Shown here: in pieces, positions 1 through 56,119 of the stretch | Position numbering within the stretch: position 1 is the first letter of the stretch | How the letters are laid out: each line of letters starts with the position of its first letter | Origin: Planctomycetota bacterium | Lineage (GTDB): Bacteria; Planctomycetota; B15-G4; JADJEK01 | Length of the DNA stretch: 56,119 nucleotides | Direction of reading: 5' to 3' | Assembly: GCA_016213895.1 (NCBI GenBank) | Contig: JACQZJ010000132.1 | Location: forward strand, 1-56,119 | Position numbers and translations under genes: made by a program | Notes under the pieces: model-generated | Told to the model about the DNA's origin: nothing | Seen by the model: only the letters and a program-made list of their open reading frames with translations | Databases searched by the model: none

Positions 1-251
1 CGCCGAGCACGCCATCCGACAGTGCTCGACAAGTGGACTTGCTTGGCCGAACCGAGGGTGGGCTGTGCAGGCCGGTCCTTGACAGGCCATGCCGGCGGTT
101 CGGCGGCGTGAGCGGTGCGCGGGGTGAAGCGGCCGGTACGCCGCGGCTGAGCCGCGGGCGCAGCGCTCGCCGGATCCGGCCGTGGCGCTCGCTCCCAACC
201 GCGCGCCCGGCAGCGGGCTCGGAAGGTTGACGCCGCAGGCTGCTTCCGAGT
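1..251. other. Left-edge stretch without a supported gene
   Basis: No convincing gene is visible. A 65-codon open frame at 33-230 is rich in Arg, Gly and Pro, has no recognisable domain and looks like a chance frame in GC-rich DNA. The promoter of the restriction-modification operon that starts at about 252 probably lies here, but I cannot point to clear -35 and -10 boxes. Confidence 0.4.
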
Positions 252-1631
252 ATGGTGCCGAGCACCATGGACCTGATCGAAGTCCTCAAGCGCGCCGAGG
301 GCAAGACCCTGGAGTTCAAGCGGGATCTGTCCTCGCCTGACGGGGTCCTGAAGGCCGTCGTGGCGTTCGCCAACACGGCTGGCGGCACGCTCCTCATCGG
401 GGTGGCGGACAAGACGCGGCACGTGCGCGGCGTGAGCGATCCGCTCGACCTGGAAGAGCGCGTCGCGAGCCTTAGCAGCGACGGAATCGCGCCACGGCTC
501 GTGCCGGAGTTCGAGATCCTGCCCTGGAGACAGACACAGGTCCTGGCGTTGCAGGTGCATCCGAGCCCGAGTCGCCCGCACTTCCTCACCCGGGAGGGTC
601 CCACGGGTGGTGTGTACGTCCGAGTGGGCTCGATCAACCGCCGCGCCGGCGCCGAGCTGATCGAGGAGCTGCGTCGCTTCGCGCGGGGCGAGGGTCTCGA
701 CGAGCAGCCGCTGCCGGAGCTCGACGCGGAAGCCCTCGACTTCCGAGCGGCGTCCGAGTCGTTTGCCCCCTTTCGCAAGCTGGGTCGCCGCGATCTGGAG
801 GCCCTGCGCCTCGTGACGGAACACCAGGGCCGCAAGGTCCCGACCGTGGGGGGAATGCTCCTCTTCGGCACGGACCGCGAGCGGCACTTCCCGGACGCCT
901 GGATCCAGGCCGGGCGCTTCGCGGGCACCGACAAGACCCGCATCCTCGATCGCGCCGAGATCCGCGCCGTCCCCGTGCGTGGCGTGGAGGAAGCCATCGC
1001 CTTCGTGCAGAAGCACGCCTGGCACGGCGCCGAGATCGGCGCGGTTCGCCGCAGGAACCGCTGGAACCTGCCCCCGGCGGCAGTGCGTGAGGCCGTCATC
1101 AATGCGGTGGTCCACACCGACTACGCGCAGCGCGGCGCGCCGATCCGGCTCTCGATCTTCGACGACCGCCTCGAGGTCGAGAACCCCGGACTCCTGCCGT
1201 TCGGCCTCACGCTCGAGGATCTGCCGCACGGCGTCTCCAAGCTGCGTAACCGCGTGATCGGCCGCACCTTCCAGGCGTTGGGCCTGATCGAGCAATGGGG
1301 CAGCGGCATCCAGCGCATGACCGCCGCCTGCCGCGCCGCCGGGCTCGCGGCGCCGGTTTTCGAGGAGCTCGCGACCCGCTTTCGCGTCACCATCGCCACG
1401 ACCCGGGTCGGCCCCGTGGTGGTCGAGGAAACCGACGCGGCCATACTCGAGAGCCTCGGCCGAGGGCAGGGACTCGCCACGAGCGCGATCGCCCGAGCGA
1501 TCAAATTGTCTTCCCGCGCCACGCGCACCCGGCTGGCCCGCCTCGTGGGACGCGGACTCGTGCGCGAGATCGGCACCGGGCCGCAGGATCCGAGGCGGCG
1601 CTACTTCCTGGCCGAGAGGGGGCCGGCATGA
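252..1631 (+). CDS. AlbA_2/Schlafen-type ATP-binding putative regulator, first gene of the type I R-M operon
   Basis: The N-terminal part (about residues 10-130) has the pattern of the AlbA_2 (Schlafen-like, putative nucleic-acid-binding) domain: EFKRDLSS, then a GGTLLIGVAD strand-turn. The second half matches the HATPase_c_4 domain usually found with it, with EAVINAVVHTDY as the N-box-like helix and EQWGSGIQRM further on. The C-terminus looks like a winged helix. At about 459 residues it is full length for this architecture. An alternative ATG lies at 267; neither start has a strong ribosome-binding site. The stop overlaps the hsdR start (ATGA), so the two are co-translated. Proteins of this family are common beside type I R-M genes. 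A regulatory role is likely but not demonstrated by the sequence. Confidence 0.85.
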   Translation: MVPSTMDLIEVLKRAEGKTLEFKRDLSSPDGVLKAVVAFANTAGGTLLIGVADKTRHVRGVSDPLDLEERVASLSSDGIAPRLVPEFEILPWRQTQVLALQVHPSPSRPHFLTREGPTGGVYVRVGSINRRAGAELIEELRRFARGEGLDEQPLPELDAEALDFRAASESFAPFRKLGRRDLEALRLVTEHQGRKVPTVGGMLLFGTDRERHFPDAWIQAGRFAGTDKTRILDRAEIRAVPVRGVEEAIAFVQKHAWHGAEIGAVRRRNRWNLPPAAVREAVINAVVHTDYAQRGAPIRLSIFDDRLEVENPGLLPFGLTLEDLPHGVSKLRNRVIGRTFQALGLIEQWGSGIQRMTAACRAAGLAAPVFEELATRFRVTIATTRVGPVVVEETDAAILESLGRGQGLATSAIARAIKLSSRATRTRLARLVGRGLVREIGTGPQDPRRRYFLAERGPA

Positions 1632-4501
1632 CCCTGACGCCCGAGCAATTGGCCCGCCGCGACATCGACGCGGCCCTCGCGGCCGCAGGCTGGCTCGTCC
1701 AGGACCGCGCCGACATGAACCTCGCCGCCGGACCGGGCGTGGCCGTGCGCGAGTTCAAGATGGCTCCCGGCCACGGCTTCGCCGACTACCTGCTCTTCGT
1801 CCAGGGCAAGGCCGCCGGCGTCCTCGAAGCCAAGCCCGCCGGCTACGCCCTCGGTAGCGTCGAGCTGCAGGCGGACAAGTACGCGACCGGCCTGCCCGCC
1901 GGGCTGCATCCACCGGTCAACCCGCTTCCGTTCCTCTACCTCTCCACCGGCGTCGAGACGCGCTTCATCAACGGCCTCGACCCCGACCCGAAGACGCGCG
2001 CGATCTCGGCGAACCTGCCGCACATCCACCGGCCCGAGACGCTGGCCGAGTGGATCGCGGCCGAGACGCTCGACGCCTGGGTGAAGCGCCTGCACGCCGA
2101 GGGAAGCGGCCTCTACACCGCCGCGGACGACACGCGGCCGTCGTCGTTCCGCGCGCGCGTCCAGACGCTGCCGCCGCTCGAACGCGGCTCCCTCTACCCG
2201 AACCAGGTCGAGGCCGTCACCAACCTGGAGCACTCGTTCAAGCGGAACCACCCGCGCGCCCTGATCCAGATGGCGACCGGATCGGGCAAGACGATCGCCG
2301 CGATTACCGCCATCTACCGCCTCATCAAGCACGGCGGCGCGCGCCGCGTGCTCTTCCTCGTGGACCGCAGCAACCTGGGCGAGCAGGCCGAGAAGGAGTT
2401 TCAGGGCTACCGCGTCCCGGACACGGGCCGCAAGTTCACGGAGCTGTACAACGTCCAGCGCCTCGCCTCGAACACCATCATGGATTCGAGCCGGGTCGTG
2501 ATCTCCACCATCCAGCGCGTCTACTCGATGCTCAAGGGCGAGCCCGACCTCGATCCCGTCCTGGAAGAGGGCTCGCACTTCGAGACGAGCGGCCTGGGCA
2601 TCAAGGAGCCGCTCCCGGTCGTCTACAACGCCGCCTATCCGCCCGAGTACTTCGACGTTGTCGTGATCGACGAGGTGCACCGCTCGATCTACACCCTCTG
2701 GCGGCAGGTGGTCGAGTACTTCGACGCCTTCCTCGTCGGCCTCACGGCCACGCCCTCGAAGCAGACGCTCGGGTTCTTCAACAAGAACCTCGTCATGGAG
2801 TACGACCACGAGCGCGCCGTGGCCGACGGCGTGAACGTGGACTTCGAGGTCTACAACATCCGCACCAGGATCACCGAGCGCGGTGCGACCGTCGAGGCCA
2901 AGCCCGACACGATGCTCGGCTACCGCGACCGGCAGACCCGTGCGCTGCGCTGGGAAACGCCGGACGAGGACCTCACCTACGATCCGAACGAGCTGGACCG
3001 CCGCGTGGTCGCCAAGGACCAGATCCGCACCATCGTCCGCACCTTCCGCGACCGGTTGCCCGTCGACATCTTCCCGGGCCGCAAGGAGGTTCCGAAGACG
3101 CTGATCTTCGCCAAGGACGACAGCCACGCCGAGGACATCGTGGAGATCGTGCGCGACGAGTTCGGCCGGGGGAACGCCTTCTGCCAGAAGATCACCTACA
3201 AGGTCACGAGCGCGAACCCGCGCGACCTGATCCAGGCCTTCCGCAACCAGTACGAGCCGCGGATCGCCGTCACCGTGGACATGGTCGCCACGGGCACGGA
3301 CATCAAGCCGATCGAGATCGTGATGTTCATGCGCGCGGTCAAGAGCCGCGTGCTCTTCGAGCAGATGAAGGGACGCGGCGTTCGCGTCATCGACCCGAAT
3401 GATCTGCGCGCCGTCAGCGGCGCGGACGCGATCGCCAAGACGCACTTCGTGATCGTCGACTGCGCCGGAATGACCGAGACCCAGCTCGCCGACACCCAGC
3501 CGCTCGACCGCATGCGCACGGTCAGCCTCAAGGCGCTCCTGGAGCACGTGGCGATGGGCGGCACCGATCCCGAGCTGCTCTCTTCCCTCGCGAGCCGTCT
3601 CGCGCGCCTCGCGAAGCAGTCTGGCCCGGAGGAGCACGCGCGCGTCGTCGAGGCGTCCGGCGGCCCCCGGCTGGCGGACCTCTGCGGCGCCATCGTGGAC
3701 GGGCTCGACCCTGACAGGCAGCTCGCCGAAGCCCGGCGCACGTTCGGGGTGCCCGAGGACAAGGAGCCGACCGAGCCGCAGGTGAAGCAGGCCGCCGAAG
3801 CGCTGCTCAAGCGCGCCGTCGAGCCCCTCGCCACGAAGCCCCCGCTGCGCATCCTACTCCAGGATCTCAAGCGCGAGATGGAGCAGGTGATCGACGAGAT
3901 CTCGCAGGACGAGGTGCTGCAGGCCGGGGCGAGCGAGCAGGCGAAGGAGAAGGCCAAAGCGCTCGTCGCCGACTTCGAGCGCTTCATCGAAGAGAACAAG
4001 GACGAGATCGACGCGCTCCAGTTCTTCTATGCGCAGCCGTACTCGAGGCGCCTCTCGTTCCAGGACATCAAGGCCCTGGCCGAGGCGATCAAGGCTCCGC
4101 CCCGCGCGTGGACGCCCGAGAAGCTCTGGCGCGCCTACGAGACGCTCCGCCGCGACAAGGTCCGCGGAGCTTCAGGCAAGCGGCTCCTGACCGACATCGT
4201 CTCCCTGGTCCGCTTCGCCACGCACCGGGACGACGAGCTGGTCCCGTTCGGCGGGCACGTGCGCGAGCGGTTCGAGCGGTGGATGGCGCAGCAGCAAAGC
4301 CGCGGCCGGGCGTTCACCCCCGAGCAAGTCCGCTGGCTAGAGATGATGCGCGACCACATCGCCACGAGCCTGGAGATGACGGTCGAGGACTTCGACTACG
4401 CGCCGTTCGCGGAAGCGGGCGGGCGGGGGAAGGCGGCGCAGGTGTTCGGTGAGGGGCTGGGAGAGGTCCTCGCCGAGCTGAACGGGGTGCTGGCGGCATG
4501 A
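1628..4501 (+). CDS. hsdR: Type I restriction endonuclease, R (motor/nuclease) subunit
   Basis: This is the ATP-dependent translocase and nuclease subunit of a type I restriction enzyme, 957 residues. Near residues 52-68 a D...EAK pattern (ADYLLF...VLEAKPAG) fits the PD-(D/E)xK nuclease of the HsdR N-domain. The SF2 motor has Walker A MATGSGKT (about 215), DEVHRS as the DEAD-box motif (about 345) and GLTATPSK as motif III (about 371). Motif VI-like residues follow in FEQMKGRGVR. The last 200 residues resemble the EcoEI-type R C-terminal domain. The start at 1628 is chosen because it makes an ATGA overlap with the upstream gene; the open frame extends further upstream but only as a shadow. It also overlaps hsdS by 4 bases. 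Confidence 0.95.
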   Translation: MTLTPEQLARRDIDAALAAAGWLVQDRADMNLAAGPGVAVREFKMAPGHGFADYLLFVQGKAAGVLEAKPAGYALGSVELQADKYATGLPAGLHPPVNPLPFLYLSTGVETRFINGLDPDPKTRAISANLPHIHRPETLAEWIAAETLDAWVKRLHAEGSGLYTAADDTRPSSFRARVQTLPPLERGSLYPNQVEAVTNLEHSFKRNHPRALIQMATGSGKTIAAITAIYRLIKHGGARRVLFLVDRSNLGEQAEKEFQGYRVPDTGRKFTELYNVQRLASNTIMDSSRVVISTIQRVYSMLKGEPDLDPVLEEGSHFETSGLGIKEPLPVVYNAAYPPEYFDVVVIDEVHRSIYTLWRQVVEYFDAFLVGLTATPSKQTLGFFNKNLVMEYDHERAVADGVNVDFEVYNIRTRITERGATVEAKPDTMLGYRDRQTRALRWETPDEDLTYDPNELDRRVVAKDQIRTIVRTFRDRLPVDIFPGRKEVPKTLIFAKDDSHAEDIVEIVRDEFGRGNAFCQKITYKVTSANPRDLIQAFRNQYEPRIAVTVDMVATGTDIKPIEIVMFMRAVKSRVLFEQMKGRGVRVIDPNDLRAVSGADAIAKTHFVIVDCAGMTETQLADTQPLDRMRTVSLKALLEHVAMGGTDPELLSSLASRLARLAKQSGPEEHARVVEASGGPRLADLCGAIVDGLDPDRQLAEARRTFGVPEDKEPTEPQVKQAAEALLKRAVEPLATKPPLRILLQDLKREMEQVIDEISQDEVLQAGASEQAKEKAKALVADFERFIEENKDEIDALQFFYAQPYSRRLSFQDIKALAEAIKAPPRAWTPEKLWRAYETLRRDKVRGASGKRLLTDIVSLVRFATHRDDELVPFGGHVRERFERWMAQQQSRGRAFTPEQVRWLEMMRDHIATSLEMTVEDFDYAPFAEAGGRGKAAQVFGEGLGEVLAELNGVLAA

Positions 4502-6012
4502 GTACCGCGGAATCACCCGCGCGATTGCCGACCCACTGGATTCGCATTCCCTTCGATCTCGTGTTTCGCAATGTCACGAGCTCGACTCTCAAGCTACCTG
4601 CGAACAAGTATCTCTCCATCGGAAGATTCCCTGTCATCGACCAAGGCGAGCGGTTTGTCGGTGGCTTCACGGATGACGAGACCTTGGTTCATCCTGGACC
4701 TGTTCCCGCCGTCGTATTCGGTGATCACACGCGGTGCGTGAAGCTCGCGCACACTCGGTTCGTTCAAGGTGCGGACGGCGTGAAGGTACTCGCTCCGTCC
4801 CCAGCGATCGATCCCAAGTTCGCCTATTGGGCTCTTCGGCAAGCGGACATCCCAAGCAAGGGCTATGCGCGGCACTTCTCCCTCGCACGCATGCTCGACT
4901 TTCCGCTCCCGCCGTCCGGTGAACAACGCCGCATCGTAGAAGCCATCGAATCCTACTTCACCCGGCTCGACGACGCCGTGGCGACGCTGGAGCGGGTGCA
5001 GCGCAACCTGAAACGCTATCGCGCCTCGGTGCTCAAGGCCGCGGTCGAAGGACGGCTGGTGCCGACCGAAGCCGAGCTGGCCCGGGCCGAGGGCCGCGAC
5101 TACGAGCCCGCCTCGGTCCTCCTGGAGCGCATCCTCGCCGAACGCCGCCGCCGCTGGGAGGAAGCCGAGCTGGCGAAGATGACGGCCAAGGGCAAGCCCC
5201 CGAAGGACGACCGGTGGAAGGAGAAGTACACGGAGCCGGTCGCACCGGAAACCGGCGAACTGCCTGAACCGCCCGAAGGGTGGTGTTGGGCATCGGTCGA
5301 TCAGCTCGGCGAAGTCTCAGGCGGTATCACCCAGAACGCGAAGCGAGAGCAGCTTCCATTGCAGGTTCCATTCCTGCGCGTCGCGAACGTGTACGCGAAT
5401 GAGTTGCGTCTTGACGAGGTCAAGACGATCGGCATCTCCGAGTCGGAGCTGAGCCGCGTCCTCCTTGCGTCTGGTGATCTGCTCGTTGTGGAAGGCAACG
5501 GGAGCATTGAGCAGATCGGCCGCGTCGCGCTTTGGGACGGCAGCATCGATCCATGCCTCCACCAGAATCACATCATCAAGATCCGGTTCTCCCTGGATGG
5601 GCTCCCCAGGTGGACCCTCTGCTGGCTGCTGGCGCCACTCGGTCGTACTGCAATCGAACGCGCGGCGAGTTCAACCTCCGGTCTCAATACCCTGAGCCTG
5701 TCGAAGGTGGGCCGGTTGCCAGTTCCGTTGGCACCTGTAGCAGAACAAGTGCGCGCCACGGCCGAGGTTGATCGGCTCACGACGCTTGCGCTGACAGCAG
5801 AGCAGGCGGTCACAGCAAATGCCCAGCGCTGTGCCCGTCTCCGCCAATCCATCCTCAAGTGGGCCTTCGAGGGCCGTCTCGTCGACCAGGACCCGGCCGA
5901 CGAGCCCGCCTCCACGCTCCTGAAGCGGATTGCAGCAGAACTTGACGCCACCACGAGTGCGAAGCCGTCACGCAAACGGACCACCAAGAAGGACAGGATG
6001 AGACGACCATGA
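4498..6012 (+). CDS. hsdS: Type I restriction-modification specificity subunit
   Basis: The 504-residue protein has the two-half layout of HsdS. Each half has a variable target-recognition domain followed by a conserved coiled-coil spacer: the first ends in LPPSGEQRRIVEAIESYF and LKAAVEGRLVP (about residues 138-190), the second in LAPVAEQVRA and ILKWAFEGRLVDQ (about 410-465). These repeats form the antiparallel helices that set the spacing between the two half-sites. The recognition regions (about 4500-4900 and 5290-5700) are visibly less GC-rich than the neighbours, as expected for sequence exchanged between lineages. It overlaps hsdR upstream and the ATPase gene downstream by 4 bases each. 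The target sequence cannot be read from the protein. Confidence 0.95.
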   Translation: MSTAESPARLPTHWIRIPFDLVFRNVTSSTLKLPANKYLSIGRFPVIDQGERFVGGFTDDETLVHPGPVPAVVFGDHTRCVKLAHTRFVQGADGVKVLAPSPAIDPKFAYWALRQADIPSKGYARHFSLARMLDFPLPPSGEQRRIVEAIESYFTRLDDAVATLERVQRNLKRYRASVLKAAVEGRLVPTEAELARAEGRDYEPASVLLERILAERRRRWEEAELAKMTAKGKPPKDDRWKEKYTEPVAPETGELPEPPEGWCWASVDQLGEVSGGITQNAKREQLPLQVPFLRVANVYANELRLDEVKTIGISESELSRVLLASGDLLVVEGNGSIEQIGRVALWDGSIDPCLHQNHIIKIRFSLDGLPRWTLCWLLAPLGRTAIERAASSTSGLNTLSLSKVGRLPVPLAPVAEQVRATAEVDRLTTLALTAEQAVTANAQRCARLRQSILKWAFEGRLVDQDPADEPASTLLKRIAAELDATTSAKPSRKRTTKKDRMRRP

Positions 6013-7151
6013 GCGAGCCTCTCAACAGAGTCACCCGCCTTCGGGTCTCGAACTATCGCAGCCTCGGCCGCGATCAGAAGCTCGACCTCGGACCCTTCAC
6101 GGCACTTGTCGGCCCCAACGGCTCGGGCAAGAGCAATGTCGTGGACGTCGTCGGCTTCGTGCGCGACGCGATGCACATGGGCCTCTCCGGCGCGATCACC
6201 GATCGTGGCGGAATCGCCGCCGTTCGCCGCTGGAGTTCAGGACGTCCCTACAGCGTCTCGATAGCTTTCGACGTCGTCGTGGACGGCGGGACCGGGACCT
6301 ACGCCTTCGAGATCACGGGCGACCGCAAGGAGGAGTTTCGGATCAAGTCCGAGGAGGCCGCCATCCTGCGAGGCTCAGAGCGGCTTCGTTTCTCGGTCGA
6401 GGGTGGCTCCTGGACGGGTCCCGAAGGGCTCGAACCCATGGTGAGCGAGACGACGCTAGCCCTCCCGACGGTCGCCGGGGACGAGCGCTTTCAGGGACTC
6501 TACAACCTTCTGGCTAGCCCGGTGATCTACGCGATCTTCCCCGACACGCTCCGGCGGCCGCAGAAGTACAGCCCCGAGAAGCCCCTGCACCGCCACGGGG
6601 ACAACTGGGTTTCCATCCTTCGCGATCAGGACCAGGCGAGCTGGAAACAGGAGATCATCGCGGCACTGGGTCGGCTCACCAGTGACATCGACGACATCAA
6701 GGTAAGCAAGGCCGCAAGCTACCTCGTGGCCCAGTTCCGTCATGTCACGGGCGGCAAGACCACATGGTTCGACGCCGCCCAGGAGTCCGATGGAACCCTG
6801 CGCGTGGCGGGAATCCTGTCCGCGCTGCTCCAGGAGCCGCCGCTGCCGCTCATTGGCGTCGAGGAGCCCGAGCTGACGGTGCATCCGGGTGCCTTGCCGC
6901 TCCTGATGGACTACCTCCGTCAGGCGAGCCGCCGCAGTCAGGTGCTGATCACCACGCACAGTCCCGAACTCCTGGACCTCGTTGCGCCGCAGGAAGTGTG
7001 CGTCGTGCAGAAGTCGGATGATGGTACGGTCGTTGGCTCCATGGCGGAGGATCAACTCCAGGCTGTCCGGGACCGCCTCCTGGGTCTCGGTGAGCTGATG
7101 ACCACCGAGGGCCTTCGCCAGCAGGGACTCGACTTCGAGAATCCCTCATGA
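6009..7151 (+). CDS. AAA ATPase, RecF/SMC-like fold (RloA-like), embedded in the R-M operon
   Basis: The 380-residue protein has Walker A LVGPNGSGKSN near residues 34-44, Walker B IGVEEPEL near 280-288 and ITTHSPELLDL near 314 as the switch region. This is the AAA_21/AAA_15 type of ATPase that contains an inserted region between the two Walker motifs. It overlaps hsdS and the DUF4276 gene by 4 bases each, so it is translated as part of the restriction operon. ATPase plus small TOPRIM-like gene pairs in this position are known as RloA/RloB in Campylobacter R-M loci, and the same general layout occurs in the PARIS anti-phage system (AriA/AriB). A defence role is inferred from this context. Confidence 0.88.
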   Translation: MSEPLNRVTRLRVSNYRSLGRDQKLDLGPFTALVGPNGSGKSNVVDVVGFVRDAMHMGLSGAITDRGGIAAVRRWSSGRPYSVSIAFDVVVDGGTGTYAFEITGDRKEEFRIKSEEAAILRGSERLRFSVEGGSWTGPEGLEPMVSETTLALPTVAGDERFQGLYNLLASPVIYAIFPDTLRRPQKYSPEKPLHRHGDNWVSILRDQDQASWKQEIIAALGRLTSDIDDIKVSKAASYLVAQFRHVTGGKTTWFDAAQESDGTLRVAGILSALLQEPPLPLIGVEEPELTVHPGALPLLMDYLRQASRRSQVLITTHSPELLDLVAPQEVCVVQKSDDGTVVGSMAEDQLQAVRDRLLGLGELMTTEGLRQQGLDFENPS

Positions 7152-7777
7152 CGGAAGCGCGAAAGGGCTACCTGCTGGTCGAGGGGCACGGCGAGGTGCA
7201 AGCGGCGGGCAACCTGATCGCTCGACTATCAGCCGATCTCGAACTGCCCATGCCCTGGTCCGACCCGATCCGCTGGAAGAACCTCCACCAGCGGAATGGG
7301 GTCGTCCGTGGCGCGAGCCTCATCCGGAGCAAGCCTGACGCCGGTGCGTTGCTCGTCCTGCGCGACGAAGACGACGGGTGTCCGAGAGACCTTGGCCCTG
7401 TTGCGGCAGCGTGGCTGCGCGAGCTGGAACTCCCCTTCCCCTCCGCCATCGTGTTGCTCCACCCCGAGTACGAGGTGCTGTTCCTCCCGTGTCTGGCGCG
7501 GATGCGCGGACAGCACCTCGACGGTCGGCCAGGGCTCATACCGACCACGACCTGGGATGGGGAATCCTGGGAATCACGGCGTGGGCTCAAGGAGTGGCTC
7601 ACAAGGTCCTTCCCGCCGAATCGGAGCTACAAGCCGACGCTCGACCAGTTGCCCATGACCCGCATGATCGACTTTGGCCTTCTTCGATCTGCGGAAGTAC
7701 CGTGCTTCCAGACTCTGGAGCGTGCGCTGACCTTCCTCTCCAGTCCTCCTGGCACCGGCAGGGTCTACCCATCGTGA
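7148..7777 (+). CDS. DUF4276-type protein with TOPRIM-like motifs (RloB-like), partner of the AAA ATPase
   Basis: The 209-residue protein begins with LLVEGHGEVQAA, where the Glu fits the first catalytic acid of a TOPRIM fold, and continues with LVLRDEDDG near residue 70, where the acidic run fits the DxD motif. Length and start resemble DUF4276. Its stop overlaps a GTG start downstream and its start overlaps the ATPase stop, so the ATPase and this protein probably act as a pair: ATPase as sensor, TOPRIM-like protein as effector nuclease. That functional split is known for PARIS and OLD-type systems and is inferred here. Confidence 0.8.
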   Translation: MTEARKGYLLVEGHGEVQAAGNLIARLSADLELPMPWSDPIRWKNLHQRNGVVRGASLIRSKPDAGALLVLRDEDDGCPRDLGPVAAAWLRELELPFPSAIVLLHPEYEVLFLPCLARMRGQHLDGRPGLIPTTTWDGESWESRRGLKEWLTRSFPPNRSYKPTLDQLPMTRMIDFGLLRSAEVPCFQTLERALTFLSSPPGTGRVYPS

Positions 7778-8493
7778 GCGACACCGCCACGCACCCGAAC
7801 CGGTCCGAGGCGGAGCGCTTCTGGAACTTTCCGCGCGTCGCCATCGATGAGGCCATCGTCAACGCGGTCTACCACCGTTCCTACGAGGAACGGGAGCCGG
7901 TCGAAGTCCGCATCAGCCCCGAGGATTTCGTCGTGCTCAGCTTTCCCGGTCCGGATCGTTCCTTGCGCATGGCGGACCTGCGAGCGGGCCGGGCGGTCAG
8001 CCGCCGCTACCGCAACCGCCGCATCGGCGAGTTCCTCAAGGAGCTGGACCTGACGGAAGGACGCTCGACCGGCGTCCCCAAGATCCTGCGGGCGATGGAG
8101 AACAACGGCTCGCCGCCGCCCGAGTTCGAGAGCGACGAGGAGCGCACCTACTTCCTGATCCGCCTGCCGGTCCATGAGCGGGCGGAACGGGGCACCCCCC
8201 ATGTGACCCCGCATGTGACCCCGCAAGTCACCCCGCAAGTCGAGAAGACGATCCTCGCCGTCCAAGGGGAGATGCTGCGGGCAGAGCTCATGGACGCGGT
8301 CGGACTGAAGGACCGTATGCACTTCGTGAACGAGTACCTCCAGCCGGCACTGGGACTCGACTTGGTCGAGATGACCATCCCGGACAAACCCCGCAGCAGC
8401 AAGCAGCGCTACCGACTCACCGAAGTCGGGCGGAGGCTGCAAGCAGAGCTCGCCTCCCGTGGTCCGGACAACGCCGAGGGGGATCCCGCATGA
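7774..8493 (+). CDS. N-terminally truncated HATPase_c_4/winged-helix regulator fragment
   Basis: The start is a GTG that overlaps the upstream stop (GTGA). The protein (239 residues) opens directly in the HATPase_c_4 region, with [13 protein letters not shown] at about residues 25-37 matching EAVINAVVHTDY of the gene at 252. Next comes [11 protein letters not shown], then repeated HVTP/QVTP units that often link to a winged helix in this family, and a C-terminal winged helix. The AlbA_2 half that normally comes first is absent; upstream DNA in this frame only gives a shadow of the DUF4276 gene. It could be a relic left when the ATPase pair was inserted, or a short form that still works. The reading frame is intact and coupled to hsdM. 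Confidence 0.75.
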
Positions 8494-10016
8494 GCGACGC
8501 CGCAGGCCGCATCGTCCAGAAGCTCTGGTCGTACTGCCACGTCCTGCGCGACGATGGCCTCTCGTACCAGGACTACCTGGAGCAGCTCACCTTCCTGCTC
8601 TTCCTCAAGATGGCCGACGAGCGCGCGCGGCTGACCGGCGAAGAGCAGGCCATCCCCGAGGGCCATCGCTGGGCCGACCTCGCCGCGCCGCAGATGGAGG
8701 GCGTCGAGCTGGAGCGGCACTACCGGGAGACGCTGCGCAAGCTGGGCCAGCAGGGCGGGATGCTCGGGCTGATCTTCGAGAAGGCGCAGAACAAGATCCA
8801 GGACCCCGCCAAGCTGCGCCAGCTCGTCGTCGAGCTGATCGGCAAGGAAAACTGGTCGGCGATGTCCGCCGACGTGAAGGGCGACGCCTACGAGGGGCTC
8901 CTGGAGCGCAACGCCCAGGACGTGAAGGGCGGCGCGGGCCAGTACTTCACCCCGCGCGCCGTCATCGACGCGATCGTGGACTGCGTCCGGCCCCAGCCGG
9001 GCGAGATCGTCGCCGACCCCGCCTGCGGCACGGGCGGCTTCCTGCTCGCCGCGCACGAGTACGTCAAGCGCCATGCCGAGCTGGACCGCGACCAGAAGCG
9101 CCACCTGCGCTTCACGGCCCTGCGCGGCACGGAGCTGGTGCCCAACGTCGCACGCCTGTGCGGGATGAACCTCTACCTGCACGGCATCGGCCCAGACGGC
9201 ACCGACGACCACGACCCGCCGATCAAGACCGACGACGCCCTGCGCGACGAGCCCGCAGCCCACGCCGACGTGGTGGTCACCAACCCGCCCTTCGGCAAGA
9301 AGTCCTCGATCACGATCGTGAACGAGGAGGGCGAGACCGACCGGCAGACCCTCACCTACAACCGCCCGGACTTCTGGACGACGACCTCGAACAAGCAGCT
9401 CAACTTCGTCCAGCACGTGAAGTCGCTGCTCAAGGTGCACGGCCGCGCCGCCGTCGTCGTGCCCGACAACGTCCTCTTCGAGGGCGGTGCCGGCGAGACC
9501 GTGCGCAGAAACCTCCTGCGCGAGTGCGAGGTCCACACCCTGCTGCGCCTGCCCACCGGCATCTTCTACGCCCAGGGCGTGAAGGCCAACGTGCTCTTCT
9601 TCGACCGCAAGCCCGGCGCGAAGGAGCCCTGGACCAGGACCGTCTGGGTCTACGACCTGCGCACGAACAAGCACTTCACGCTCAAGACGAAGCGCATGAC
9701 TCGCGCGGACCTCGACGAGTTCGTCGAGTGCTACCGCCCCGACGACCGCAACCGCCGCCAGGCGACGTGGTCCGAGAAGACCCCCAACGGACGCTGGCGA
9801 CCGTTCACCTACGACGAGATCCTCGCCCGCGACAAGGTCAGCCTCGACTTGTTCTGGCTCCGCGACGAGAGCCTCGAAGACTCCGCCAGCCTCCCCGAGC
9901 CCCATCTGCTCGCACAGGAGATCGCCGACGACCTGCGCTCGGCGCTGGCCCAAATCGAGGACGTGCTCGGCGACCTGGAACAACGGGCGGATGCCGGCGC
10001 CAGCGAAGAGGCGTGA
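8490..10016 (+). CDS. hsdM: Type I restriction-modification N6-adenine methyltransferase subunit
   Basis: The 508-residue protein has an N-terminal helical HsdM_N domain (about 10-145) and an N6-adenine methyltransferase domain. Motif I, for S-adenosylmethionine binding, is DPACGTGGF near 175. The catalytic motif IV is NPPFGKKSS near 265. With HsdS it would methylate the host target and with HsdR restrict unmodified DNA. Its ATG overlaps the truncated regulator's stop (ATGA). The order hsdR-hsdS-(three genes)-hsdM is unusual because hsdM is normally directly next to hsdS. Confidence 0.95.
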
Positions 10017-10106
10017 ACCGAGTTCCCGGTGCGCCACCGCTCATGCTCTGCGATGGCGGCAACAGGCCCCGGCCGCTACGCTGGCCGTGCCGCAGGAGAT
10101 ACGGAC

Positions 10107-10352
10107 ATGTGCCTCGGAGTTCCCGGCAAGGTCGAACGCATCGAGCAGGGCGAGCTGGGCGTGCCCATGGGGACGGTCAGCTTCGGCGGGACGAGGATGG
10201 AAGTCTGCCTCGCCTACGTTCCCGAGGTCCAGGTCGGCGACTACGTCATCGTCCACGTCGGCTTCGCCATCAGCAAGGTCGACGAAGCCGAGGCGCAGGA
10301 GATCTTCCGCATGCTGGAGCAGATGGGGAGCCTGGCGGAGGGCGAGACGTGA
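10107..10352 (+). CDS. hypC: [NiFe]-hydrogenase maturation chaperone HypC
   Basis: The 81-residue protein starts with MCLGVPGKV, the HypC signature; Cys2 is essential for carrying the Fe(CN)2CO precursor with HypD. An AGGAG ribosome-binding site at 10094-10098 places the start at 10107, although the frame is open further upstream. The stop overlaps the hypD GTG start (GTGA). HypC delivers the iron group to the hydrogenase large-subunit precursor; the hydrogenase encoded at 20.9-25.7 kb is the obvious client. Confidence 0.95.
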
Positions 10353-11443
10353 AGTACGTCGACGAGTACCGCCGGGAGCCCGAGGCGCGGCGCTGCCTGG
10401 AGCTGATCCACCGCACGGTCAAGAAGCCGCACACGGTGATGGAGATCTGCGGCGGGCAGACGCACACGCTCATCCGCTCGGGCATCGACCGCATGCTGCC
10501 CAAGCAGGTGACGCTCGTGCACGGCCCGGGCTGCCCGGTGTGCGTCACGCCCCTCGAGATGATCGACCGCGCCATCGCCATCGCCGCGCGGCCCGAGGCG
10601 ACCATGACCTCGTTCGGCGACATGCTGCGCGTGCCCGGCTCCGTGACCGACTTGCTCGCGGTCAAGTCGCAGGGCGGCGACGTGCGCGTGGTCTACTCGC
10701 CTCTCGACGCGGTGAAGCTGGCGCGCGCGCAGCCGCAACGCCAGGTGGTCTTCTTCGCCGTGGGCTTCGAGACCACGGCGCCGGCCAACGCCATGGCCGT
10801 CTGGCAGGCCGCTCAGCTCGGCCTCGAGAACTTCTCCATCCTCTGCTCGCACGTGCTCGTGCCGCCGGCCATGGAGGCGATCCTCGCCTCTCCCGACAAC
10901 CGCGTCACCGGCTTCCTCGCCGCCGGGCACGTGTGCACCGTGATGGGCTACAAGGAGTACGAGCCGATCGCAGAGAAGCACCGCGTGCCCATCGTGGTCA
11001 CCGGTTTCGAGCCGCTCGACCTGCTGCAGGGACTGCACATGGTGCTCGCCGCCCTCGAGGAAGGGCGCCGCGGCGTCGAGAACCAGTACAGCCGCTCGGT
11101 GCGCCGGGAAGGCAACGTCCCGGCGCAGGAGCTCATGGCGCGCGTGTTCGAGGTCTCTGACCGCCAATGGCGCGGCATCGGCTGCATCCCGCGGAGCGGC
11201 CTCAAGCTCCGGCCCGACTTCGCGCGCTTCGACGCCGAGCTGCGCTTCGCCGGCCTCGACATCGCCGTCAAGGAGTCGCCCCTCTGCATCGCGGGCGCGA
11301 TCCTGCGCGGCCTGAAGAAGCCGTCCGAGTGCGAGCAGTTCGGCAAGGGCTGCTCGCCGGAGAAGCCCCTCGGCGCGCCCATGGTCTCGGCGGAAGGGGC
11401 CTGCGCGGCCTACTATCGCTTCGGGAGGGAAGATGAGCCCTGA
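10349..11443 (+). CDS. hypD: [NiFe]-hydrogenase maturation scaffold HypD
   Basis: HypD, 364 residues, is the iron-sulfur scaffold on which Fe(CN)2CO is assembled with HypC and HypE. Recognisable motifs are EICGGQTHT near residue 33, [11 protein letters not shown] near 56, and the C-terminal cysteine cluster with ECEQFGKGC and [11 protein letters not shown] that binds a [4Fe-4S] cluster. The GTG start at 10349 overlaps the hypC stop; the larger open frame in the same phase is a shadow of hsdM. It overlaps hypE by 11 bases. Confidence 0.95.
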
Positions 11444-12503
11444 AGGAAAGGCCGACCTCGCGGCCGGCGCGCGCTGCCCGATCCCCATCAGCGACTACCC
11501 GGCGGTCCTCTTGGCGCACGGCGGCGGCGGCCGCCTGACGCAGATGCTCATCGAGCGCTTCTTCCTGCCCGAGTTCGACAACCCGGCGCTCCGGACGCTG
11601 CACGACGGCGCGTTGCTCGAGATCGGCGGCGCGCGCGTCGCGTTCTCGACCGACTCGTTCGTGGTCCATCCGCTCTTCTTCCCGGGCGGCGACATCGGCT
11701 CTCTCGCCGTGCACGGCACGGTGAACGACCTGGCGATGTGCGGCGCCCGTCCCGCGGCGCTCTCGGCCGGCTTCATCCTCGAGGAGGGGCTGCCGCTCGA
11801 GGACCTGTGGCGCGTCACGCGCTCCATGAAGGAGGCGGCCGCGGCGGCTGGCGTGCCCATCGTCACGGGCGACACCAAGGTCGTGGACCGCGGCAAGGGA
11901 GACGGCCTGTTCATCAACACGGCGGGCATCGGCCTGGTCTTGCCGGGCATCGACATCGCTCCGCGCCGCGCCGCGGCCGGCGACGCGGTGATCTTGAGCG
12001 GGACCATCGCCGACCACGGCGTGGCGATCCTCTCGGTGCGCGAGGGCCTGGAGTTCGAGACGCCGCTTCAGAGCGACTCGGCGCCGCTCGCCGGCCTGGT
12101 CGAGCGGCTCCTGCAGGTCGGGGGGAATCAGGTGCACGTCCTGCGCGATCCCACGCGCGGGGGCGTGGCCAGCTCCCTGAACGAGATCGCCGCGCAGGCG
12201 CGCCTGGGCGTGCGCCTCGACGAGCGCGCCATCCCGGTGCGAGAGGAAGTCCGCGGCGCCTGCGAGTTCCTCGGGCTCGACCCCCTGTACGTCGCCAACG
12301 AGGGCAAGTGCCTGGTCATCGTCGCGCCGCAGGCGGCAGCCGCCGTCCTCGCGGCCATGCGCGCGCATCCCCTCGGCCGCGAGTCCGCGATCATCGGCGA
12401 GTTGGTCGAGCGCCACCCCGGCAAGGTGGTCCTCCGAAGCGGCATCGGCGGCACGAGGATCGTCGACATGCTGAGCGGCGAGCAGCTCCCGCGCATCTGC
12501 TGA
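11433..12503 (+). CDS. hypE: [NiFe]-hydrogenase maturation protein HypE
   Basis: HypE (356 residues) is an AIRS/PurM-fold ATPase that dehydrates the carbamoyl group on its C-terminal cysteine to give the cyanide ligands. The N-terminal LLAHGGGGR, central [13 protein letters not shown] and [13 protein letters not shown] motifs and the exact C-terminal PRIC (with the acceptor Cys as last residue) are all present. It is the last gene of hypCDE. The partner HypF, which carbamoylates this cysteine, is not encoded in the window. Confidence 0.95.
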
Positions 12504-12618
12504 ACGCGCCGAGACGCGATTCCTACTTCCTCGACATGGCGCTCGCGGCGCCGCGCTTCTAGATTCGCACTGCGTCGGCTCCGAAGGAAAGCCCACGAGC
12601 GGGGCGGCCCCGTCCGAC

Positions 12619-13347
12619 ATGGCTCAGGGTTCGTCCATGCTCCAGACCTCCTTCGAAGCCACGGAAGACGCCATCGAGGCGGTCGTGGCCTACAGCCGAG
12701 ACCAGGGAGAGGACTTCCTGGCCGCGGTGCCCTTCGAGCGCTTCGATCGCAGCGACACCACCTGGTGGCTGGTGCCGTCGCGCAAGCCCCCGCACTACCG
12801 CTACGGCAAGGTCGCCTTCGTCTCAGAGGGCGTGCCGGCGCGCGTCTTCGTGGGATTCTGCGTCGAGAAGGGGCTGGACGGCGCCGCGAACGCCACGCTC
12901 GCGCGCTCGGCCAAGGCCGGGTACCTCATGCAGGCGGACTGGACGTGGCACGCTGTCCTGCGCAGCCTGAGCACCGGCGCGTTCCGCGCCGACCTCGATC
13001 GCCTGCGCTCGCGGGCCAAGACCCCGGTCTTCGTCCAGGTGCGCGCGGAGGCGCTCTCGCGGCGCCTGGTCGCCGAGAAGAGCGAGGTGGTCCGCGTCCA
13101 TTACGACGCCAGGAAGCTGCGCGTCGAGCCCGATGGCAGCGGCGCGGGCCTCCTCGGCCTGGCCGAAGGGGACAACCTGCGCGCCCTCGGCGAGAAGCTC
13201 GCGAAGCTGCCGGACGCTGACTGGACGTGGATCACGTTCATGGCCGGCCTGCTCTTCGACGTGGTTCCGCCGCGCACGCCCGGGGCCTGGGACGCGGCGG
13301 ACCTCTGGGAAAACGCGGTCAAGCCCTGGAGTTCCTGGCTGCGCTGA
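12619..13347 (+). CDS. Hypothetical protein
   Basis: I do not recognise this 242-residue protein. It has no signal peptide, no membrane segment and no clear motif. It is rich in Trp (for example DTTWWLVP, ADWTWHAVLR and DADWTWITFM) and looks like a folded alpha/beta cytoplasmic protein. A second possible start lies at 12637 (MLQTSF). It sits 115 bases after hypE on the same strand and converges with the ATPase gene at 13364, with only 16 bases between the stops. The coding pattern is clean, so the gene is probably real. Confidence 0.7.
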   Translation: MAQGSSMLQTSFEATEDAIEAVVAYSRDQGEDFLAAVPFERFDRSDTTWWLVPSRKPPHYRYGKVAFVSEGVPARVFVGFCVEKGLDGAANATLARSAKAGYLMQADWTWHAVLRSLSTGAFRADLDRLRSRAKTPVFVQVRAEALSRRLVAEKSEVVRVHYDARKLRVEPDGSGAGLLGLAEGDNLRALGEKLAKLPDADWTWITFMAGLLFDVVPPRTPGAWDAADLWENAVKPWSSWLR

Positions 13348-13363
13348 GCGCGCGGGCTCGGAC

Positions 13364-14089
13364 TCAGGCGAGGAGCGCGTCCCCCAGCGCGCGCACGGCC
13401 GCGAAGAAGGGAGTGCGCGCGAGCCGCTCCGCGCTGCCGATCGTCTCCTCCAGGGTCTCGTCGAACGGCAGGCTCCCCAGGAAGGGCGCGCCGTGCTCCG
13501 CGGCGAGGCGGCGGACCTCGTCCGAACCGCCCCTCCCCATGTTTTCGACCACGCCGCGGACCGGCACCTTCAGCTCGGTCAGGAGGCGCAGGTTCCTCCG
13601 CACCGTCTCCTGCACCACGCGCGAGGCGTTCGCGACCACGAGATACTCGGCGCGCGGGATGAGGCGCACGCAGTCCATGGCGGCGTCCCCCAGACCGGGC
13701 GGCATGTCGATGATCAGGGCGTCGAGCTCGCCCCAGCGCGTGATGGCCAGGATCTCCAGGAGCGCGTTGGTCACGTCCGCTCCGCGCAGGGGCACCGGCC
13801 GCTCGCCGGAGAAGCAGGTCACGGACATGAAGCGCACGCCGGAGCAGAGCGGCGGCTCCACTCCGTGCACCTCCTGCGGAAAGCCCGCGGCGGCGCCCAG
13901 GATGACGTGATCGGTCGGGCCGGTGAGGTCGAGGTCGAGGAGGCCGGCCTTGCGGCCGCCGCGGGCCAGGGCCAGCGCCAGAGCAGACGCCACGCAGCTC
14001 TTGCCGATGCCGCCCTTGCCGCCGGTCACGCCGATGATGCGCGCCGCTCCCGCGAGGCGCGCGCCGACCACGGAAAGCCGCGGATCCAT
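13364..14089 (-). CDS. MinD/Mrp-type P-loop ATPase next to hypA, probable ATPase-type HypB
   Basis: The protein has a deviant Walker A motif, TGGKGGIGKS (about residues 20-29), and DALIIDMPPGLGD as the switch II region, both typical of the MinD/Mrp/ApbC family. It lies directly behind hypA (the stop of hypA is 5 bases before this ATG; a GTG at 14098 would overlap it). Archaeal hydrogenase clusters, studied in Thermococcus kodakarensis, use a Mrp/MinD-type HypB ATPase with HypA for nickel insertion in place of the usual HypB GTPase. No GTPase-type hypB occurs in the window. An iron-sulfur carrier (Mrp) role is the alternative. Confidence 0.82.
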   Translation of the reverse strand: MDPRLSVVGARLAGAARIIGVTGGKGGIGKSCVASALALALARGGRKAGLLDLDLTGPTDHVILGAAAGFPQEVHGVEPPLCSGVRFMSVTCFSGERPVPLRGADVTNALLEILAITRWGELDALIIDMPPGLGDAAMDCVRLIPRAEYLVVANASRVVQETVRRNLRLLTELKVPVRGVVENMGRGGSDEVRRLAAEHGAPFLGSLPFDETLEETIGSAERLARTPFFAAVRALGDALLA

Positions 14090-14094
14090 CTGCG

Positions 14095-14505
14095 TCACTC
14101 TCCCTCGATCGAGGCGATGCTCACCCCGCGCCCGGCGAGCATCTCGAAGTCCGGGCTCTGGCAGCGCGGGCAGCGCAGGCAAGCGTGAGCCAGCTCGGGG
14201 ATGAAGTGCATGGCTTCGGACTCGTCCGTGTCCTTCGGCCCGCTTGTCTCGGCCAAGGTAAACTCGCGCGCGCAGGGCCGGCAGCGGAAACGCGCCGGTT
14301 CCGTCTCCAGCACGATCTGGACGCCGGCGAGGCGCGGCTCGGAAGCCGGCATGATCTCCTTGAGCGCGTAGTCGAAGACCTCCCGCGCGATGGTCTGCAG
14401 CTCGCCGATCCGGACCACGAGCTTCGTGATGCGCGCGATTCCTCCCTGCTCGGCGAACTCCAGCGCCGAGCGGATCACGGCCTCGGCCAGTGCGAACTCA
14501 TGCAT
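14095..14505 (-). CDS. hypA: Nickel metallochaperone HypA, long zinc-domain form
   Basis: HypA (136 residues) starts MHEFALAEAV; the Met-His pair at the N-terminus is the nickel site. The zinc domain has CRPC (Cys75, Cys78) and CPRC (Cys112, Cys115), with an extra Cys109. The pairs are about 34 residues apart, while E. coli-type HypA has a gap of about a dozen, so the zinc loop carries an insertion rich in acidic residues. Archaeal HypA proteins that work with a MinD-type HypB also have an enlarged zinc domain. It overlaps the corrinoid-protein gene by 8 bases and is followed by the MinD-type ATPase. Confidence 0.92.
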   Translation of the reverse strand: MHEFALAEAVIRSALEFAEQGGIARITKLVVRIGELQTIAREVFDYALKEIMPASEPRLAGVQIVLETEPARFRCRPCAREFTLAETSGPKDTDESEAMHFIPELAHACLRCPRCQSPDFEMLAGRGVSIASIEGE

Positions 14506-15154
14506 GCTCGGCTCCTGGCGCGCCGACCCAGGCGCTGGCCAGGCGCGCGGCCTTGCTCGCGTCCTCGGCGTAGCCGTCCGCGCCCATCTCGCGCGCCCGC
14601 TCTGCGCTGAGCGGAGCGCCGCCCACCAGCACCTTCACGCGCGCCCTGAGCCCGGCGGCCTGCAGGGCGTCCACCGTCTTCTTCATGTTGGGCATGGTGG
14701 TCGAGAGCAGCGCGGACATGGCCACGATGTCCGCGCCTCCATCGCGGACGGACGCGACGAAGCGCTCCGCCTTGACGTCCGCGCCCAGGTCCCTGACCGC
14801 GAAGCCCACGCCGTTCAGCATCATGGACACGATGTTTTTGCCGATGTCGTGCAGGTCGCCCTCGACCGTGCCGATCACCACCGTGCCGATCGGCTCGACG
14901 TGGGCCGCCGCGAGGCGCGGCTCGAGCACGCGGAGCGCTGCCTTCATGGCGCGCGCGGCGACCAGCATCTCCGGGAGGAAGTACTGTCCCTCCTCGAAGA
15001 GGCGGCCGGTCTCGCGCATGGCCGGGATCAGCCCCTCGCGCAGGATCCTCTCGGGCTCGACGCCCGCGCCGAGCGCCTTCTCGACCTCCTCGCTCACGAC
15101 CCTCTGGTCGCCCGCGAGGATGCCCCGGTACATCGCCTCCAGGTCGGTGTCCAT
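14498..15154 (-). CDS. Corrinoid (B12-binding) methyl-carrier protein, MtbC/MttC type
   Basis: This 218-residue protein has the two-domain layout of corrinoid proteins used by methylamine, methanol or methoxy-compound methyltransferases: a helical cap domain (residues 1-85) and a Rossmann-like B12 domain. GDLHDIGKN near residues 99-107 contains His102, the lower cobalt ligand. SALLSTTM and LVGGAPLS complete the B12 pattern. The start at 15154 is preferred over 15160 because an AGAGG sequence lies 6 bases upstream. No substrate-specific methyltransferase or reactivase gene is adjacent; it instead heads an apparent operon with hypA and the ATPase. Confidence 0.88.
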   Translation of the reverse strand: MDTDLEAMYRGILAGDQRVVSEEVEKALGAGVEPERILREGLIPAMRETGRLFEEGQYFLPEMLVAARAMKAALRVLEPRLAAAHVEPIGTVVIGTVEGDLHDIGKNIVSMMLNGVGFAVRDLGADVKAERFVASVRDGGADIVAMSALLSTTMPNMKKTVDALQAAGLRARVKVLVGGAPLSAERAREMGADGYAEDASKAARLASAWVGAPGAEHA

Positions 15155-15354
15155 CGCCATCCTCTGCCCCGTTTGGCCGGGGCGCCTTTCCCGCGCATCG
15201 TACAGCGCCGGCAACCACTCGGTCCCGCTCCGCTCCCTCCCGCGAGTTTTCCGCGAAGCGCCGCGCGCGGGAATGCGCTCTGAAATCGGGCGGCATCACC
15301 CGGGCGGTTCGACCGCACGCCGAGCCGCGCACTACACGGACAGGAGACAGACGG

Positions 15355-17028
15355 ATGGTTCGCTCGCAACGCTCTTTTACAACCGTGGTTACAGCCGCGC
15401 TGCTTGCCTCGTTCACGGGAGGAGCAAGCGCCCAAGGCATCCTCCATTCCTTCTACGGCAACCCTGGCGACCTCCAGGGACATGCGGTCAGCGGAGCAGG
15501 CGATGTCGACCAGGACGGCGTCGACGACGTCATCGCTGGCGCGCCGTACAACAACCTCAACGGCGCCAAGTCCGGCGCGGCACGCGTCTTCTCGGGCGCG
15601 AGCGGCGCAGTGCTTCACACCTTCTACGGCGACTCCGCCTCCGATCAGTTCGGCTGGTCGGTGAGCGGCGCGGGCGACGTGAACCAGGACGGCTTCGACG
15701 ACGTCATCGTCGGCGCGGTGAGCGACAGCACCGCCGGCTACGCGTCCGGCAGCGCCTTCGTCTACTCCGGGCTGAACGGATCGCTGCTGCACGCCTTTCA
15801 CGGCACGGCGGCGACCGAGATGCTGGGCCGCTCGGTGAGCGGCGCGGGCGACGTGAACCAGGACGGCTTCGACGACGTCATCGTCGGCGCGGTCCACAAG
15901 AACAACCACGGAGCGGCGCTGGTCTACTCCGGCAAGGACGGCTCGCTCCTCTACACGTTCCAGGGCGACGCGAATGGCACCTTCTTCGGCATCTGGGTGA
16001 GCGGCGCGGACGACGTGAACGCGGACTCCTACCCCGACCTGGTCGTGGGAGATCACACCTACAACCTGCACGGCGCCAACTCCGGCGCCGTCTGGGTCTT
16101 CTCGGGAAAGACCGGGGCGAAGCTTCATTCCTTCTACGGCGACGCTGCTGAGGACCGCCTGGGCTACTGCGTGGGCGATGCCGGCGACGTCAACAAGGAC
16201 GGCTACGCCGACGTCATCGCCGGCGCCTTCCAGGATGACAACACCGGCGCCGACGCGGGCAGCGCACGCGTCTACTCGGGCAAGGACGGCTCGATCCTCT
16301 ACCACGTGAACGGCGACGCGGCCGGGAACTGGTTCGGTCACAGCGTGGACGGCGCGGGCGACGTCAACGGCGACGGCTACGCCGACTTCCTGGCCGGCGC
16401 TCCATATGCCAGCCCCGGCGGCGCCAACGCCGGTAGGGTGCGGGTCTACTCGGGCGCGACCGGCTCGGTCCTCTTCACCCTGGACGGGACAGCGGGCGAC
16501 CGGCTCGGCTGGTCGGTGAGCGGCACGGGCGACGTCAACGGCGACGGTCGTGACGACTTCGCGGCCGGGGCAAGCACCGAGGACACGAACGGCTACCTGG
16601 CCGGCGCAGCGCTGGTGTATGGCGGCGTGCCGTGCCCGGGGAGCGTGTCCTCGTACGGGGCGGGCTGTCCCGGGTCGGGCGGGTTCACGCCGTCGCTCGC
16701 GCTCTTGGGCTGCGCGTCCCCGGGAAGCCTGGTGACCCTCGAGATCGAGAATGGTCTCGGCGGCGTCCTCGCCTTCCTCTTCGTCGGCCTGAACGCGGTC
16801 TCCATTCCCGCGGGCGGAAGCTGCACCCTGCTCGTCGATCCGATCCCCCTCATCCTGCCGCTGCCGCTCGGGGGCAGCGGCGCGGGCGAAGGCGCGATCA
16901 GCGTCCCGGCCCAGATCCCGTCCGGCATGGCGAACGTGCTGGTGCGCGCCCAGGCCTTCCTGCCCGACCCGGGCGGCGTCCCGGGTTTCTCGACGACCAA
17001 CGGGCTCCACATCGACATTCGCAACTAG
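15355..17028 (+). CDS. Secreted FG-GAP (integrin-alpha-like) beta-propeller protein
   Basis: The 557-residue protein has a signal peptide (hydrophobic to about residue 24, GGASAQG cleavage region) and seven FG-GAP repeats up to about residue 420. Each repeat carries a Ca-binding loop of the form GDVNQDGFDDVIVGA. Repeats 2 and 3 are nearly identical over this loop. The C-terminal domain (about 425-557) begins with a GAGCPGSGG motif, a type of domain I know mainly from Planctomycetota secreted proteins. An AGGAG site lies 8 bases before the ATG. The product is probably extracellular or surface-bound; its ligand is unknown. Confidence 0.9.
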   Translation: MVRSQRSFTTVVTAALLASFTGGASAQGILHSFYGNPGDLQGHAVSGAGDVDQDGVDDVIAGAPYNNLNGAKSGAARVFSGASGAVLHTFYGDSASDQFGWSVSGAGDVNQDGFDDVIVGAVSDSTAGYASGSAFVYSGLNGSLLHAFHGTAATEMLGRSVSGAGDVNQDGFDDVIVGAVHKNNHGAALVYSGKDGSLLYTFQGDANGTFFGIWVSGADDVNADSYPDLVVGDHTYNLHGANSGAVWVFSGKTGAKLHSFYGDAAEDRLGYCVGDAGDVNKDGYADVIAGAFQDDNTGADAGSARVYSGKDGSILYHVNGDAAGNWFGHSVDGAGDVNGDGYADFLAGAPYASPGGANAGRVRVYSGATGSVLFTLDGTAGDRLGWSVSGTGDVNGDGRDDFAAGASTEDTNGYLAGAALVYGGVPCPGSVSSYGAGCPGSGGFTPSLALLGCASPGSLVTLEIENGLGGVLAFLFVGLNAVSIPAGGSCTLLVDPIPLILPLPLGGSGAGEGAISVPAQIPSGMANVLVRAQAFLPDPGGVPGFSTTNGLHIDIRN

Positions 17029-17063
17029 GCGGTCCAGGAGGACGGTCTGGACCCTCGGCGATG

Positions 17064-17100
17064 CAGCCGGCGGACACCCGGAGACGGGTGTCCACGGCTG
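17064..17100 (+). terminator. Strong hairpin after the FG-GAP gene
   Basis: A two-part stem is visible: CAGCCG (17064-17069) pairs with CGGCTG (17095-17100), and inside it GGACACCCG (17072-17080) pairs with CGGGTGTCC (17085-17093) around a GAGA loop. It begins 35 bases after the stop codon. There is no run of T after the stem, so it may act as a terminator only in the broad sense or protect the mRNA end. Confidence 0.55.
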
Positions 17101-17286
17101 ATCGCCACGTGTGGGAAAGAGACGAGCCCGTCGCTTGCGTCGCCCCGGGGGGTGCTGCAGGCGGAGCTGCATCCCGACGCATCCAGGAGCGTTCGGGCTA
17201 ACACGGCGTGCGACATCCTCGTAAGCTGACGCAATACGGGCGAGAGGCGCGTGCCGCCCCTGCCCACGGAAGAGGAGGCCGCCGCC

Positions 17287-19116
17287 ATGTCCTCGCCACG
17301 TGTCGCCCCCGCCAGGTCGTGGATGCTCGTCGTTCCGCTGTTCTTCGCGCTCGCTGGAGCGGCCTGCGCGGCCGCGGAAGTCGTCGGAACCAACGCGCTG
17401 CCGTCCGACGACGCGCGCGTGTTCACCCTCATCAGGCCCGTGGAAGCCGAGGGACTGCGCGTGTCCCTCTCCACCGGCGGGCGCGCCAACAAGATGCGCA
17501 CCCTCGAGCACGGCCTGGACTTCGCCTACGACCCCCTGTTCGGGAAGATCGTCCTGCTGCGCGAAATCCCCTTCGATCGCGATGCGGACATGCTCTTCGT
17601 GCGGGGCAGCCTGCGCGACCCAGGGCTGTTCCTCTTCCACCAGCCCCTCGGCCCCGGCAGCGCGAAGGTGATCCTCGCTGGCAAACGGCTCGTCGAGGGC
17701 CAGGGCTTCGAGGTCGACCTCGAAAAGGGCGCGGTCCGCATCCTCGATCCCGGCATCCAGAAGGCCGGCGCCGAGTTCTACGTGAGCGCCGGGGGCCGCT
17801 CCCTCGGCAACTTCGACATGACCGACGAGACGCGCGCCCTGCTCGAACAAGAGGAACCCGCGCAAGACCCGGCCGCCGCCGGCGACGAGCCGGTGGAGGA
17901 ACAGGCGCCCGAGGAAGGCGCGTCCCCCAAGTTCGAGGGTGATTCCGCCGGGCGCGCCCTGTACGACGCGATGATCGACGCCATGTGGGACGCCGAGACG
18001 CTCTCCTGGGTAAGCAGCTACCAGTTCGGCAGAGCCGGGGAAGAGCATCCTTCCAAGGCCACGTACCGCATCTGGATGAAGAAGCCGAACTACGCGCGCG
18101 TGGAGGCGTACAACGAAGGAGGCGAGCTGAGCGGCATCCTCGTGGGCGACGGCGACCACTTCTGGATCTACTGGCCGAACGGCAAGCCGCGCTACCAGTG
18201 GGAGTACCAGGAGAAGTACGCCGCCGAGTACGAGCTGTTCAAGGACTCCTACTACATGACCAAGCTCACGCCGGTCGGGTGCCACTCCATCGGCCACGAG
18301 GTCGGCAGCCTGGGCGCCGGCATGGCGATGACCATCCTCGACCCGAGCACCTTCCACGGCTACTCCGACTCGCTGCAGCCCTACGTGGACGGCGTGCGCA
18401 GCCTGGGCACGGAGAAGGTCGGGGACGAGGAGTGCGACAAGATCGAAGTCAGCATCATGGACCACCAGCGGAGCTGGTACCTGTGGCTGGCGCAGAGGGA
18501 CCACCTGCCGCGCAAGCTCGAGGAAGTGGTGCGCGTGAGCTTCGACCTCCTCGTGTACGAGGACTGGTCCGAGGTGACGCTCAACGCCGAAATGGCCAGT
18601 GAGCTTTTCCAGTGGCAGCCGCCCGAAGGCTGGAAAGAGTGGGAATTCCCGCCCATCGAGGAGGGCCTGCTGCCGCCGGGCACGGAAGCGCCTGACTTCG
18701 AGCTTTCCGCCGTGGACGGCAGCACGATCCGTCTGTCGGACTATCGCGGCAACGTGGTCTGGCTCAACAAGTGGCGCTGTGGCTGACCCGCCTGCCGTGA
18801 GGAGACAGGGAGTCTCCAGACGATCTACGAGAAGTACCGCGACCAGGGTCTGGTCGTCCTCGGCCTGAACGAGTCCGATGACCGCCAGATCGCCATCGAC
18901 TACATGAAGGAGAACAAGGTCTCCTTCCCGAACGTGCTCGACTCTTCGGAGAAGGCCTGGGAGGTGACCAGCAAGTACGAGACGCTCGGCATGAGCGCCG
19001 TTCCCATGACCTACGTCATCGACCGCGAGGGCAAGATCGTGGACGCGTGGTACGGCTTCGGCGAGGGCCGCATCGACGAGGCGCTGAAGAAGCTGGGCTT
19101 CACCGAGGAGGAGTAG
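17287..19116 (+). CDS. Secreted selenoprotein: DUF2092/LolA-like domain fused to a thioredoxin-fold domain with UxxC active site
   Basis: Read through the in-frame UGA at 18784-18786, this is one 609-residue protein. It has a signal peptide (residues 1-29), an N-terminal domain to about 183, an acidic Glu/Pro linker (about 184-212), a DUF2092/LolA-like beta domain (about 224-450) and an AhpC/TSA-thioredoxin domain (about 460-609). The UGA is residue 500 in WLNKWRCG-U-PACREE, where U-P-A-C replaces the CxxC of thioredoxins. After it the frame runs on with a normal thioredoxin fold (QTIYEKYRDQGLVVLGLN, a cis-Pro in SAVPMTYVIDREG) to TAG at 19114. An ideal SECIS hairpin follows the UGA. The start at 17287 has an AGGAGG site 8 bases upstream. 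Without selenocysteine the protein would lose its whole catalytic half. Confidence 0.92.
18801..18817 (+). promoter_or_regulatory. Bacterial SECIS element of the thioredoxin-fold selenoprotein
   Basis: GGAGAC (18801-18806) pairs perfectly with GTCTCC (18812-18817) around the loop AGGGA. The stem starts 14 nt after the UGA. A 17-nt hairpin with a G-containing apical loop a short distance after the UGA matches the minimal E. coli fdhF SECIS in size, and lies about one codon further from the UGA. SelB would bind it. Confidence 0.85.
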
Positions 19117-19192
19117 CGACCGATCTGCGCGCAGCGGGCGGGGCCTCGCGGCGCGGTCGAATCCCGCGCGACAACTGGGACAGACTCCCGGG

Positions 19193-20353
19193 TCAGGCCA
19201 GCGGCTCGATGTCCTCGAACAGCCTCGAAAAGCTCACCGCGCGGATGTGTTCGGTCAGCGCGAACGTGCGGTCTCCAGCGTGCACGACGTCCAGCCGCTC
19301 CAGACCGAGCGACTCGATGGCGGAGTGCATGGAGCGCGTCGTGGATGGCGACGTCGTTCGCCTGAACTCGAAGCCGAGCCGCCGCCGGCCGCGAACGACC
19401 AGGAGATCGAGCTCGGCGCCAGAATGCGTCGCCCAGAAGAAGCGCTCCCCAGACCTTGCGCCGAGCCGGGTCACCACCTCGTGGAGGACGAAACCCTCCC
19501 ACGACGCGCCGATCTTCGGATGTGACTCGAGGCCCGCGCGCGTCTCGACGCCGAGCAGTGTGTGGAGGAGGCCCGAGTCGGCCACGTAGACCTTGGGGGA
19601 TTTGACCTGCCGCTTGGGGAGGTTCTCGTGCCAGGGCGGCAACTGGCGAACCACGAGCGCACCGCTCAGCACGTCGAGGTAGCGGCGAACCGTCGACGCG
19701 GCGACACCGAATGCCCGCGCCAGCTCGGCGCCGTTCCAGAGCTGTGCGTGGTAGTGGGCCAGCATCCGCCAGAAGCGCGAGAGTGTCGCCGACGGAATCT
19801 GGACGCCCAGCTGCGGGATGTCCCGCTCGAGGAATGTCCGGACGAACCCGCGGCGCCACTCGGCGCTGGCCTCGTCCGAGACAGCGAGGAAGGACCGGGG
19901 AAACCCGCCGCGTTCCCACAGAACGTCCCGCTTCGCGAGCCCCACCTCAGCGAGGGCGAGGCCATCGAGATCGTGGTAGGCGATCCGTCCCGCCAGGCTC
20001 TCGGAGCTCTGCCGCAGCAGCTCCGGCGAGGCGCTTCCCAGGACAAGGAAACGGGCCTTCGCCCCGGGACGATCGACCAGCACGCGCAGGACCGGGAAGA
20101 GATCCGGGCGCCGCTGGACCTCGTCGAGAACGACCAGTCCAGCGAGGCTTCCCAGCGCGAGCTTCGGTTCGCCGAGACGGGCCAGATCGTCCGGATCCTC
20201 CAGGTCGAACCGCGTCACCGGCCCGCTCTGCCGGGCCAGAAGCTGGCCGGCCAGGGTCGTCTTGCCCACCTGCCTGGCGCCCAGGATCGCCACGACAGGA
20301 TGGTGGTCGAAAAGCCACGTCAGGTGCCGGAGATGTCGCTCGCGCGGGATCAC
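19193..20353 (-). CDS. AAA_14/DUF4143 ATP-binding protein
   Basis: The 386-residue protein has Walker A GARQVGKTTL near residue 25, Walker B LVVLDEVQR near 95 and the C-terminal DUF4143 domain. A possible nuclease-like pattern, GAELDLLVVRG...GFEFR, lies near its end. This solitary ATPase family is widespread and often horizontally spread; its biological function is not settled. The start is GTG at 20353, just downstream of a perfect 13-bp inverted repeat. It lies between a convergent selenoprotein gene and the hydrogenase protease gene, and is probably not part of the hydrogenase operon. Confidence 0.88.
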   Translation of the reverse strand: MIPRERHLRHLTWLFDHHPVVAILGARQVGKTTLAGQLLARQSGPVTRFDLEDPDDLARLGEPKLALGSLAGLVVLDEVQRRPDLFPVLRVLVDRPGAKARFLVLGSASPELLRQSSESLAGRIAYHDLDGLALAEVGLAKRDVLWERGGFPRSFLAVSDEASAEWRRGFVRTFLERDIPQLGVQIPSATLSRFWRMLAHYHAQLWNGAELARAFGVAASTVRRYLDVLSGALVVRQLPPWHENLPKRQVKSPKVYVADSGLLHTLLGVETRAGLESHPKIGASWEGFVLHEVVTRLGARSGERFFWATHSGAELDLLVVRGRRRLGFEFRRTTSPSTTRSMHSAIESLGLERLDVVHAGDRTFALTEHIRAVSFSRLFEDIEPLA

Positions 20354-20365
20354 TCTGGCAGTTTA

Positions 20366-20402
20366 CATTGAAAAACGATCGCTGGTCACTCGTTTTTCAA
20401 TG
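20366..20402. repeat. Perfect 13-bp AT-rich inverted repeat upstream of the DUF4143 gene
   Basis: CATTGAAAAACGA (20366-20378) and TCGTTTTTCAATG (20390-20402) are exact reverse complements with an 11-base spacer. The pair fills most of the 52-base gap between the hydrogenase protease stop and the DUF4143 start. It is markedly AT-rich against the local background. An autoregulatory operator for the ATPase gene is the simplest reading; a terminator for the hydrogenase operon is the alternative, but no T-tract follows in that direction. Confidence 0.75.
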
Positions 20403-20405
20403 ATC

Positions 20406-20864
20406 TCACAAACCCCGCAGCAACGCCTCCACCTTTTCCAGCGCCCACGGGATCGCCGCCTCGACGTCGCAACTCATTTTTTCCGAGAATGTTGTGACAT
20501 CCACTACCTCGATCGCCACGACGAGAACTTCCCTCGGCATGGCGTCCCCCAGCAGCTTCCTCCCGATCTCGAGGGTCCCGGGCAGGTCCGCCTCATGGGC
20601 GGGGCCGAGGTGAGCGGCGCGGGCGACGTCGTCTCCCTCGAGCACGTGGATCGTGCCCGGGGCCGCGCCGGTGAGGATAGCGTCGATGGCGATCAGACGG
20701 TCGTATCCCCGGGCGAGATCGAGCAGCCCCAGTCCGGCGATGCCGATCTCCTCGAGGTCCACTCCCTCCGGCAGGTCACGCTCGCGCAGGCGGCGGACGA
20801 CGTGCACGCCGACGCCGTCGTCGCCGAGAATCGTATTGCCGATGCCGACGACGAGAGTCCTCAC
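20406..20864 (-). CDS. [NiFe]-hydrogenase large-subunit maturation endopeptidase (M52 family)
   Basis: This 152-residue protein is the M52 protease that trims the C-terminus of the large subunit after nickel insertion. It starts RTLVVGIGNTILGDDGVG, the family signature, in which the Asp pair lies near the nickel-sensing site. LIAIDAI near residue 60 gives the second acidic position. The GTG start at 20864 overlaps the stop of the large-subunit gene (GTGA), which sets the start; the longer open frame upstream is a shadow of that gene. It is last in the hydrogenase operon. Confidence 0.9.
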   Translation of the reverse strand: MRTLVVGIGNTILGDDGVGVHVVRRLRERDLPEGVDLEEIGIAGLGLLDLARGYDRLIAIDAILTGAAPGTIHVLEGDDVARAAHLGPAHEADLPGTLEIGRKLLGDAMPREVLVVAIEVVDVTTFSEKMSCDVEAAIPWALEKVEALLRGL

Positions 20865-22327
20865 GACGAATCGCGACTGAGCGTCCGCACGAGCTCTCCG
20901 CCCCGGTGAAGGCGGACCTCGAGCGGCATGCGGCCGGGCAGGGCGTGGGTCGCGCAGGCGAGGCAAGGGTCGTAGGCGCGAAACGCCATCTCCACGCGGT
21001 TCAGGAGCTGATCGTCCACCTTGCCCGCGTGGATCAGCGCCGCGGCCGCCTTCTTCACCGACATGTTCATGGCGGCGTTGTTCTGCGCGGTGGCGACGAT
21101 GAGGTTCACCGCCTCGACCATGCCCTGGGAGTTGGTCCGGTAGTGGTGGTAGAGCGTGCCGCGCGCCGCCTCGACCACGCCCACGCCCTCCTTGGGCGTA
21201 CCCGTGGGCACGGTGCGCACGCGCGCGTCCGTGATCTCGGGATCGCGCGCCAGGCGCAGCGTCTCCTCGCTGGCGAAGAGGCACTCGATGAGCCGCGCCC
21301 AGTGATAGGCGAGCGTGTGGTGCACCGGCTTCTGGCCGAAGCGGGCGAACAGGCGCTGGTACGCCTCCTCGGCGCGCGGGGTGGCCATGCCGCAGGCGAC
21401 GTTCAGGCGCGCCAGCGAGTTCACGCGGTAGACGCCGCTCTCCTTGCCGTCCGTGAAGCCCCGCCACCCGACCTTCTTCAGATAGGGAAGCTTCAGGTAC
21501 GACCAGGGCAGCACGCGCTCGGCGATGTGTTCGAGGTAGTCGGACGCCGCGAACAGCGCGACCTCGGCCCCGCCCGGATCGACCACGCGCACCTTGCCGT
21601 CGTAGAAGTTCACGCGTCCCGCGGTATCGACCAGGCCGGCGTAGTAGGTCTCGTGGCAGTACGTGTCGCCCTCGATCGCCGCGGCGCACGCACGATCGCC
21701 GAGCACGCGCGTCTCGAAAAGCGCGAGCGCCTGCTCGCAGAAGGCGGCCAGCTCCACGGCCATGACCTCGATCGCGGCGCGCTCCTCCGCGAGAAGCGCC
21801 TTCGCCATGCCGCCCGGCAGGGCGGCGACCGGGTGGATGGCGTGGCCGGCGATGATCGCCTGGATCTTCTGGGCGAAGCCGCGCGCGCGCAGCACCGCCC
21901 GGCCGGTCTCTTCACCGAGCGCGTCGATCAGGCCGAGCAGGTTGCGCCGCGCCGCGGGCGCCTCCGCGCCGAGCAGGAAGTCGGGAGCGGCGAGCGCGAA
22001 GAAGTGCAAGAGGTGGCTGTGCGCGATGTGGGCATTCAGGAACAGCTCGCGCAGCTTCCTGCCCGCGGGCGGCGGCTCCACGCCGTAGACCGCGTCGCAG
22101 GCCTTGGCCGAGGCGATGTGGTGCGCGCCGGGGCAGACGCCGCAGATCTTCGGCGTGATGCGCGGCAGCTCCTCCACCGGCCGCCCCTGGCAGAACTTCT
22201 CGAAGCCGCGCAGCTCGACCACCTGCAGGTAGGCGTCGGCCACGTTCCCCGCGTCGTCGAGGAGGATGTCGATGCGGCCGTGGCCCTCGAGGCGGGTGAT
22301 GGGGTCGATGGTGATCTTCTTGGTCAC
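20861..22327 (-). CDS. mvhA: Group 3c-type [NiFe]-hydrogenase large subunit (MvhA/VhuA-like)
   Basis: The 488-residue catalytic subunit holds the Ni-Fe centre. The N-terminal motif RLEGHGRI...ICGVCPGAHH gives two of the Cys ligands (Cys-x2-Cys near residues 61-64), and the C-terminal motif DPCLACATH gives the other two. Residues after the terminal His, about 25, form the tail cut by the M52 protease. It uses Cys, not Sec, at the position where some Vhu enzymes have Sec. The GTG start at 22327 overlaps the stop of the small-subunit gene. With MvhG and the HdrA-MvhD protein it should oxidise H2 and feed electrons to a heterodisulfide-reductase-like module in the cytoplasm. Confidence 0.93.
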   Translation of the reverse strand: MTKKITIDPITRLEGHGRIDILLDDAGNVADAYLQVVELRGFEKFCQGRPVEELPRITPKICGVCPGAHHIASAKACDAVYGVEPPPAGRKLRELFLNAHIAHSHLLHFFALAAPDFLLGAEAPAARRNLLGLIDALGEETGRAVLRARGFAQKIQAIIAGHAIHPVAALPGGMAKALLAEERAAIEVMAVELAAFCEQALALFETRVLGDRACAAAIEGDTYCHETYYAGLVDTAGRVNFYDGKVRVVDPGGAEVALFAASDYLEHIAERVLPWSYLKLPYLKKVGWRGFTDGKESGVYRVNSLARLNVACGMATPRAEEAYQRLFARFGQKPVHHTLAYHWARLIECLFASEETLRLARDPEITDARVRTVPTGTPKEGVGVVEAARGTLYHHYRTNSQGMVEAVNLIVATAQNNAAMNMSVKKAAAALIHAGKVDDQLLNRVEMAFRAYDPCLACATHALPGRMPLEVRLHRGGELVRTLSRDSS

Positions 22328-23337
22328 GGCGACTTCTCCGCGGGAACGTCCCGCACCGCGCGGTTCAGGCAGGCGGAGGGCAGCGTGAAGCGGTAGAAGG
22401 TCCCGGCCGGGTCGCGGATGCTCTGCACTCCTCGCTTCATCACGTGCGCGGGCACGTCGTTCTCGTTGGCGTCGCCGGCGATGGAACCGAGGGCGGAGAG
22501 CGCCTCGGCGGCCGGGTCGAGGGCCTGCGCGGTCGGGCCGAAGCAGCCGCGGCACGGCATGTTCGCCTTGAGGCACGAGAGCCCACAGCCGCCGCGCGTG
22601 GCGATGCCGAGACAGAGCAGGCCCTGCTCGAGGAAGCAGACCTCGGGATCGGCGAGGACCTCGTGCGGGCGCCGGAACTCGGACACGCGGCCGCCCCGCC
22701 GCGTGCTGTTCCGCGGGCACTCGTCGCAGAGGGCCTTGTCATGCGCGAGCACCGTGCCGCAAGGCGGCGTCTCGCCCGTCGCGGCAAAGCGCGCGACGGC
22801 CTCCACCAGGTCGATGAGCCGCTCGGCGGGCGGCGGGCAGCCCGGCAAGACGAGGTCCACGGCGGCGACCTGCGCGAGGCTCCTCACCGTGTCGTGGAAC
22901 TCAGGCAGGGTGCGCTCGCCGCCGTTCACGACGCAGCGCGGCTCGGGCCGGAGGCCATTCGGGTTCTCGGTCGAGGGGGTGCTGCCGTAGGCGGTCGCGA
23001 AGATGCCCTCACGGTCGGAAAGGTTGGCGAGCCCCGGCACGCCGCCGAAGGCGGCGCACGCGCCGAAGGCGACCAGCACCTTCGCCTTGCGGCGCAGAAG
23101 GAGCGCGTCCTCCTCCTGCTCGCTGGTGCGCACCGCCCCGTTGAAGAGGCCGATGTCCAGGCCGCCGTCCGGCAGTGCCGCGAGGTCGCGGCGCTTGAAG
23201 TCGAGCGCCACCGGCCAGTAGACCACGTCCGCGATCCTCGTCAGGTCGAGGAGGCGTTCCTCCAGGTCGAGCAGCGCCACGTCGCACCCGCCGCACGCCG
23301 CCGCCCAGGTCATCGCGATCTTCACCTTCTCGGTCAT
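22324..23337 (-). CDS. mvhG: Group 3c-type [NiFe]-hydrogenase small subunit (MvhG-like)
   Basis: The 337-residue protein carries the iron-sulfur relay. CGGCDVALLD near residue 15 gives the first cysteines of the proximal cluster, with FGACAAFGGVPG near 93 and LPGCPPP near 165. The C-terminal half has a further cysteine-rich set (CDECPRN, GLLCLGIATRGGCG, CLKANMPCRGCFG) for additional clusters. No Tat signal is present, so it is a cytoplasmic enzyme, as in group 3. It starts 1 base after the hdrA stop and overlaps the large-subunit start by 4 bases. Confidence 0.93.
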   Translation of the reverse strand: MTEKVKIAMTWAAACGGCDVALLDLEERLLDLTRIADVVYWPVALDFKRRDLAALPDGGLDIGLFNGAVRTSEQEEDALLLRRKAKVLVAFGACAAFGGVPGLANLSDREGIFATAYGSTPSTENPNGLRPEPRCVVNGGERTLPEFHDTVRSLAQVAAVDLVLPGCPPPAERLIDLVEAVARFAATGETPPCGTVLAHDKALCDECPRNSTRRGGRVSEFRRPHEVLADPEVCFLEQGLLCLGIATRGGCGLSCLKANMPCRGCFGPTAQALDPAAEALSALGSIAGDANENDVPAHVMKRGVQSIRDPAGTFYRFTLPSACLNRAVRDVPAEKSP

Positions 23338-23338
23338 G

Positions 23339-25735
23339 TCACGCGCCTCCCGCGGCCCTGGCCGCAGGGTTTCGGCCGAGCTTGCGCAGCTTGCCGTCCA
23401 TGTCGCGGAGCGCCGTCATGAGCTTCGCCTGCATGGGCGCGCCGATGTACTCGAAGCGCAGGCGGCCGGGCTCCACGCCGAGCTGCGAGAGCAGTGCGCG
23501 CGCGAGGTCGGTGCGCTTGTCGGCGAGGAAGTTGCCCCACAGGTGGTGGCAGCTCTTCTCCGGGCAGCCGGCCACGAGGATGCCGTCCACGCCGAGCCGG
23601 AACATCTCCAGCACCAGGCCGGTGTTCACCGAGCTGGAGCAGCGGATGCGGATGACGCGGTAGTTCGCGGGCGCGCGCACACGCTCCACGCCGGCGAAGT
23701 CGGCGGCGCTGTAGGAGCACCAGTAGCAGAGCAGCGCCAGGATGCGCGGCTCCCCCGCGGGCAGCTCGCGGAACGCAACCTTCGCCTGCGCCAGGATTTG
23801 TCGGTCGGTGAAGTTCGCAAGCTCGGCCGCGTGCACCGGGCAGGCCGCAGCGCACAGCCCGCACGCCTGGCAGAAGGCCGGGTCGCTGGCCGCGCCCTCC
23901 TCCGTGATGCGGATCGCGCCGTGCGGGCAGACCGTCTCGCAGACGCGGCACTTGATACAGCGCCGCGCGTCCACGCGGCTGGCGAAGCGCGGCGGCAGCG
24001 CCCTGCCGGCGAGCAGCTCCGGCAGCGCGCGCATGGCCGCCGCGCTCCCCTGCTCGGCGCACTGCTGCACCGCCTTCGGCCCCGTGGACTCGCCCACCAC
24101 GAACACGCGGTTCACCAGCGACTCGGTCGGCCGGAAGAGACGCGGCTGGTTCTCGATCGGGAAGCCGTGGCGGTCGGTGCCGACGCCGAACATGCGGTAG
24201 AGCTCGGCCGAGCCGCGCGCCGGCTCCTGGGCCGCGGCCAGCACCACGAGGTCGGCCTCGAGCGAGAGCGCCTCGGGTTCCTCATCGGCGTCGCCGGAGA
24301 CGCAGGGAGCGACGCTCAGGGAAAGGCGCCCGTCGCCGTTGCCCTCGATCCCGGTCACCTCGCCGTTCACGAACTCGATGCCGACGTTCCGCAGGTTCTG
24401 GTAGAGGGACTCGAGCGCGCGCTCGTAGGTGCGCATGTCGCGGTAGTAGACCACCGTGGCCTCGATCGCCGGATTGGCCACGGCCATGCGGTCCACCTGC
24501 TTCACCGTCACGGCGCAGCAGGTCTTCGAGCAGTAGGGCACGCCGCCCACTTCCTTGTCCGGGCCAGCGCGCGAGCCGGCGCACTGCACGAACACGACCT
24601 GCTCGGGGACGCGGCCGTCCGAGGGGCGCTTGAAGCCGCGCGCCATGATCTGCTCGAACTCGATACCGGTGACCACGTTCGGGTGCGAGCGCAGATACTG
24701 GGGGTAACTCGAGAGATCGAGCGCTTCGACGCCCGCGGCCAGGAACACGGCGCCGTAATCCTCGGTGAAGGTGCGCGGCTGTCGGCTGAGGTCGATGGCC
24801 TGCGTCGGGCAGGCCGGCACGCACGCGCCGCAGCGCGTGCACGCCTCCTCCACGATCGAATAGACGTCAGGCAGGGCGCGTTCGAACTCCTTGTCGATCG
24901 CCTTGCGCCGCGACAGCCCCTCGTCCGCGAGGCGCGGCGTCTCCTCGGGGCAGACGCGCGCGCACTCGCCGCAGGAGATGCACAGGCCGGGATCGACGTA
25001 CTCGGGCGAAGCGTCGACGGTCACCCGGAAGCGGCCGTCGATACGCTTCACGGCCGTCACGCGCGCGCGCGTGTACGCCCGGATGCGCTCAGAGAGCATC
25101 ACGCCCTTGGCCTGCACCGGCCCCACGCACGAGCTGTCGCAGACCGACGGCCACCCCTCGGACTGGTAGATGCGCAGGAGCTGGCAGAGCCGGCCGCCGA
25201 GCCAGGGCCTGCGCTCCACGAGCGTCACCTCGACGCCCGCGGCCTCCAGGTCCTTGGCCGCCTGCAGGCCGGCGGGCCCGCCCCCCACGACCAGCGCCCG
25301 GCTGGGCAACGGCACCGGCTCGGGAGGCGGCTCGAGGGTCACGAGGCGCGCGTGCGCCATGCGCACCAGGTCGACGGCCTTGCGCGTGGCCTGCTCGCGG
25401 TCCGCGTGCTGCCAGGCGCACTGCTCGCGGATGTTGGCCACCTCGAACAGGGCTGCGGGCTGCCCCAAGCCCCCCATCACCCGCGCGATGCGCTCCTCCG
25501 GGAACTTGAGCGAGGAACGCGGGGAACAGCCGGCGAAGAGCATGCGGTCAGAGCCGCTGTCCCGCAGGCGGCGCACCGCGGCGCCGAGGTCGGCCTCGCC
25601 GCAAAGCATCCCCACCTGCTCGGCGAAGCCCACGTCGGGCAGGGCGCGCGCGGCCGCGCACACACGCGCCACGTCGATCGTCCCCGACACCTGCCCCTTG
25701 CACTCGCAGACGAAGACCCCGATGCGTCCTGCCAC
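23339..25735 (-). CDS. hdrA: HdrA-like flavoprotein fused to a C-terminal MvhD domain
   Basis: The 798-residue protein starts IGVFVCECKG and contains an FAD-binding motif VVGGGPAGLQAA near residue 145. It has 4Fe-4S ferredoxin motifs CISCGECARVCP and CTRCGACVPACP in the middle and CIKCRVCETVCP with CQACGLCAAACP near 615-660. The last 130 residues, with LLCYWCSYSAAD, RCSSSVN and CPEKSCHH, form an MvhD-type [2Fe-2S] domain. HdrA is the flavin protein that splits electron pairs in methanogen HdrABC-MvhADG; MvhD links hydrogenase to it. Here both are one chain. A GTG start is chosen because GGAGGAG lies just upstream. No hdrB or hdrC gene is adjacent. Confidence 0.92.
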   Translation of the reverse strand: MAGRIGVFVCECKGQVSGTIDVARVCAAARALPDVGFAEQVGMLCGEADLGAAVRRLRDSGSDRMLFAGCSPRSSLKFPEERIARVMGGLGQPAALFEVANIREQCAWQHADREQATRKAVDLVRMAHARLVTLEPPPEPVPLPSRALVVGGGPAGLQAAKDLEAAGVEVTLVERRPWLGGRLCQLLRIYQSEGWPSVCDSSCVGPVQAKGVMLSERIRAYTRARVTAVKRIDGRFRVTVDASPEYVDPGLCISCGECARVCPEETPRLADEGLSRRKAIDKEFERALPDVYSIVEEACTRCGACVPACPTQAIDLSRQPRTFTEDYGAVFLAAGVEALDLSSYPQYLRSHPNVVTGIEFEQIMARGFKRPSDGRVPEQVVFVQCAGSRAGPDKEVGGVPYCSKTCCAVTVKQVDRMAVANPAIEATVVYYRDMRTYERALESLYQNLRNVGIEFVNGEVTGIEGNGDGRLSLSVAPCVSGDADEEPEALSLEADLVVLAAAQEPARGSAELYRMFGVGTDRHGFPIENQPRLFRPTESLVNRVFVVGESTGPKAVQQCAEQGSAAAMRALPELLAGRALPPRFASRVDARRCIKCRVCETVCPHGAIRITEEGAASDPAFCQACGLCAAACPVHAAELANFTDRQILAQAKVAFRELPAGEPRILALLCYWCSYSAADFAGVERVRAPANYRVIRIRCSSSVNTGLVLEMFRLGVDGILVAGCPEKSCHHLWGNFLADKRTDLARALLSQLGVEPGRLRFEYIGAPMQAKLMTALRDMDGKLRKLGRNPAARAAGGA

Positions 25736-25905
25736 GGCGCTCCTCCGGAGACATGCGGTCCGAACAGAAGAGCAAAGCCGAAAGCTGGGGTGGCGGCAAG
25801 CGCGAACGCTCGGCGAGGGGCCGGGAGCGGGGAAACGAGTTGCGCGGGCGCCACGGCCCCGCAACGTCTCTCACCTTCTGTCAGGGAACCGCGCGGCGCG
25901 CGGGA

Positions 25906-26238
25906 TCAGGAGCAGAAGGAGTCGCCGCAGCCGCAGGTGTTGGCCGCGTTCGGGTTGTGGAACACGAACCCGCGGCCTTGCAGGCCGCCTTCGAAGTGGA
26001 TCTCGGCGCCGTTCAACATGCGGTGAGACTGAGGATCGCACACCACCTTGACCCCGTCTTGCTCGGTCACCAGATCCTCGTTCTCCTGCTTCGAATCGAA
26101 CGCGAGCCGATACGACCAGCCCGAACAACCGCCCGCTGCCACCGCGACGCGCAGGAACGTGGCCTCCGCGCCGCCCTGGGACTGGGACTGAATCAGCCGC
26201 TTGATCTCCTCGCTTGCCGTGCTCGAGAGCTTGATCAT
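25906..26238 (-). CDS. IscA/ErpA/HesB-type iron-sulfur carrier
   Basis: This 110-residue A-type carrier has the three conserved cysteines: GGCSGWSY in the first half and TCGCGDSF near the end. It would hand Fe-S clusters to apo-proteins; the cluster-rich HdrA and hydrogenase subunits downstream on the same strand are plausible clients. It is separated from hdrA by 170 bases in which I see no gene. A GGAG site lies about 9 bases before the ATG. Confidence 0.92.
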   Translation of the reverse strand: MIKLSSTASEEIKRLIQSQSQGGAEATFLRVAVAAGGCSGWSYRLAFDSKQENEDLVTEQDGVKVVCDPQSHRMLNGAEIHFEGGLQGRGFVFHNPNAANTCGCGDSFCS

Positions 26239-26538
26239 GGTCTGTTACTCCGTGTTTCTCTTCGTCTGCTTGCCGTGCCGCGTCCCGGACTCCGGTCGCG
26301 GAGCACAGGCCCGCAGAGAAATAGCCCGAATTCGGACGGAGCAAGGCCTGTGCGACTCGAGATCGTCCTGCCAGACCGGACCGCGCCTGGAGAAGCGCCG
26401 CACGACCGCCGTAATGTGTTCAATGTAGGCCGGTTGGAGCGGTTTTGCACCTTCGCGACGGATCGCGGTTCAGAGCAAACTCAGGCTATGATCTTGGATT
26501 CCGGGGAAGGTCGATTGAGTCGCTGGAGGTGTGCGATC

Positions 26539-27495
26539 GTGCCGGCGCAGGATCGGTCCGCGTGGATCCAGGAGAGGATCGAGGAGATCATCGGCAGGAA
26601 ACTGCTGGGTCCGCCGCGCGTGTTCTCGGACACGACGAGCTACATGTACATCGACCGCGACGACCTCATCGCGCTCGAGGACGAGCTGTACCTGGTGCGG
26701 TGCGTGGAAAAGGAGGGGCGCTTCGGCATCGACGAGCAACCGAAGTTCTGGGTGAAGCGCGCCGTCGCCCTCGGCAGCGGCGGGAAGTTCGTCCTGAAAC
26801 TGCGCTGCGATGAGCGCTTCATCGTCAGCATCGCCGGCGAGGAGATCCTGTGCGTGCGCAGCGGCGAGAAGGAGAGCCGCGTGCTCGAGTTCGCGCGCGG
26901 CGATGCGCGCTTCATGCAGGGCCGCGCCATTTGTGACAGCCGCGGCAACCTGGTGCGCGTCATCGACTTCATCCCCGGAGAGACACTGATCGAGCACGTC
27001 TCCGGCCGCACGCTGGCGCACGAGGAGTACTTCCAGACCCGCTTCCCCGCGATCCTGGCGCAGACGATCGACAGCTTCGCGGCCATCCACGGCCTGCATG
27101 AGGCCGGACTCTGCCACGGCGACATCCGAAACGACCACATCCTCGTGGAGAGCGAGAGCGGCCGCTTCCGCTGGATCGACTTCGACCTGCTACAGGACAG
27201 TCCCGCCTTCGACGTCTGGTCGCTCGGCAACATCCTGCATCTCGTCGTGGCCGGGGGCTTCCTCGTGTTCCGCGAGCTGTTCGACGCCCGGCCGGACCTG
27301 CGCGCACTCCTCTCCGACGAGGACGGCTCGATGTTCTTCCCGCACCGCGTCATGAACCTGGGCAAGGTCTACCCATACCTGCCACGCGCGCTCTGCAACA
27401 TCCTGGCGCGCTTCTCGCTCCGGCCGGCCGCGCGCTACGACACCGTGGAGCAGGTGGTGGACGACCTCAGGGACTGCGCCGCCTCCCTGGGGTAG
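26539..27495 (+). CDS. Protein-kinase-like (RIO/APH-fold) protein with atypical catalytic loop
   Basis: The C-terminal half has a kinase-fold catalytic loop, CHGDIRNDHILV (His193, Asp195), followed by RWIDFDLLQ as the metal-binding segment. The usual Asn seven residues after the His is a His, and DFG is replaced by DFD. The N-terminal region has YLVRCVEKEGRF and FWVKRAVAL, which could supply the ATP lysine. A GGAGG site 9 bases upstream supports the GTG at 26539; an in-frame ATG at 26488 is the alternative. It may be an active atypical kinase or a pseudokinase; its target is unknown. It is transcribed divergently from the IscA-type gene. Confidence 0.72.
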   Translation: MPAQDRSAWIQERIEEIIGRKLLGPPRVFSDTTSYMYIDRDDLIALEDELYLVRCVEKEGRFGIDEQPKFWVKRAVALGSGGKFVLKLRCDERFIVSIAGEEILCVRSGEKESRVLEFARGDARFMQGRAICDSRGNLVRVIDFIPGETLIEHVSGRTLAHEEYFQTRFPAILAQTIDSFAAIHGLHEAGLCHGDIRNDHILVESESGRFRWIDFDLLQDSPAFDVWSLGNILHLVVAGGFLVFRELFDARPDLRALLSDEDGSMFFPHRVMNLGKVYPYLPRALCNILARFSLRPAARYDTVEQVVDDLRDCAASLG

Positions 27496-27535
27496 GAAGG
27501 CGCACCGCCGTGATTCGCCGCCGCCAGCCCGCGCG

Positions 27536-29074
27536 TCAACTCTTGGCGAAAACGAAGCGCGCCTCGAAGTCGCGGTGGACGAAGAAGACGTTCTGCTGGC
27601 CGGCGGGCGGGAACACCAGGTAGACGTGCAGGAACGTCCTGCCGCCCCAGCGCTCGATCATCGCGGTGGGGAAAAGGCCCTCGAGCGGCTCGTCCTCTGC
27701 CGTGAGCGCGGTGACGGCGAACGAATTCAGGGCCGCCGCCGTCTCGGGCGGGATCTCCTCCCGGAACTGGATCCGATGGGTCCAGCCGCCGTCGCAGTGA
27801 TACACGTCGTTCGCGGACCAGTAGTTCGTGGGCCCGGCGCGGGAGGCCCACGTCACCTCCAGTGAGGACTGCTTGTCCTTCGTCTTCACGGGGAACGCCG
27901 GCGGCGCCGCGGGCGGCCACGGCGCGAACGTCGGGTCGCCGAACAGCGCCCGGGCCGCTCCAGCGCCGATCATCTGCACTGAGAGGTTCCGGTACGGGCG
28001 TCGCTGGCCGTCCCGGTAGCGGTAGAGCTCGAGGTTCGGCAGGCGCAGCGCCACGACGGCGCCGTCGTAGGTCTCCTTCGCCGCGTGCCCGAGCGCGTCG
28101 CCGTGGATCCAGAGGTGTTCCATCTCCTGAAACGTGGTTTCGCCGCGGTCCGGATCGAGGCCGGCGAACAGCGCCGTGATGCCGCTCGCGATCGCCGCCA
28201 GGCAGAACGACTCCATCGGGTCGACCTGCCGCCGGCGGAAGGCGCCGTCCTGCCACTGGTAGAAGGTGCTGGTGACGCCGCAGTAGCACGGACCGCTGAA
28301 GTAGATTGCCGGGGAGAGGTCGAACTTCAGGCGCCGCAGATCGGCTCCCTTGATTCCGTCGACGACGCCGTCCGGCATGCCGTGCCCGCCGGCCTTCAGG
28401 ATCCCCATCCCTTGGAGCTGCGCGCGGCGCGCAAGCAGCTCCTCCACCGTCCCGTGGTACGCGAACGAGTTCTTCCAGCCCTTGGCCACCCCGTGCCCCG
28501 CCGGGCCGCCGTAGCTCCCCTTGCCGTCGCTGGCCGGCCCGAACTCGAGCACGGTCGCGGGCAGCTTCTTCCCTTTGCCGACCTCGAGGAACCGCTCGAC
28601 GAAGGCGACCGCCTCCTGAGGCGTGGCCCCAGTGACGTAGCCGAACGCGAAGTCGACGAACGGGTCGCGATCCAGGCCCGCCGCCGTCTCCAGCAGGTCG
28701 AGATGCAGGTTCACGTCGATTCGCTCCGGCCGTGTCGCCACGATGACGAACTCGGGCAGGTGTTCGAGGAGCGACGGCCGCGCTTCGGCGATCCGCCCCT
28801 CGGGGTAGAGGATCGTTGCGCCGACCACCATCTCGTTCTCCAGCAGCTCGACGACCACGCGGTAGGGGTCGTGGGAATCGAGGTCGGTGAGGAGCACGAG
28901 CTTGCCGAGGCACCGCGCGGGAGGAGCGCCCTCGTCCTGCCCGCCGCAGAGGTCGGAAATGAACACTTCGGCCTTCGGGTCGTCGGCCCGCGCGACCTCG
29001 TCGCCGGCCGCGGCCGCCTCGGGCGGCAGGGCGACGGCCAAGAGGAACAGGAACAGCGGTTGATGGAGACTCAC
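27536..29074 (-). CDS. Secreted protein, possible clan CD (gingipain/caspase-fold) peptidase
   Basis: The protein (about 512 residues) begins with a signal peptide (LFLFLLAVALPPEAAAA) and I do not recognise a named family. One region resembles clan CD cysteine peptidases: a hydrophobic strand ending in KAGGHGMPDG, then about 30 residues later AIYFSGPCYCG, which could supply the His and Cys of the dyad. The GTG start at 29074 is preferred because of the AAGGAG just upstream; an ATG further upstream would bury the signal peptide. It converges with the kinase-like gene, 40 bases between stops. Confidence 0.7.
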   Translation of the reverse strand: MSLHQPLFLFLLAVALPPEAAAAGDEVARADDPKAEVFISDLCGGQDEGAPPARCLGKLVLLTDLDSHDPYRVVVELLENEMVVGATILYPEGRIAEARPSLLEHLPEFVIVATRPERIDVNLHLDLLETAAGLDRDPFVDFAFGYVTGATPQEAVAFVERFLEVGKGKKLPATVLEFGPASDGKGSYGGPAGHGVAKGWKNSFAYHGTVEELLARRAQLQGMGILKAGGHGMPDGVVDGIKGADLRRLKFDLSPAIYFSGPCYCGVTSTFYQWQDGAFRRRQVDPMESFCLAAIASGITALFAGLDPDRGETTFQEMEHLWIHGDALGHAAKETYDGAVVALRLPNLELYRYRDGQRRPYRNLSVQMIGAGAARALFGDPTFAPWPPAAPPAFPVKTKDKQSSLEVTWASRAGPTNYWSANDVYHCDGGWTHRIQFREEIPPETAAALNSFAVTALTAEDEPLEGLFPTAMIERWGGRTFLHVYLVFPPAGQQNVFFVHRDFEARFVFAKS

Positions 29075-29275
29075 TTTCTCCTTCCTCGAACGCAATCGCG
29101 GCGGCCGGGAGCGTTGCCACCTGCCAGTGAAGCACATCCTTGCCCGCTCCGCCACGGAGCCGCGGTGGAGCACCCAGGAGCGCCAGCTCACGCCGGCCCA
29201 CTCGCGGACGGCCGCGTCGTGGAGGGCGCTTTGGCCCGCGTTGCCGCCCGTTCACTGGGGAGGTACGATGCGTGC

Positions 29276-29578
29276 ATGAGCGTCCGGAATCCGACTCCTC
29301 CCGAGAAGATGACCGATTCCCAGGGTCGGCCCTACTTCCTCTGGGACGTCGACCTCACCCTGGACGAGTTCCGGGCGCTGCTCAGGGAGGGCGATCGGGT
29401 GAAGCGCGCCTACCTGGTCGGAAAAACGATGCGTCAGGCCAAGCCGGACGACGTGTTCCAGTTCGTCACGCTCGAAGAGATTCGCGATCTCTGGACCGAC
29501 GTGGAGCCCTATCTCGGCAACACGCGCGCCTTCTGGAGCTGGCTCCTGGAAGTCTGGAAGGACGATCGTGCCGCCTGA
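29276..29578 (+). CDS. Small protein preceding the AbiEii-type gene (putative antitoxin-like partner)
   Basis: The 100-residue acidic protein has the pattern YLVGKTMRQAKPDDVFQFVT and FWSWLLEVW. I recall similar small proteins directly upstream of AbiEii-type nucleotidyltransferase genes. It overlaps that gene by 11 bases, so both are translated together. It could be an antitoxin or accessory factor. A GGAGG sequence lies 13 bases before the ATG, which is rather far; an out-of-frame ATG lies closer at 29268. Confidence 0.68.
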   Translation: MSVRNPTPPEKMTDSQGRPYFLWDVDLTLDEFRALLREGDRVKRAYLVGKTMRQAKPDDVFQFVTLEEIRDLWTDVEPYLGNTRAFWSWLLEVWKDDRAA

Positions 29579-30347
29579 GGCAGGACTCTCTCCGCTGCAG
29601 CGCCGGATCCTCGCCGTTCTGTCCGGCATCGAGCCCGCCTGGACGCTGAGCGGCGGCGGCGCGCTCTGCGGCTACCATCTCATGCACCGCACCACTCGCG
29701 ACCTCGATCTCTTCTGGCACGGGCGCGAGCGGCTGGATGACCTCGGGAAGCTGGTCATTGATCGGCTCAAGCGCGAGGGGCTCGAAGTCGACACGCTGCA
29801 CGGCTCGGCCTCCTTTCAGCGGATCCGGGTCTCCGACGCTGGCGATTCGGTGATCGTCGACCTGGTCGCCGATCCACTGGGTACGGTCGAGCCGCCCGTG
29901 ACCATGACGCTTGCCGCTGGCGCCATCCAGGTGGACACGGTTCACGAGATCCTGGTCAACAAGCTCTGCGCTCTTCTCGGCCGATCCGAGCTGCGCGACC
30001 TGATCGACATCCGTGAGCTGATCGCGAACGGCGGCGATCTCGATCGAGCATTGGCGGATGCGCCCTGCAAGGACGGCGGCTTCTCTCCCCTCACCCTCGC
30101 CTGGGTGCTGAAAAACCTGCCGATTCTCGCCATGTGCGACATCCAGGGCTTCGACAAGGCTCTGGCGGAACGCTACGTGGCGTTTCGCGACGACCTGGTC
30201 AAGCGGATCACTGACGCGGCGGCGCCCGGCGCGCCCTCCGCCGGCCGGGCCCCTACCGTCGACCCTCGGCCCTCAACAGGTCCGCCAGCATCGGGCTCAG
30301 CGGGGGGAGATCCTCCGCCACCGTCTTCCACACGACCTCCAGACTGA
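29568..30347 (+). CDS. AbiEii/AbiGii-type nucleotidyltransferase (toxin family)
   Basis: The N-terminal LSGGGALCGYHLMHR followed by TRDLDLFW is the nucleotidyltransferase motif of the AbiEii family, in which the DLD acidic pair binds metal. LVNKLCALLGRSELRDLIDI is the helical signature further on. AbiEii toxins modify tRNA or other targets. The GTG start overlaps the small upstream gene. After about residue 215 the protein becomes a Pro/Ser/Gly-rich tail (TGPPASGSAGG) that is exactly antisense to hepT; this last part is probably a run-on without function. Confidence 0.8.
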   Translation: MPPEAGLSPLQRRILAVLSGIEPAWTLSGGGALCGYHLMHRTTRDLDLFWHGRERLDDLGKLVIDRLKREGLEVDTLHGSASFQRIRVSDAGDSVIVDLVADPLGTVEPPVTMTLAAGAIQVDTVHEILVNKLCALLGRSELRDLIDIRELIANGGDLDRALADAPCKDGGFSPLTLAWVLKNLPILAMCDIQGFDKALAERYVAFRDDLVKRITDAAAPGAPSAGRAPTVDPRPSTGPPASGSAGGDPPPPSSTRPPD

Positions 30348-30603
30348 TCCCGAAGTACTCGTGGACCAGAACATTCCGCATTGACACCAGCTTCTGCCAG
30401 GGCACTTGCGCGTGCCTCTCGCGCACTTCTGCCGGTACAGCGCTCGCGGCCTCCCCGAGCGTCGCGATGTTGCGAAGGACCGCGTCGACGACGAGCCGAT
30501 TCGAGCGAAACGAGTCCTCGTCCAGCGCGGCGGTGTACTCTCGGATCCGCGCCAGAGCCTCGAGCATGTCCTGAACGCGAAACAGCCACTCCCTACGCGG
30601 CAT
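30253..30603 (-). CDS. hepT: HEPN-domain toxin HepT (DUF86)
   Basis: The 116-residue HEPN protein has the RNase motif R-x4-H-x-Y at residues 76-83 (RNVLVHEYF). In characterised HepT-MntA pairs the Tyr in this motif is AMPylated by the antitoxin. It overlaps mntA by 11 bases and follows it on the same strand. Its 3' 95 bases overlap the 3' end of the convergent AbiEii-type gene. Confidence 0.9.
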   Translation of the reverse strand: MPRREWLFRVQDMLEALARIREYTAALDEDSFRSNRLVVDAVLRNIATLGEAASAVPAEVRERHAQVPWQKLVSMRNVLVHEYFGISLEVVWKTVAEDLPPLSPMLADLLRAEGRR

Positions 30604-30883
30604 CGACGGCCTCGCTCAGGATCCGTTCGCGCAGAGCAGGCTTCAGCGCGGCACGCTCGGCAAGGTCGACGCGCCGGCCCAGGATCGCCTCGAGGCAGTC
30701 CTTCACATCGAGGAAGCGGAACAGGCCCACGGGCTCGAGGAACTCGACCAGGATGTCGACGTCGCTGCTGGCGTCGGCCTCGCCGCGGGCCACCGAGCCG
30801 AAGATGGCCAGAGACCTCACGCCGAGACGCTGCAGCTCTTCGCGGTGATCTCGCAAGCGGCGCAGGGCCTCCTCAAGCTGCAT
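30593..30883 (-). CDS. mntA: MNT-type nucleotidyltransferase antitoxin MntA
   Basis: The 96-residue protein contains GSVARGEADASSDVD, the GS-x10-DxD motif of minimal nucleotidyltransferases (Gly29, Ser30, Asp41, Asp43). MntA neutralises HepT by transferring AMP to it. The ATG at 30883 is chosen because the longer frame upstream runs into Arg/Pro-rich shadow sequence and the repeat region. The pair forms a type VII toxin-antitoxin module. Confidence 0.9.
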   Translation of the reverse strand: MQLEEALRRLRDHREELQRLGVRSLAIFGSVARGEADASSDVDILVEFLEPVGLFRFLDVKDCLEAILGRRVDLAERAALKPALRERILSEAVDAA

Positions 30884-30994
30884 GGCCAGGTCTCCCCGGG
30901 CGATCGTCCGACGGAATCGACCTTCTGCGGCGGGTCGTCTGACGCGGAGTCTACCAGCAACGAGGGGCGGGGTCGATGTGCGCGGCGCGCCGGA

Positions 30995-31185
30995 GAGCGG
31001 AGCGGCATTTCCCCGGTTGAGGGGCCGCCAGCGACGACGTGTCAACCGGCACCCGGCGTACCTTCACGACTCTGGACCGCCAGCATCGCCTACGCCTGGA
31101 CGAGCCCCTGTCCGTTCGTCGCGCACGCGATGCACCGGGAGTCGCGATGCGGCCCCGGAACCCGGGGAAATGGCCGCGATCGCTC
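30995..31185. repeat. 191-bp direct repeat, copy 1, with terminal inverted repeats
   Basis: This copy matches 31320-31510 with only about 4 mismatches. The left end, GAGCGGAGCGGCATTTCCCCGG (30995-31016), is an imperfect inverted repeat of the right end (31162-31185, GGGGAAATGGCCGCGATCGC). Inside, CCGGTTGA (31013-31020) and TCAACCGG (31042-31049) form a perfect 8-bp stem. It has no coding potential. The layout is like a MITE or other small mobile palindromic element; no target-site duplication is obvious. Confidence 0.8.
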
Positions 31186-31319
31186 GTCGCACCGCGCGTC
31201 CCTGCGCGATGCATTCATTCCGGGGCGGGAGCGGATTCTTGTCCGCGACCGCCAACCGCATGTGTGTTGCAACCGAGAAGGGCCGCCTTTACTGCGAGCA
31301 TCGAGCCGGAACGTGTACG

Positions 31320-31510
31320 GAGCGGAGCGGCATTTCCCCGGTTGAGGGGCCGCCAGCGACGACGTGTCAACCGGCACCCGGCGTACCTTCACGACTCTGG
31401 ACCGCCAGCATCGCCTACGACTAGACGAGCCCCTGTCCGTTCATCGCGCACGCGATGCACCGGGAGTCGCGATGCGGCCCCGGACCCCGGGGAAATGGCC
31501 GCGATCGCTC
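31320..31510. repeat. 191-bp direct repeat, copy 2, with terminal inverted repeats
   Basis: This second copy lies 325 bases after the first, in the same orientation. Differences from copy 1 are single-base changes in the middle and right part (for example CTACGACTAGACG against CTACGCCTGGACG). The terminal inverted repeats and the internal CCGGTTGA/TCAACCGG stem are preserved. It ends 25 bases before the stop codon of the proline peptidase gene. Confidence 0.8.
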
Positions 31511-31535
31511 CGCTCTCCTCCGCCTCCCCCTCCCC

Positions 31536-32714
31536 TCAGATCAGCACCAGCTCCACCTGCGGCGTGGAGAGGTACTCGCTGCCTCCCTGCTTCACGAGCA
31601 CCATCTCCTCGATGGTGGCGATGCCGCGGCCCGGCACGGTCACGCGCGGCTCGAGGGTGAAGACCATGCCGGCCTCGATGGGCTGGAACGGCTTCCTGGC
31701 GTACTTCTCCCACGGCGGGCCGAGCAGCGCGGTGCCGTCGTGCGAGAAGCGGCCGACCTGGTGGCCGAGAGCGTGCGGGAACTCCTCGAAGCCGCTCTCC
31801 ACCACGTGCCGCCTCGCGACCGCGTCCACCTCGTGGCCAAGCGCCCCCGGCTTGAGGGCGCGGCGCGCCCGGTCGATGGCCTCGACCACGGCATCGAACC
31901 CCTTCCACACTTCCGCGGGCGCGGAAGCTTCGCCCTCCTCGAGCACGTAGTAGGTGCGCTGCAGGTCCGAGCAGTAGCCCAAGGCCTTGACGCCGAAGTC
32001 CATGTTGACGATGTGGCCGCGCTCCACGGCGCGCCCCGTGGGCGCGTAGTGCGCGCCGGCCGTCTCCGGGCCGGTGAACACCGAAGGGCAGGCGCGCGCC
32101 TCCCAGGCGAGATCGTGGCCGGCCTTCTTGGCCGCGTCCTGCATGAAACGCGCGATCTCTTGCTCGGTCACCCCGGGCCGGATGAAGCCCGCGGCTTCGT
32201 CGAAGATCACCTCGGCCGCGCGCACCGCGCGCCGGATCGCCTGGATCTCGGCGGCGGTCTTCCGCTGCCTGAGCGCCGACACCACGCGCTCCGCGGAGAC
32301 CAGGCGCTCGGCGCAGCCGATCTCGGCGAGAAGGCCGTGGAGCGCGAGGTACATGCCGTGCGTCAGGCCGTCGCAGATCTCGCTGTCCTGCGAGAAGTTG
32401 ACCGCGATCGTCTTGGGGTCGATCTCGCGGATGGCCGCGAGCAACGGCTCGCGGATTCCCTCCACGTAGCCGACCACCTGCCGGTAGGCGCCGACGTCCT
32501 CGATCGCCTTGACGTCGTAGCGGCCGGCGATCGCGCGCGTGTCGCCCGACGACGTGACGATGAGCGCCGTGTGCCAGGTCACGTCCCCGTCGAGCAAGAA
32601 GGCCAGCGACGGATCGCCGTTGATCTGGCTCTCCCGCGTGAACGTGAGCCAGCAGTCGACGTCGAGCTCCTTGAGGATCGAGACGGCCTGCTCGACCTTT
32701 TCCTTGACGAGCAT
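31536..32714 (-). CDS. M24-family Xaa-Pro aminopeptidase-like metallopeptidase
   Basis: The 392-residue protein has an N-terminal creatinase-like domain (to about 165) and a C-terminal pita-bread domain. The five metal ligands are visible in order: Asp in NMDFGV, Asp in YCSDLQR, His in PHALGHQVG, Glu in TLEPRV and Glu in TIEEMVLV. It would cleave X-Pro bonds of peptides in the cytoplasm; no signal peptide is present. It follows the isomerase-like gene by 4 bases on the same strand, so the two are probably co-transcribed. Confidence 0.92.
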   Translation of the reverse strand: MLVKEKVEQAVSILKELDVDCWLTFTRESQINGDPSLAFLLDGDVTWHTALIVTSSGDTRAIAGRYDVKAIEDVGAYRQVVGYVEGIREPLLAAIREIDPKTIAVNFSQDSEICDGLTHGMYLALHGLLAEIGCAERLVSAERVVSALRQRKTAAEIQAIRRAVRAAEVIFDEAAGFIRPGVTEQEIARFMQDAAKKAGHDLAWEARACPSVFTGPETAGAHYAPTGRAVERGHIVNMDFGVKALGYCSDLQRTYYVLEEGEASAPAEVWKGFDAVVEAIDRARRALKPGALGHEVDAVARRHVVESGFEEFPHALGHQVGRFSHDGTALLGPPWEKYARKPFQPIEAGMVFTLEPRVTVPGRGIATIEEMVLVKQGGSEYLSTPQVELVLI

Positions 32715-32718
32715 CGCC

Positions 32719-33618
32719 CTATGCCCTCGCCCACTGCGCGCGCAGGAACTCGACCGACTTGGGGATCTCGACCAGCGGGTCGCCGTCGCAGCCGCACTCC
32801 AGGCTCAGGAAGTCCTGATAGCCGATCTCCTTCAAGCCCCGGAAGCCGTCCACGAAACTGCGCTCGTCCTGGCCGGGCAGCACGCGCCGCCGCGACGCCA
32901 GGTGCACGTGGTGCAGCCGGGGGCCGGCCGAGAGGAAGGCGCCGCGGTCGGACGTCTCCTCGATGTTCATGTGATAGAAGTCGCCCATCACCGCGACGCC
33001 TTCCGAGCCGGCGTCGCGCGCGATGGCCGCGGCGTCGGCCACGAGCCGCAGGAAGAAGCACTCGCCGCGGTTCAAAGGCTCGAGCAGGATCCTCGACTTC
33101 ACCGCCACGGCGTGCTCGCCCAGCTCCTTGAGGAGGTCCACCAGGATCTTCCGCGCCTCCTCGCACCCGAGCTCGGTCTGGCCGTGGAACGCGGGGACGA
33201 CGATGACACCGGTGGATCGAAGCTCCCCCGCGGCCGCGAGCAGCTCCTTCAGCGTGTCCACCGCCAGCCGGCGCTCCGATTCCTGGTGCGAGATGAGGCA
33301 GCCGCTGTAGCCGGCGCACACGGCGCTCAAGCTCACGCCGCTGCCCTGGAGCGCCTGCTGGATCTCGGCGACGCGACCGGGTAGGCCGCCGCCGTGCGGC
33401 TCGATCCCGGTGAAGCCCCACTGCGCCATGCGCTCGACCTTCTCGGGGAGCGACTCGCCGGGGATGCGCCCCTCCTGGCTGGAAAGCTTGAGCAGCGCCA
33501 CCGCCGCCTCCTCCTCGGCGGCCTGGGCGCCGCGCGCGCCGAGGGCGCCGCTGCCGAGGGCGGCCGCCGCGCTCGTCAAGCCCGCCGCATGCAGGAAGTC
33601 TCGTCGATTGACCGTCAT
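32719..33618 (-). CDS. Tat-exported sugar-phosphate isomerase/epimerase-like TIM-barrel protein
   Basis: The protein (299 residues) begins with a twin-arginine signal, NRRDFLHAAGL, followed by an Ala-rich hydrophobic stretch ending in ARGAQAAEE. The rest matches the xylose-isomerase-like (AP endonuclease 2) barrel: GFTGIEPHGGG, LLEPLNRGE, VMGDFYHMN, HHVHLASR and LSLECGCDGDP supply candidate acidic and His metal ligands. Such Tat-exported isomerase-like proteins are common in Planctomycetota, but the substrate cannot be predicted. It is co-oriented with the peptidase downstream. Confidence 0.85.
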   Translation of the reverse strand: MTVNRRDFLHAAGLTSAAAALGSGALGARGAQAAEEEAAVALLKLSSQEGRIPGESLPEKVERMAQWGFTGIEPHGGGLPGRVAEIQQALQGSGVSLSAVCAGYSGCLISHQESERRLAVDTLKELLAAAGELRSTGVIVVPAFHGQTELGCEEARKILVDLLKELGEHAVAVKSRILLEPLNRGECFFLRLVADAAAIARDAGSEGVAVMGDFYHMNIEETSDRGAFLSAGPRLHHVHLASRRRVLPGQDERSFVDGFRGLKEIGYQDFLSLECGCDGDPLVEIPKSVEFLRAQWARA

Positions 33619-33713
33619 GTTCGCGCACCTCGCCTGTCTCGCCTGGGACGGGACCGTTCCCGCCGGCGAGATCGTACCCGGGAAGGCCGGGCCAATGGAC
33701 CTCTCGGCGCCGT

Positions 33714-34907
33714 TCAGCCGGAGATGAGGGCGAAGGTCTCCTCGGCGATCGCGATCTCCTCGTCCGTGGGGATCACCAGGATGCGCGCCCGCGACGTGGC
33801 CGTGGAGATGTCGGCCTCGACCCCGCGCGCCGCGGCGTTCTTGGCGGCGTCGAGCGCGTAGCCCATGTCCGCGAGTCCGGAGAGGCTCTTGGCGCGCACG
33901 GTCGCGGAGTTCTCCCCCACTCCCGCGGTGAAGACCAGGGCGTCGGCGCGCCCCAGGACGGCCGTCATCGCGCCGATGTACTTCTTCACGCGGTAGCAGA
34001 ACACCTCGAGGGCCAGCGCCGCCCGCTCGTCCCCGTCCCGCGCGCCCGCCTCGATCTCGCGCATGTCGTTCGTCTTGCCCGACAGGCCGAGCAGCCCGCT
34101 CTGCTTGTTGAGCATGCGGTTGACGTCGTCCGCGCTCATGGCGCGGTCCTTCATCAGGTAGAGGATGATCGCCGGGTCGAAGTCGCCAGGCCGCGTGCCC
34201 ATGACCAGCCCCTCGAGCGGCGTGAAGCCCATGCTGGTGTCCACCGACCTGCCGCCTTGCACCGCGGCCATGCTGCAGCCGTTGCCCAGGTGGCAGGTGA
34301 TGACGTTGACCTCCTCGGACCGCCGGCCGAGCAGGCGCGCGGCGCGCCGCGACACGTAGGCGTGGGAGGTGCCGTGGAAGCCGTAGCGGCGGATGCGGTC
34401 CTCGCGGTACAGCTCGTAAGGAAGCGCGTAGAGGTAGGCGCGCGGCTCCATGCCCTGGTGGAAGGCCGTGTCGAACACCCCGACCTGCGGCACGCCGGGC
34501 AGGAGCCGGCGCGCCACCTCCAGGCCGAGCAGGTTCGGGGGGTTGTGCAGGGGGGCGAGCGGGATGTTCGCCCTGACCGCGGCCACGACCGCGTCGTCCA
34601 CCAGGACCGAGCCGGAGAACTCCTCGCCGCCGTGCACCAACCGGTGCCCCACGCCGTCGATCTCCTCCTTCCGCTGCAGCACCCCGCCCGCGCCCGTCAG
34701 GAGCGCGAGGATCTTCTCCAGCGCGGCGGAGTGGTCAGGAAACGCCTGCTCCACGATCGCCTCGCGGCCGCCGGCGTGGTGCGCGAGGCGCCCGTGCGGT
34801 TCGCCGATCCTCTCGCACAGGCCGGAGGCGAGGACGCGCCGCTCCGGCATCTCGCAGCACTTGTACTTGATGGAGGAACTGCCCGAGTTGAGCACGAGGA
34901 TCTTCAC
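33714..34907 (-). CDS. ackA: Acetate kinase
   Basis: This enzyme makes ATP and acetate from acetyl phosphate. It starts KILVLNSGSSSIKYK, the first ASKHA phosphate loop, and has GHRLVHGG, DTAFHQ, RRYGFHGTSHAYV (catalytic-site His/Arg), HLGNGCSMAA, MGTRPGDFDP and FTAGVGEN. The GTG at 34907 is preferred because AAGGAG lies 7 bases upstream and the family usually begins with this strand. An upstream ATG at 34931 would make a 4-base overlap with pta and add 8 residues. With pta it forms the substrate-level phosphorylation route from acetyl-CoA. Confidence 0.95.
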   Translation of the reverse strand: MKILVLNSGSSSIKYKCCEMPERRVLASGLCERIGEPHGRLAHHAGGREAIVEQAFPDHSAALEKILALLTGAGGVLQRKEEIDGVGHRLVHGGEEFSGSVLVDDAVVAAVRANIPLAPLHNPPNLLGLEVARRLLPGVPQVGVFDTAFHQGMEPRAYLYALPYELYREDRIRRYGFHGTSHAYVSRRAARLLGRRSEEVNVITCHLGNGCSMAAVQGGRSVDTSMGFTPLEGLVMGTRPGDFDPAIILYLMKDRAMSADDVNRMLNKQSGLLGLSGKTNDMREIEAGARDGDERAALALEVFCYRVKKYIGAMTAVLGRADALVFTAGVGENSATVRAKSLSGLADMGYALDAAKNAAARGVEADISTATSRARILVIPTDEEIAIAEETFALISG

Positions 34908-34927
34908 GACCGTCTCCTTGTGGCTGC

Positions 34928-37033
34928 TCATTCGCCGGCGCTCTGAGCCTGGATGGCGGTGATCGCCACCGTGTTGATGATGTCCGGCACGGTGCAGCCG
35001 CGGCTCAGGTCGTTGACCGGCTTCTTCAGGCCCTGCAGCACCGGCCCCACGGCGATGGCGTGCGCCGAGCGCTGCACCGCCTTGTAGGTGTTGTTGCCGG
35101 TGTTGAGGTCGGGGAAGATGAAGACCGTGGCGTGGCCGGCCACCTTGCTGCCCGGCAGCTTGGTCTTCGCCACGCCGATGTCGATGGCGGCGTCGTACTG
35201 CAGCGGCCCCTCGATGGCGAGGTCGGGGCGCAGCTTCTGGGCGAGGCGCGTGGCCTCGGCCACTTTCTCGACGTCGCTGCCCGTGCCCGACTTGCCGGTC
35301 GAGTAGGAGAGCATGGCCACCGCCGGCTCGATGCCGAAGGCGCGGGCGGTGTCGGCCGAGGACACGGCGATCTCCGCCAGCTCCTGGGCCGTGGGATTGG
35401 GGTTCACCGCGCAGTCGCCGTAGACCAGCACGCGGTCATCAAGGCACATGAAGAACACGCTCGAGACCAGCGAGATCCCGGGCCTGGTCTTGATGAACTC
35501 GAAGGCCGGCCTGAGCGTCTCGCGCGTGGTCGTGATCGACCCGGAGACCATGCCGTCGGCGTGGCCCTTGTAGACCATCATCGTCCCGTAGAAGACCGGA
35601 TCGGACATGGTGTCGCGCGCGAAGTCCTTGGTGATCTGCTTGTGTTTGCGCAGCTCGAAGTAGGTCTCCACGTAGTCCTCGAAGTCCGGCTGCTCCACCG
35701 GATTGATGATGCGCGCGTCGCCGAGCTGCAGCTTCAGCTCGTCGGCGCGGGAGCGGATCCGCTCCTCTTCTCCCAGCAGGATCACGTCCACCACGTCGCG
35801 GCGCTCGAGCGACTCCACGGCGCGCAGGATGCGCTCCTCCAGCGCCTCGGGCAGGACGATGCGCTTCTTGTCTTGGGCGGCCATGTGGATGACCTTGTGC
35901 AGGAAGAGCTTGGGCGTGAGGGCCTGCGGCGCCTCGACCGAGATCAGCGCCTTCATGCGCCCGGCGTCGACGTTGGCCGCGAACAGCGCGAGCGCGGTGT
36001 CGATCTTGCGGTGGTTCGCCGGACGGATCACGGCGTTGATCTCGTTCAACGCCATCGCCGCTTCGAAGGTGTTCTCCTGCACCGAGATGATCGGCACGCG
36101 CACCGACCGCAGCCCCTTGATGAGCCGGTCGATGGGCGGCGTGGGCAGGAAGCCGCCGGTAAGCACGATGCCGGCGATGTTCGGCATGGTCGTCGAGATC
36201 TGGGCCGCCATCAGGCCGGCGATGATGTCCTGGCGATCGCCCGGCGTGATCACCAGCGCTCCCGCGGGGATGCGCTCCAGGCAGTTGTCCAGCTTCATCG
36301 CGGCCACGACGAAGCCCGAGGCCAGGTTGTCCAGGTACTTCTCGCCGTAGACGACCGTGCCCCCGAGCTCGGTGACGACCTCGGCCGCCGTGGGACAGGC
36401 GAGCAGCTTCTCCTCGGGAATGACCCCCACCAGGTCGATTCCCTCGCGGGACATCCTCTCCTGCAGGGCGGCGCGGATCTCGCGCAGCCGGTCGGGATCT
36501 ACCATGTTGACCATGGCCGCCTTCAGCTCGCAGCCGCGCAGCTCGAACTGCTCCTTGCTCATGACCGCCGAGGAGACGATCTCGTCGACGCTGCGGTCCT
36601 TGCCCTTGAAGATCATCAGCACCGGCGCGCCGAGGTTCCTGGCGATGATCGCGTTGGTGTCGAACTCGAACCACGAGGTCACTCCCTCGTAGTTCGTGCC
36701 CTCGATGAAGACGAAGTCGCACTGCTCCTCGTAGGCCTTGTAGCGCTCGATGATCGTCTCGATCAGGTCGTCGAAGCGGCCGCGCGCGACCATCTCCTCG
36801 GCCGCCTTGGCCGACACGCCGTACATGGATTCGGGAGGGTCCTCGAGTCGGAAGTGGCTCCGGATAAGGTCGATGTTCGCGTCGAGGGACGCCCCCCTTT
36901 CATGCATGCGCGCGATCGGCCGGAAGAAGCCGACGCGCTGGATCGTGCCCTCGAGGAACTCCATCAGCCCCAGGGAGATGGCGCTCTTGCCGCTCCGGGT
37001 CTCGTTGATCGTGACGTACAGGTTCCTGGTCAT
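34928..37033 (-). CDS. pta: Phosphate acetyltransferase, long form with BioD-like and DRTGG domains
   Basis: The 701-residue enzyme converts acetyl-CoA and phosphate to acetyl phosphate. Its N-terminal part (about 1-210) is a BioD-like P-loop region with INETRSGKSAISLGL. A DRTGG domain follows (about 215-335). The catalytic PTA_PTB domain starts near 370, with MVSGSITTTRETLRP and MLSYSTGKSGTGSDVEK as its signatures. The long form is the type regulated by metabolites in E. coli. The ATG at 37033 has GGAG 8 bases upstream. It precedes ackA in the same operon. Confidence 0.95.
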   Translation of the reverse strand: MTRNLYVTINETRSGKSAISLGLMEFLEGTIQRVGFFRPIARMHERGASLDANIDLIRSHFRLEDPPESMYGVSAKAAEEMVARGRFDDLIETIIERYKAYEEQCDFVFIEGTNYEGVTSWFEFDTNAIIARNLGAPVLMIFKGKDRSVDEIVSSAVMSKEQFELRGCELKAAMVNMVDPDRLREIRAALQERMSREGIDLVGVIPEEKLLACPTAAEVVTELGGTVVYGEKYLDNLASGFVVAAMKLDNCLERIPAGALVITPGDRQDIIAGLMAAQISTTMPNIAGIVLTGGFLPTPPIDRLIKGLRSVRVPIISVQENTFEAAMALNEINAVIRPANHRKIDTALALFAANVDAGRMKALISVEAPQALTPKLFLHKVIHMAAQDKKRIVLPEALEERILRAVESLERRDVVDVILLGEEERIRSRADELKLQLGDARIINPVEQPDFEDYVETYFELRKHKQITKDFARDTMSDPVFYGTMMVYKGHADGMVSGSITTTRETLRPAFEFIKTRPGISLVSSVFFMCLDDRVLVYGDCAVNPNPTAQELAEIAVSSADTARAFGIEPAVAMLSYSTGKSGTGSDVEKVAEATRLAQKLRPDLAIEGPLQYDAAIDIGVAKTKLPGSKVAGHATVFIFPDLNTGNNTYKAVQRSAHAIAVGPVLQGLKKPVNDLSRGCTVPDIINTVAITAIQAQSAGE

Positions 37034-37277
37034 TGATCCCACTCCACATGGCTGGCGCCGGAGGCAAACAGACGAGTCTACCGGGCGCGCTCGGGCGACC
37101 GCCACGGACGCGCGCGGACTCAAAGACCCATATGCAATTTGCGGGCCGAGCGTGCTTCTCCGCCCCTCCGCGGCACGCCGCGGGGTGGTTCTCCGGCCTC
37201 CGAGGCAGCGAGAGAGAAAGGGCGAATCGCGCTGATAGAGGAAGTCGATCAGGCGGCGCTCGGACGCGCCTGCCCTG

Positions 37278-38747
37278 CTACGGGAAGGGCTCGATCTCCT
37301 CCTTCACCTTCGCGGACGCGAAGGGCCCCACCTGGTAGGTGCACACGACGACGTATTTGGTCTGCGCTTGCGGGCCAGCCCATGTGGCCGAGCAGGTGAA
37401 GCCTCAGCCGTACTCGAAGGCGCCGCGCGCGGCGATCTTCCCGGCCGCGGACAGGATCACGTAGGCCGGCGCCTTGGGCAGGTGCGTCTTCACCGCGTCC
37501 ATCTCGATCTTGGTCGCGCTCCCCGACACGCGCCTCAGGTCGGTGACCACCTCCTGGGCGCTGCCGTCGACGCGGAACTCGACCGGCACGGACTCGGGCG
37601 TGCTGCCCGCGGACTCCTCGTAGGCGCGCCGCGGCACGCGCGCCGCTGGCGCGAAGGGCTCGCCGAAGACCACGGTCGTGGAGCTGCCCGCCGTTGCCGT
37701 GAAGAACGGCGTGCGCGGCGTGGCGGCCGCGGCCACGCTCCAGACGTCGCCCTCGGCGTCGGCACGCAGCAGCCGGTAGCCCGCGACCCGGTACGTCCCG
37801 GGCGGGACGACCGCGGCGCGGCTCGGCTGGAGCATGACCGCGTACGTCCCGCCGTCCTCGGAGGCCAGGAACAGACGCTCGCAGTCCTGCGGGAGGTCGA
37901 GCGCCGCGGTGGCGCCGGCGTACGGCTCGAGCACGAGCGTCTTCGCGGCCGCGTCGATCCTCAACTGGAACAGGCTCTTGCCGAGCGCAAGCACGTTCCC
38001 GAGTGAGCAGAAGTCGCTCGCCTCGACCGCGCCCGCGGTTGTCAGGTAGAGGAAGTCGCCCGTGGCAGAGATGACCTGGACGGGCTCCTCCTCGGCCACC
38101 GCGCAGCGGGCCACGTCGTCGAAGCGCCCGTTGACGTTCGCGTCGGCGAGCAGCAGGCGGCAGACGCCGCCGCCGAACGCCACATCGCCCGCGTAGCAGC
38201 AGTTCGTGGTGACGTGCAAGGATAGGTCCGCGAGGTCGAGCGGGTCGCTCAGCTCGCCCCCCTCGAGCAGCGCGCTCGAGGAGAGTCCAACGCGCAGGCT
38301 GTAGTCCGCGCGCCCGGAGCCAGCACGCAGCGTCAGGTCGAGCGGCGGCGGCTCGAAGAAGCCCGGCAGGGCTTCGGGATCGGCGCTCTTCAGCGCCGGG
38401 TCATTCGTCAGGTCGCCGTCACCGCCGGCGTCGCAGTAGAGGACGCTGAAGAAGGGATCGCCGGCCTGCGCGCGGTCGAAGACGAGCAGGCGCTGTTCCC
38501 CAGCCAGCTCAAGGAGCGCGAACAGGGGCTGCTTGCTGGTGAGAGGCGGCAGCTTGAAGTCTCCGCGCGGCACACTGGTCGCGAGGTCCTCGACGAAGAG
38601 GGTGGAGCGCGGCAGGAACGCCTCGTCCTCCTGCTCGCCCGCCGGGTAGCGCACGTACTCCAGGGACACTTCCTCGGCGGCGGCCGGCGCAACGAGCGCG
38701 CCCGCCAGGAGGCCGGCAAGCGAGACCCGTCTCCACGCTCCTGTCAT
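37278..38747 (-). CDS. Secreted selenoprotein of an undescribed family, paralog of 48148-49602
   Basis: Read through the UGA at 37406-37404 this is a 489-residue exported protein with Sec at residue 448. It has a signal peptide (LAGLLAGALVAPAAA) and the same domain as the gene at 48148. Shared features are an EVSLEY start of the mature part, two acidic Ca-loop-like motifs (GGDGDLTNDPAL and DANVNGRFDDVARC), and a C-terminal GAFEYG-U-GFTCSATWAGP. The frame then continues for 41 codons to TAG at 37280-37278, with YVVVCTYQVGPF matching the paralog. A hairpin follows the UGA at the standard distance. The ATG at 38747 has an AGGAG site 5 bases upstream. Function is unknown; the Sec with Cys four residues later suggests redox chemistry or metal binding outside the membrane. 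Confidence 0.88.
37373..37389 (-). promoter_or_regulatory. Predicted SECIS of the 37278-38747 selenoprotein
   Basis: On the minus strand GGCCAC (37389-37384), loop ATGGG and CTGGCC (37378-37373) form a 17-nt hairpin of five Watson-Crick pairs closed by a C-C mismatch at the loop. It starts 14 nt after the UGA, as in the other selenoprotein genes here. The coding constraint on the conserved tail may explain the imperfect last pair. Confidence 0.72.
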
Positions 38748-38827
38748 CTCTGCTCCTCTGCGGGCAGGGCGCACGAACCGCCCTCTCCGCGTGCGCGGCG
38801 CTTCTGCTTCCCCGGTGATCGATGGTT

Positions 38828-38848
38828 CAGCGGTCGCCGTGACCGCCA
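38828..38848 (-). promoter_or_regulatory. SECIS-like hairpin after the CPT-UGA codon
   Basis: On the minus strand TGGCGGTC (38848-38841) pairs with GACCGCTG (38835-38828) around the loop ACGGC; six pairs are Watson-Crick and the two at the base are G-U. It begins 14 nt after the UGA and lies beyond the downstream TAG, so it is not constrained by coding. Loop size and GG content match the other SECIS elements in the window. Confidence 0.6.
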
Positions 38849-38856
38849 AGGAAGGC

Positions 38857-39138
38857 CTACTGTCACGTCGGGCAGGCTCGCTTGCTGCGCGGCGCGGATC
38901 GGTCGTAGGTGGAGTAGAGCCCGCCCTCCTTGCGAGTGACGCCGGTGAAGGTGGCGTCGATGGCGAGCTGCGCTTCGCTGATCTGATCGAAGGGCGCGAC
39001 GCCGAGCACCTCGGCCAGCTCGTCGGCGTCCAGCACGCGCACCTCGTGCGAGCGCACGCGCCCGACAGCGACGCACGCCACGCCTGCGGCGAGGATGAAG
39101 ACGGCTGCCGCCTTCCTGATCCCAGGGGTTGCCGCCAT
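38857..39138 (-). CDS. Small secreted protein, candidate selenoprotein with C-terminal CxxU
   Basis: A 91-codon frame ends in RSKRACPT and a UGA (38865-38863), then CAG and TAG. With Sec at UGA the protein would be 93 residues and end in C-P-T-U-Q. It has an N-terminal signal or anchor (AAAVFILAAGVACVAVG) and a short acidic domain (VLDADELAEVLG) of no known family. A stable hairpin begins 14 nt after the UGA. It precedes the selenoprotein gene at 37278-38747 by 109 bases on the same strand, so they may form one transcript. GGAGG lies 11 bases before the ATG. If the UGA is an ordinary stop the gene spans 38863-39138. Confidence 0.6.
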
Positions 39139-39252
39139 GAAACGCTGCGCCTCCGGCCCGTCGCGGCGAGCGCCGCCCGGCCGGGAAAACGGCCCGCGCG
39201 GCGGCTGCCTGCCTAGAGGATGCTACCGCGCGAGGGGGCGGCGGGCAACGTC

Positions 39253-39273
39253 CCGGCCGGCCAAGCCGGCCGG
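39253..39273. terminator. Very stable GC hairpin upstream of tRNA-Sec
   Basis: CCGGCCGGC (39253-39261) and GCCGGCCGG (39265-39273) form a perfect 9-bp stem around a CAA loop. It lies in the 199-base gap between the small secreted protein gene and the tRNA-Sec gene, which are divergent. No T-tract follows. It may separate transcription units or be a repeat-type hairpin; I cannot tell which. Confidence 0.45.
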
Positions 39274-39337
39274 CCGCCTTGACGGCCGGGGCGGGCGCAA
39301 GTAGAAGGGACCGGCGGCCGTCGCACAGGCAACATGC

Positions 39338-39432
39338 GGAGGTGAGCGGGGCCCGGTGGCTCCCGCGGCCTTCAAAGCCGTCGTATCGTCGCTTAGACGC
39401 TAGGTGGGTTCGACTCCCATTCACCTCCGCCA
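39338..39432 (+). tRNA. selC: tRNA-Sec (anticodon TCA)
   Basis: The acceptor stem has 8 pairs, GGAGGTGA (39338-39345) with TCACCTCC (39421-39428), then discriminator G and encoded CCA. The anticodon loop CTTCAAA (39370-39376) carries TCA at 39372-39374, which reads UGA. The D arm, a long variable arm (CGTC...GACG), and a 5-bp T arm around TTCGACT complete the 8+5 acceptor/T geometry of bacterial tRNA-Sec. It lies 16 bases before selA on the same strand. It proves that UGA can be decoded as selenocysteine in this genome. Confidence 0.97.
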
Positions 39433-39447
39433 CCTTCTCATGCACTC

Positions 39448-40863
39448 ATGACACGAGATTCCTCTCCTCAAGACGGCGGCGACGACACGCGGCGCGGGCT
39501 GATCCCGGTCTACGCCGTGCTGGAGGAGCCCCGCATCCTCGAGCTGATCGCCGAGTTCTCGCGCCCGCTGGTGGTGGACGCCATCAAGGCCGCCCTCGAC
39601 GAGTTCCGCCGCGCCTTCCGTCCCGGGGCCGCGCTGCCGGCCATGGACGAGGTCGTGGAGCGCGTGCGCCACGTCGTCATCGATGAGGAGAAGGACCGCC
39701 TGCGGCCGGTGGTGAACGCCACGGGCCTCATCCTGCACACCGGGCTCGGCCGCGCCGTGCTGCCGCCGCGCGCCGCGGCCGCCCTCGCCTCGCTCGACCG
39801 CTGCTGCAGCATGCAGATCGACATCGAGACCGGGAAGCGCGGCAAGCGCAGCTACATGACCGAGCGCCTGCTCACGCGCTTGACCGGCGCCGAGGCGGCG
39901 ATGATCACCAACAACAACGCCGCCGCCACGCTCCTCATCCTCTCCGCGCTCTGCACCGGCAAGGAGGTCATCGTCTCGCACGGGCAGCTCATCGAGATCG
40001 GCGGCTCGTTCCGCCTGCCGGACTGCATCCGCCAGAGCGGCGCCATCGCCGTGCCGGTCGGCACCACGAACCGCACGCACCTGCGCGACTACGAAGAGGC
40101 GCTCTGCGAGCGGACGGGCGCCATCCTGCGCGCCAACCCCAGCAACTACCGCGTGGTCGGGTTCGCCAAGGAAGTGTCCATCGCCGAGCTGGTCGGGCTG
40201 AAGAAGAAGCGGCAGGTGATCGTCATCGACGACGTCGGCTGCGGCGCCCTGGTCGACACCGAACGCTACGGCCTGCCGAAAGAGCTGACCGTCCAGGAGA
40301 GCATCGCCGCGGGTGCGGACGTCGTCTGCTTCAGCGGCGACAAGCTGATCGGCGGGCCGCAGGCCGGCATCGTCGTCGGCCGCGCCGAGCTGATCGCGCG
40401 CATCAAGAAGCACCCCTTCGCGCGCATGATGCGCGTGTGCAAGCTCACCGACCTCGCACTCGAGCAGACGCTGCGGCTCTTCCTCGACGAGGAGACTCTC
40501 CTCGAGAACCACCCGACCCTGCGCATGCTGGCGGCCGACCCGGCCGCGCTGCGCAGGAAGGCGCAGCGCTTGAAGAAGCGCATCGACGCGGACCGGCTGC
40601 CCCTCCAACTACGCGTCAAGGAGGACGAGAGCGCCGCCGGCGGCGGCTCCATGCCCGCCACGCCGCTCAAGACCTACGTGCTGGCGGTGCAGAGCGCGGT
40701 GCACTCGTCCGACCGCCTGAGCCAGCTCCTGCGCCGGAACGAACCGCCCGTCATCACGCGCATCAGCGAGGCCGAGGTGATCATCGACATGCGCACGCTC
40801 CTCGACGGCGAGGAGAAGCTGGTGCATGAGGCCCTGCGGCGCGTAGCGCGCGCGGAGTCGTGA
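39448..40863 (+). CDS. selA: L-seryl-tRNA(Sec) selenium transferase
   Basis: SelA (471 residues) converts Ser-tRNA-Sec to Sec-tRNA-Sec using selenophosphate. The N-terminal domain carries VNATGLILHTGLGRA near residue 90, which is the family signature. The PLP lysine is in CFSGDKLIGGPQAG near 300. MITNNNAAATLLIL and VIVIDDVGCGAL belong to the fold-type I aminotransferase core. It lies directly after the tRNA-Sec gene and 43 bases before selB. SelD, needed to supply selenophosphate, is not in the window. Confidence 0.96.
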   Translation: MTRDSSPQDGGDDTRRGLIPVYAVLEEPRILELIAEFSRPLVVDAIKAALDEFRRAFRPGAALPAMDEVVERVRHVVIDEEKDRLRPVVNATGLILHTGLGRAVLPPRAAAALASLDRCCSMQIDIETGKRGKRSYMTERLLTRLTGAEAAMITNNNAAATLLILSALCTGKEVIVSHGQLIEIGGSFRLPDCIRQSGAIAVPVGTTNRTHLRDYEEALCERTGAILRANPSNYRVVGFAKEVSIAELVGLKKKRQVIVIDDVGCGALVDTERYGLPKELTVQESIAAGADVVCFSGDKLIGGPQAGIVVGRAELIARIKKHPFARMMRVCKLTDLALEQTLRLFLDEETLLENHPTLRMLAADPAALRRKAQRLKKRIDADRLPLQLRVKEDESAAGGGSMPATPLKTYVLAVQSAVHSSDRLSQLLRRNEPPVITRISEAEVIIDMRTLLDGEEKLVHEALRRVARAES

Positions 40864-40906
40864 GGAGAGAGCGGGTCCGGCGCGAAGCCGCGACGAGAGA
40901 CAGCGC

Positions 40907-42898
40907 ATGAAGCACCCGCCCCCTGGGTTTCTGCGCCAGAAGATGGACCCCGAGGTCCTGCTGATGGTTTGCACGGCGGGGCACGTTGACCACGGCAAGA
41001 CCAGCCTGGTCAAGACCCTGACCGGCTGCTCCATGGACCGCCTCAAGGAGGAGCAGGAGCGCAAGCTGACCATCGAGCTGGGCTTCGCCCCTTGCGTGCT
41101 GGGGAGCGGCGACGTGTGCGTGGGCATCGTCGACGTCCCGGGCCACGAGAAGTTCGTCAAGAACATGGTCGCGGGGGTGTCCGGAATCGACATGACCATC
41201 CTCGTGGTGGCGGCCGACGACGGCGTCATGCCCCAGACCGTGGAGCACTTCCAGATCCTGGAGCTGCTGGGCGTGCGCCACGGGATGGTGGCCCTGACCA
41301 AGATCGACCGCGTCTCGCGCGAGCGCGTGGCGGAAGTGAACGGCGAGATCCGCGAGTTCCTCGCCGGCTCCTTCATGGAGAAGGCCACGATCTGCCCGGT
41401 CTCGTCCGAGACCTGGGAGGGCTTCCCGGAGTTCTACGACGCCCTGGTGCAGGAGGTCAAAGGACTCTCGCGGCGGCGCTCGCTCGGCGTGTTCCGCATG
41501 CCGGTCCTGAACTCGTTCACGCGCCAGGGATTCGGCTCCGTGGTCACCGGCATCCCGGTGGACGGGACGATCGAGGTCGGCCAGGCGCTGGAGCTGGTCC
41601 CAGGCGGGCAGAAGGGCAAGCTGCGCAGCCTGCAGCGCTTCCTCAGGGACGCGACGGCCGGCGGCTTCGGCCAGTGCCTCGCGCTCAACATCCCCGAGTT
41701 CGGCAAGACTCCGCCGGAGCGCGGCCAGGTCATCTGCGCGCCCGGCTGCCTCAGGGCCTGGCAGTCCCTGCACCTGCGGCTCAAGGTGGTCGCGGGCATC
41801 GACAGGCCGCTGAAGAACGCCGAGCACGTCAAGTTCCACACCGGCACGAGCGAGGAGTACGGCCGGCTCTACCTGCTCGAGGAGAAGATGCTCGGCGAGG
41901 GCCAGACCGGCCTGGCGAACATCGTGCTCGCCGCGCCGCTCGCGGTCGCCGTGCACGACAAGTTCATCATCCGGCGGCCCGCGCCCGCGGTCACGGTGGC
42001 GGGCGGCGAGGTCATCGGCATGTCGCCGTCCGCGGTCAAGGCCTCTCGGCGGCAGGCGGTGGCGCGGCTGCGCACCTACGTCGAGTTCTTCCAGGACGCG
42101 AGCCTGGCCGGCGCCGAGCGCGTGGAGCGCGAGATCGAGTACTTCCTGTGCAGCGAAGGAGCGACCGGCGCCAGCCTGCGCGAGATCGCGCGCGGCACGC
42201 TGCTCGCCGACGAGGCCGTGCGCGAGACCGTCACGCGCCTGGAGGAAGCGGGCCGGGTGCTGCGGCTCGCCCCGGACAGCATCATCCACCGCTCCAGCTA
42301 CGACGCGAGCCTCGCCGAGGCGGCGGCGCGCGTGCAGCGGCACGTGGCCGAGGGCAAGGTCCTGAGCCTGGCGCTCGCGGACCTGCGCCGCGGGCTCTGC
42401 TGGCCGGCCGCGCTCTGGAGCCGCGTCGAGGAGGACCTCGCGAAGCAGGGGCTGGTCTCGCGCCGCGGGGACCGCGTGGTGCTCGAGAGCGCGGCCGGCG
42501 GGCTGAACGACAAGGACCAGGACCTGGTGCAGAGGATCGTCGCGACCTTCGACGAGCACGGCTTCAAGTCGCCGCGGCCGGACGAGCTGCCCGACCTGCT
42601 GCGCGCGCCTGAGGAGCGCGTCGAGCGCCTGCTCGACTACCTCTGCGCCAAGAAGGAGCTGTTCCGCCTGGCGAAGAACGTGGTCCTGAGCCGCCGCTGG
42701 CTCAGGAAGGCGGAGGAGCTGGTGGTCCAGGTGGTCCAGGAGAAGGGCGTGCTCGATTCCGCCGACTTCAAGTACCATATCGACTCGACGCGCAAGTACG
42801 CGCTCGCCATCCTGGACTACCTGGACTCGCGCAACGTGACAGTGCGCAGAGGCAACGACAGACACCTGGCCGCTGACTACCGCAGGAACTTGACTTGA
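40907..42898 (+). CDS. selB: Selenocysteine-specific elongation factor SelB
   Basis: SelB (663 residues) brings Sec-tRNA-Sec to UGA codons that have a SECIS hairpin. The GTPase motifs are TAGHVDHGKTSL near residue 22, DVPGHEKF near 80 and TKID near 130. The C-terminal 230 residues contain winged-helix domains that bind the SECIS loop. The family usually begins just before the GTPase loop, so an internal ATG at 40964 is a possible alternative start. It forms a tight group with tRNA-Sec and selA. Confidence 0.95.
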   Translation: MKHPPPGFLRQKMDPEVLLMVCTAGHVDHGKTSLVKTLTGCSMDRLKEEQERKLTIELGFAPCVLGSGDVCVGIVDVPGHEKFVKNMVAGVSGIDMTILVVAADDGVMPQTVEHFQILELLGVRHGMVALTKIDRVSRERVAEVNGEIREFLAGSFMEKATICPVSSETWEGFPEFYDALVQEVKGLSRRRSLGVFRMPVLNSFTRQGFGSVVTGIPVDGTIEVGQALELVPGGQKGKLRSLQRFLRDATAGGFGQCLALNIPEFGKTPPERGQVICAPGCLRAWQSLHLRLKVVAGIDRPLKNAEHVKFHTGTSEEYGRLYLLEEKMLGEGQTGLANIVLAAPLAVAVHDKFIIRRPAPAVTVAGGEVIGMSPSAVKASRRQAVARLRTYVEFFQDASLAGAERVEREIEYFLCSEGATGASLREIARGTLLADEAVRETVTRLEEAGRVLRLAPDSIIHRSSYDASLAEAAARVQRHVAEGKVLSLALADLRRGLCWPAALWSRVEEDLAKQGLVSRRGDRVVLESAAGGLNDKDQDLVQRIVATFDEHGFKSPRPDELPDLLRAPEERVERLLDYLCAKKELFRLAKNVVLSRRWLRKAEELVVQVVQEKGVLDSADFKYHIDSTRKYALAILDYLDSRNVTVRRGNDRHLAADYRRNLT

Positions 42899-42941
42899 GA
42901 CCAGCTCACACCGCGGCCGCCGCTGTCACGACGCCCTTCCC

Positions 42942-43784
42942 ATGATGATCCAGAAGACCAGGAGGTGGGTGCAGACCTTCTCCCTCCTCCTGCTGCACAG
43001 TTCCTGGAGTCCCGCCCTCCAGCTCAAGTGGTTCTGCGCGCCGGTCTTGAGCTGCCACTCCTGCGCGCTCGCCTGGTTCGCCTGCCCGATGGGCATCTTC
43101 GTGCACTACTCGGGCTGGCACGTCTTCCCCTATCTGACGCTCGGGCTCTTCCTGCTGCTGGCCGCGCTGCTCGGCCGCCTGCTGTGCGGCTGGGTTTGCC
43201 CCTTCGGCTTCCTCCAGGACCTCTTGCACAAGATCCCCACGCCCAAGCTCGCGTTGCCGCGCTGGACCTCGTACATCAAGTACCTGGTGCTTTTGCTCAC
43301 GATCTTCGCCCTGCCCTGGTTCTTCGGCGCCGAGACTCTCTGGTCCTTCTGCCGCGTCTGTCCCGCCTCCGCGCTCCAGGTCACGATCCCGAACCTGATC
43401 GGCGGCGGCGCGATCAGCCTCGCCACGGCGATCAAGCTGGGCGTGCTCGTCCTCGTGCTGCTCCTGGTCCTCTTCTTCGAGCGCGCCTTCTGCCGCGTCC
43501 TCTGCCCGCTCGGCGCCATGCTGGCGCCCTTCAATCACGTCAGCTTCTGGAGCGTCAGCCCGGCCAAGTTCGAGTGCCTCAAGTGCGAGAAGTGCAACAA
43601 GGTCTGTCCCATGGAAGGGAAGCCCTCCGAGCGCTTCCGCCAAGGCGTTCCCGCGAGCCGCGCACTCGAGTGCGTGGTTTGCCACGAGTGCCAGACCGTG
43701 TGCGTGCAGCGGGGCCCAAAGCCGCGCACGCCGCGCAAGAGACCTGAGCAACCGCCGGCCGCCGCGCCGCCGAAGACCCCGTAG
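42942..43784 (+). CDS. NapH/polyferredoxin-type membrane iron-sulfur protein
   Basis: The 280-residue protein has about four membrane segments (for example FPYLTLGLFLLLAALLG and KLGVLVLVLLLVLFF). CGWVCPFGFLQDLL and FCRVLCPLGAML are the CxxxCP motifs of the NapH/YccM/RdxA family. Ferredoxin-like clusters CLKCEKCNKVCP and CVVCHECQTVC follow in the C-terminal cytoplasmic part. Members pass electrons across the membrane to periplasmic enzymes. The gene follows selB by 43 bases and may be co-transcribed, but has no clear ribosome-binding site. A Pro-rich tail closes the protein. Confidence 0.85.
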   Translation: MMIQKTRRWVQTFSLLLLHSSWSPALQLKWFCAPVLSCHSCALAWFACPMGIFVHYSGWHVFPYLTLGLFLLLAALLGRLLCGWVCPFGFLQDLLHKIPTPKLALPRWTSYIKYLVLLLTIFALPWFFGAETLWSFCRVCPASALQVTIPNLIGGGAISLATAIKLGVLVLVLLLVLFFERAFCRVLCPLGAMLAPFNHVSFWSVSPAKFECLKCEKCNKVCPMEGKPSERFRQGVPASRALECVVCHECQTVCVQRGPKPRTPRKRPEQPPAAAPPKTP

Positions 43785-43797
43785 CCCGGCCTGGACG

Positions 43798-44472
43798 TCA
43801 CTCGCCTTCGATCTCGGCGAGCCGGCCTTTCAGGTACTCGCCAGCCGGGACCAGCGTCCCATCGGCCAGCCGGATCTGGTAGAGTTCTCCGGTCGCAGAG
43901 GATCTCGTCGCGATCTCCTCGACGAACTGCTGGGCGGTGTGGATGCGGTCGCCGGCCGCCTCCCATTTCCAGCGCAGATGCTCGGCGCCGTCTTCCGCGG
44001 AGTACTCCGCGCCGTGGCGGATGAAGACCGCGTCCTGCATGGAGCCAACGAGCGCGATGAGCCGCTCGATCTTCTCCTTCTCCGACGGGCCGGTCTCCGC
44101 CGCAGAGGTGATCACGAGCGTGGCGTGGTCCTCTCCCAGGAGCGTGTTCTCCAGTCCCTCGAGCTTCACCACGTAGGCGCCCCCGCCCACCTCGAATCCC
44201 ATGTTGTCTCCGGGGCAGAGCGAGGTCGGACCCGACAGCACGCTCCCATCCTCGGCGAGCACCGTGACCAGCACCTGGCCGCGCGTGACGTCCTCGACCG
44301 TCACGCGTACGCGCCCGTCCGACCCGGGAACCTCCGTCGTGGACCGTTGCTTCACCGTCATCTCGACCGGCAGAGATCGCAACGCCGGCACCGCCGCTTC
44401 GGCCGCCGGCTGTCCTTCCTCGCGCGCGCAGCCCCACGCCAGGAGGGCCAGCAGCCAGACGGCGACGGTCAC
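43798..44472 (-). CDS. YfeK-like (DUF5329) lipoprotein
   Basis: This 224-residue protein starts with a lipoprotein signal, WLLALLAWGCAREEG, with the lipobox Cys at about residue 15. The last 110 residues match the YfeK/DUF5329 pattern: EKIERLIALVGSMQ, FIRHGAEY, AEHLRWKWEAAGDR and a GTLVPAGEYL end. The GTG at 44472 overlaps the stop of the DUF2007-like gene (GTGA), and a longer frame upstream would bury the lipobox. The middle region (about 40-110) is not recognised. Function unknown. Confidence 0.8.
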   Translation of the reverse strand: MTVAVWLLALLAWGCAREEGQPAAEAAVPALRSLPVEMTVKQRSTTEVPGSDGRVRVTVEDVTRGQVLVTVLAEDGSVLSGPTSLCPGDNMGFEVGGGAYVVKLEGLENTLLGEDHATLVITSAAETGPSEKEKIERLIALVGSMQDAVFIRHGAEYSAEDGAEHLRWKWEAAGDRIHTAQQFVEEIATRSSATGELYQIRLADGTLVPAGEYLKGRLAEIEGE

Positions 44473-44756
44473 CCCTCCACCCGACCCGCGCCGCACTGCC
44501 AGCACTCCGTGAACCGCGCTTCGCTCTCCTCGCCGCATGTCGCACACCTCCACGGGTCGTCCTTCTTGGCGTCCTGCCCTCGGTTCCTCTCGAAATCGCT
44601 GATCAGCTCCCGCGCCCGTTTCACCTTGTCCTTGTCGAGCACGCTCACCACCGGCAGCGACTCTGGAATCGCGGCTCCCTCGATCCCCCAGCAACCAGCC
44701 TGCTCCTCGCCGACCACGATCGCCTCGATCCCGTGCGACCCGAGGAATGCCCTCAC
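44469..44756 (-). CDS. DUF2007-like protein with C-terminal zinc ribbon
   Basis: The 95-residue protein starts RAFLGSHGIEAIVVGEE, resembling the DUF2007 (putative signal-transducing) fold, and ends with a zinc ribbon of two Cys pairs, CATCG...CWQCG. The frame is open upstream and reads SPTDAHLV just before the GTG at 44756, which also fits the family, but no good start codon is visible there. It is translated with the YfeK-like lipoprotein gene (GTGA overlap). Confidence 0.72.
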   Translation of the reverse strand: MRAFLGSHGIEAIVVGEEQAGCWGIEGAAIPESLPVVSVLDKDKVKRARELISDFERNRGQDAKKDDPWRCATCGEESEARFTECWQCGAGRVEG

Positions 44757-45100
44757 CAGGTGGGCATCCGTCGGGCTGCCGCGTTCACGTCCTCGCTGCT
44801 GGCTCGCGCTGCGCCGACCGTGCGGCCCGCGGCCACGCTGTGGGGTTCGTTCGCCGTCCTTTCGATTCTACGAGCGGAGGGCCTCCCTGGGCAACGGCTC
44901 GAGGCTCGGGGCCCACCGCGACGAGCGCAGTCCTACGCTCAGGACAAGAGGCCCAAGCAACGGCAGGTGGACTTCGGCGACCTCGGCAGTACGCTGTCTA
45001 CGGCTGGCCGGATCTCCGGTCGCATGGCAGGGGACGTCATTCGAGCTTCCCCTCCCGCGTCGCTCCGGCGATTGCCGGCCCTTCCGGAGACGAAAGGGAG
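44757..45100. other. 344-bp divergent intergenic region
   Basis: It separates the DUF2007-like gene (minus) from the YfhO-like gene (plus). Open frames in it are shadows. I see no clear RNA, repeat or terminator; promoters for both flanking units should lie here. The DUF2007-like gene may begin within the first 50 bases. Confidence 0.4.
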
Positions 45101-48058
45101 ATGACCGCGACCCGCATGTCATCGCGACGATTGTGCGGACCGCGGGGGATGCTGGTCGCGCTCCTTGCGCTGCTCGCCGTTGGAGCGCTGCTCCTGCACC
45201 GCGCCTTCTTCCACGGAGAGATCCTGTCCAGCGCGAGCGGCTTCGTTCGCAACGGTCCTTTCCCGGAGGACGTCCGCGCCGCCGCACCCCGCGGCGTCCC
45301 GCCTCTGGGCGACAGCGTAGTGGACTTCGTTCCATGGCTTCACTTCGCCGCCGCGCGGCTGGACCTGGACGGCAGGCTGCCCCTGTGGAAGGACACGGCG
45401 ATCTGCGGTGCGCCGTTCCTCGGGAACGGCCAGTCCGCGCTCCTCTTCCCGCCCAACTTCGCCGCCATCCTCCTCGGCGCTCCGCCCGAGGTCCACTCCT
45501 GGATCGCTCTGTTCAAGATCGTGGTGTCGGGTCTCGGGGCCTGGCTCTTGGCGCGACACTTCGCCATCTCGTTCAGCGGCGCCTTGGTCTGCGGGCTGAC
45601 CTACTCGCTCGGCGGGTTCAGCATCCTCTACCTGCTGTTTCCGCTCTCCAACGTCTCGTGCCTGCTGCCGTGGCTGCTCCTTGCCGCGGAGAAGGTCGTG
45701 CTCCTTCCCACTTCACGGCACGTCGCTTTCCTCGCCGCGATCGCCTGGTTGCAGCTCCTCGGAGGACATCCCGAGACCGCGTTCCACAGCCAGGCGCTGG
45801 TCGCAGTGCTAGCGCTGGCGAGGATCTTCGCTCGCAGGGCGACCACGGGGACGGGAGGCGCGTGGCGACGCGGCGCGGCCGTCATGCTCGGACTGCTGCT
45901 CGGCGCCATCGCGGGGGCGGTGCAGGTCATCCCGCTGTTCGAGTACCTCATCAACAGCGATACGCTTGCACAACGGCGCGCCCACGGTTCCTTCCCATCT
46001 CTCGAGACCCCGCTCGCGGCGCTGGTCTTCCTCCTCGCTGCAATCGCGGCCTGGGTCTTCTCACGGCGCCTGGCGAACACGCGCCTTTCGCCGTGGCCGG
46101 CTGCAGCGGGCCTGCTCCTCGCGATCCTCGCGATGGGGATGAGCGGGCACGCAGCGGGCATGTGGGGACAGTTCGTTCCCCTCTTCGCCAGCGACTGGTT
46201 CGGGGGCGCAGCGGCCTACCAGGGCCCAGGCGACTACACGATGACGAACCTGGCGTTCGCCGGCGCGGCCTATCCCCTCGTCGCCGTCGCTCTCCTCTAC
46301 GGGCGCCCACGGACCCTGGCGCGAACAGGCGGCGCGCTCCTCGTGGTCCTCTTGCTGGCAGGCCTGGACGCTCCCCTCCTGGCCGACCTCCTGCATGCGC
46401 TGCCCGGGTTCGGTGTGGCCCTGAACAACCGCTTGCTCCTCTTCGTCCTGCTGGCGACGGCGCTTCTCGCCGGCGTCGGCTTCGACACGCTCGCCACGCG
46501 GCCGCAGGGACCAGCCCAGCGGCTCCGCCTGTGCGCGGCGCTGCTTGCGCCTGGCCTGGCGGCAATGACCCTGCTCGGACTGGACATCGCGCGCGGTCGC
46601 GCGCACCGTCCCCCGGCCGCGGAGTGGATCGCGGCCTCCAGGCGCATGCCGGCGGCACTGACCGAAGAGCATTCCGGCGCCTCCTCGACCGGAGTTCGCG
46701 TCCTGGCCGGCTGGATCGCCCCGCCCGCGGCGCCGGCAGCCGGCGTGCTCCTGCACGGACGGAATGGCGTGCGGCCGCTGAAGCTCGCGCCCGTGCCGCC
46801 ATCCTTCAGGGATCGCCTGGAAGGAGCCGAGGGCATTCCGCATGACCCGTATGCATTCTCCTGCGAGATCCCCGCCGGCGAGGCGCCCGAACCAGACGCG
46901 CCCGTGCGTGTCCTCGTCACGGATGCCGGCGGCAGGACCTTCCTGTCCGACCTTCTGGGACCGAGAGCCAGGATCCCGGCGTGGCTGCTTCGCGCGCCGG
47001 CGCCCGAGACCGGTCGGGCCCGCATGCAGCTCGCGCTCTGCGCCGCCGCCAGCGCCGCATGCGTCCTGTTCCTCGGCACCGGCGGGGGCGTTCTGCTGGC
47101 GGGGAGAATGCTGGCCATGCTCCCGGTGCTGCTCGGCCTGCTCCTGTTCTGCAGGCCCCTGATCCCAACGCTGCCGCGCCCCCTGTTCTATCCGCGCTCG
47201 GAGGTGACGGACCGCCTGGCGTCGCTCGGGCCAGCGGGGCGTCTCTTCTCGGCGCGCGCGCCGGTGATCCCTCCCGAAATCGCCGCCTTCTACGGGCTCA
47301 AGGACGTCTCCGGCTACGACGCGATCTACCCGCGTCGCGTCGCGCGGCTCCTGCGGGCGGCCATTGACGGAACAAGCGAGCGGGAGCGTATCGAGCGGCT
47401 CGCGGCGGCATCTCCCTCTGACTTGCGACTTCTCGGCATGATGGGGGTCCGTTTCGTCATGAGCCGGCAGCCGCTGCGGGACTTCGGTCCATTGATCCTC
47501 GACGGCGGCCCTGGCCAGTGCATCCACGAGAACCCGAGCTTCCTCGCGCGCGCCCGGCTCGTGTCCGACTTCGTGGTGGAGCCGGACGATGACCGCGCGC
47601 TGGCGCACCTCCGCGATCCCGAGTTCGACCTCGAGACTCGCGTGGTCCTCGCGTCGCAGCCCGCGGGCGTCCTCCGCCGCGCGACGCGCACCTCCGTCGT
47701 CTTCGAGATCGACGAGCCCGACCACCTGCGCCTTGGCATCGAGACGGACGGTGACGCCTTGCTGATCCTCGCGGACACGTGGTATCCCGGCTGGCGCGCC
47801 ACCGTGGACGGAGAGGAGCATGAGATCCTGCGGGCCAACCTCGCCTTCCGCGCCGTGGTCGTCCACGCCGGGGCGAAGACCGTCGAGTTCCGCTATGCTC
47901 CCGAATCGGTTCGGCTGGGCCTGTATTTCAGCGGCGCCGGCCTGCTGGCGCTGCTGCTCCTGCTCGTGCGCAGAGGAAGGAACTCGTACACACCCGCCAC
48001 CCCGATCCGACACGTATCTCCTGCCCCCGCGTCCCGCGAAGCGCCTCGTCCCACGTGA
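45101..48058 (+). CDS. YfhO-family multi-spanning membrane protein
   Basis: The 985-residue protein has a dozen or more hydrophobic segments. The N-terminal half has RLPLWKDTAICGAPFLGNGQ and a luminal-loop pattern like GT-C glycosyltransferases. The C-terminal soluble part, with LILADTWYPGWRATVDG and TVEFRYAP before a last membrane helix, is the YfhO signature. YfhO proteins add sugars to teichoic acids in Firmicutes; in other phyla they are presumed lipid-linked sugar transferases acting outside the membrane. The ATG at 45101 is directly preceded by AAAGGGAG, closer than usual; 45116 is an alternative. Confidence 0.85.
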   Translation: MTATRMSSRRLCGPRGMLVALLALLAVGALLLHRAFFHGEILSSASGFVRNGPFPEDVRAAAPRGVPPLGDSVVDFVPWLHFAAARLDLDGRLPLWKDTAICGAPFLGNGQSALLFPPNFAAILLGAPPEVHSWIALFKIVVSGLGAWLLARHFAISFSGALVCGLTYSLGGFSILYLLFPLSNVSCLLPWLLLAAEKVVLLPTSRHVAFLAAIAWLQLLGGHPETAFHSQALVAVLALARIFARRATTGTGGAWRRGAAVMLGLLLGAIAGAVQVIPLFEYLINSDTLAQRRAHGSFPSLETPLAALVFLLAAIAAWVFSRRLANTRLSPWPAAAGLLLAILAMGMSGHAAGMWGQFVPLFASDWFGGAAAYQGPGDYTMTNLAFAGAAYPLVAVALLYGRPRTLARTGGALLVVLLLAGLDAPLLADLLHALPGFGVALNNRLLLFVLLATALLAGVGFDTLATRPQGPAQRLRLCAALLAPGLAAMTLLGLDIARGRAHRPPAAEWIAASRRMPAALTEEHSGASSTGVRVLAGWIAPPAAPAAGVLLHGRNGVRPLKLAPVPPSFRDRLEGAEGIPHDPYAFSCEIPAGEAPEPDAPVRVLVTDAGGRTFLSDLLGPRARIPAWLLRAPAPETGRARMQLALCAAASAACVLFLGTGGGVLLAGRMLAMLPVLLGLLLFCRPLIPTLPRPLFYPRSEVTDRLASLGPAGRLFSARAPVIPPEIAAFYGLKDVSGYDAIYPRRVARLLRAAIDGTSERERIERLAAASPSDLRLLGMMGVRFVMSRQPLRDFGPLILDGGPGQCIHENPSFLARARLVSDFVVEPDDDRALAHLRDPEFDLETRVVLASQPAGVLRRATRTSVVFEIDEPDHLRLGIETDGDALLILADTWYPGWRATVDGEEHEILRANLAFRAVVVHAGAKTVEFRYAPESVRLGLYFSGAGLLALLLLLVRRGRNSYTPATPIRHVSPAPASREAPRPT

Positions 48059-48147
48059 GATCAACCTCGCGTCCTCGCGGCCGCCACGAGCGGACAGGCT
48101 CGCGGCCTGGTAGGATCGATCGCCCCTCGCAGAAAGGAGGCTGGTTG

Positions 48148-49602
48148 ATGACATTTGGATTTCCGGTTCGGTCTCTCGCGCTGCTCTTCCTTCTTTGCGG
48201 TCTCGCGCCTGCAGAGATCCTGGAGGTGCCGCTCGAGTACCGGCAGAACTGCGACGACAAGGACGCAACGCATCCCTGGGGGAGCGCCTACGCGCTGCCC
48301 TCGCCCGACTGTCCCGGCGGCGACTGGAAGCTGCCGGAGTTGACGGGCGCGCGGCCGCTCTACGCGACCCTGACCCTCGGCGAGACCGACTTCCTGGTCG
48401 TCCTCGACCGCGTCGCGGAGAAAGACGGTTTCTACAACCGCATCCGCTTCGACCGGAACGACAACGGCGACCTCACGGACGACCCGGTGCTCCTGGGCGA
48501 TCTAGCCCCCTTCGGAGACATCAAGCAGTACTACGTCTCGTTCGACGACGAGGTCTCGGTCGAGTACCGCCTCGGCGGCACCGTCCTGCCCTACCGGCTG
48601 GGCTTCAGCCTCCAGGGGCAGGACCAAGAGGAAGGCGCCGGAGACGACGCCCCGCGCTTCATCTACTTCGGCGTCGCCGCGGCCTGCCACTATGCGGCCT
48701 CGTTCACGCTGGACGGCGCGTCCTACCAAGTCATGCTCGGAGACGGCGACTGCAACGGCGCCTTCTCCAACACGGCGCGCATCGACGAGAACATGCACCT
48801 GTCCGCGGACCAGCCGATCTACGCCCAGGGCGATAGCCTGTACCTCACGGCCGAGAAGAAGTTCTCGCGCGGAGACGACTTCCTGCTGGGCGATCTCCTG
48901 GTCCTCGGCGAGAGCATCTTCACGGTCAAGGTGGACACGGCCGCGCGCACGCTCACGCTCGCGCCGGCCCAGGGCGACCTCGTGCCCCTCAAGCTCTCCC
49001 AGGCGCCGGAGCGCCTGCTCCTGCTCGAGCGGAGCTTCGCGCACTGCGTCATGATGCACCGGCCGGCCATCGCCAGGATCCCGGCCGGCGACTGGCGGCT
49101 GCTCAGCTACGCGCTGCTCCGCACTGGCAAGGAAGGCGACCTCTGGCGGCTCGAAGCCGCCGGCAGCGGCGCGACGCCCTTCGTGAGCGCGGCGCCCGGC
49201 GCCGAGGCCCTGCTCGAGTTCGGCGAACCCTACCTGCCCCTGGCGCAGGTTTCCGAATGGTCGCTGCAGAACATGCAGGAGAACGGCGCGACCGAGGCGT
49301 CGCTCGCATTCAACGTCCAGGGACGGGTGCAGGAGTTCCTGACCGACCTCCGGCGCCTCGCGGGCGACAAGAGCTCGATCGCTCTCTCGCGGAGCAGCAC
49401 GGACCGCCCGGCGGAGCCGACCTACACCATCGTCACGGCATCGGGAGAGAATGTCGCCGAGGGGACCTTCGAGTACGGGTGAGGCTTCAGCTGCTCGGCC
49501 GCATGGAGCGGCCCGAAGAAGGGCGTGGACTACGTCATCGTCTGCAAGTACGAGGTCGGCCCGTTCGAGACCAAGATCGAGAAGCGCTCGTTCCGCTATT
49601 GA
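48148..49602 (+). CDS. Secreted selenoprotein of an undescribed family, paralog of 37278-38747
   Basis: Read through the UGA at 49480-49482 this is a 484-residue exported protein with Sec at residue 445. The start has AGGAGG 7 bases upstream and a signal peptide (LALLFLLCGLAPA). The mature part has RFDRNDNGDLTDDPVL and DGDCNGAFSNTARI, both like Ca-binding loops, at positions equivalent to the paralog. It ends GTFEYG-U-GFSCSAAWSGP, followed by YVIVCKYEVGPF, then UGA at 49600. Of the first 28 residues after the Sec, 17 are identical to the paralog, including both cysteines and the Trp. A perfect SECIS-type hairpin follows the UGA. Read as a stop, the 39 conserved codons would be unexplained. 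Confidence 0.9.
49497..49513 (+). promoter_or_regulatory. Predicted SECIS of the 48148-49602 selenoprotein
   Basis: GGCCGC (49497-49502) pairs perfectly with GCGGCC (49508-49513) around the loop ATGGA. The stem begins 14 nt after the UGA, the same distance and the same 6+5+6 geometry as in the thioredoxin-fold selenoprotein gene at 18801. Confidence 0.85.
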
Positions 49603-49609
49603 CGCACAG

Positions 49610-49658
49610 ACAGACCGGGCTCCGCCGGGAGCGAATCCCGGAGGAGCCCGTGGTCTGT
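49610..49658. terminator. Long three-part hairpin between convergent genes
   Basis: ACAGAC, CGGGCTCC and CCGGGA (from 49610) pair in turn with TCCCGG, GGAGCCCG and GTCTGT (to 49658), a total of 20 pairs with small bulges and a GCGAA loop. It starts 8 bases after the selenoprotein stop and ends 29 bases before the stop of the convergent metzincin gene, so it probably serves as a terminator for both strands. Confidence 0.8.
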
Positions 49659-49686
49659 CCGCGGTTGGCGCGCGCGCCGCCCGCGA

Positions 49687-51441
49687 TCACTTCACCTTGA
49701 CACGGTTGCCCGCCAGGGCGTTGTCGCCGGTCTCCGTCTCGTACGGCACCGCCAGGATGCGCACGCCCCAGTAGTACTTGCCAGCCGGCAGGGCCGGCAT
49801 CGTGAACTTGGCCTTGTGCTTGCCCGAACCCGTGGCCGTGCCGCTCGCCACCAGGGGATCAGCCGCGCTGATGACGGTGTTCTCGCTCAGGCGGATCTCG
49901 TACGTGAACGAGCCGCCGTAGTGGCTCGCGAGCGCCTTGAAGTTGACCTTGACCTTCTTGCCCGCCTGCGCGTGCTTCGGCCCCTTCACTGAAACCACTT
50001 CCACGTCGGGCTTCTCGTTGACGACGATGCTGCCGCCAGCGACCGTGTTGTTGGCCGTCGCCGTCTCGCCGGACGCGGCGTCGACGACCAGCCCCCAGTG
50101 GTACGTGCCCGCCGGTAAGTCGGATGGAATCATGAGCGAGAGCCCGACCGCTCCCAAGGTGGCCGATGTCAGGTTGGCAACCAGCGGATCGTAGGCTGTG
50201 ATCGAGGTGTTCAGGCTGAGGCGCACCTTGTAGGTGAACGACCCGGAGAACGGCCCACCGACCGACTGGATGGTGCGTGCCACCGGCACCACCTGACCGG
50301 GCACCACCCCGCCGGGTGGAACCAAGCTGCTGACGCCCACGGCCTCGAGGTCGGGGAACCTCTGGATCTGGATCGCGGTGTAGGTCTTGTTGTTGCCCTC
50401 GTTCACTTCGGCAACGGTTCCCTCATAGTCGATGATCGCTCCCAGCCAGTAGATCGTGTCCTCGGCCACGGAGTCCGGAATGGTGAGAAGGATGCCGTCG
50501 CTGGTGTAGACCGTGTTCAGGCCGAGGTTGTTGACCGTCATGGCGCCCAGGAACGTATCGTAGTGCGAGATGTAGTCGTTGCTGGACAGGTAGAAGCCGA
50601 CCTGGGCGTCGTGCGTCGACTTGCCCATGTTCTCGTACGACATCTGCAGCTTGACCTGCTGTCCCTTGGCAACCAGGTAGACGGGCTCGTCGCCGCCGAC
50701 GTCGGACAGGAGTCCGCCCGCCGCGTCAAGGACCCGGGCGCGGTCGTGCGCGCTGTACCCGCCGCTCGCTCCGGTGTGGCGCCAGTGCGCGACGGCCAGG
50801 TCCTCGTGCGCGCCACCCTTGAAGCCGTACACGGCGACCGAGCCGGCGAAGGCGTCCTCGCCCGGATAGGCGGTGGCCAGCGACCCGTTGGCGTGGATGT
50901 GGTCCCAGTCCTGCCCCATGACGCTGTACGTGTCGGTCGTATGCCCCAGTCCCTGGGCGTGGCCGAATTCATGGATGGCGGTGGTGCGGAAGGGCCGATT
51001 GCTCCCGCCGTAGGGCGTCAGATCGGACTTGTCCGTGGAGGTCGTGTAGCTGACCGTGTTCTTGAAGACCACGTCGGTCTCGACGATCTGGCAGAGCAAG
51101 TCGTTGTACCAGGTGTAGCAGACGGCCGGAGGACTGATGCTGCCGCTCCACCACACCTCGCTCTCGCCGTTCCCCTCGCCGATGAACAGCTCGTTCCAGC
51201 TCATGGAGTAGGTGACGTTGGCGGGAGTGGTGTTCCAGGAGCTGACCACCGACTGCAGTGCGGTCGCCCAGTCCGACTCCGCTGGGAAGCCGAGCAGCGA
51301 GGCGCGGAAGGGCACATTGTGCGAGGCCCAGTGGCCTTTCAACCCGCCGGTGCAGGTCAGCCAGGTCCAGGCGGCCGCTTCATGAGCGAGCGCGCCCGCG
51401 AACAGGGTGGCGAGAATGCTGACTGTCATGCGCGTCTTCAT
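49687..51441 (-). CDS. Secreted matrixin-like metzincin protease with CARDB domains
   Basis: The start at 51441 gives a signal peptide (SILATLFAGALAHEAAA) with AGGAG upstream; a frame start 10 codons earlier is less likely. The catalytic domain (about 25-200) has HEFGHAQGLGH (His157, Glu158, His161, His167), the zinc-binding metzincin motif, and YSVMG as the Met-turn. After it come three CARDB-type beta domains (about 260-584; PDLEAVGVSS, KPDVEVVSVKG) that usually bind surfaces or partners. It follows the secreted protein gene at 51468 on the same strand, 26 bases apart. Confidence 0.9.
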   Translation of the reverse strand: MKTRMTVSILATLFAGALAHEAAAWTWLTCTGGLKGHWASHNVPFRASLLGFPAESDWATALQSVVSSWNTTPANVTYSMSWNELFIGEGNGESEVWWSGSISPPAVCYTWYNDLLCQIVETDVVFKNTVSYTTSTDKSDLTPYGGSNRPFRTTAIHEFGHAQGLGHTTDTYSVMGQDWDHIHANGSLATAYPGEDAFAGSVAVYGFKGGAHEDLAVAHWRHTGASGGYSAHDRARVLDAAGGLLSDVGGDEPVYLVAKGQQVKLQMSYENMGKSTHDAQVGFYLSSNDYISHYDTFLGAMTVNNLGLNTVYTSDGILLTIPDSVAEDTIYWLGAIIDYEGTVAEVNEGNNKTYTAIQIQRFPDLEAVGVSSLVPPGGVVPGQVVPVARTIQSVGGPFSGSFTYKVRLSLNTSITAYDPLVANLTSATLGAVGLSLMIPSDLPAGTYHWGLVVDAASGETATANNTVAGGSIVVNEKPDVEVVSVKGPKHAQAGKKVKVNFKALASHYGGSFTYEIRLSENTVISAADPLVASGTATGSGKHKAKFTMPALPAGKYYWGVRILAVPYETETGDNALAGNRVKVK

Positions 51442-51467
51442 GGGTATCTCTCCTTGTCTCTTCTCGT

Positions 51468-52400
51468 TCACTTCCCTGCCGCCTCGTGCTCAGCCCGTTC
51501 CTTCTCGATCAGCTCGGCCTCGCGTGCGTCGAAGGCGCCCGCGAAGGGCTTTGGCGCCTTGACGGCGAGGTCGGCCGGAGGCGGACCTTGCAGGAGCTTC
51601 TTCCTGAAGAACGGCGCGCCCGGGCTCGCGCTCTCCACCGGCGGCCCCTGCGCCAGCAAGCCGCGCGCGGACAGATCGAGGGAGATCTCCCTCACGACCG
51701 CGCCGAAGCCGGCCGCGTCCGGAAGGATGGAGCCCTGCGGCGGCACGAGCCTCGTCCTGGGCTCGCCCGCGCTGTCCTGCTCGCGGACTTCCGGGTAGGG
51801 GAAGACGCTCGGGTCGACGCGGCGCTCGCCGAAGGCGAACCTGCCCTCGGGGGTGATCCACACCTCCTGGCCGAGGTCGTTGTAGACCTGGCCGCGCACC
51901 ACGCGGAAGCGCCCCTGCTGCCAGCCCACGAGCGGGCACACCGAGCTGCCGTTGTCGCGGATGAAGAGGATGTCGCGATCGCCCGGCCGAAAGAGCGGAA
52001 CGTCCGACACCACGAGCACGCGCCCGGCGCCGTCCGGTCCGCCTTCCATGCGCAGCGTGAGCTGGCTGCCGGCGGCCGAAGCGCCCTTGTACGCGCGCTC
52101 GATCGACAGAGTGACGAAGGTGTGCGGCAGGCTGACGTCCGCCTCGTCCGCGACATCCGAGTTGCGGTAGGCGACGTCCGTGACAACCGCTTCGACGATG
52201 AGCTCCGCCTGCTGGACGAGGTCCTGGGCGGAGAGGCGCTCCGGGTTGGCGGCGTGGAGCGGCGCCGTCGCCGCGGCGACGAGGCCCGCGGCAAGAAGCA
52301 AGGCCGCCGGCAGCCGCAAGACGCCGGCGGCGGATCTCCCGAGGCAGCGCAGAGGAGCGCTCGAACGGGACGGGGAGGCGGGATTCGCGAGGCTTCGCAT
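51468..52400 (-). CDS. Secreted protein of unknown function, paired with the metzincin
   Basis: The 310-residue protein has an N-terminal signal (LPAALLLAAGLVAAATAPLHA). The mature part reads LVQQAELIVEAVVTDV and THFVTLSIERAYKG-like, a pattern I associate with small secreted beta domains found beside matrixin-like proteases. VLFRPGDRDILFIRDNG-like sequence follows (LFRPGDRDILFIR). The ATG at 52400 has AAGGAG 8 bases upstream. It is co-oriented with the metzincin gene downstream and the sigma-factor gene upstream. The role is unknown. Confidence 0.75.
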   Translation of the reverse strand: MRSLANPASPSRSSAPLRCLGRSAAGVLRLPAALLLAAGLVAAATAPLHAANPERLSAQDLVQQAELIVEAVVTDVAYRNSDVADEADVSLPHTFVTLSIERAYKGASAAGSQLTLRMEGGPDGAGRVLVVSDVPLFRPGDRDILFIRDNGSSVCPLVGWQQGRFRVVRGQVYNDLGQEVWITPEGRFAFGERRVDPSVFPYPEVREQDSAGEPRTRLVPPQGSILPDAAGFGAVVREISLDLSARGLLAQGPPVESASPGAPFFRKKLLQGPPPADLAVKAPKPFAGAFDAREAELIEKERAEHEAAGK

Positions 52401-52531
52401 GGAAGGACTCCTTCTGTCGAGGAAACGGTGTGTCGAGGTACGAGCCCTCAATCCGCGCCGCGGCGCCGGCGTCTCGCGGAAAACGGGGGAAACCGGCAGG
52501 CGCGTCCCGGAAACCGCGGTGCGACCCCGCG

Positions 52532-55500
52532 TCAGAGCGACGAGAGCACGATGAAGCGCTGTTCGCTCTCCGCCGTCACGGCGAAGCGCAGGGGCGGCTC
52601 GGCCTCTCCCTTGCCGAGCGCCCGGCCCTGGTAGATCCCCTCCGGCAGGGCGAGGCGCAGCACGTCGTTGGTGGAGCGGAACACGTGCCGGTGGACCAGG
52701 CGCCCGTCCTCGGCGCTCACCTCGTACGGCACGAACGACACGCCGGCGCCCAGGAAGGCGAACGTGACCGCGCCGCCTGGAACGAGCTGGATGGCGCCGG
52801 AGAGGTCCTGATCGCCGACCTCGACGAGCATTCCGTTCGGCGGCGCCAGGCCCGGGACATCCACCTCGGGCCGGTAGCTCCCGGGCCCGAGGTGCTCGAA
52901 CGGGGCCATGCCCGCTCCGTCCGTGTAGCTGCTCGCCGGGGCCGCGATCGGGCCCTCCTGCCAGGAAAGGGGCGCCAGCGGGATCAATCGAATGGGCAGC
53001 CCAGCCAGGGGCTGGCTCAGGGAGGAGGTCAGAGTGAGCTGAGCGCTCACCCCCTCCCCCAGGCTGACCGGATCGACCGATGTCGTTCGGCCACTACGAA
53101 CGAAAGCGCCGCTCGTGCCGGGAGCGCGGCCTTGCGCCGCGACCAGCACGCGCAGCATGCGACCCGCTGGCGCCAAAGGGAACTCGAATGCGTCCGCGGC
53201 GACCTTGCCCGCGATCTCGCCGGCAAGCGATCCGTCGCCGTTCAATACCAGGAGCACGGCCCGGAAGTCGGTGACCGGGTCTCCGGTCAGGGCCGACACC
53301 ACGCGGCCGCGCACGCTCGTGCCGGGCGTCATCCCGGCCCACTCCGCCGGCGAGGACACGAGGAACACCGTGTTCTCCGCGGGGCCAGGACGCATGCGCG
53401 CGCACGCCCTGCGCCCGCCGCTGCGCTCCGCCACGGTCACGAGCAAAGGGGCGTCCGGCAGGCCGCGCAGGAGCAGCCGGCCGTCCGCGCCGGTCGCGCC
53501 CTGCTCGAACCAGAGCTCGTCGCTGCTGCGCCCGGCGCCCGCTGGCGCGAAGAACGCGCAGAGCCTCTCGTGCTCGCGCTCATCGACGAGGTAGGCCTTC
53601 ACCAGCGCCCCGGCCACGGGCAAGGCGTGCTCGTCGAGGATGCGCAGCGCGAGCGCTTCGCCCCGCTCGAGCTGGCACTCGACCTCGATGGGACCGGCCG
53701 GCGGAGGAACGAGGTCGAACGTCGCGAGGGCGTACCCCTCGGCCTTCACGCCGATGCGCAGCGGGTGCGCCTCGTCCGCCTCGAGGTCGAAATCAACGGA
53801 CGCGGCGCCGCGCGCGACCTGGATCCACTTGGGCCGCTCGGCGCCCGCGGCGGCCACGAGGAGCGCGGCGGGCAGGGGATCGCCACCCTTGCTCAGGATC
53901 CGGCCCTCCACGCGCACCCTGCCCCGCAGACGCAAAACCACGTCGCGGGCCTCGTCGCCCGGGGCGAGGGCCATGGGCGCGGACAAGCCGCTTTGCCCCG
54001 CGGCGTCCTTCGCCCGGACCACGACGTCGCCAGCAGGAGGCGCATCCGCGAACGAGAAGCGCCCCAACTCGTCGCTCCTCGTTCCCAAGGAGAACAGGTT
54101 GACACCTCCGGGGAGATCGCGGATCCGGCCAACGGAGGCGAAGACGTGCTCGCGGTCCTTGCTCTCGTGCCGGGAGAGCGGCGTTTCCAACCAGACGTCC
54201 GCTCCCGGCACGAGGCGGCCTTCCGCGTCGAGCACCGCTCCCGCGACGCGGCAGCCCCTGGTCAGCGCCACGGAGCGCACGAGCGTGCCGGCGCGCTGCG
54301 CGACGTGGAGCTCGCCGGCGTGCGGCGCCATGCCCTCCTTCGCCACGAGAAGGCGGTAAGGCGAGACAGGCAACCCCTCGACCAGGGCCACGCCGCGCTC
54401 GTCGCTCAGCGCCAGCGCGTACAACGGAAAGCGATCCAGGGCCGGCCGGCCGTTGTACGTTCCCATCGGAGCAATGCACAGCACCAGGGCGCCGGCGAGC
54501 GGCAGGCGGGAGAATGCGTCGCGAACTGTCACTTCCAGGTCCGCACCGCCGCCGATCTCGATCTCGCGGTCGTTCCACGCACCCGGTTCCAGGCGCAAGG
54601 GCCACAATCCGGCGACGCTCGAGTCGGGCCGCTTCACGCGCAGCAGACACTGCGCGGGAAGCGTCGCCGCAAAGGAGAAGCGGCCATCCGGGCCGGTCAC
54701 TGCCGCCTCGGGCGCGAGGAAGTGGGCGAGCCGGTCAACGCACTCCACGCGTGCACCTTCCACGGCGCTGCCCTCCCGCCAGCGCACGGCGCCTTTGAGC
54801 AAGGCCGGCGGGTCGAAGCGGATCTCTTCCTGGCGGCCGTCCTTGCGCCCCAGGCCCTCCTCCTCGGCGAAGATGATGCCGGGCGGCAGGTCATCCGGGA
54901 CCGTGAACGCGCCGCCCGGTCCGGAGACGGTCTCGAAGAGCAGGGGATCTCCAGCCTGCGCGCAGGTCGAGACCACGGCGACCCTCGCGCCCGGAACGGG
55001 CGCGCCCGTGTGATCGCGCACCACGCCCCTCCCGCCCGCGACGGCGCCCCCCTCCGTGCTTTCCTCCGCCTGCGGCGCCGCCTCGTCGCGGATCTCGAGG
55101 CCGGCCGCGCCCGAATCCGCGGGCGCGGGCGCGGCCGCGCCCCCCCCTCCCGCGCCGCGCGCCGCGTCCGGATCGGCCTCGGGCAGGAAGTTCCAGATCA
55201 GCGGCGCGAGCACCACCAGCGCCGCCACCCAGATGAACTTCTTGAGGAGCAGCAGCCCTCCGGCCAACGACGCCCCTCCTGCCAGGGAGGGAGCCGCCGC
55301 CTCCACGGCGCGCCGCAGGACGGCGCCGCGCACCGCGCCCAGGCCCCTCGGCTCGATGGCCACGAACAGGCTGCCGGCGAGAAAGCCGGGCGGCAGGGAG
55401 CGGCGCAGGAGCCGCAGGCCGCGATCGATCTGCGTGCGCACCGTGTCCACCGACCGGTCCAGCTCGGTTGCTATCTCCGTTCCGCGGCGGCCGTCGAAGA

Positions 55501-55912
55501 GCGGAACGAGCACGTCCCGGTAGTGGGCCGGCATGCGCGACAGGGCGCCGTCCAGCTCCTGGCGCAGTTCGCGCTCCTCGGCCAGCTCAGCCGGATCCGG
55601 AGGCGCCTCCTGGCGCAGCCTTGCGGGATCGGGGCAGCGGCTCGCCCGCCGCCGCGCGGCCTTCACCTGATTGCTGAGGATCCCGACCAGCCAGGGAAGC
55701 ACGTTCTGCTCGTCGTCGAAGCGGGCGGCCCCCTCGATGGCGGCCAGGAAGGTCGCCTGGAGGATGTCCTCGGCCTCGGCCTCGTCGCGCGAGAGATGCC
55801 GCGCCACGCGCATGAGTTCGGGCGCGGTGGCGTCGAACACCTCGGCCAGCGCACCGGGCTCTCCGTGCTTGCGGAAGCGCAGGTACAGCGCGTTCAACTC
55901 CTGGCGATCCAT
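52532..55912 (-). CDS. Membrane-spanning ECF sigma factor fused to a large extracytoplasmic region
   Basis: The 1126-residue protein begins with an ECF sigma factor: region 2 with EAEDILQATFLAAI (about residues 47-60) and region 4 with GTEIATELDRSVDTVRTQI (about 144-162). A membrane helix, KKFIWVAALVVLAPLIWNFL, lies at about 224-243. The remaining 880 residues are repeated carboxypeptidase-regulatory-like beta domains, e.g. GVVRDHTGAPVPGARVAV. If correctly oriented, the sigma part is in the cytoplasm and the repeats outside, so the chain could sense and transcribe in one piece. The ATG at 55912 is preferred over an upstream start at 56044, which would add an unrelated basic stretch. Confidence 0.88.
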   Translation of the reverse strand: MDRQELNALYLRFRKHGEPGALAEVFDATAPELMRVARHLSRDEAEAEDILQATFLAAIEGAARFDDEQNVLPWLVGILSNQVKAARRRASRCPDPARLRQEAPPDPAELAEERELRQELDGALSRMPAHYRDVLVPLFDGRRGTEIATELDRSVDTVRTQIDRGLRLLRRSLPPGFLAGSLFVAIEPRGLGAVRGAVLRRAVEAAAPSLAGGASLAGGLLLLKKFIWVAALVVLAPLIWNFLPEADPDAARGAGGGGAAAPAPADSGAAGLEIRDEAAPQAEESTEGGAVAGGRGVVRDHTGAPVPGARVAVVSTCAQAGDPLLFETVSGPGGAFTVPDDLPPGIIFAEEEGLGRKDGRQEEIRFDPPALLKGAVRWREGSAVEGARVECVDRLAHFLAPEAAVTGPDGRFSFAATLPAQCLLRVKRPDSSVAGLWPLRLEPGAWNDREIEIGGGADLEVTVRDAFSRLPLAGALVLCIAPMGTYNGRPALDRFPLYALALSDERGVALVEGLPVSPYRLLVAKEGMAPHAGELHVAQRAGTLVRSVALTRGCRVAGAVLDAEGRLVPGADVWLETPLSRHESKDREHVFASVGRIRDLPGGVNLFSLGTRSDELGRFSFADAPPAGDVVVRAKDAAGQSGLSAPMALAPGDEARDVVLRLRGRVRVEGRILSKGGDPLPAALLVAAAGAERPKWIQVARGAASVDFDLEADEAHPLRIGVKAEGYALATFDLVPPPAGPIEVECQLERGEALALRILDEHALPVAGALVKAYLVDEREHERLCAFFAPAGAGRSSDELWFEQGATGADGRLLLRGLPDAPLLVTVAERSGGRRACARMRPGPAENTVFLVSSPAEWAGMTPGTSVRGRVVSALTGDPVTDFRAVLLVLNGDGSLAGEIAGKVAADAFEFPLAPAGRMLRVLVAAQGRAPGTSGAFVRSGRTTSVDPVSLGEGVSAQLTLTSSLSQPLAGLPIRLIPLAPLSWQEGPIAAPASSYTDGAGMAPFEHLGPGSYRPEVDVPGLAPPNGMLVEVGDQDLSGAIQLVPGGAVTFAFLGAGVSFVPYEVSAEDGRLVHRHVFRSTNDVLRLALPEGIYQGRALGKGEAEPPLRFAVTAESEQRFIVLSSL

Positions 55913-56050
55913 CGCCCCTTCCTTGACATTGGAGCCGAGAAACCGTTCACGATTTCGGATTCTGTTCGACAAGCGGGCGCGCGCGGAACGCTCTCCTGAC
56001 GCGTCGCCGGTCCTTCCATCGTCCACCTGGGAGCGGTTTCCCACAAGGCC

Positions 56051-56096
56051 GCCGCAAGCGAGGAGGGAGTCTTCTCCCTGCGGCGCGTCTTTTTCT
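56051..56096 (+). terminator. Hairpin with T-tract at the right edge
   Basis: GCCGC (56051-56055) pairs with GCGGC (56080-56084) and inside it AGGGAG (56064-56069) with CTCCCT (56074-56079) around TCTT. The plus strand continues GCGTCTTTTT. This looks like a rho-independent terminator for plus-strand transcripts, yet no plus-strand gene ends here; it lies upstream of the sigma-factor gene on the other strand. A chance hairpin or leader structure is possible. Confidence 0.4.
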
Positions 56097-56119
56097 GGGA
56101 ATGTGCGAAATGAACCAGC

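Follow-up and report, generated by a model that had tools for sequence, protein, structure and literature searches.

A gene beside the selenocysteine genes

Why does a long reading frame, a few hundred bases from the genes for selenocysteine (Sec) insertion, continue in frame past a UGA codon, and what kind of protein does it encode? The gene, here called member B, lies in the 56,119-nucleotide stretch of planctomycete DNA that was analysed (the window), and a preliminary description had taken it for one of two members of a new selenoprotein family. On translation, 37278-38747 of the minus strand is a single frame of 489 amino acids with one UGA (codon 448) and a TAG end, and the particulars described earlier, GAFEYG-U-GFTCSATWAGP and 41 further codons to the TAG, were all found. 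The 41-residue tail ends in EPFP, and GAGGAG, 5' of the ATG, is a ribosome-binding site. The features of the locus are:

37278..38747, minus strand: member B, gene for a very probable exported selenoprotein, 489 aa, ATG start, TAG stop (from translation and conservation in the sister species)
37404..37406, minus strand: in-frame UGA, almost certainly Sec448 of member B, in the same alignment column in members A and C
38673..38747, minus strand: likely signal peptide of member B, MTGAWRRVSLAGLLAGALVAPAAAE (read from the sequence only; helix 4-16 in the AlphaFold2 model)
39338..39432, plus strand: tRNA-Sec, anticodon UCA (ARAGORN)
39448..40863, plus strand: selA, selenocysteine synthase (PF03841, 431 bits)
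40907..42898, plus strand: selB, Sec-specific elongation factor (SelB beta-barrel and winged-helix domains, Pfam)

From the start of member B it is 591 bp to tRNA-Sec and 701 bp to selA, which bears out the distance of less than 1.2 kb claimed earlier. Genes for phosphate acetyltransferase (34931-37123) and acetate kinase (33717-34931) adjoin member B on the same strand, and a Fer4_5 4Fe-4S membrane protein (42942-43781) is encoded directly downstream of selB. The window's genome contains tRNA-Sec, SelA, SelB and SelD, the last in two copies, of which the second (L117; G000:C64:37114-38037) has a UGA at its catalytic site (SCAG-U-AAKLSP) and, judged by its sequence, is an internal example of a known selenoprotein.

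Paralogues and selection on the tail

Also found in the window was a paralogue on the opposite strand:

48148..49602, plus strand: member A, 484 aa, with UGA as stop
49480..49482, plus strand: in-frame UGA, almost certainly Sec445 of member A (from the sequence)

Members A and B are 35-36% identical across nearly their full length and have the UGA in the same column, as the preliminary description had held. A third paralogue, member C, which likewise has one UGA, is encoded elsewhere in this genome (contig C68). A sister species of the same genus retains all three paralogues with a UGA in each, its orthologue of member B (L005) being 81% identical. This persistence of the UGA in the three paralogues of both species, and in some 100 domains besides, agrees with the earlier statement that the UGA is not a sporadic nonsense mutation, and sequencing error was rejected as an explanation on the same ground.

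Two outcomes named beforehand as telling against the family, a dN/dS near 1 after the UGA and a disrupted tail frame in close relatives, were not seen. The frame is intact in the sister species, and in comparisons with it (Nei-Gojobori) dN/dS after the UGA was 0.11 for A, 0.39 for B and 0.12 for C, versus 0.38, 0.45 and 0.67 before it, the value for the tail of B being uncertain with 7 substitutions only (3 synonymous, 4 non-synonymous). These low values indicate that the tail is coding and more constrained than the rest of the protein. Member A terminates with UGA in both species, which indicates that UGA is also a normal stop in this code.

Conserved Cys residues had been described at +4 and +21 from the Sec. 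Both are present in A and B, but only Cys+4 is widespread, accompanying Sec in 73 of 107 domains and missing from 34, while Cys+21 is confined to the A/B subgroup. Because member C and most relatives lack Cys+21, a three-residue U/C/C site is, from sequence comparison, unlikely as a general feature of the family, in which Sec alone is near-universal.

Distribution of the family and residues at the Sec column

A profile search matched 114 of 392 genomes of the phylum. Nearly all strong matches have exactly one UGA, and those that are weaker and lack UGA align mostly over the N-terminal part or other incomplete segments. For a scan of the collection an alignment of 14 rows was too divergent, and one of four rows was used. 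Named genomes were scanned with the peptide pattern GG[TI]C[RQ]YSW, leaving the Sec column free; this yielded 30 loci, mostly from Planctomycetota (including Phycisphaerae and Brocadiia), with a few from Verrucomicrobiota and Lentisphaerae. Family loci span dozens of planctomycete genera as well as the latter two groups, many have two to four tandem copies, and the sequences come nearly all from metagenome-assembled genomes.

The residues at the UGA column of 111 domains were 107 U, 1 C, 2 R and 1 Y, a census that is not unbiased since 37 of the 107 U come from loci chosen for having UGA; the count was 24 U to 1 C in automatically fetched loci and 46 U to 1 R in the named scan. The search profile was trained with C at the Sec column and would, if anything, favour Cys forms. 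Searching with a strict DNA pattern in which the Sec codon was left free gave 3 sites only, all UGA, which is consistent if few. Cys homologues are usual, but not obligatory, for bacterial selenoproteins, and the near-absence of Cys substitutes at the main site (1 C vs 107 U) is very unusual. The lone Cys form (L040) is from a genome that is 99% complete and whose best SelB match is at the EF-Tu background level. The R, R and Y forms are Sec-lost paralogues beside intact Sec copies (L043 second, L086 first, L046 second).

With selB assigned per genome by best E-value, over the cut-off, 38 of the 43 genomes with a UGA form encode it, versus 234 of 392 overall (Fisher p 2.4e-5), and the five UGA-form genomes without it are all 64-83% complete. 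With selB in so many of the sampled genomes, a widespread family of this kind would suggest that planctomycetes are major, under-counted selenium users.

A hairpin after the UGA

Just downstream of the UGA codons, short hairpins were predicted:

37373..37389, minus strand: predicted SECIS-like hairpin of member B, GGCCA-CATGGGC-TGGCC (RNAfold, family-wide stem and covariation)
49497..49513, plus strand: predicted SECIS-like hairpin of member A, GGCCGC-ATGGA-GCGGCC, loop starting 20 nt after the UGA

The apical loop of the B hairpin begins 19 nt after the UGA and its stem is just 5 bp; hairpins are likewise short in some other members. In the sister-species orthologue (L009) the minimum free energy (MFE) fold is this same A hairpin; over 54 nt, member A itself has a different MFE fold. 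Across 102 distinct contexts, the best stem with its loop 13-38 nt after the UGA scored 7.40 versus 6.13 in synonymous shuffles (difference 1.28 +/- 0.12), with no difference in the next downstream window used as control (5.43 vs 5.41), and the loop started at 20 or 21 nt in 57 of the 102 contexts, versus about 12 expected. Covariation was examined in 48 representatives less than 60% identical, in a fixed register and with 1000 shuffles. Paired cells numbered 212 of 336, versus 157 in shuffles, and double changes 67 versus 35, values that 0 of the 1000 shuffles reached for either measure. Slid registers gave 109-151 paired cells, save register -2, where the hairpin is unchanged apart from a loop that begins one base earlier. 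Typical stems are GGTACTCG-TGG-CGAGTACC, GCGCTTCG-TTG-AAGCGCC and GTGCGTT-TGG-AACGCAC, and the peptides they encode differ.

Bacterial bSECIS elements are described as having a loop 16-37 nt after the UGA, a G in the first two loop positions, an upper stem of 4-16 bp and an MFE <= -7.5 (PMC13188914). These properties were found family-wide, with an early G in 98 of 118 loops; MFE was <= -7.5 kcal/mol in 102 of 102 windows, a value that is not discriminating as 97 of 102 controls share it. By folding-energy z-score the UGA windows did not stand out from their synonymous shuffles (mean -0.22, control -0.31; 102 contexts), and it is the position-specific stem and the covariation alone that discriminate, unlike total folding energy.

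Predicted structure and export

The AlphaFold2 model of a short form (L098, 217 aa; pLDDT 94) combines a single membrane helix with two beta domains, and a loop joining two strands of the second domain holds the Sec; the model of member B presents the same picture at lower confidence (pLDDT 75). The second domain of L098 resembles Ig, FN3 and macroglobulin MG domains (Z 7-8). This fold is very common, and the matches to it, the best of which has Z about 8, give no indication of function. The models predict an Ig-like beta-sandwich for the Sec domain, with Sec in a conserved G-U-G loop, and the proteins are predicted to be exported and often membrane-anchored, the shorter forms through one N-terminal helix. 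Sec would thus be placed on a beta-sandwich, versus the thioredoxin-like fold of most characterised selenoproteins. A thioredoxin fold with CxxU/UxxC was rejected for this family, as the L098 model is all-beta bar the membrane helix and the motif is GUGxxC. Foldseek with the full-length model returned no match at E <= 0.001, and no sequence relative was found in the PDB. The Sec domain also occurs fused to ankyrin repeats (L019), laminin-G/F5_F8-type modules (L024) and a DUF4190-like membrane region (L025).

How the UGA is read

Taken from the sequences, the UGA is almost certainly decoded as Sec: the tRNA-Sec, SelA and SelB encoded next door would read it, directed by the stem-loop just downstream. 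Also in favour of Sec are the Sec-type SelD of the window's genome, the SelB match at background level in the genome of the Cys form, and the alternation of UGA with Cys at a second site of the cytochrome-fused forms. Gene callers end the frame at the UGA, and the upstream ORF alone would encode 447 aa, so that a true stop would leave a product ending ...FEYG and downstream homology that is decaying or due to chance. This we judge very improbable, as the part after the UGA is the best conserved of the family (G-U-G..C and GPF motifs), is under purifying selection, remains in frame across 102 contexts and, in the model, makes up the rest of the beta-sandwich. That UGA is read as Trp or by a near-cognate tRNA has, in our estimate, even less to recommend it: member A uses UGA as its stop in both species, there is no Trp at the column in 111 domains, and the SECIS-like covariation, selB co-occurrence and neighbouring sel genes point to Sec.

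With the UGA read as Sec, members A and B are very probably exported selenoproteins of one large, undescribed family with Sec in an Ig-like domain. The new family proposed in the preliminary description is supported by UGA conservation throughout and by the searches of Pfam and NCBIfam (June 2026), which gave no match for any of the three members. Among the 119 prokaryotic selenoprotein families of a published catalogue (PMC13188914 Table 1), not all of which have a model in Pfam/NCBIfam, none is listed with such a motif and domain. The family is probably absent from the literature, although the supplementary list of PMC4807772, Haft & Tolstoy 2025 and a 2026 groundwater paper might mention it.

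Cytochrome fusions, gene neighbourhood and possible function

One branch (L026, L034, L037, L039, L054-L056, L059-L072, L074 and L076) is fused to a c-type cytochrome, its layout being CxxCH, a conserved T[AST][U/C] site about 25-30 residues on, and then the G-U-G domain. At the second site, close to the heme motif, roughly 14 members have UGA and roughly 9 Cys, so that many of the cytochrome-fused members would be double selenoproteins. The U or C at this site could, from its position in the sequence, be a distal heme ligand, and if that is true a Sec ligand there would be a natural selenolate-ligated heme. As read from their sequences, the fusions support a redox role.

Genes for Sec synthesis or insertion (selA, selB, selD or tRNA-Sec) were within about 4 kb at 20 of the 30 named loci (16 with selA, 13 with selB, 6 with selD), and a double-cubane-cluster protein was a neighbour at 16 and a SAM methyltransferase at 15, counts that are not independent because some of the loci are related. 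In the window's genome a double-cubane protein is present on another contig. A few loci have an ABC transporter resembling the SaoA/SaoP/SaoX models, below their cut-offs; the NF040772 double-cubane protein is the sole Sao-related neighbour over its cut-off.

From these neighbours, the cytochrome fusions and the predicted fold, we propose tentatively that the family, encoded in selenium-linked operons, performs redox or soft-metal(loid) chemistry with an extracytoplasmic selenolate, possibly in handling selenium or organometal species. After export, the exposed selenolate, often together with the Cys four residues on, would be an extracytoplasmic redox centre or a binding site for soft metal(loid)s.

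Two other roles, each of which we consider unlikely, would account for some of the same observations. A selenenylsulfide between Sec and Cys+4, inter- or intramolecular, could stabilise an Ig domain, like that of an adhesin, which would serve in structure or as a receptor and take no part in catalysis or metal binding, in keeping with the Ig/MG-like fold, the laminin-G-like and ankyrin fusions and Cys+4 in 73 of 107 domains; but the other 34 domains keep Sec without this Cys, the near-total lack of Cys substitution suggests that selenium chemistry is needed, and the cytochrome c fusions and the double-cubane, methyltransferase and ABC neighbours suggest chemistry. A role in selenium supply, on the other hand, in which the proteins capture or reduce selenium species at the surface or in the periplasm for the Sec pathway encoded next to them, would fit the 20 of 30 loci that adjoin selA, selB, selD or tRNA-Sec, and double-cubane/2-hydroxyglutaryl-CoA dehydratase-like proteins recur near sel genes elsewhere (PMC5322559, PMC10418091). 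That adjacency may have other causes, such as shared regulation, and no selenium transporter was recognised.

Relation to known selenoproteins

The SAO system (Sec-assisted organometallic; SaoB/SaoC/SaoX/SaoP) is similar in that its selenoproteins are tied to membrane transport and that some family loci have SaoA/SaoP/SaoX-like ABC genes and others the NF040772 double-cubane protein, but the family matches no Sao model and its motif is GUGxxC rather than the CU/UxP of SAO. Hypothetical protein DG (NF049953) has the motif GUxG, which also fits the family's GUGG; its model (cut-off 130 bits) was rejected, as it did not match A or B and had one weak genome match elsewhere, without UGA. The predicted Sec-domain fold is like those of alpha-2-macroglobulin MG1 and cytokine-receptor FN3 (Z 7-8), but such MG/Ig-like domains have no Sec, and no sequence relation to the family was found. 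GrdA, glycine reductase selenoprotein A, is reported to be the only selenoprotein known earlier to lack Cys homologues (PMC12013277), which is nearly the case in this family, but its motif is CxxU (PMC13188914 Table 1) and that of the family GUG.

Almost every selenoprotein known so far is the Sec counterpart of a Cys protein, a relation on which the main methods of detection rely (PMC13188914, PMC12013277), and this may explain why the family was missed; standard gene calling, moreover, cuts these proteins at the UGA. We think it fairly probable that these exported Ig-fold proteins form a nearly Sec-only superfamily of the PVC bacteria, phylum-scale in extent and unseen because of the reliance on Cys homologues; that its second Sec/Cys is a distal c-type heme ligand is much less likely. 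A family so widespread, and with hardly any Cys form, would reveal a gap in detection and would allow a test of what selenium does that sulfur cannot.

Distant branches of the family (L053, L052, L029, L041, L057 and L040) have UU (two consecutive UGA codons), UC, CU or CC at the site, which, by analogy, look like vicinal metal-binding or redox pairs.

Follow-up and report, generated by a model that had tools for sequence, protein, structure and literature searches.

A predicted family of small CxxU selenoproteins linked to selenocysteine genes and a NapH-like membrane ferredoxin in Planctomycetota

Several described systems resemble the locus reported here in one respect or another. Mammalian thioredoxin reductase, a soluble flavoenzyme, ends in a flexible GCUG tail of adjacent Cys and selenocysteine (Sec) residues, in which Sec is next to last. 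Sec lies close to the stop codon also in the 'star' selenoproteins (UXX-star, NF041114 and NF041211; KCU-star, NF033934). Members of the CD1871A family (NF040920) are tiny proteins of about 40 amino acids with one N-terminal helix, a C-terminal CxxC(-IGIG) and, in the members encountered in this analysis, a NapH-like neighbour, and they carry Cys, not Sec. NapH and MauN (TIGR02163) are themselves membrane ferredoxins of the Fer4_5 type. For the bacterial Sec insertion element (bSECIS), the published model asks for a stem of 4-16 bp, a loop of 3-9 nt lying 16-37 nt from the UGA, an energy of at most -7.5 kcal/mol and a G as the first or second nucleotide of the loop, and some elements are known to depart from it (2026 review, PMC13188914).

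The window analysed here, that is the whole stretch of 56,119 nucleotides of a Planctomycetota contig (JACQZJ010000132.1, assembly GCA_016213895.1), contains a small gene divergent from an adjacent tRNA-Sec gene, which is followed by selA and selB (Table 1). Because these three genes adjoin the small gene, the genome can be taken to decode UGA as Sec, and the criterion of neighbouring Sec machinery for a bacterial selenoprotein gene is met. As a separate observation, this genome (G000) holds two selB genes (contigs C97 and C82) and two high-scoring tRNA-Sec genes (C97 and C214), and several SelB copies are also present in G024 and G045; the duplication in G000 possibly reflects two Sec systems differing in SECIS preference.

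Table 1. Positions of the features discussed, numbered from the first nucleotide of the window
Feature	Position	Strand	Basis or remarks
Sec codon of TlpA/ResA-like redoxin (WRCG-U-PAC)	18784..18786	+	hairpin with AGGGA loop
Family member B, exported protein, Sec at 37404-37406 (FEYG-U-GFTC)	37278..38747	-	all-beta model, pLDDT 82
bSECIS-like hairpin TTGGCGGTC(ACGGC)GACCGCTGA	38827..38849	-	past the UAG, non-coding; stem from 14 nt after the UGA
Small gene, putative CxxU selenoprotein	38857..39138	-	91 codons + UGA + CAG + UAG; membrane helix at the N-terminus, tail C-P-T-Sec-Gln
In-frame UGA, Sec codon at position 92 of the protein	38863..38865	-	UGA in all loci of the type that were read (20 from the bait set, 19 found by profile)
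tRNA-Sec gene	39338..39432	+	Rfam RF01852, 73.1 bits; ARAGORN
selA	39448..40863	+	TIGR00474, 512 bits
selB	40907..42898	+	TIGR00475, 303 bits
NapH/MauN-like membrane ferredoxin (Fer4_5), presumed partner	42942..43784	+	PF12801, 56.1 bits (cut-off 22)
Family member A (Sec at 49480-49482), paralogous to B	48148..49602	+	

Translation of the small gene gives MAATPGIRKAAAVFILAAGVACVAVGRVRSHEVRVLDADELAEVLGVAPFDQISEAQLAIDATFTGVTRKEGGLYSTYDRSAPRSKRACPT, after which UGA, CAG and UAG follow; the boundaries, the length and the CPT-UGA-CAG-UAG end put forward in the preliminary description were all confirmed, and gene B indeed lies downstream in the same direction after a gap of 109 nt. The signal of that description is better read as a single N-terminal membrane helix in the light of the AlphaFold2 model (cleavage was not assessed): residues 5-31 are helical with a pLDDT of 78-92, the remainder reaching only about 50-60. 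Since one confident helix and an otherwise uncertain chain is all that the model offers, the most fitting picture is of a protein anchored N-terminally with its tail free outside the cytoplasm. With the CD1871A members it has in common the single helix, a C-terminal motif of the same spacing (CxxU in place of their CxxC) and, in most genomes, the NapH-like neighbour. The likeness to thioredoxin reductase, an unrelated enzyme, is one of analogy only, as both possess a flexible Cys/Sec tail with penultimate Sec, adjacent C-U in the one and CxxU in the other.

None of the Pfam and NCBIfam models matches the window protein. NF040920 gave no hit at E up to 10 to it or to any of the remaining long Sec forms, the only Sec form matching this model, weakly (E 0.015), being a short one with the tail CFS-U-TLGQ (L053); the 'star' selenoproteins have different motifs, and their models did not match when all of NCBIfam was scanned at the same limit. 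There was no match in a plasmid collection and no convincing paralog in the genome itself (best E 0.3 and above). A table of 119 reviewed prokaryotic selenoprotein families holds no corresponding entry (PMC13188914), and in the literature no description of a CxxU/NapH-like pair was found. Selenoproteins with Sec near the C-terminus are a known kind, but in the sources searched there appears to be no description of this family, of its partner or of its constant position at the Sec locus.

Homologs recognisable by direct comparison are few. A protein search of 148 relatives returned the sister species (G001, same genus; a metagenome-assembled genome, MAG, named Phycisphaera mikurensis) and two weak matches, and in a scan of genome contigs the sister record, DYIW01000002.1, was the sole match; the closest relatives of the same family (G002, G003) and the order yielded no homolog. 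In the sister the same gene occupies the same place and ends in an identical CPT-TGA-CAG-TAG. After the UGA, 30 of 33 nt are identical, compared with 32 of 60 in the stretch that follows, and two of the three differences affect both sides of one stem pair, a compensatory change from G-C to C-G. A distant homolog (47% identity) was found in another family of the phylum, in G235, with the tail ACPT-TGA-ATC-TAG; the stem sequence of its hairpin differs from that of the window while the ACGGC loop is identical. There the small gene begins on the stop codon of selB and is directly followed by a NapH-like ferredoxin gene, a homolog of which follows selB in the window. A profile (A3) run over the relatives of G235 gave nothing convincing.

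When 392 genomes from the phylum were searched with the NapH-like ferredoxin as bait (E <= 1e-25), it turned up in 26, and 20 of these possess, beside it or in a nearby sel locus, a short open reading frame with an N-terminal hydrophobic helix and a C-x-x-UGA tail (17 loci besides the window, the sister and G235). The tails read CPT, CST, CKT, CAT, CFS and once CTA before the codon at the Sec position, which is always UGA; the stop that follows is TAG in eight, TGA in six and TAA in six. It lies within 0-4 codons in 19 of the 20 loci, a closeness with a composition-based log10 P of -22.6 over all of them and found in only 10% of control TGA-ended frames of at least 250 codons. The poorest Sec calls are L051 (CTA-U, then 12 codons, with a hairpin centred 32 nt away) and L063, whose hairpin is weak. 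Three loci lack a clear partner: the frame at L048 (G051) ends in SFT-UGA without a CxxU, at L054 (G045) selD lies upstream instead, and for L060 (G027) a CVS-UGA gene is located on another contig (L112). As a prospective test, a profile built from nine family proteins (A5) was then run on 137 relatives of G286 and matched 33 of them, every alignment ending at the residue that precedes the Sec position. Nineteen new loci found in this way were read, and all of them have C-x-T followed by TGA and a stop after two further codons, so that a close stop is present in 38 of 39 loci over both sets. All family loci belong to one phylum and come mostly from MAGs.

The hairpin of the window, 9 pairs closed by a 5-nt loop, begins where the preliminary description had placed it, 14 nt after the UGA and beyond the UAG; its loop, with the GG, starts at 23 nt and its energy is -13.1 kcal/mol. 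The spacing had been likened to that of the three other Sec genes in the window, and this is true within 2-3 nt, as their GG-containing loops start 20-21 nt after the UGA. Folding of the region after the UGA reproduced the hairpin, but 60 nt taken as a whole reach a z of only -0.83. By itself the hairpin is modestly better than chance (p 0.008 against shuffles, 0.029 against other TGAs of the locus), and the strong evidence is comparative. Of the 19 bait loci tested, 18 have a loop that starts 22-26 nt beyond the UGA, and the combined p values of the hairpins are about 1e-18 against shuffles and about 1e-16 when the remaining TGAs of each locus serve as control (per-locus p floored at 0.002); in the profile-found loci the loop starts 20-24 nt beyond the UGA in 19 of 19 (combined p 1e-20). 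Since MAFFT put hairpins with 3-nt and 5-nt loops in different registers, pairs were counted on loop-anchored hairpins: 88% are canonical, against 58% in shuffles, a figure inflated because each hairpin is the best of its stretch, and the covariation exceeds that of 2000 of 2000 shuffles. The window hairpin meets the stem, loop-size, distance and energy criteria of the published bSECIS model (PMC13188914). The strict rule on the loop is not met in the window, because its ACGGC loop has the Gs at positions 3-4, as do the loops of the sister and G235; most other family members do comply (TGG, GGA, GGT, TGT and CGT loops).

In most other genomes the CxxU gene directly adjoins the NapH-like gene, typically in the order selD - tRNA-Sec - CxxU - NapH or selA - selB - CxxU - NapH, and 17 of the 19 profile-found loci have the NapH-like gene directly downstream. 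In the window and the sister the small gene is located on the other side of tRNA-Sec - selA - selB - NapH and is thus parted from the NapH-like gene. SelB scores over cut-off in 24 of the 26 genomes with the NapH-like gene and in 210 of the 366 without it (p 2.7e-4), and tRNA-Sec occurs in all 26. The partner resembles the NapH/MauN family in its Fer4_5-type domain (PF12801 over cut-off); it differs in scoring 63.6 bits against the curated TIGR02163 cut-off of 213.05, in an additional N-terminal Cys-rich stretch, C-x5-C-x2-C-x6-CPxG, and in accompanying sel genes. Other genes seen around it include one for a DUF5329 protein (PF17263; 43798-44694, reverse strand) after the NapH-like gene of the window, on the opposite strand; a SelD fused to a C-terminal AhpD-type domain at L040 (6592-8247), in an operon selA-selD-selB-CxxU-NapH; and, near the NapH-like gene at L071 (13532-18679), L068, L083 and L085, a block of double-cubane-cluster reductase (NF040772), activase and methyltransferase, with selD beside this block in three of the four loci.

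Four NapH-like genes (L049, L052, L058, L067) have instead a shorter partner ending in CxxC-IG(I/L)(G/E). Against NF040920 the one at L058 scores over cut-off, that at L049 reaches 31.4 of the required 32 bits, that at L052 does not match, and that at L067, which was not scanned, is similar in sequence. None of these loci lies beside sel genes on its own contig, as far as read, and the two genomes with a NapH-like gene but without SelB over cut-off are two of the CxxC-partner genomes, both incomplete. Both forms coexist in G043, a CPTU partner beside tRNA-Sec (L046/L070) and a CLECIGIG partner elsewhere (L067). Among sequence homologs no Cys version was found; the CxxC partner is the nearest thing to one, by position and shape and not by proven homology, and its occurrence in the same place is expected if Sec and Cys forms share one redox job.

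Members A and B represent a second undescribed selenoprotein family, exported and all-beta, with the Sec motif EYG-U-G[FG]xC (FEYG-U-GF(S/T)C in the window) and without a match in Pfam or NCBIfam. A third copy is present in the same genome (contig C68) and others in G001, G061, G283, G286, G276 and G317, in the last four of which they are also close to the CxxU/NapH-like pair. The fold of B was uninformative, its best PDB matches being fibronectin-type modules with TM below 0.2.

Could the UGA be an ordinary stop, the protein ending at CPT and the hairpin being incidental or regulatory for the next gene? No stop is used more often here than UGA, which ends 182 of 298 control frames, and the hairpin is unexceptional in the window sequence alone. 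Yet the codon is UGA in all of the roughly 40 loci, even in AT-rich ones, and the stop behind it varies and is far too close for chance; the hairpin is kept in the window and the sister, where the NapH-like gene is not next, and a reading as terminator was rejected in the absence of a terminator-like site. The preliminary description had named homologs ending at CPT with TAA or TAG, or a hairpin that is not conserved, as grounds for refutation. Neither materialised: in no sequence homolog read is the UGA replaced by TAA, TAG or a sense codon, and the hairpin persists across about 40 loci, its loop 20-26 nt after the UGA in nearly all. Already contradicted by the comparison, an ordinary stop seems scarcely tenable. 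With a conserved in-frame UGA and a short coding tail beyond it, another criterion for a selenoprotein gene is met, and the UGA is almost certainly decoded as Sec, a conclusion supported by the conserved codon, the close next stop and the hairpins in the absence of any selenium measurement or expression data. At the level of sequence comparison, the small-protein family and its operon linkage are established.

As to function, a membrane-held CxxU selenoprotein relaying electrons together with the NapH-like protein outside the cytoplasm is, in our opinion, the probable overall explanation. The bSECIS hairpin just beyond the true stop codon would direct Sec decoding of the UGA, and one N-terminal helix would hold the product in the cytoplasmic membrane, its body and the C-P-T-Sec-Gln tail outside. 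The iron-sulfur clusters of the NapH-like protein may hand electrons to the Cys/Sec pair of this tail, whose selenol could then reduce thiol or selenothiol proteins outside the cytoplasm, for instance family A/B or the TlpA-like redoxin. Membrane topology, the idea that the two partners form an electron path, and the direction and targets of this path are all inferred and can be called no more than rather likely; the path rests on guilt by association, the A/B and TlpA-like targets are speculative, and the separation of the two genes in the window and the sister counts against the explanation. The main rival, on account of the linkage to sel genes, is that the pair serves selenium supply, the selenol tail and the membrane ferredoxin reducing or handing over oxidised selenium, so that selenide reaches SelD. 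The pair indeed lies in or beside a selD, tRNA-Sec, selA or selB locus in 17 of 20 bait genomes and, among the 19 profile-found loci, in at least 16, which have a complete tRNA-Sec gene no more than 1.5 kb upstream (at a 17th locus the contig end truncates it). However, sel genes often adjoin a major Sec user as well, and SelB is found in 234 of 392 genomes but the NapH-like gene in only 26; since many Sec-decoding genomes of the phylum lack it, this partner is not needed for Sec synthesis generally. We regard a supply role as unlikely, noting that it and the relay are both inferences from gene context. Short CxxC or CxxU tails bind soft metals in other families, and the Cys/Sec pair might accordingly bind or detoxify thiol-reactive metal or metalloid ions rather than carry electrons; this appears quite improbable, as none of the conserved neighbours was recognised as a metal-resistance gene and the constant one is an iron-sulfur redox protein.

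Annotation pipelines overlook or truncate short genes in which Sec adjoins the stop. The CxxU family extends across many taxonomic families within a single phylum and is physically linked to the genes of the Sec machinery; its membrane partner is easily recognised, and a Cys counterpart takes the same position beside that partner. As about 40 genomes keep the tail and the RNA signal, usually beside a membrane iron-sulfur protein and Sec genes, it is taken to be an undescribed selenium-containing redox family. More tentatively, and this may well not hold, the selD - tRNA-Sec - CxxU - NapH-like module could carry electrons across the membrane to keep exported selenoproteins, or selenium on its way in, in the reduced state, and could at the same time be the user of Sec on whose account part of the phylum retains the Sec trait. 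What a selenol does outside the membrane, and why its gene travels with selD and tRNA-Sec, thereby becomes a testable question.

Follow-up and report, generated by a model that had tools for sequence, protein, structure and literature searches.

The UGA at 49480-49482 of a Planctomycetota contig is almost certainly recoded as selenocysteine (Sec), judging from the comparison of homologous genes, and that such recoding marks a new family of exported proteins is very probable as well. The group is large, apparently undescribed and common in the Planctomycetota, with almost no cysteine versions. The window, meaning the whole stretch of 56,119 nucleotides that was analysed, holds the gene in question (gene A), a paralog (gene B) and genes for Sec decoding. 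An initial annotation had proposed Sec recoding in gene A, and homolog comparison supports it. It underestimated the finding, since there are at least four UGA members in the genome, at least eight phyla, a linkage to Sec genes and a near absence of Cys homologs.

The in-frame UGA and its tail

48133-48140, + strand: Shine-Dalgarno-like AAAGGAGG, 7 nt 5' of the ATG, from sequence
48148-49602, + strand: gene A, putative exported selenoprotein of 484 aa with Sec at residue 445; stop TGA at 49600-49602; TGA site shared with about 121 homologous genes
49480-49482, + strand: putative Sec-encoding UGA, residue 445, in Y-G-U-G-F-S-C
49483-49599, + strand: tail of 39 codons with partner Cys449, invariant Trp453 and the predicted last beta-sandwich strands (dN/dS, structure)
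37278-38747, - strand: gene B, putative paralogous selenoprotein with Sec448; TGA at 37404-37406, stop TAG at 37278-37280

The gene A frame (48148-49479) stays open for 39 codons beyond the TGA at 49480-49482 and ends at the TGA at 49600-49602, as had been annotated. Gene A alone makes a weak case, since an open tail of this length has a chance probability of about 0.43 at 68% GC and its hairpin is no better than shuffles. One can imagine a scenario where the UGA is a true stop and the tail is open by chance or is a decayed former extension, and both of these observations are in line with it. A single open tail and a single hairpin are uninformative; it is the comparison between genes that decides whether there is recoding.

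The tails of genes A and B are identical at 17 of the first 28 residues. This part of the proposed tail motif stands, but the Cys of V-x-V-C-x-Y is conserved only among the closest relatives. The host genome has at least four UGA members. Besides genes A and B there is one on contig C68 and another on C20, and the homologous codon is TGA in each. A second genome of the same genus has counterparts for all four, every one with TGA. For three gene pairs between these two genomes the identity is 82, 79 and 64% before the UGA versus 87, 95 and 94% after it. The tails are under strong purifying selection, with a pooled dN/dS of 0.157 (12 nonsynonymous changes over 290 sites versus 20 synonymous over 88; Fisher p 7e-7). 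A UGA at one conserved site with coding conservation downstream is the pattern of a selenoprotein.

This selection argues against a true stop, and so does a tail motif that recurs in about 121 of the matches listed, not in two genes only. None of the listed homologs has TAA or TAG at the site. The predicted structure points the same way. AlphaFold, run with a 69-sequence alignment, gives gene A an all-beta model with pLDDT 89.9 and pTM 0.87. In this model the last beta-sandwich runs from E383 to E483, and three of its strands, mostly with pLDDT above 90, are encoded past the UGA, so a product truncated there would lose strands of a confidently predicted domain. We consider a true stop highly improbable. 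If the UGA is taken as a stop, these proteins are annotated about 40 or more residues short, and both the active site and the domain's last strands are missing.

Sec genes and the SECIS-type hairpin

39338-39432, + strand: tRNA-Sec, anticodon TCA (ARAGORN; Rfam RF01852, 73.1 bits)
39448-40863, + strand: selA (TIGR00474, E 1.3e-153, over cut-off)
40907-42898, + strand: selB (TIGR00475, E 3.9e-90, over cut-off)
42942-43784, + strand: NapH/MauN-like membrane ferredoxin, proposed electron donor (Fer4_5, E 3.7e-15); a related gene recurs near family genes
49497-49513, + strand: SECIS-type hairpin of gene A, GGCCGC-AUGGA-GCGGCC, apical UGG (family-wide covariation and codon bias; alone not significant)
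37373-37389, - strand: SECIS-type hairpin of gene B, GGCCA-CAUGGGC-UGGCC

A UGA that is read need not be read as Sec. The code could be reassigned, or another amino acid could be inserted by suppression, and the identity of the inserted residue is read from comparison only. Reassignment was rejected, as TGA is an ordinary stop in 9 of the 10 window ORFs checked. The Sec genes count against both versions. The window has tRNA-Sec, selA and selB, all three as initially annotated, followed by the NapH-like gene, and two selD genes lie elsewhere in the genome, which completes the set of Sec-decoding genes. One selD (L193, G000:C64:37114-38037) has an in-frame TGA of its own, and the second, on C88, is TGA-free. 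The same genome also has a second tRNA-Sec match over the cut-off (71.8 bits, G000:C214:11416-11509).

The Sec genes are linked to the family as well as present. There is a tRNA-Sec at 15 of the 115 listed loci, which cover 840 kb and were found by sequence motif alone, where 0.17 would be expected at one per 5 Mb. selB occurs at 13 of the 104 true loci listed, and a NapH/MauN-like ferredoxin (FHCYxCPLxTFACPIG) at 14 family loci or more. A tRNA-Sec over the cut-off is found in 47 of 50 carrier genomes versus 274 of 392 genomes of the phylum sample (p 7e-5). A few carriers, such as G061, have no clear tRNA-Sec, perhaps due to incomplete assemblies. A small protein ending in SLCPT also recurs beside tRNA-Sec and the NapH-like gene (L081, L089, L102, L114, L117, L124, L144).

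The hairpin had been described as a perfect SECIS-type structure. It does start exactly 14 nt past the UGA, with arms GGCCGC at 49497-49502 and GCGGCC at 49508-49513, but as a single-sequence fold it is not significant: the 43 nt past the UGA show no folding advantage over shuffled copies (z of -1.1 in gene A and +0.75 in gene B). The family tells more. With the first base of the UGA numbered nt 0, the stem joins nt 17-22 to nt 28-33, and the apical UGG is a Trp codon 21 nt past the UGA. Over the six core pairs 96% of cells are paired, and pairing is complete in 117 of 132 sequences, versus 92% and at most 96 sequences when synonymous codons are permuted among sequences. The residues encoded by nt 18-20 and nt 30-32 covary as pairing needs (Y-V, L-E, A-G, H-V), with a mutual information of 1.00 versus a null maximum of 0.32; it must be noted that both nulls are guides only, since related sequences are not independent. 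Arg is CGA in 98 of 109 cases versus 16 of 134 upstream, and Val is GTA in 66 of 90 versus 7 of 179. Compensatory changes and such extreme codon bias argue for selection at the RNA level on a stem-loop 16-37 nt past the UGA, as in other selenoproteins. The RNA hairpin even seems to dictate the protein sequence at the Y-V, L-E and A-G pairs. A bacterial SECIS is expected to have a G within the first two loop positions (PMC13188914). Most relatives fit this rule with a UGG loop closed by G-C, and the AUGGA of gene A fits only with an A-A closing the loop.

This selection on the hairpin, the linkage to tRNA-Sec and the Cys found at the codon in a few homologs all count against insertion of another amino acid, which we consider just as improbable as a true stop. 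With Sec as the preferred reading, SelB, Sec-tRNA and the hairpin past UGA 49480 would insert Sec at residue 445, and UGA 49600 would terminate translation.

Spread of the family and its relatives

An unbiased codon scan with the pattern Y-G-[TGN]-G-[GF]-T-C-x3-W was run over 84,980 genomes for the type 1 family, that of gene A. The matches listed are 124 TGA, 5 TGC, 1 TGT and 2 TGG in 115 stretches. The homologous context is absent from all 8 non-TGA matches and from 3 TGA matches. About 121 TGA matches among those listed are real homologs, and none of them has Cys. The TGC, TGT and TGG matches were inspected and are chance matches. The real homologs typically carry SWR[VE]P...GPF past the site, and the N-terminus is signal-peptide-like in those whose start is within the stretch. 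By record title, the matches listed fall in Planctomycetota (74 loci), Verrucomicrobiota (9), Sumerlaeota (5), Hydrogenedentota (5), Actinomycetota (3) and Omnitrophota, Armatimonadota and Lentisphaerota (1 each), plus unassigned loci; this makes at least 8 phyla, with assignments that are mostly MAG labels. The gene A protein has no plasmid match. In the 30- and 69-member alignments only the Y, G, U, G, C and W of Y-G-U-G-x-x-C-x-x-x-W are invariant, and D102 and D199 are nearly so. The two acidic loops that had been named as family marks are therefore real, but they lie in an N-terminal module that also occurs in UGA-free thioredoxin fusions. This module is joined to thioredoxin-like domains, with no Sec domain, in L055 (G000:C70), L056, L024, L025 and L020.

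Type 1 is a single branch within a superfamily whose sites are UxxxC, CU and UU. Whole-protein and C-terminal-domain profiles find further Sec arrangements in the same architecture: FPG-x-C-U-G, GC-U-GG, PG-U-GG[YW]C, HWC-U-GG and NT-U-GAL. A YG-U-GGG domain also stands behind a cytochrome-like CxxCH segment (L030, L049, L052). A second widespread sub-type, FPG-x-C-U-GxGF...PVAVSVP (or GC-U-GGGF), is exported, about 400 aa long and has no NCBIfam match (L172, L173, L174, L175, L184, L185, L187, L028, L032, L034, L189); its Cys form is seen in L182 and L224. Tandem pairs, in which one member carries a C-terminal multi-helix membrane domain and its neighbour is soluble, occur at L083, L089, L098, L117 and L135.

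The search for Cys homologs that had been suggested was run, and they are nearly absent. Among the matches listed for 392 genomes of the phylum sample, the domain profile has about 130 TGA matches versus 7 full-length non-TGA ones. This profile scores Sec as Cys, so Cys homologs should be favoured rather than missed. Three of the seven have Cys at or beside the site, and the genome of one of these three has no clear tRNA-Sec. Sec-free relatives of about 700 aa have neither Sec nor Cys there. A stricter DNA pattern, applied to the phylum sample, picked out 9 genomes, of which 1 matched by chance, and it served less well than the profile. Sec/Cys pairs with homologs do occur but are rare: L224 and L182 in other sub-types and L031/L228 in type 1. 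At L231 (G386:C1:1195500-1198000) and L232 (G322:C29:1-2200) the C-U of relatives corresponds to TGA-TGA (GT-U-U-GSG, AG-U-U-GSA), with the same motif and a hairpin-like sequence downstream; both are possible cases of adjacent double Sec. L224 has C-C where relatives have C-U. With the U-U variants this implies that Sec and Cys exchange at both positions of the C-U site. A tandem second copy in L038 (G235:C34:24378-25766) is without Sec and partner Cys (YERSDARGFIWSASW), as if the two had been lost together.

No family in Pfam or NCBIfam passes its curated cut-off for type 1 or the other types, which agrees with the initial view that the family is undescribed. Scattered matches were rejected as the family identity, since they belong to fused ankyrin, F5/F8 and fn3 parts of single members. 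A PDB sequence search had one marginal match (E 0.029) and gave no family. No description was found in the literature, and a prior naming is possible among the groundwater MAG candidates of Deng et al. 2026 (Cell Rep). A 2026 catalogue of 119 bacterial selenoprotein families and subfamilies has no entry with the type 1 motif and fold (PMC13188914). The new family is like bacterial selenoproteins generally in its in-frame UGA, downstream hairpin and selA, selB, selD and tRNA-Sec, and many of those have Sec-Cys motifs too. Most characterized selenoproteins are thioredoxin-like and nearly all have Cys homologs (PMC13188914), whereas the new family has an Ig/Fn3-like domain and almost no Cys homologs.

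The family escapes the usual searches because it has almost no Cys versions. Selenoprotein discovery leans mostly on Cys homologs. By its authors' account deep-Sep may filter out selenoproteins that lack them, and every known selenoprotein seems to have such homologs (PMC12013277), which would explain why this family was overlooked; about 130 TGA matches versus 7 in the phylum sample is the very blind spot they describe. The deep-Sep hypothetical proteins DG (NF049953, GUxG), DW and DF (PMC12013277) are also uncharacterised selenoproteins, and the Sec of DG also follows Gly. However, the new family has not even a weak NCBIfam match to them, and the deep-Sep families are rich in Cys homologs.

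Fold and possible function

The C-terminal domain is modelled as an Ig/Fn3-like beta-sandwich with Sec in a loop. Export and fold of the gene A product are predictions. Foldseek found only generic, weak, low-TM matches of fibronectin/Ig type and no thioredoxin fold, so no function is claimed from the fold. The superfamily would offer a non-thioredoxin scaffold for Sec, with new active-site arrangements that include adjacent Sec-Sec.

We argue, at a confidence a little short of even, that these proteins are exported or envelope selenol oxidoreductases fed by a NapH-like membrane ferredoxin. The proposal comes from context: apparent export, Sec with an invariant Cys, fusions of the N-terminal module to thioredoxin or AhpC-type domains, variants with CxxCH or membrane domains and the recurrent NapH-like gene. 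The Sec/Cys exchange and the UU variants also support redox chemistry. Sec445 would sit in the sandwich loop with the invariant Cys four residues on (U-x-x-x-C), and U445 and C449 would pair reversibly as a selenenylsulfide in the cell envelope. The ferredoxin beside selAB would reduce it across the membrane, and the reduced pair may act on exported disulfides, peroxides or similar substrates. The product of 42942-43784 shares the Fer4_5 domain with NapH/MauN-type ferredoxins and is nearest to that subfamily. Unlike NapH proper it scores 63.6 against a cut-off of 213 bits, and the genes beside it are for Sec rather than for nitrate reductase or methylamine. DsbD takes electrons across the membrane, and both its N-terminal domain and SoxY are exported Ig-like domains with reactive Cys. 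The new family has no Pfam sequence similarity to either and the fold matches are weak and generic, so this comparison is a lead only.

The main rival is that Sec is real but the domain is no thiol reductase, and serves instead as a covalent carrier of sulfur or selenium or as a soft-metal ligand on an Ig-like scaffold. SoxY, which carries sulfur on Cys, is a loose parallel. The fold is Ig/Fn3-like rather than thioredoxin, one relative has a SoxYZ chain among its weak fold matches (rank 50, E 0.086), and C-U or U-U sites could bind a soft metal. By sequence, though, nothing matches Sox or the known metal-binding families, and a Cys invariant at U+4 in type 1 and an N-terminal module fused to thioredoxins fit a reductase better. 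We think a carrier or ligand unlikely.

The superfamily is a possible reason why uncultured Planctomycetota have kept Sec decoding. At a slightly lower confidence than the reductase reading, this whole exported Ig/Fn3-like superfamily, with its UxxxC, CU and UU sites and its cytochrome-like and membrane fusions, may be near-obligately Sec and make up a ferredoxin-driven selenol relay of a kind not seen before in the envelope, and it may be a main reason for the retention of the Sec machinery in many Planctomycetota and their relatives. Elsewhere in the window, a 1170-aa ORF at 52532-56044 (- strand) matches sigma-70 regions 2 and 4 together with carboxypeptidase-regulatory-like domains.
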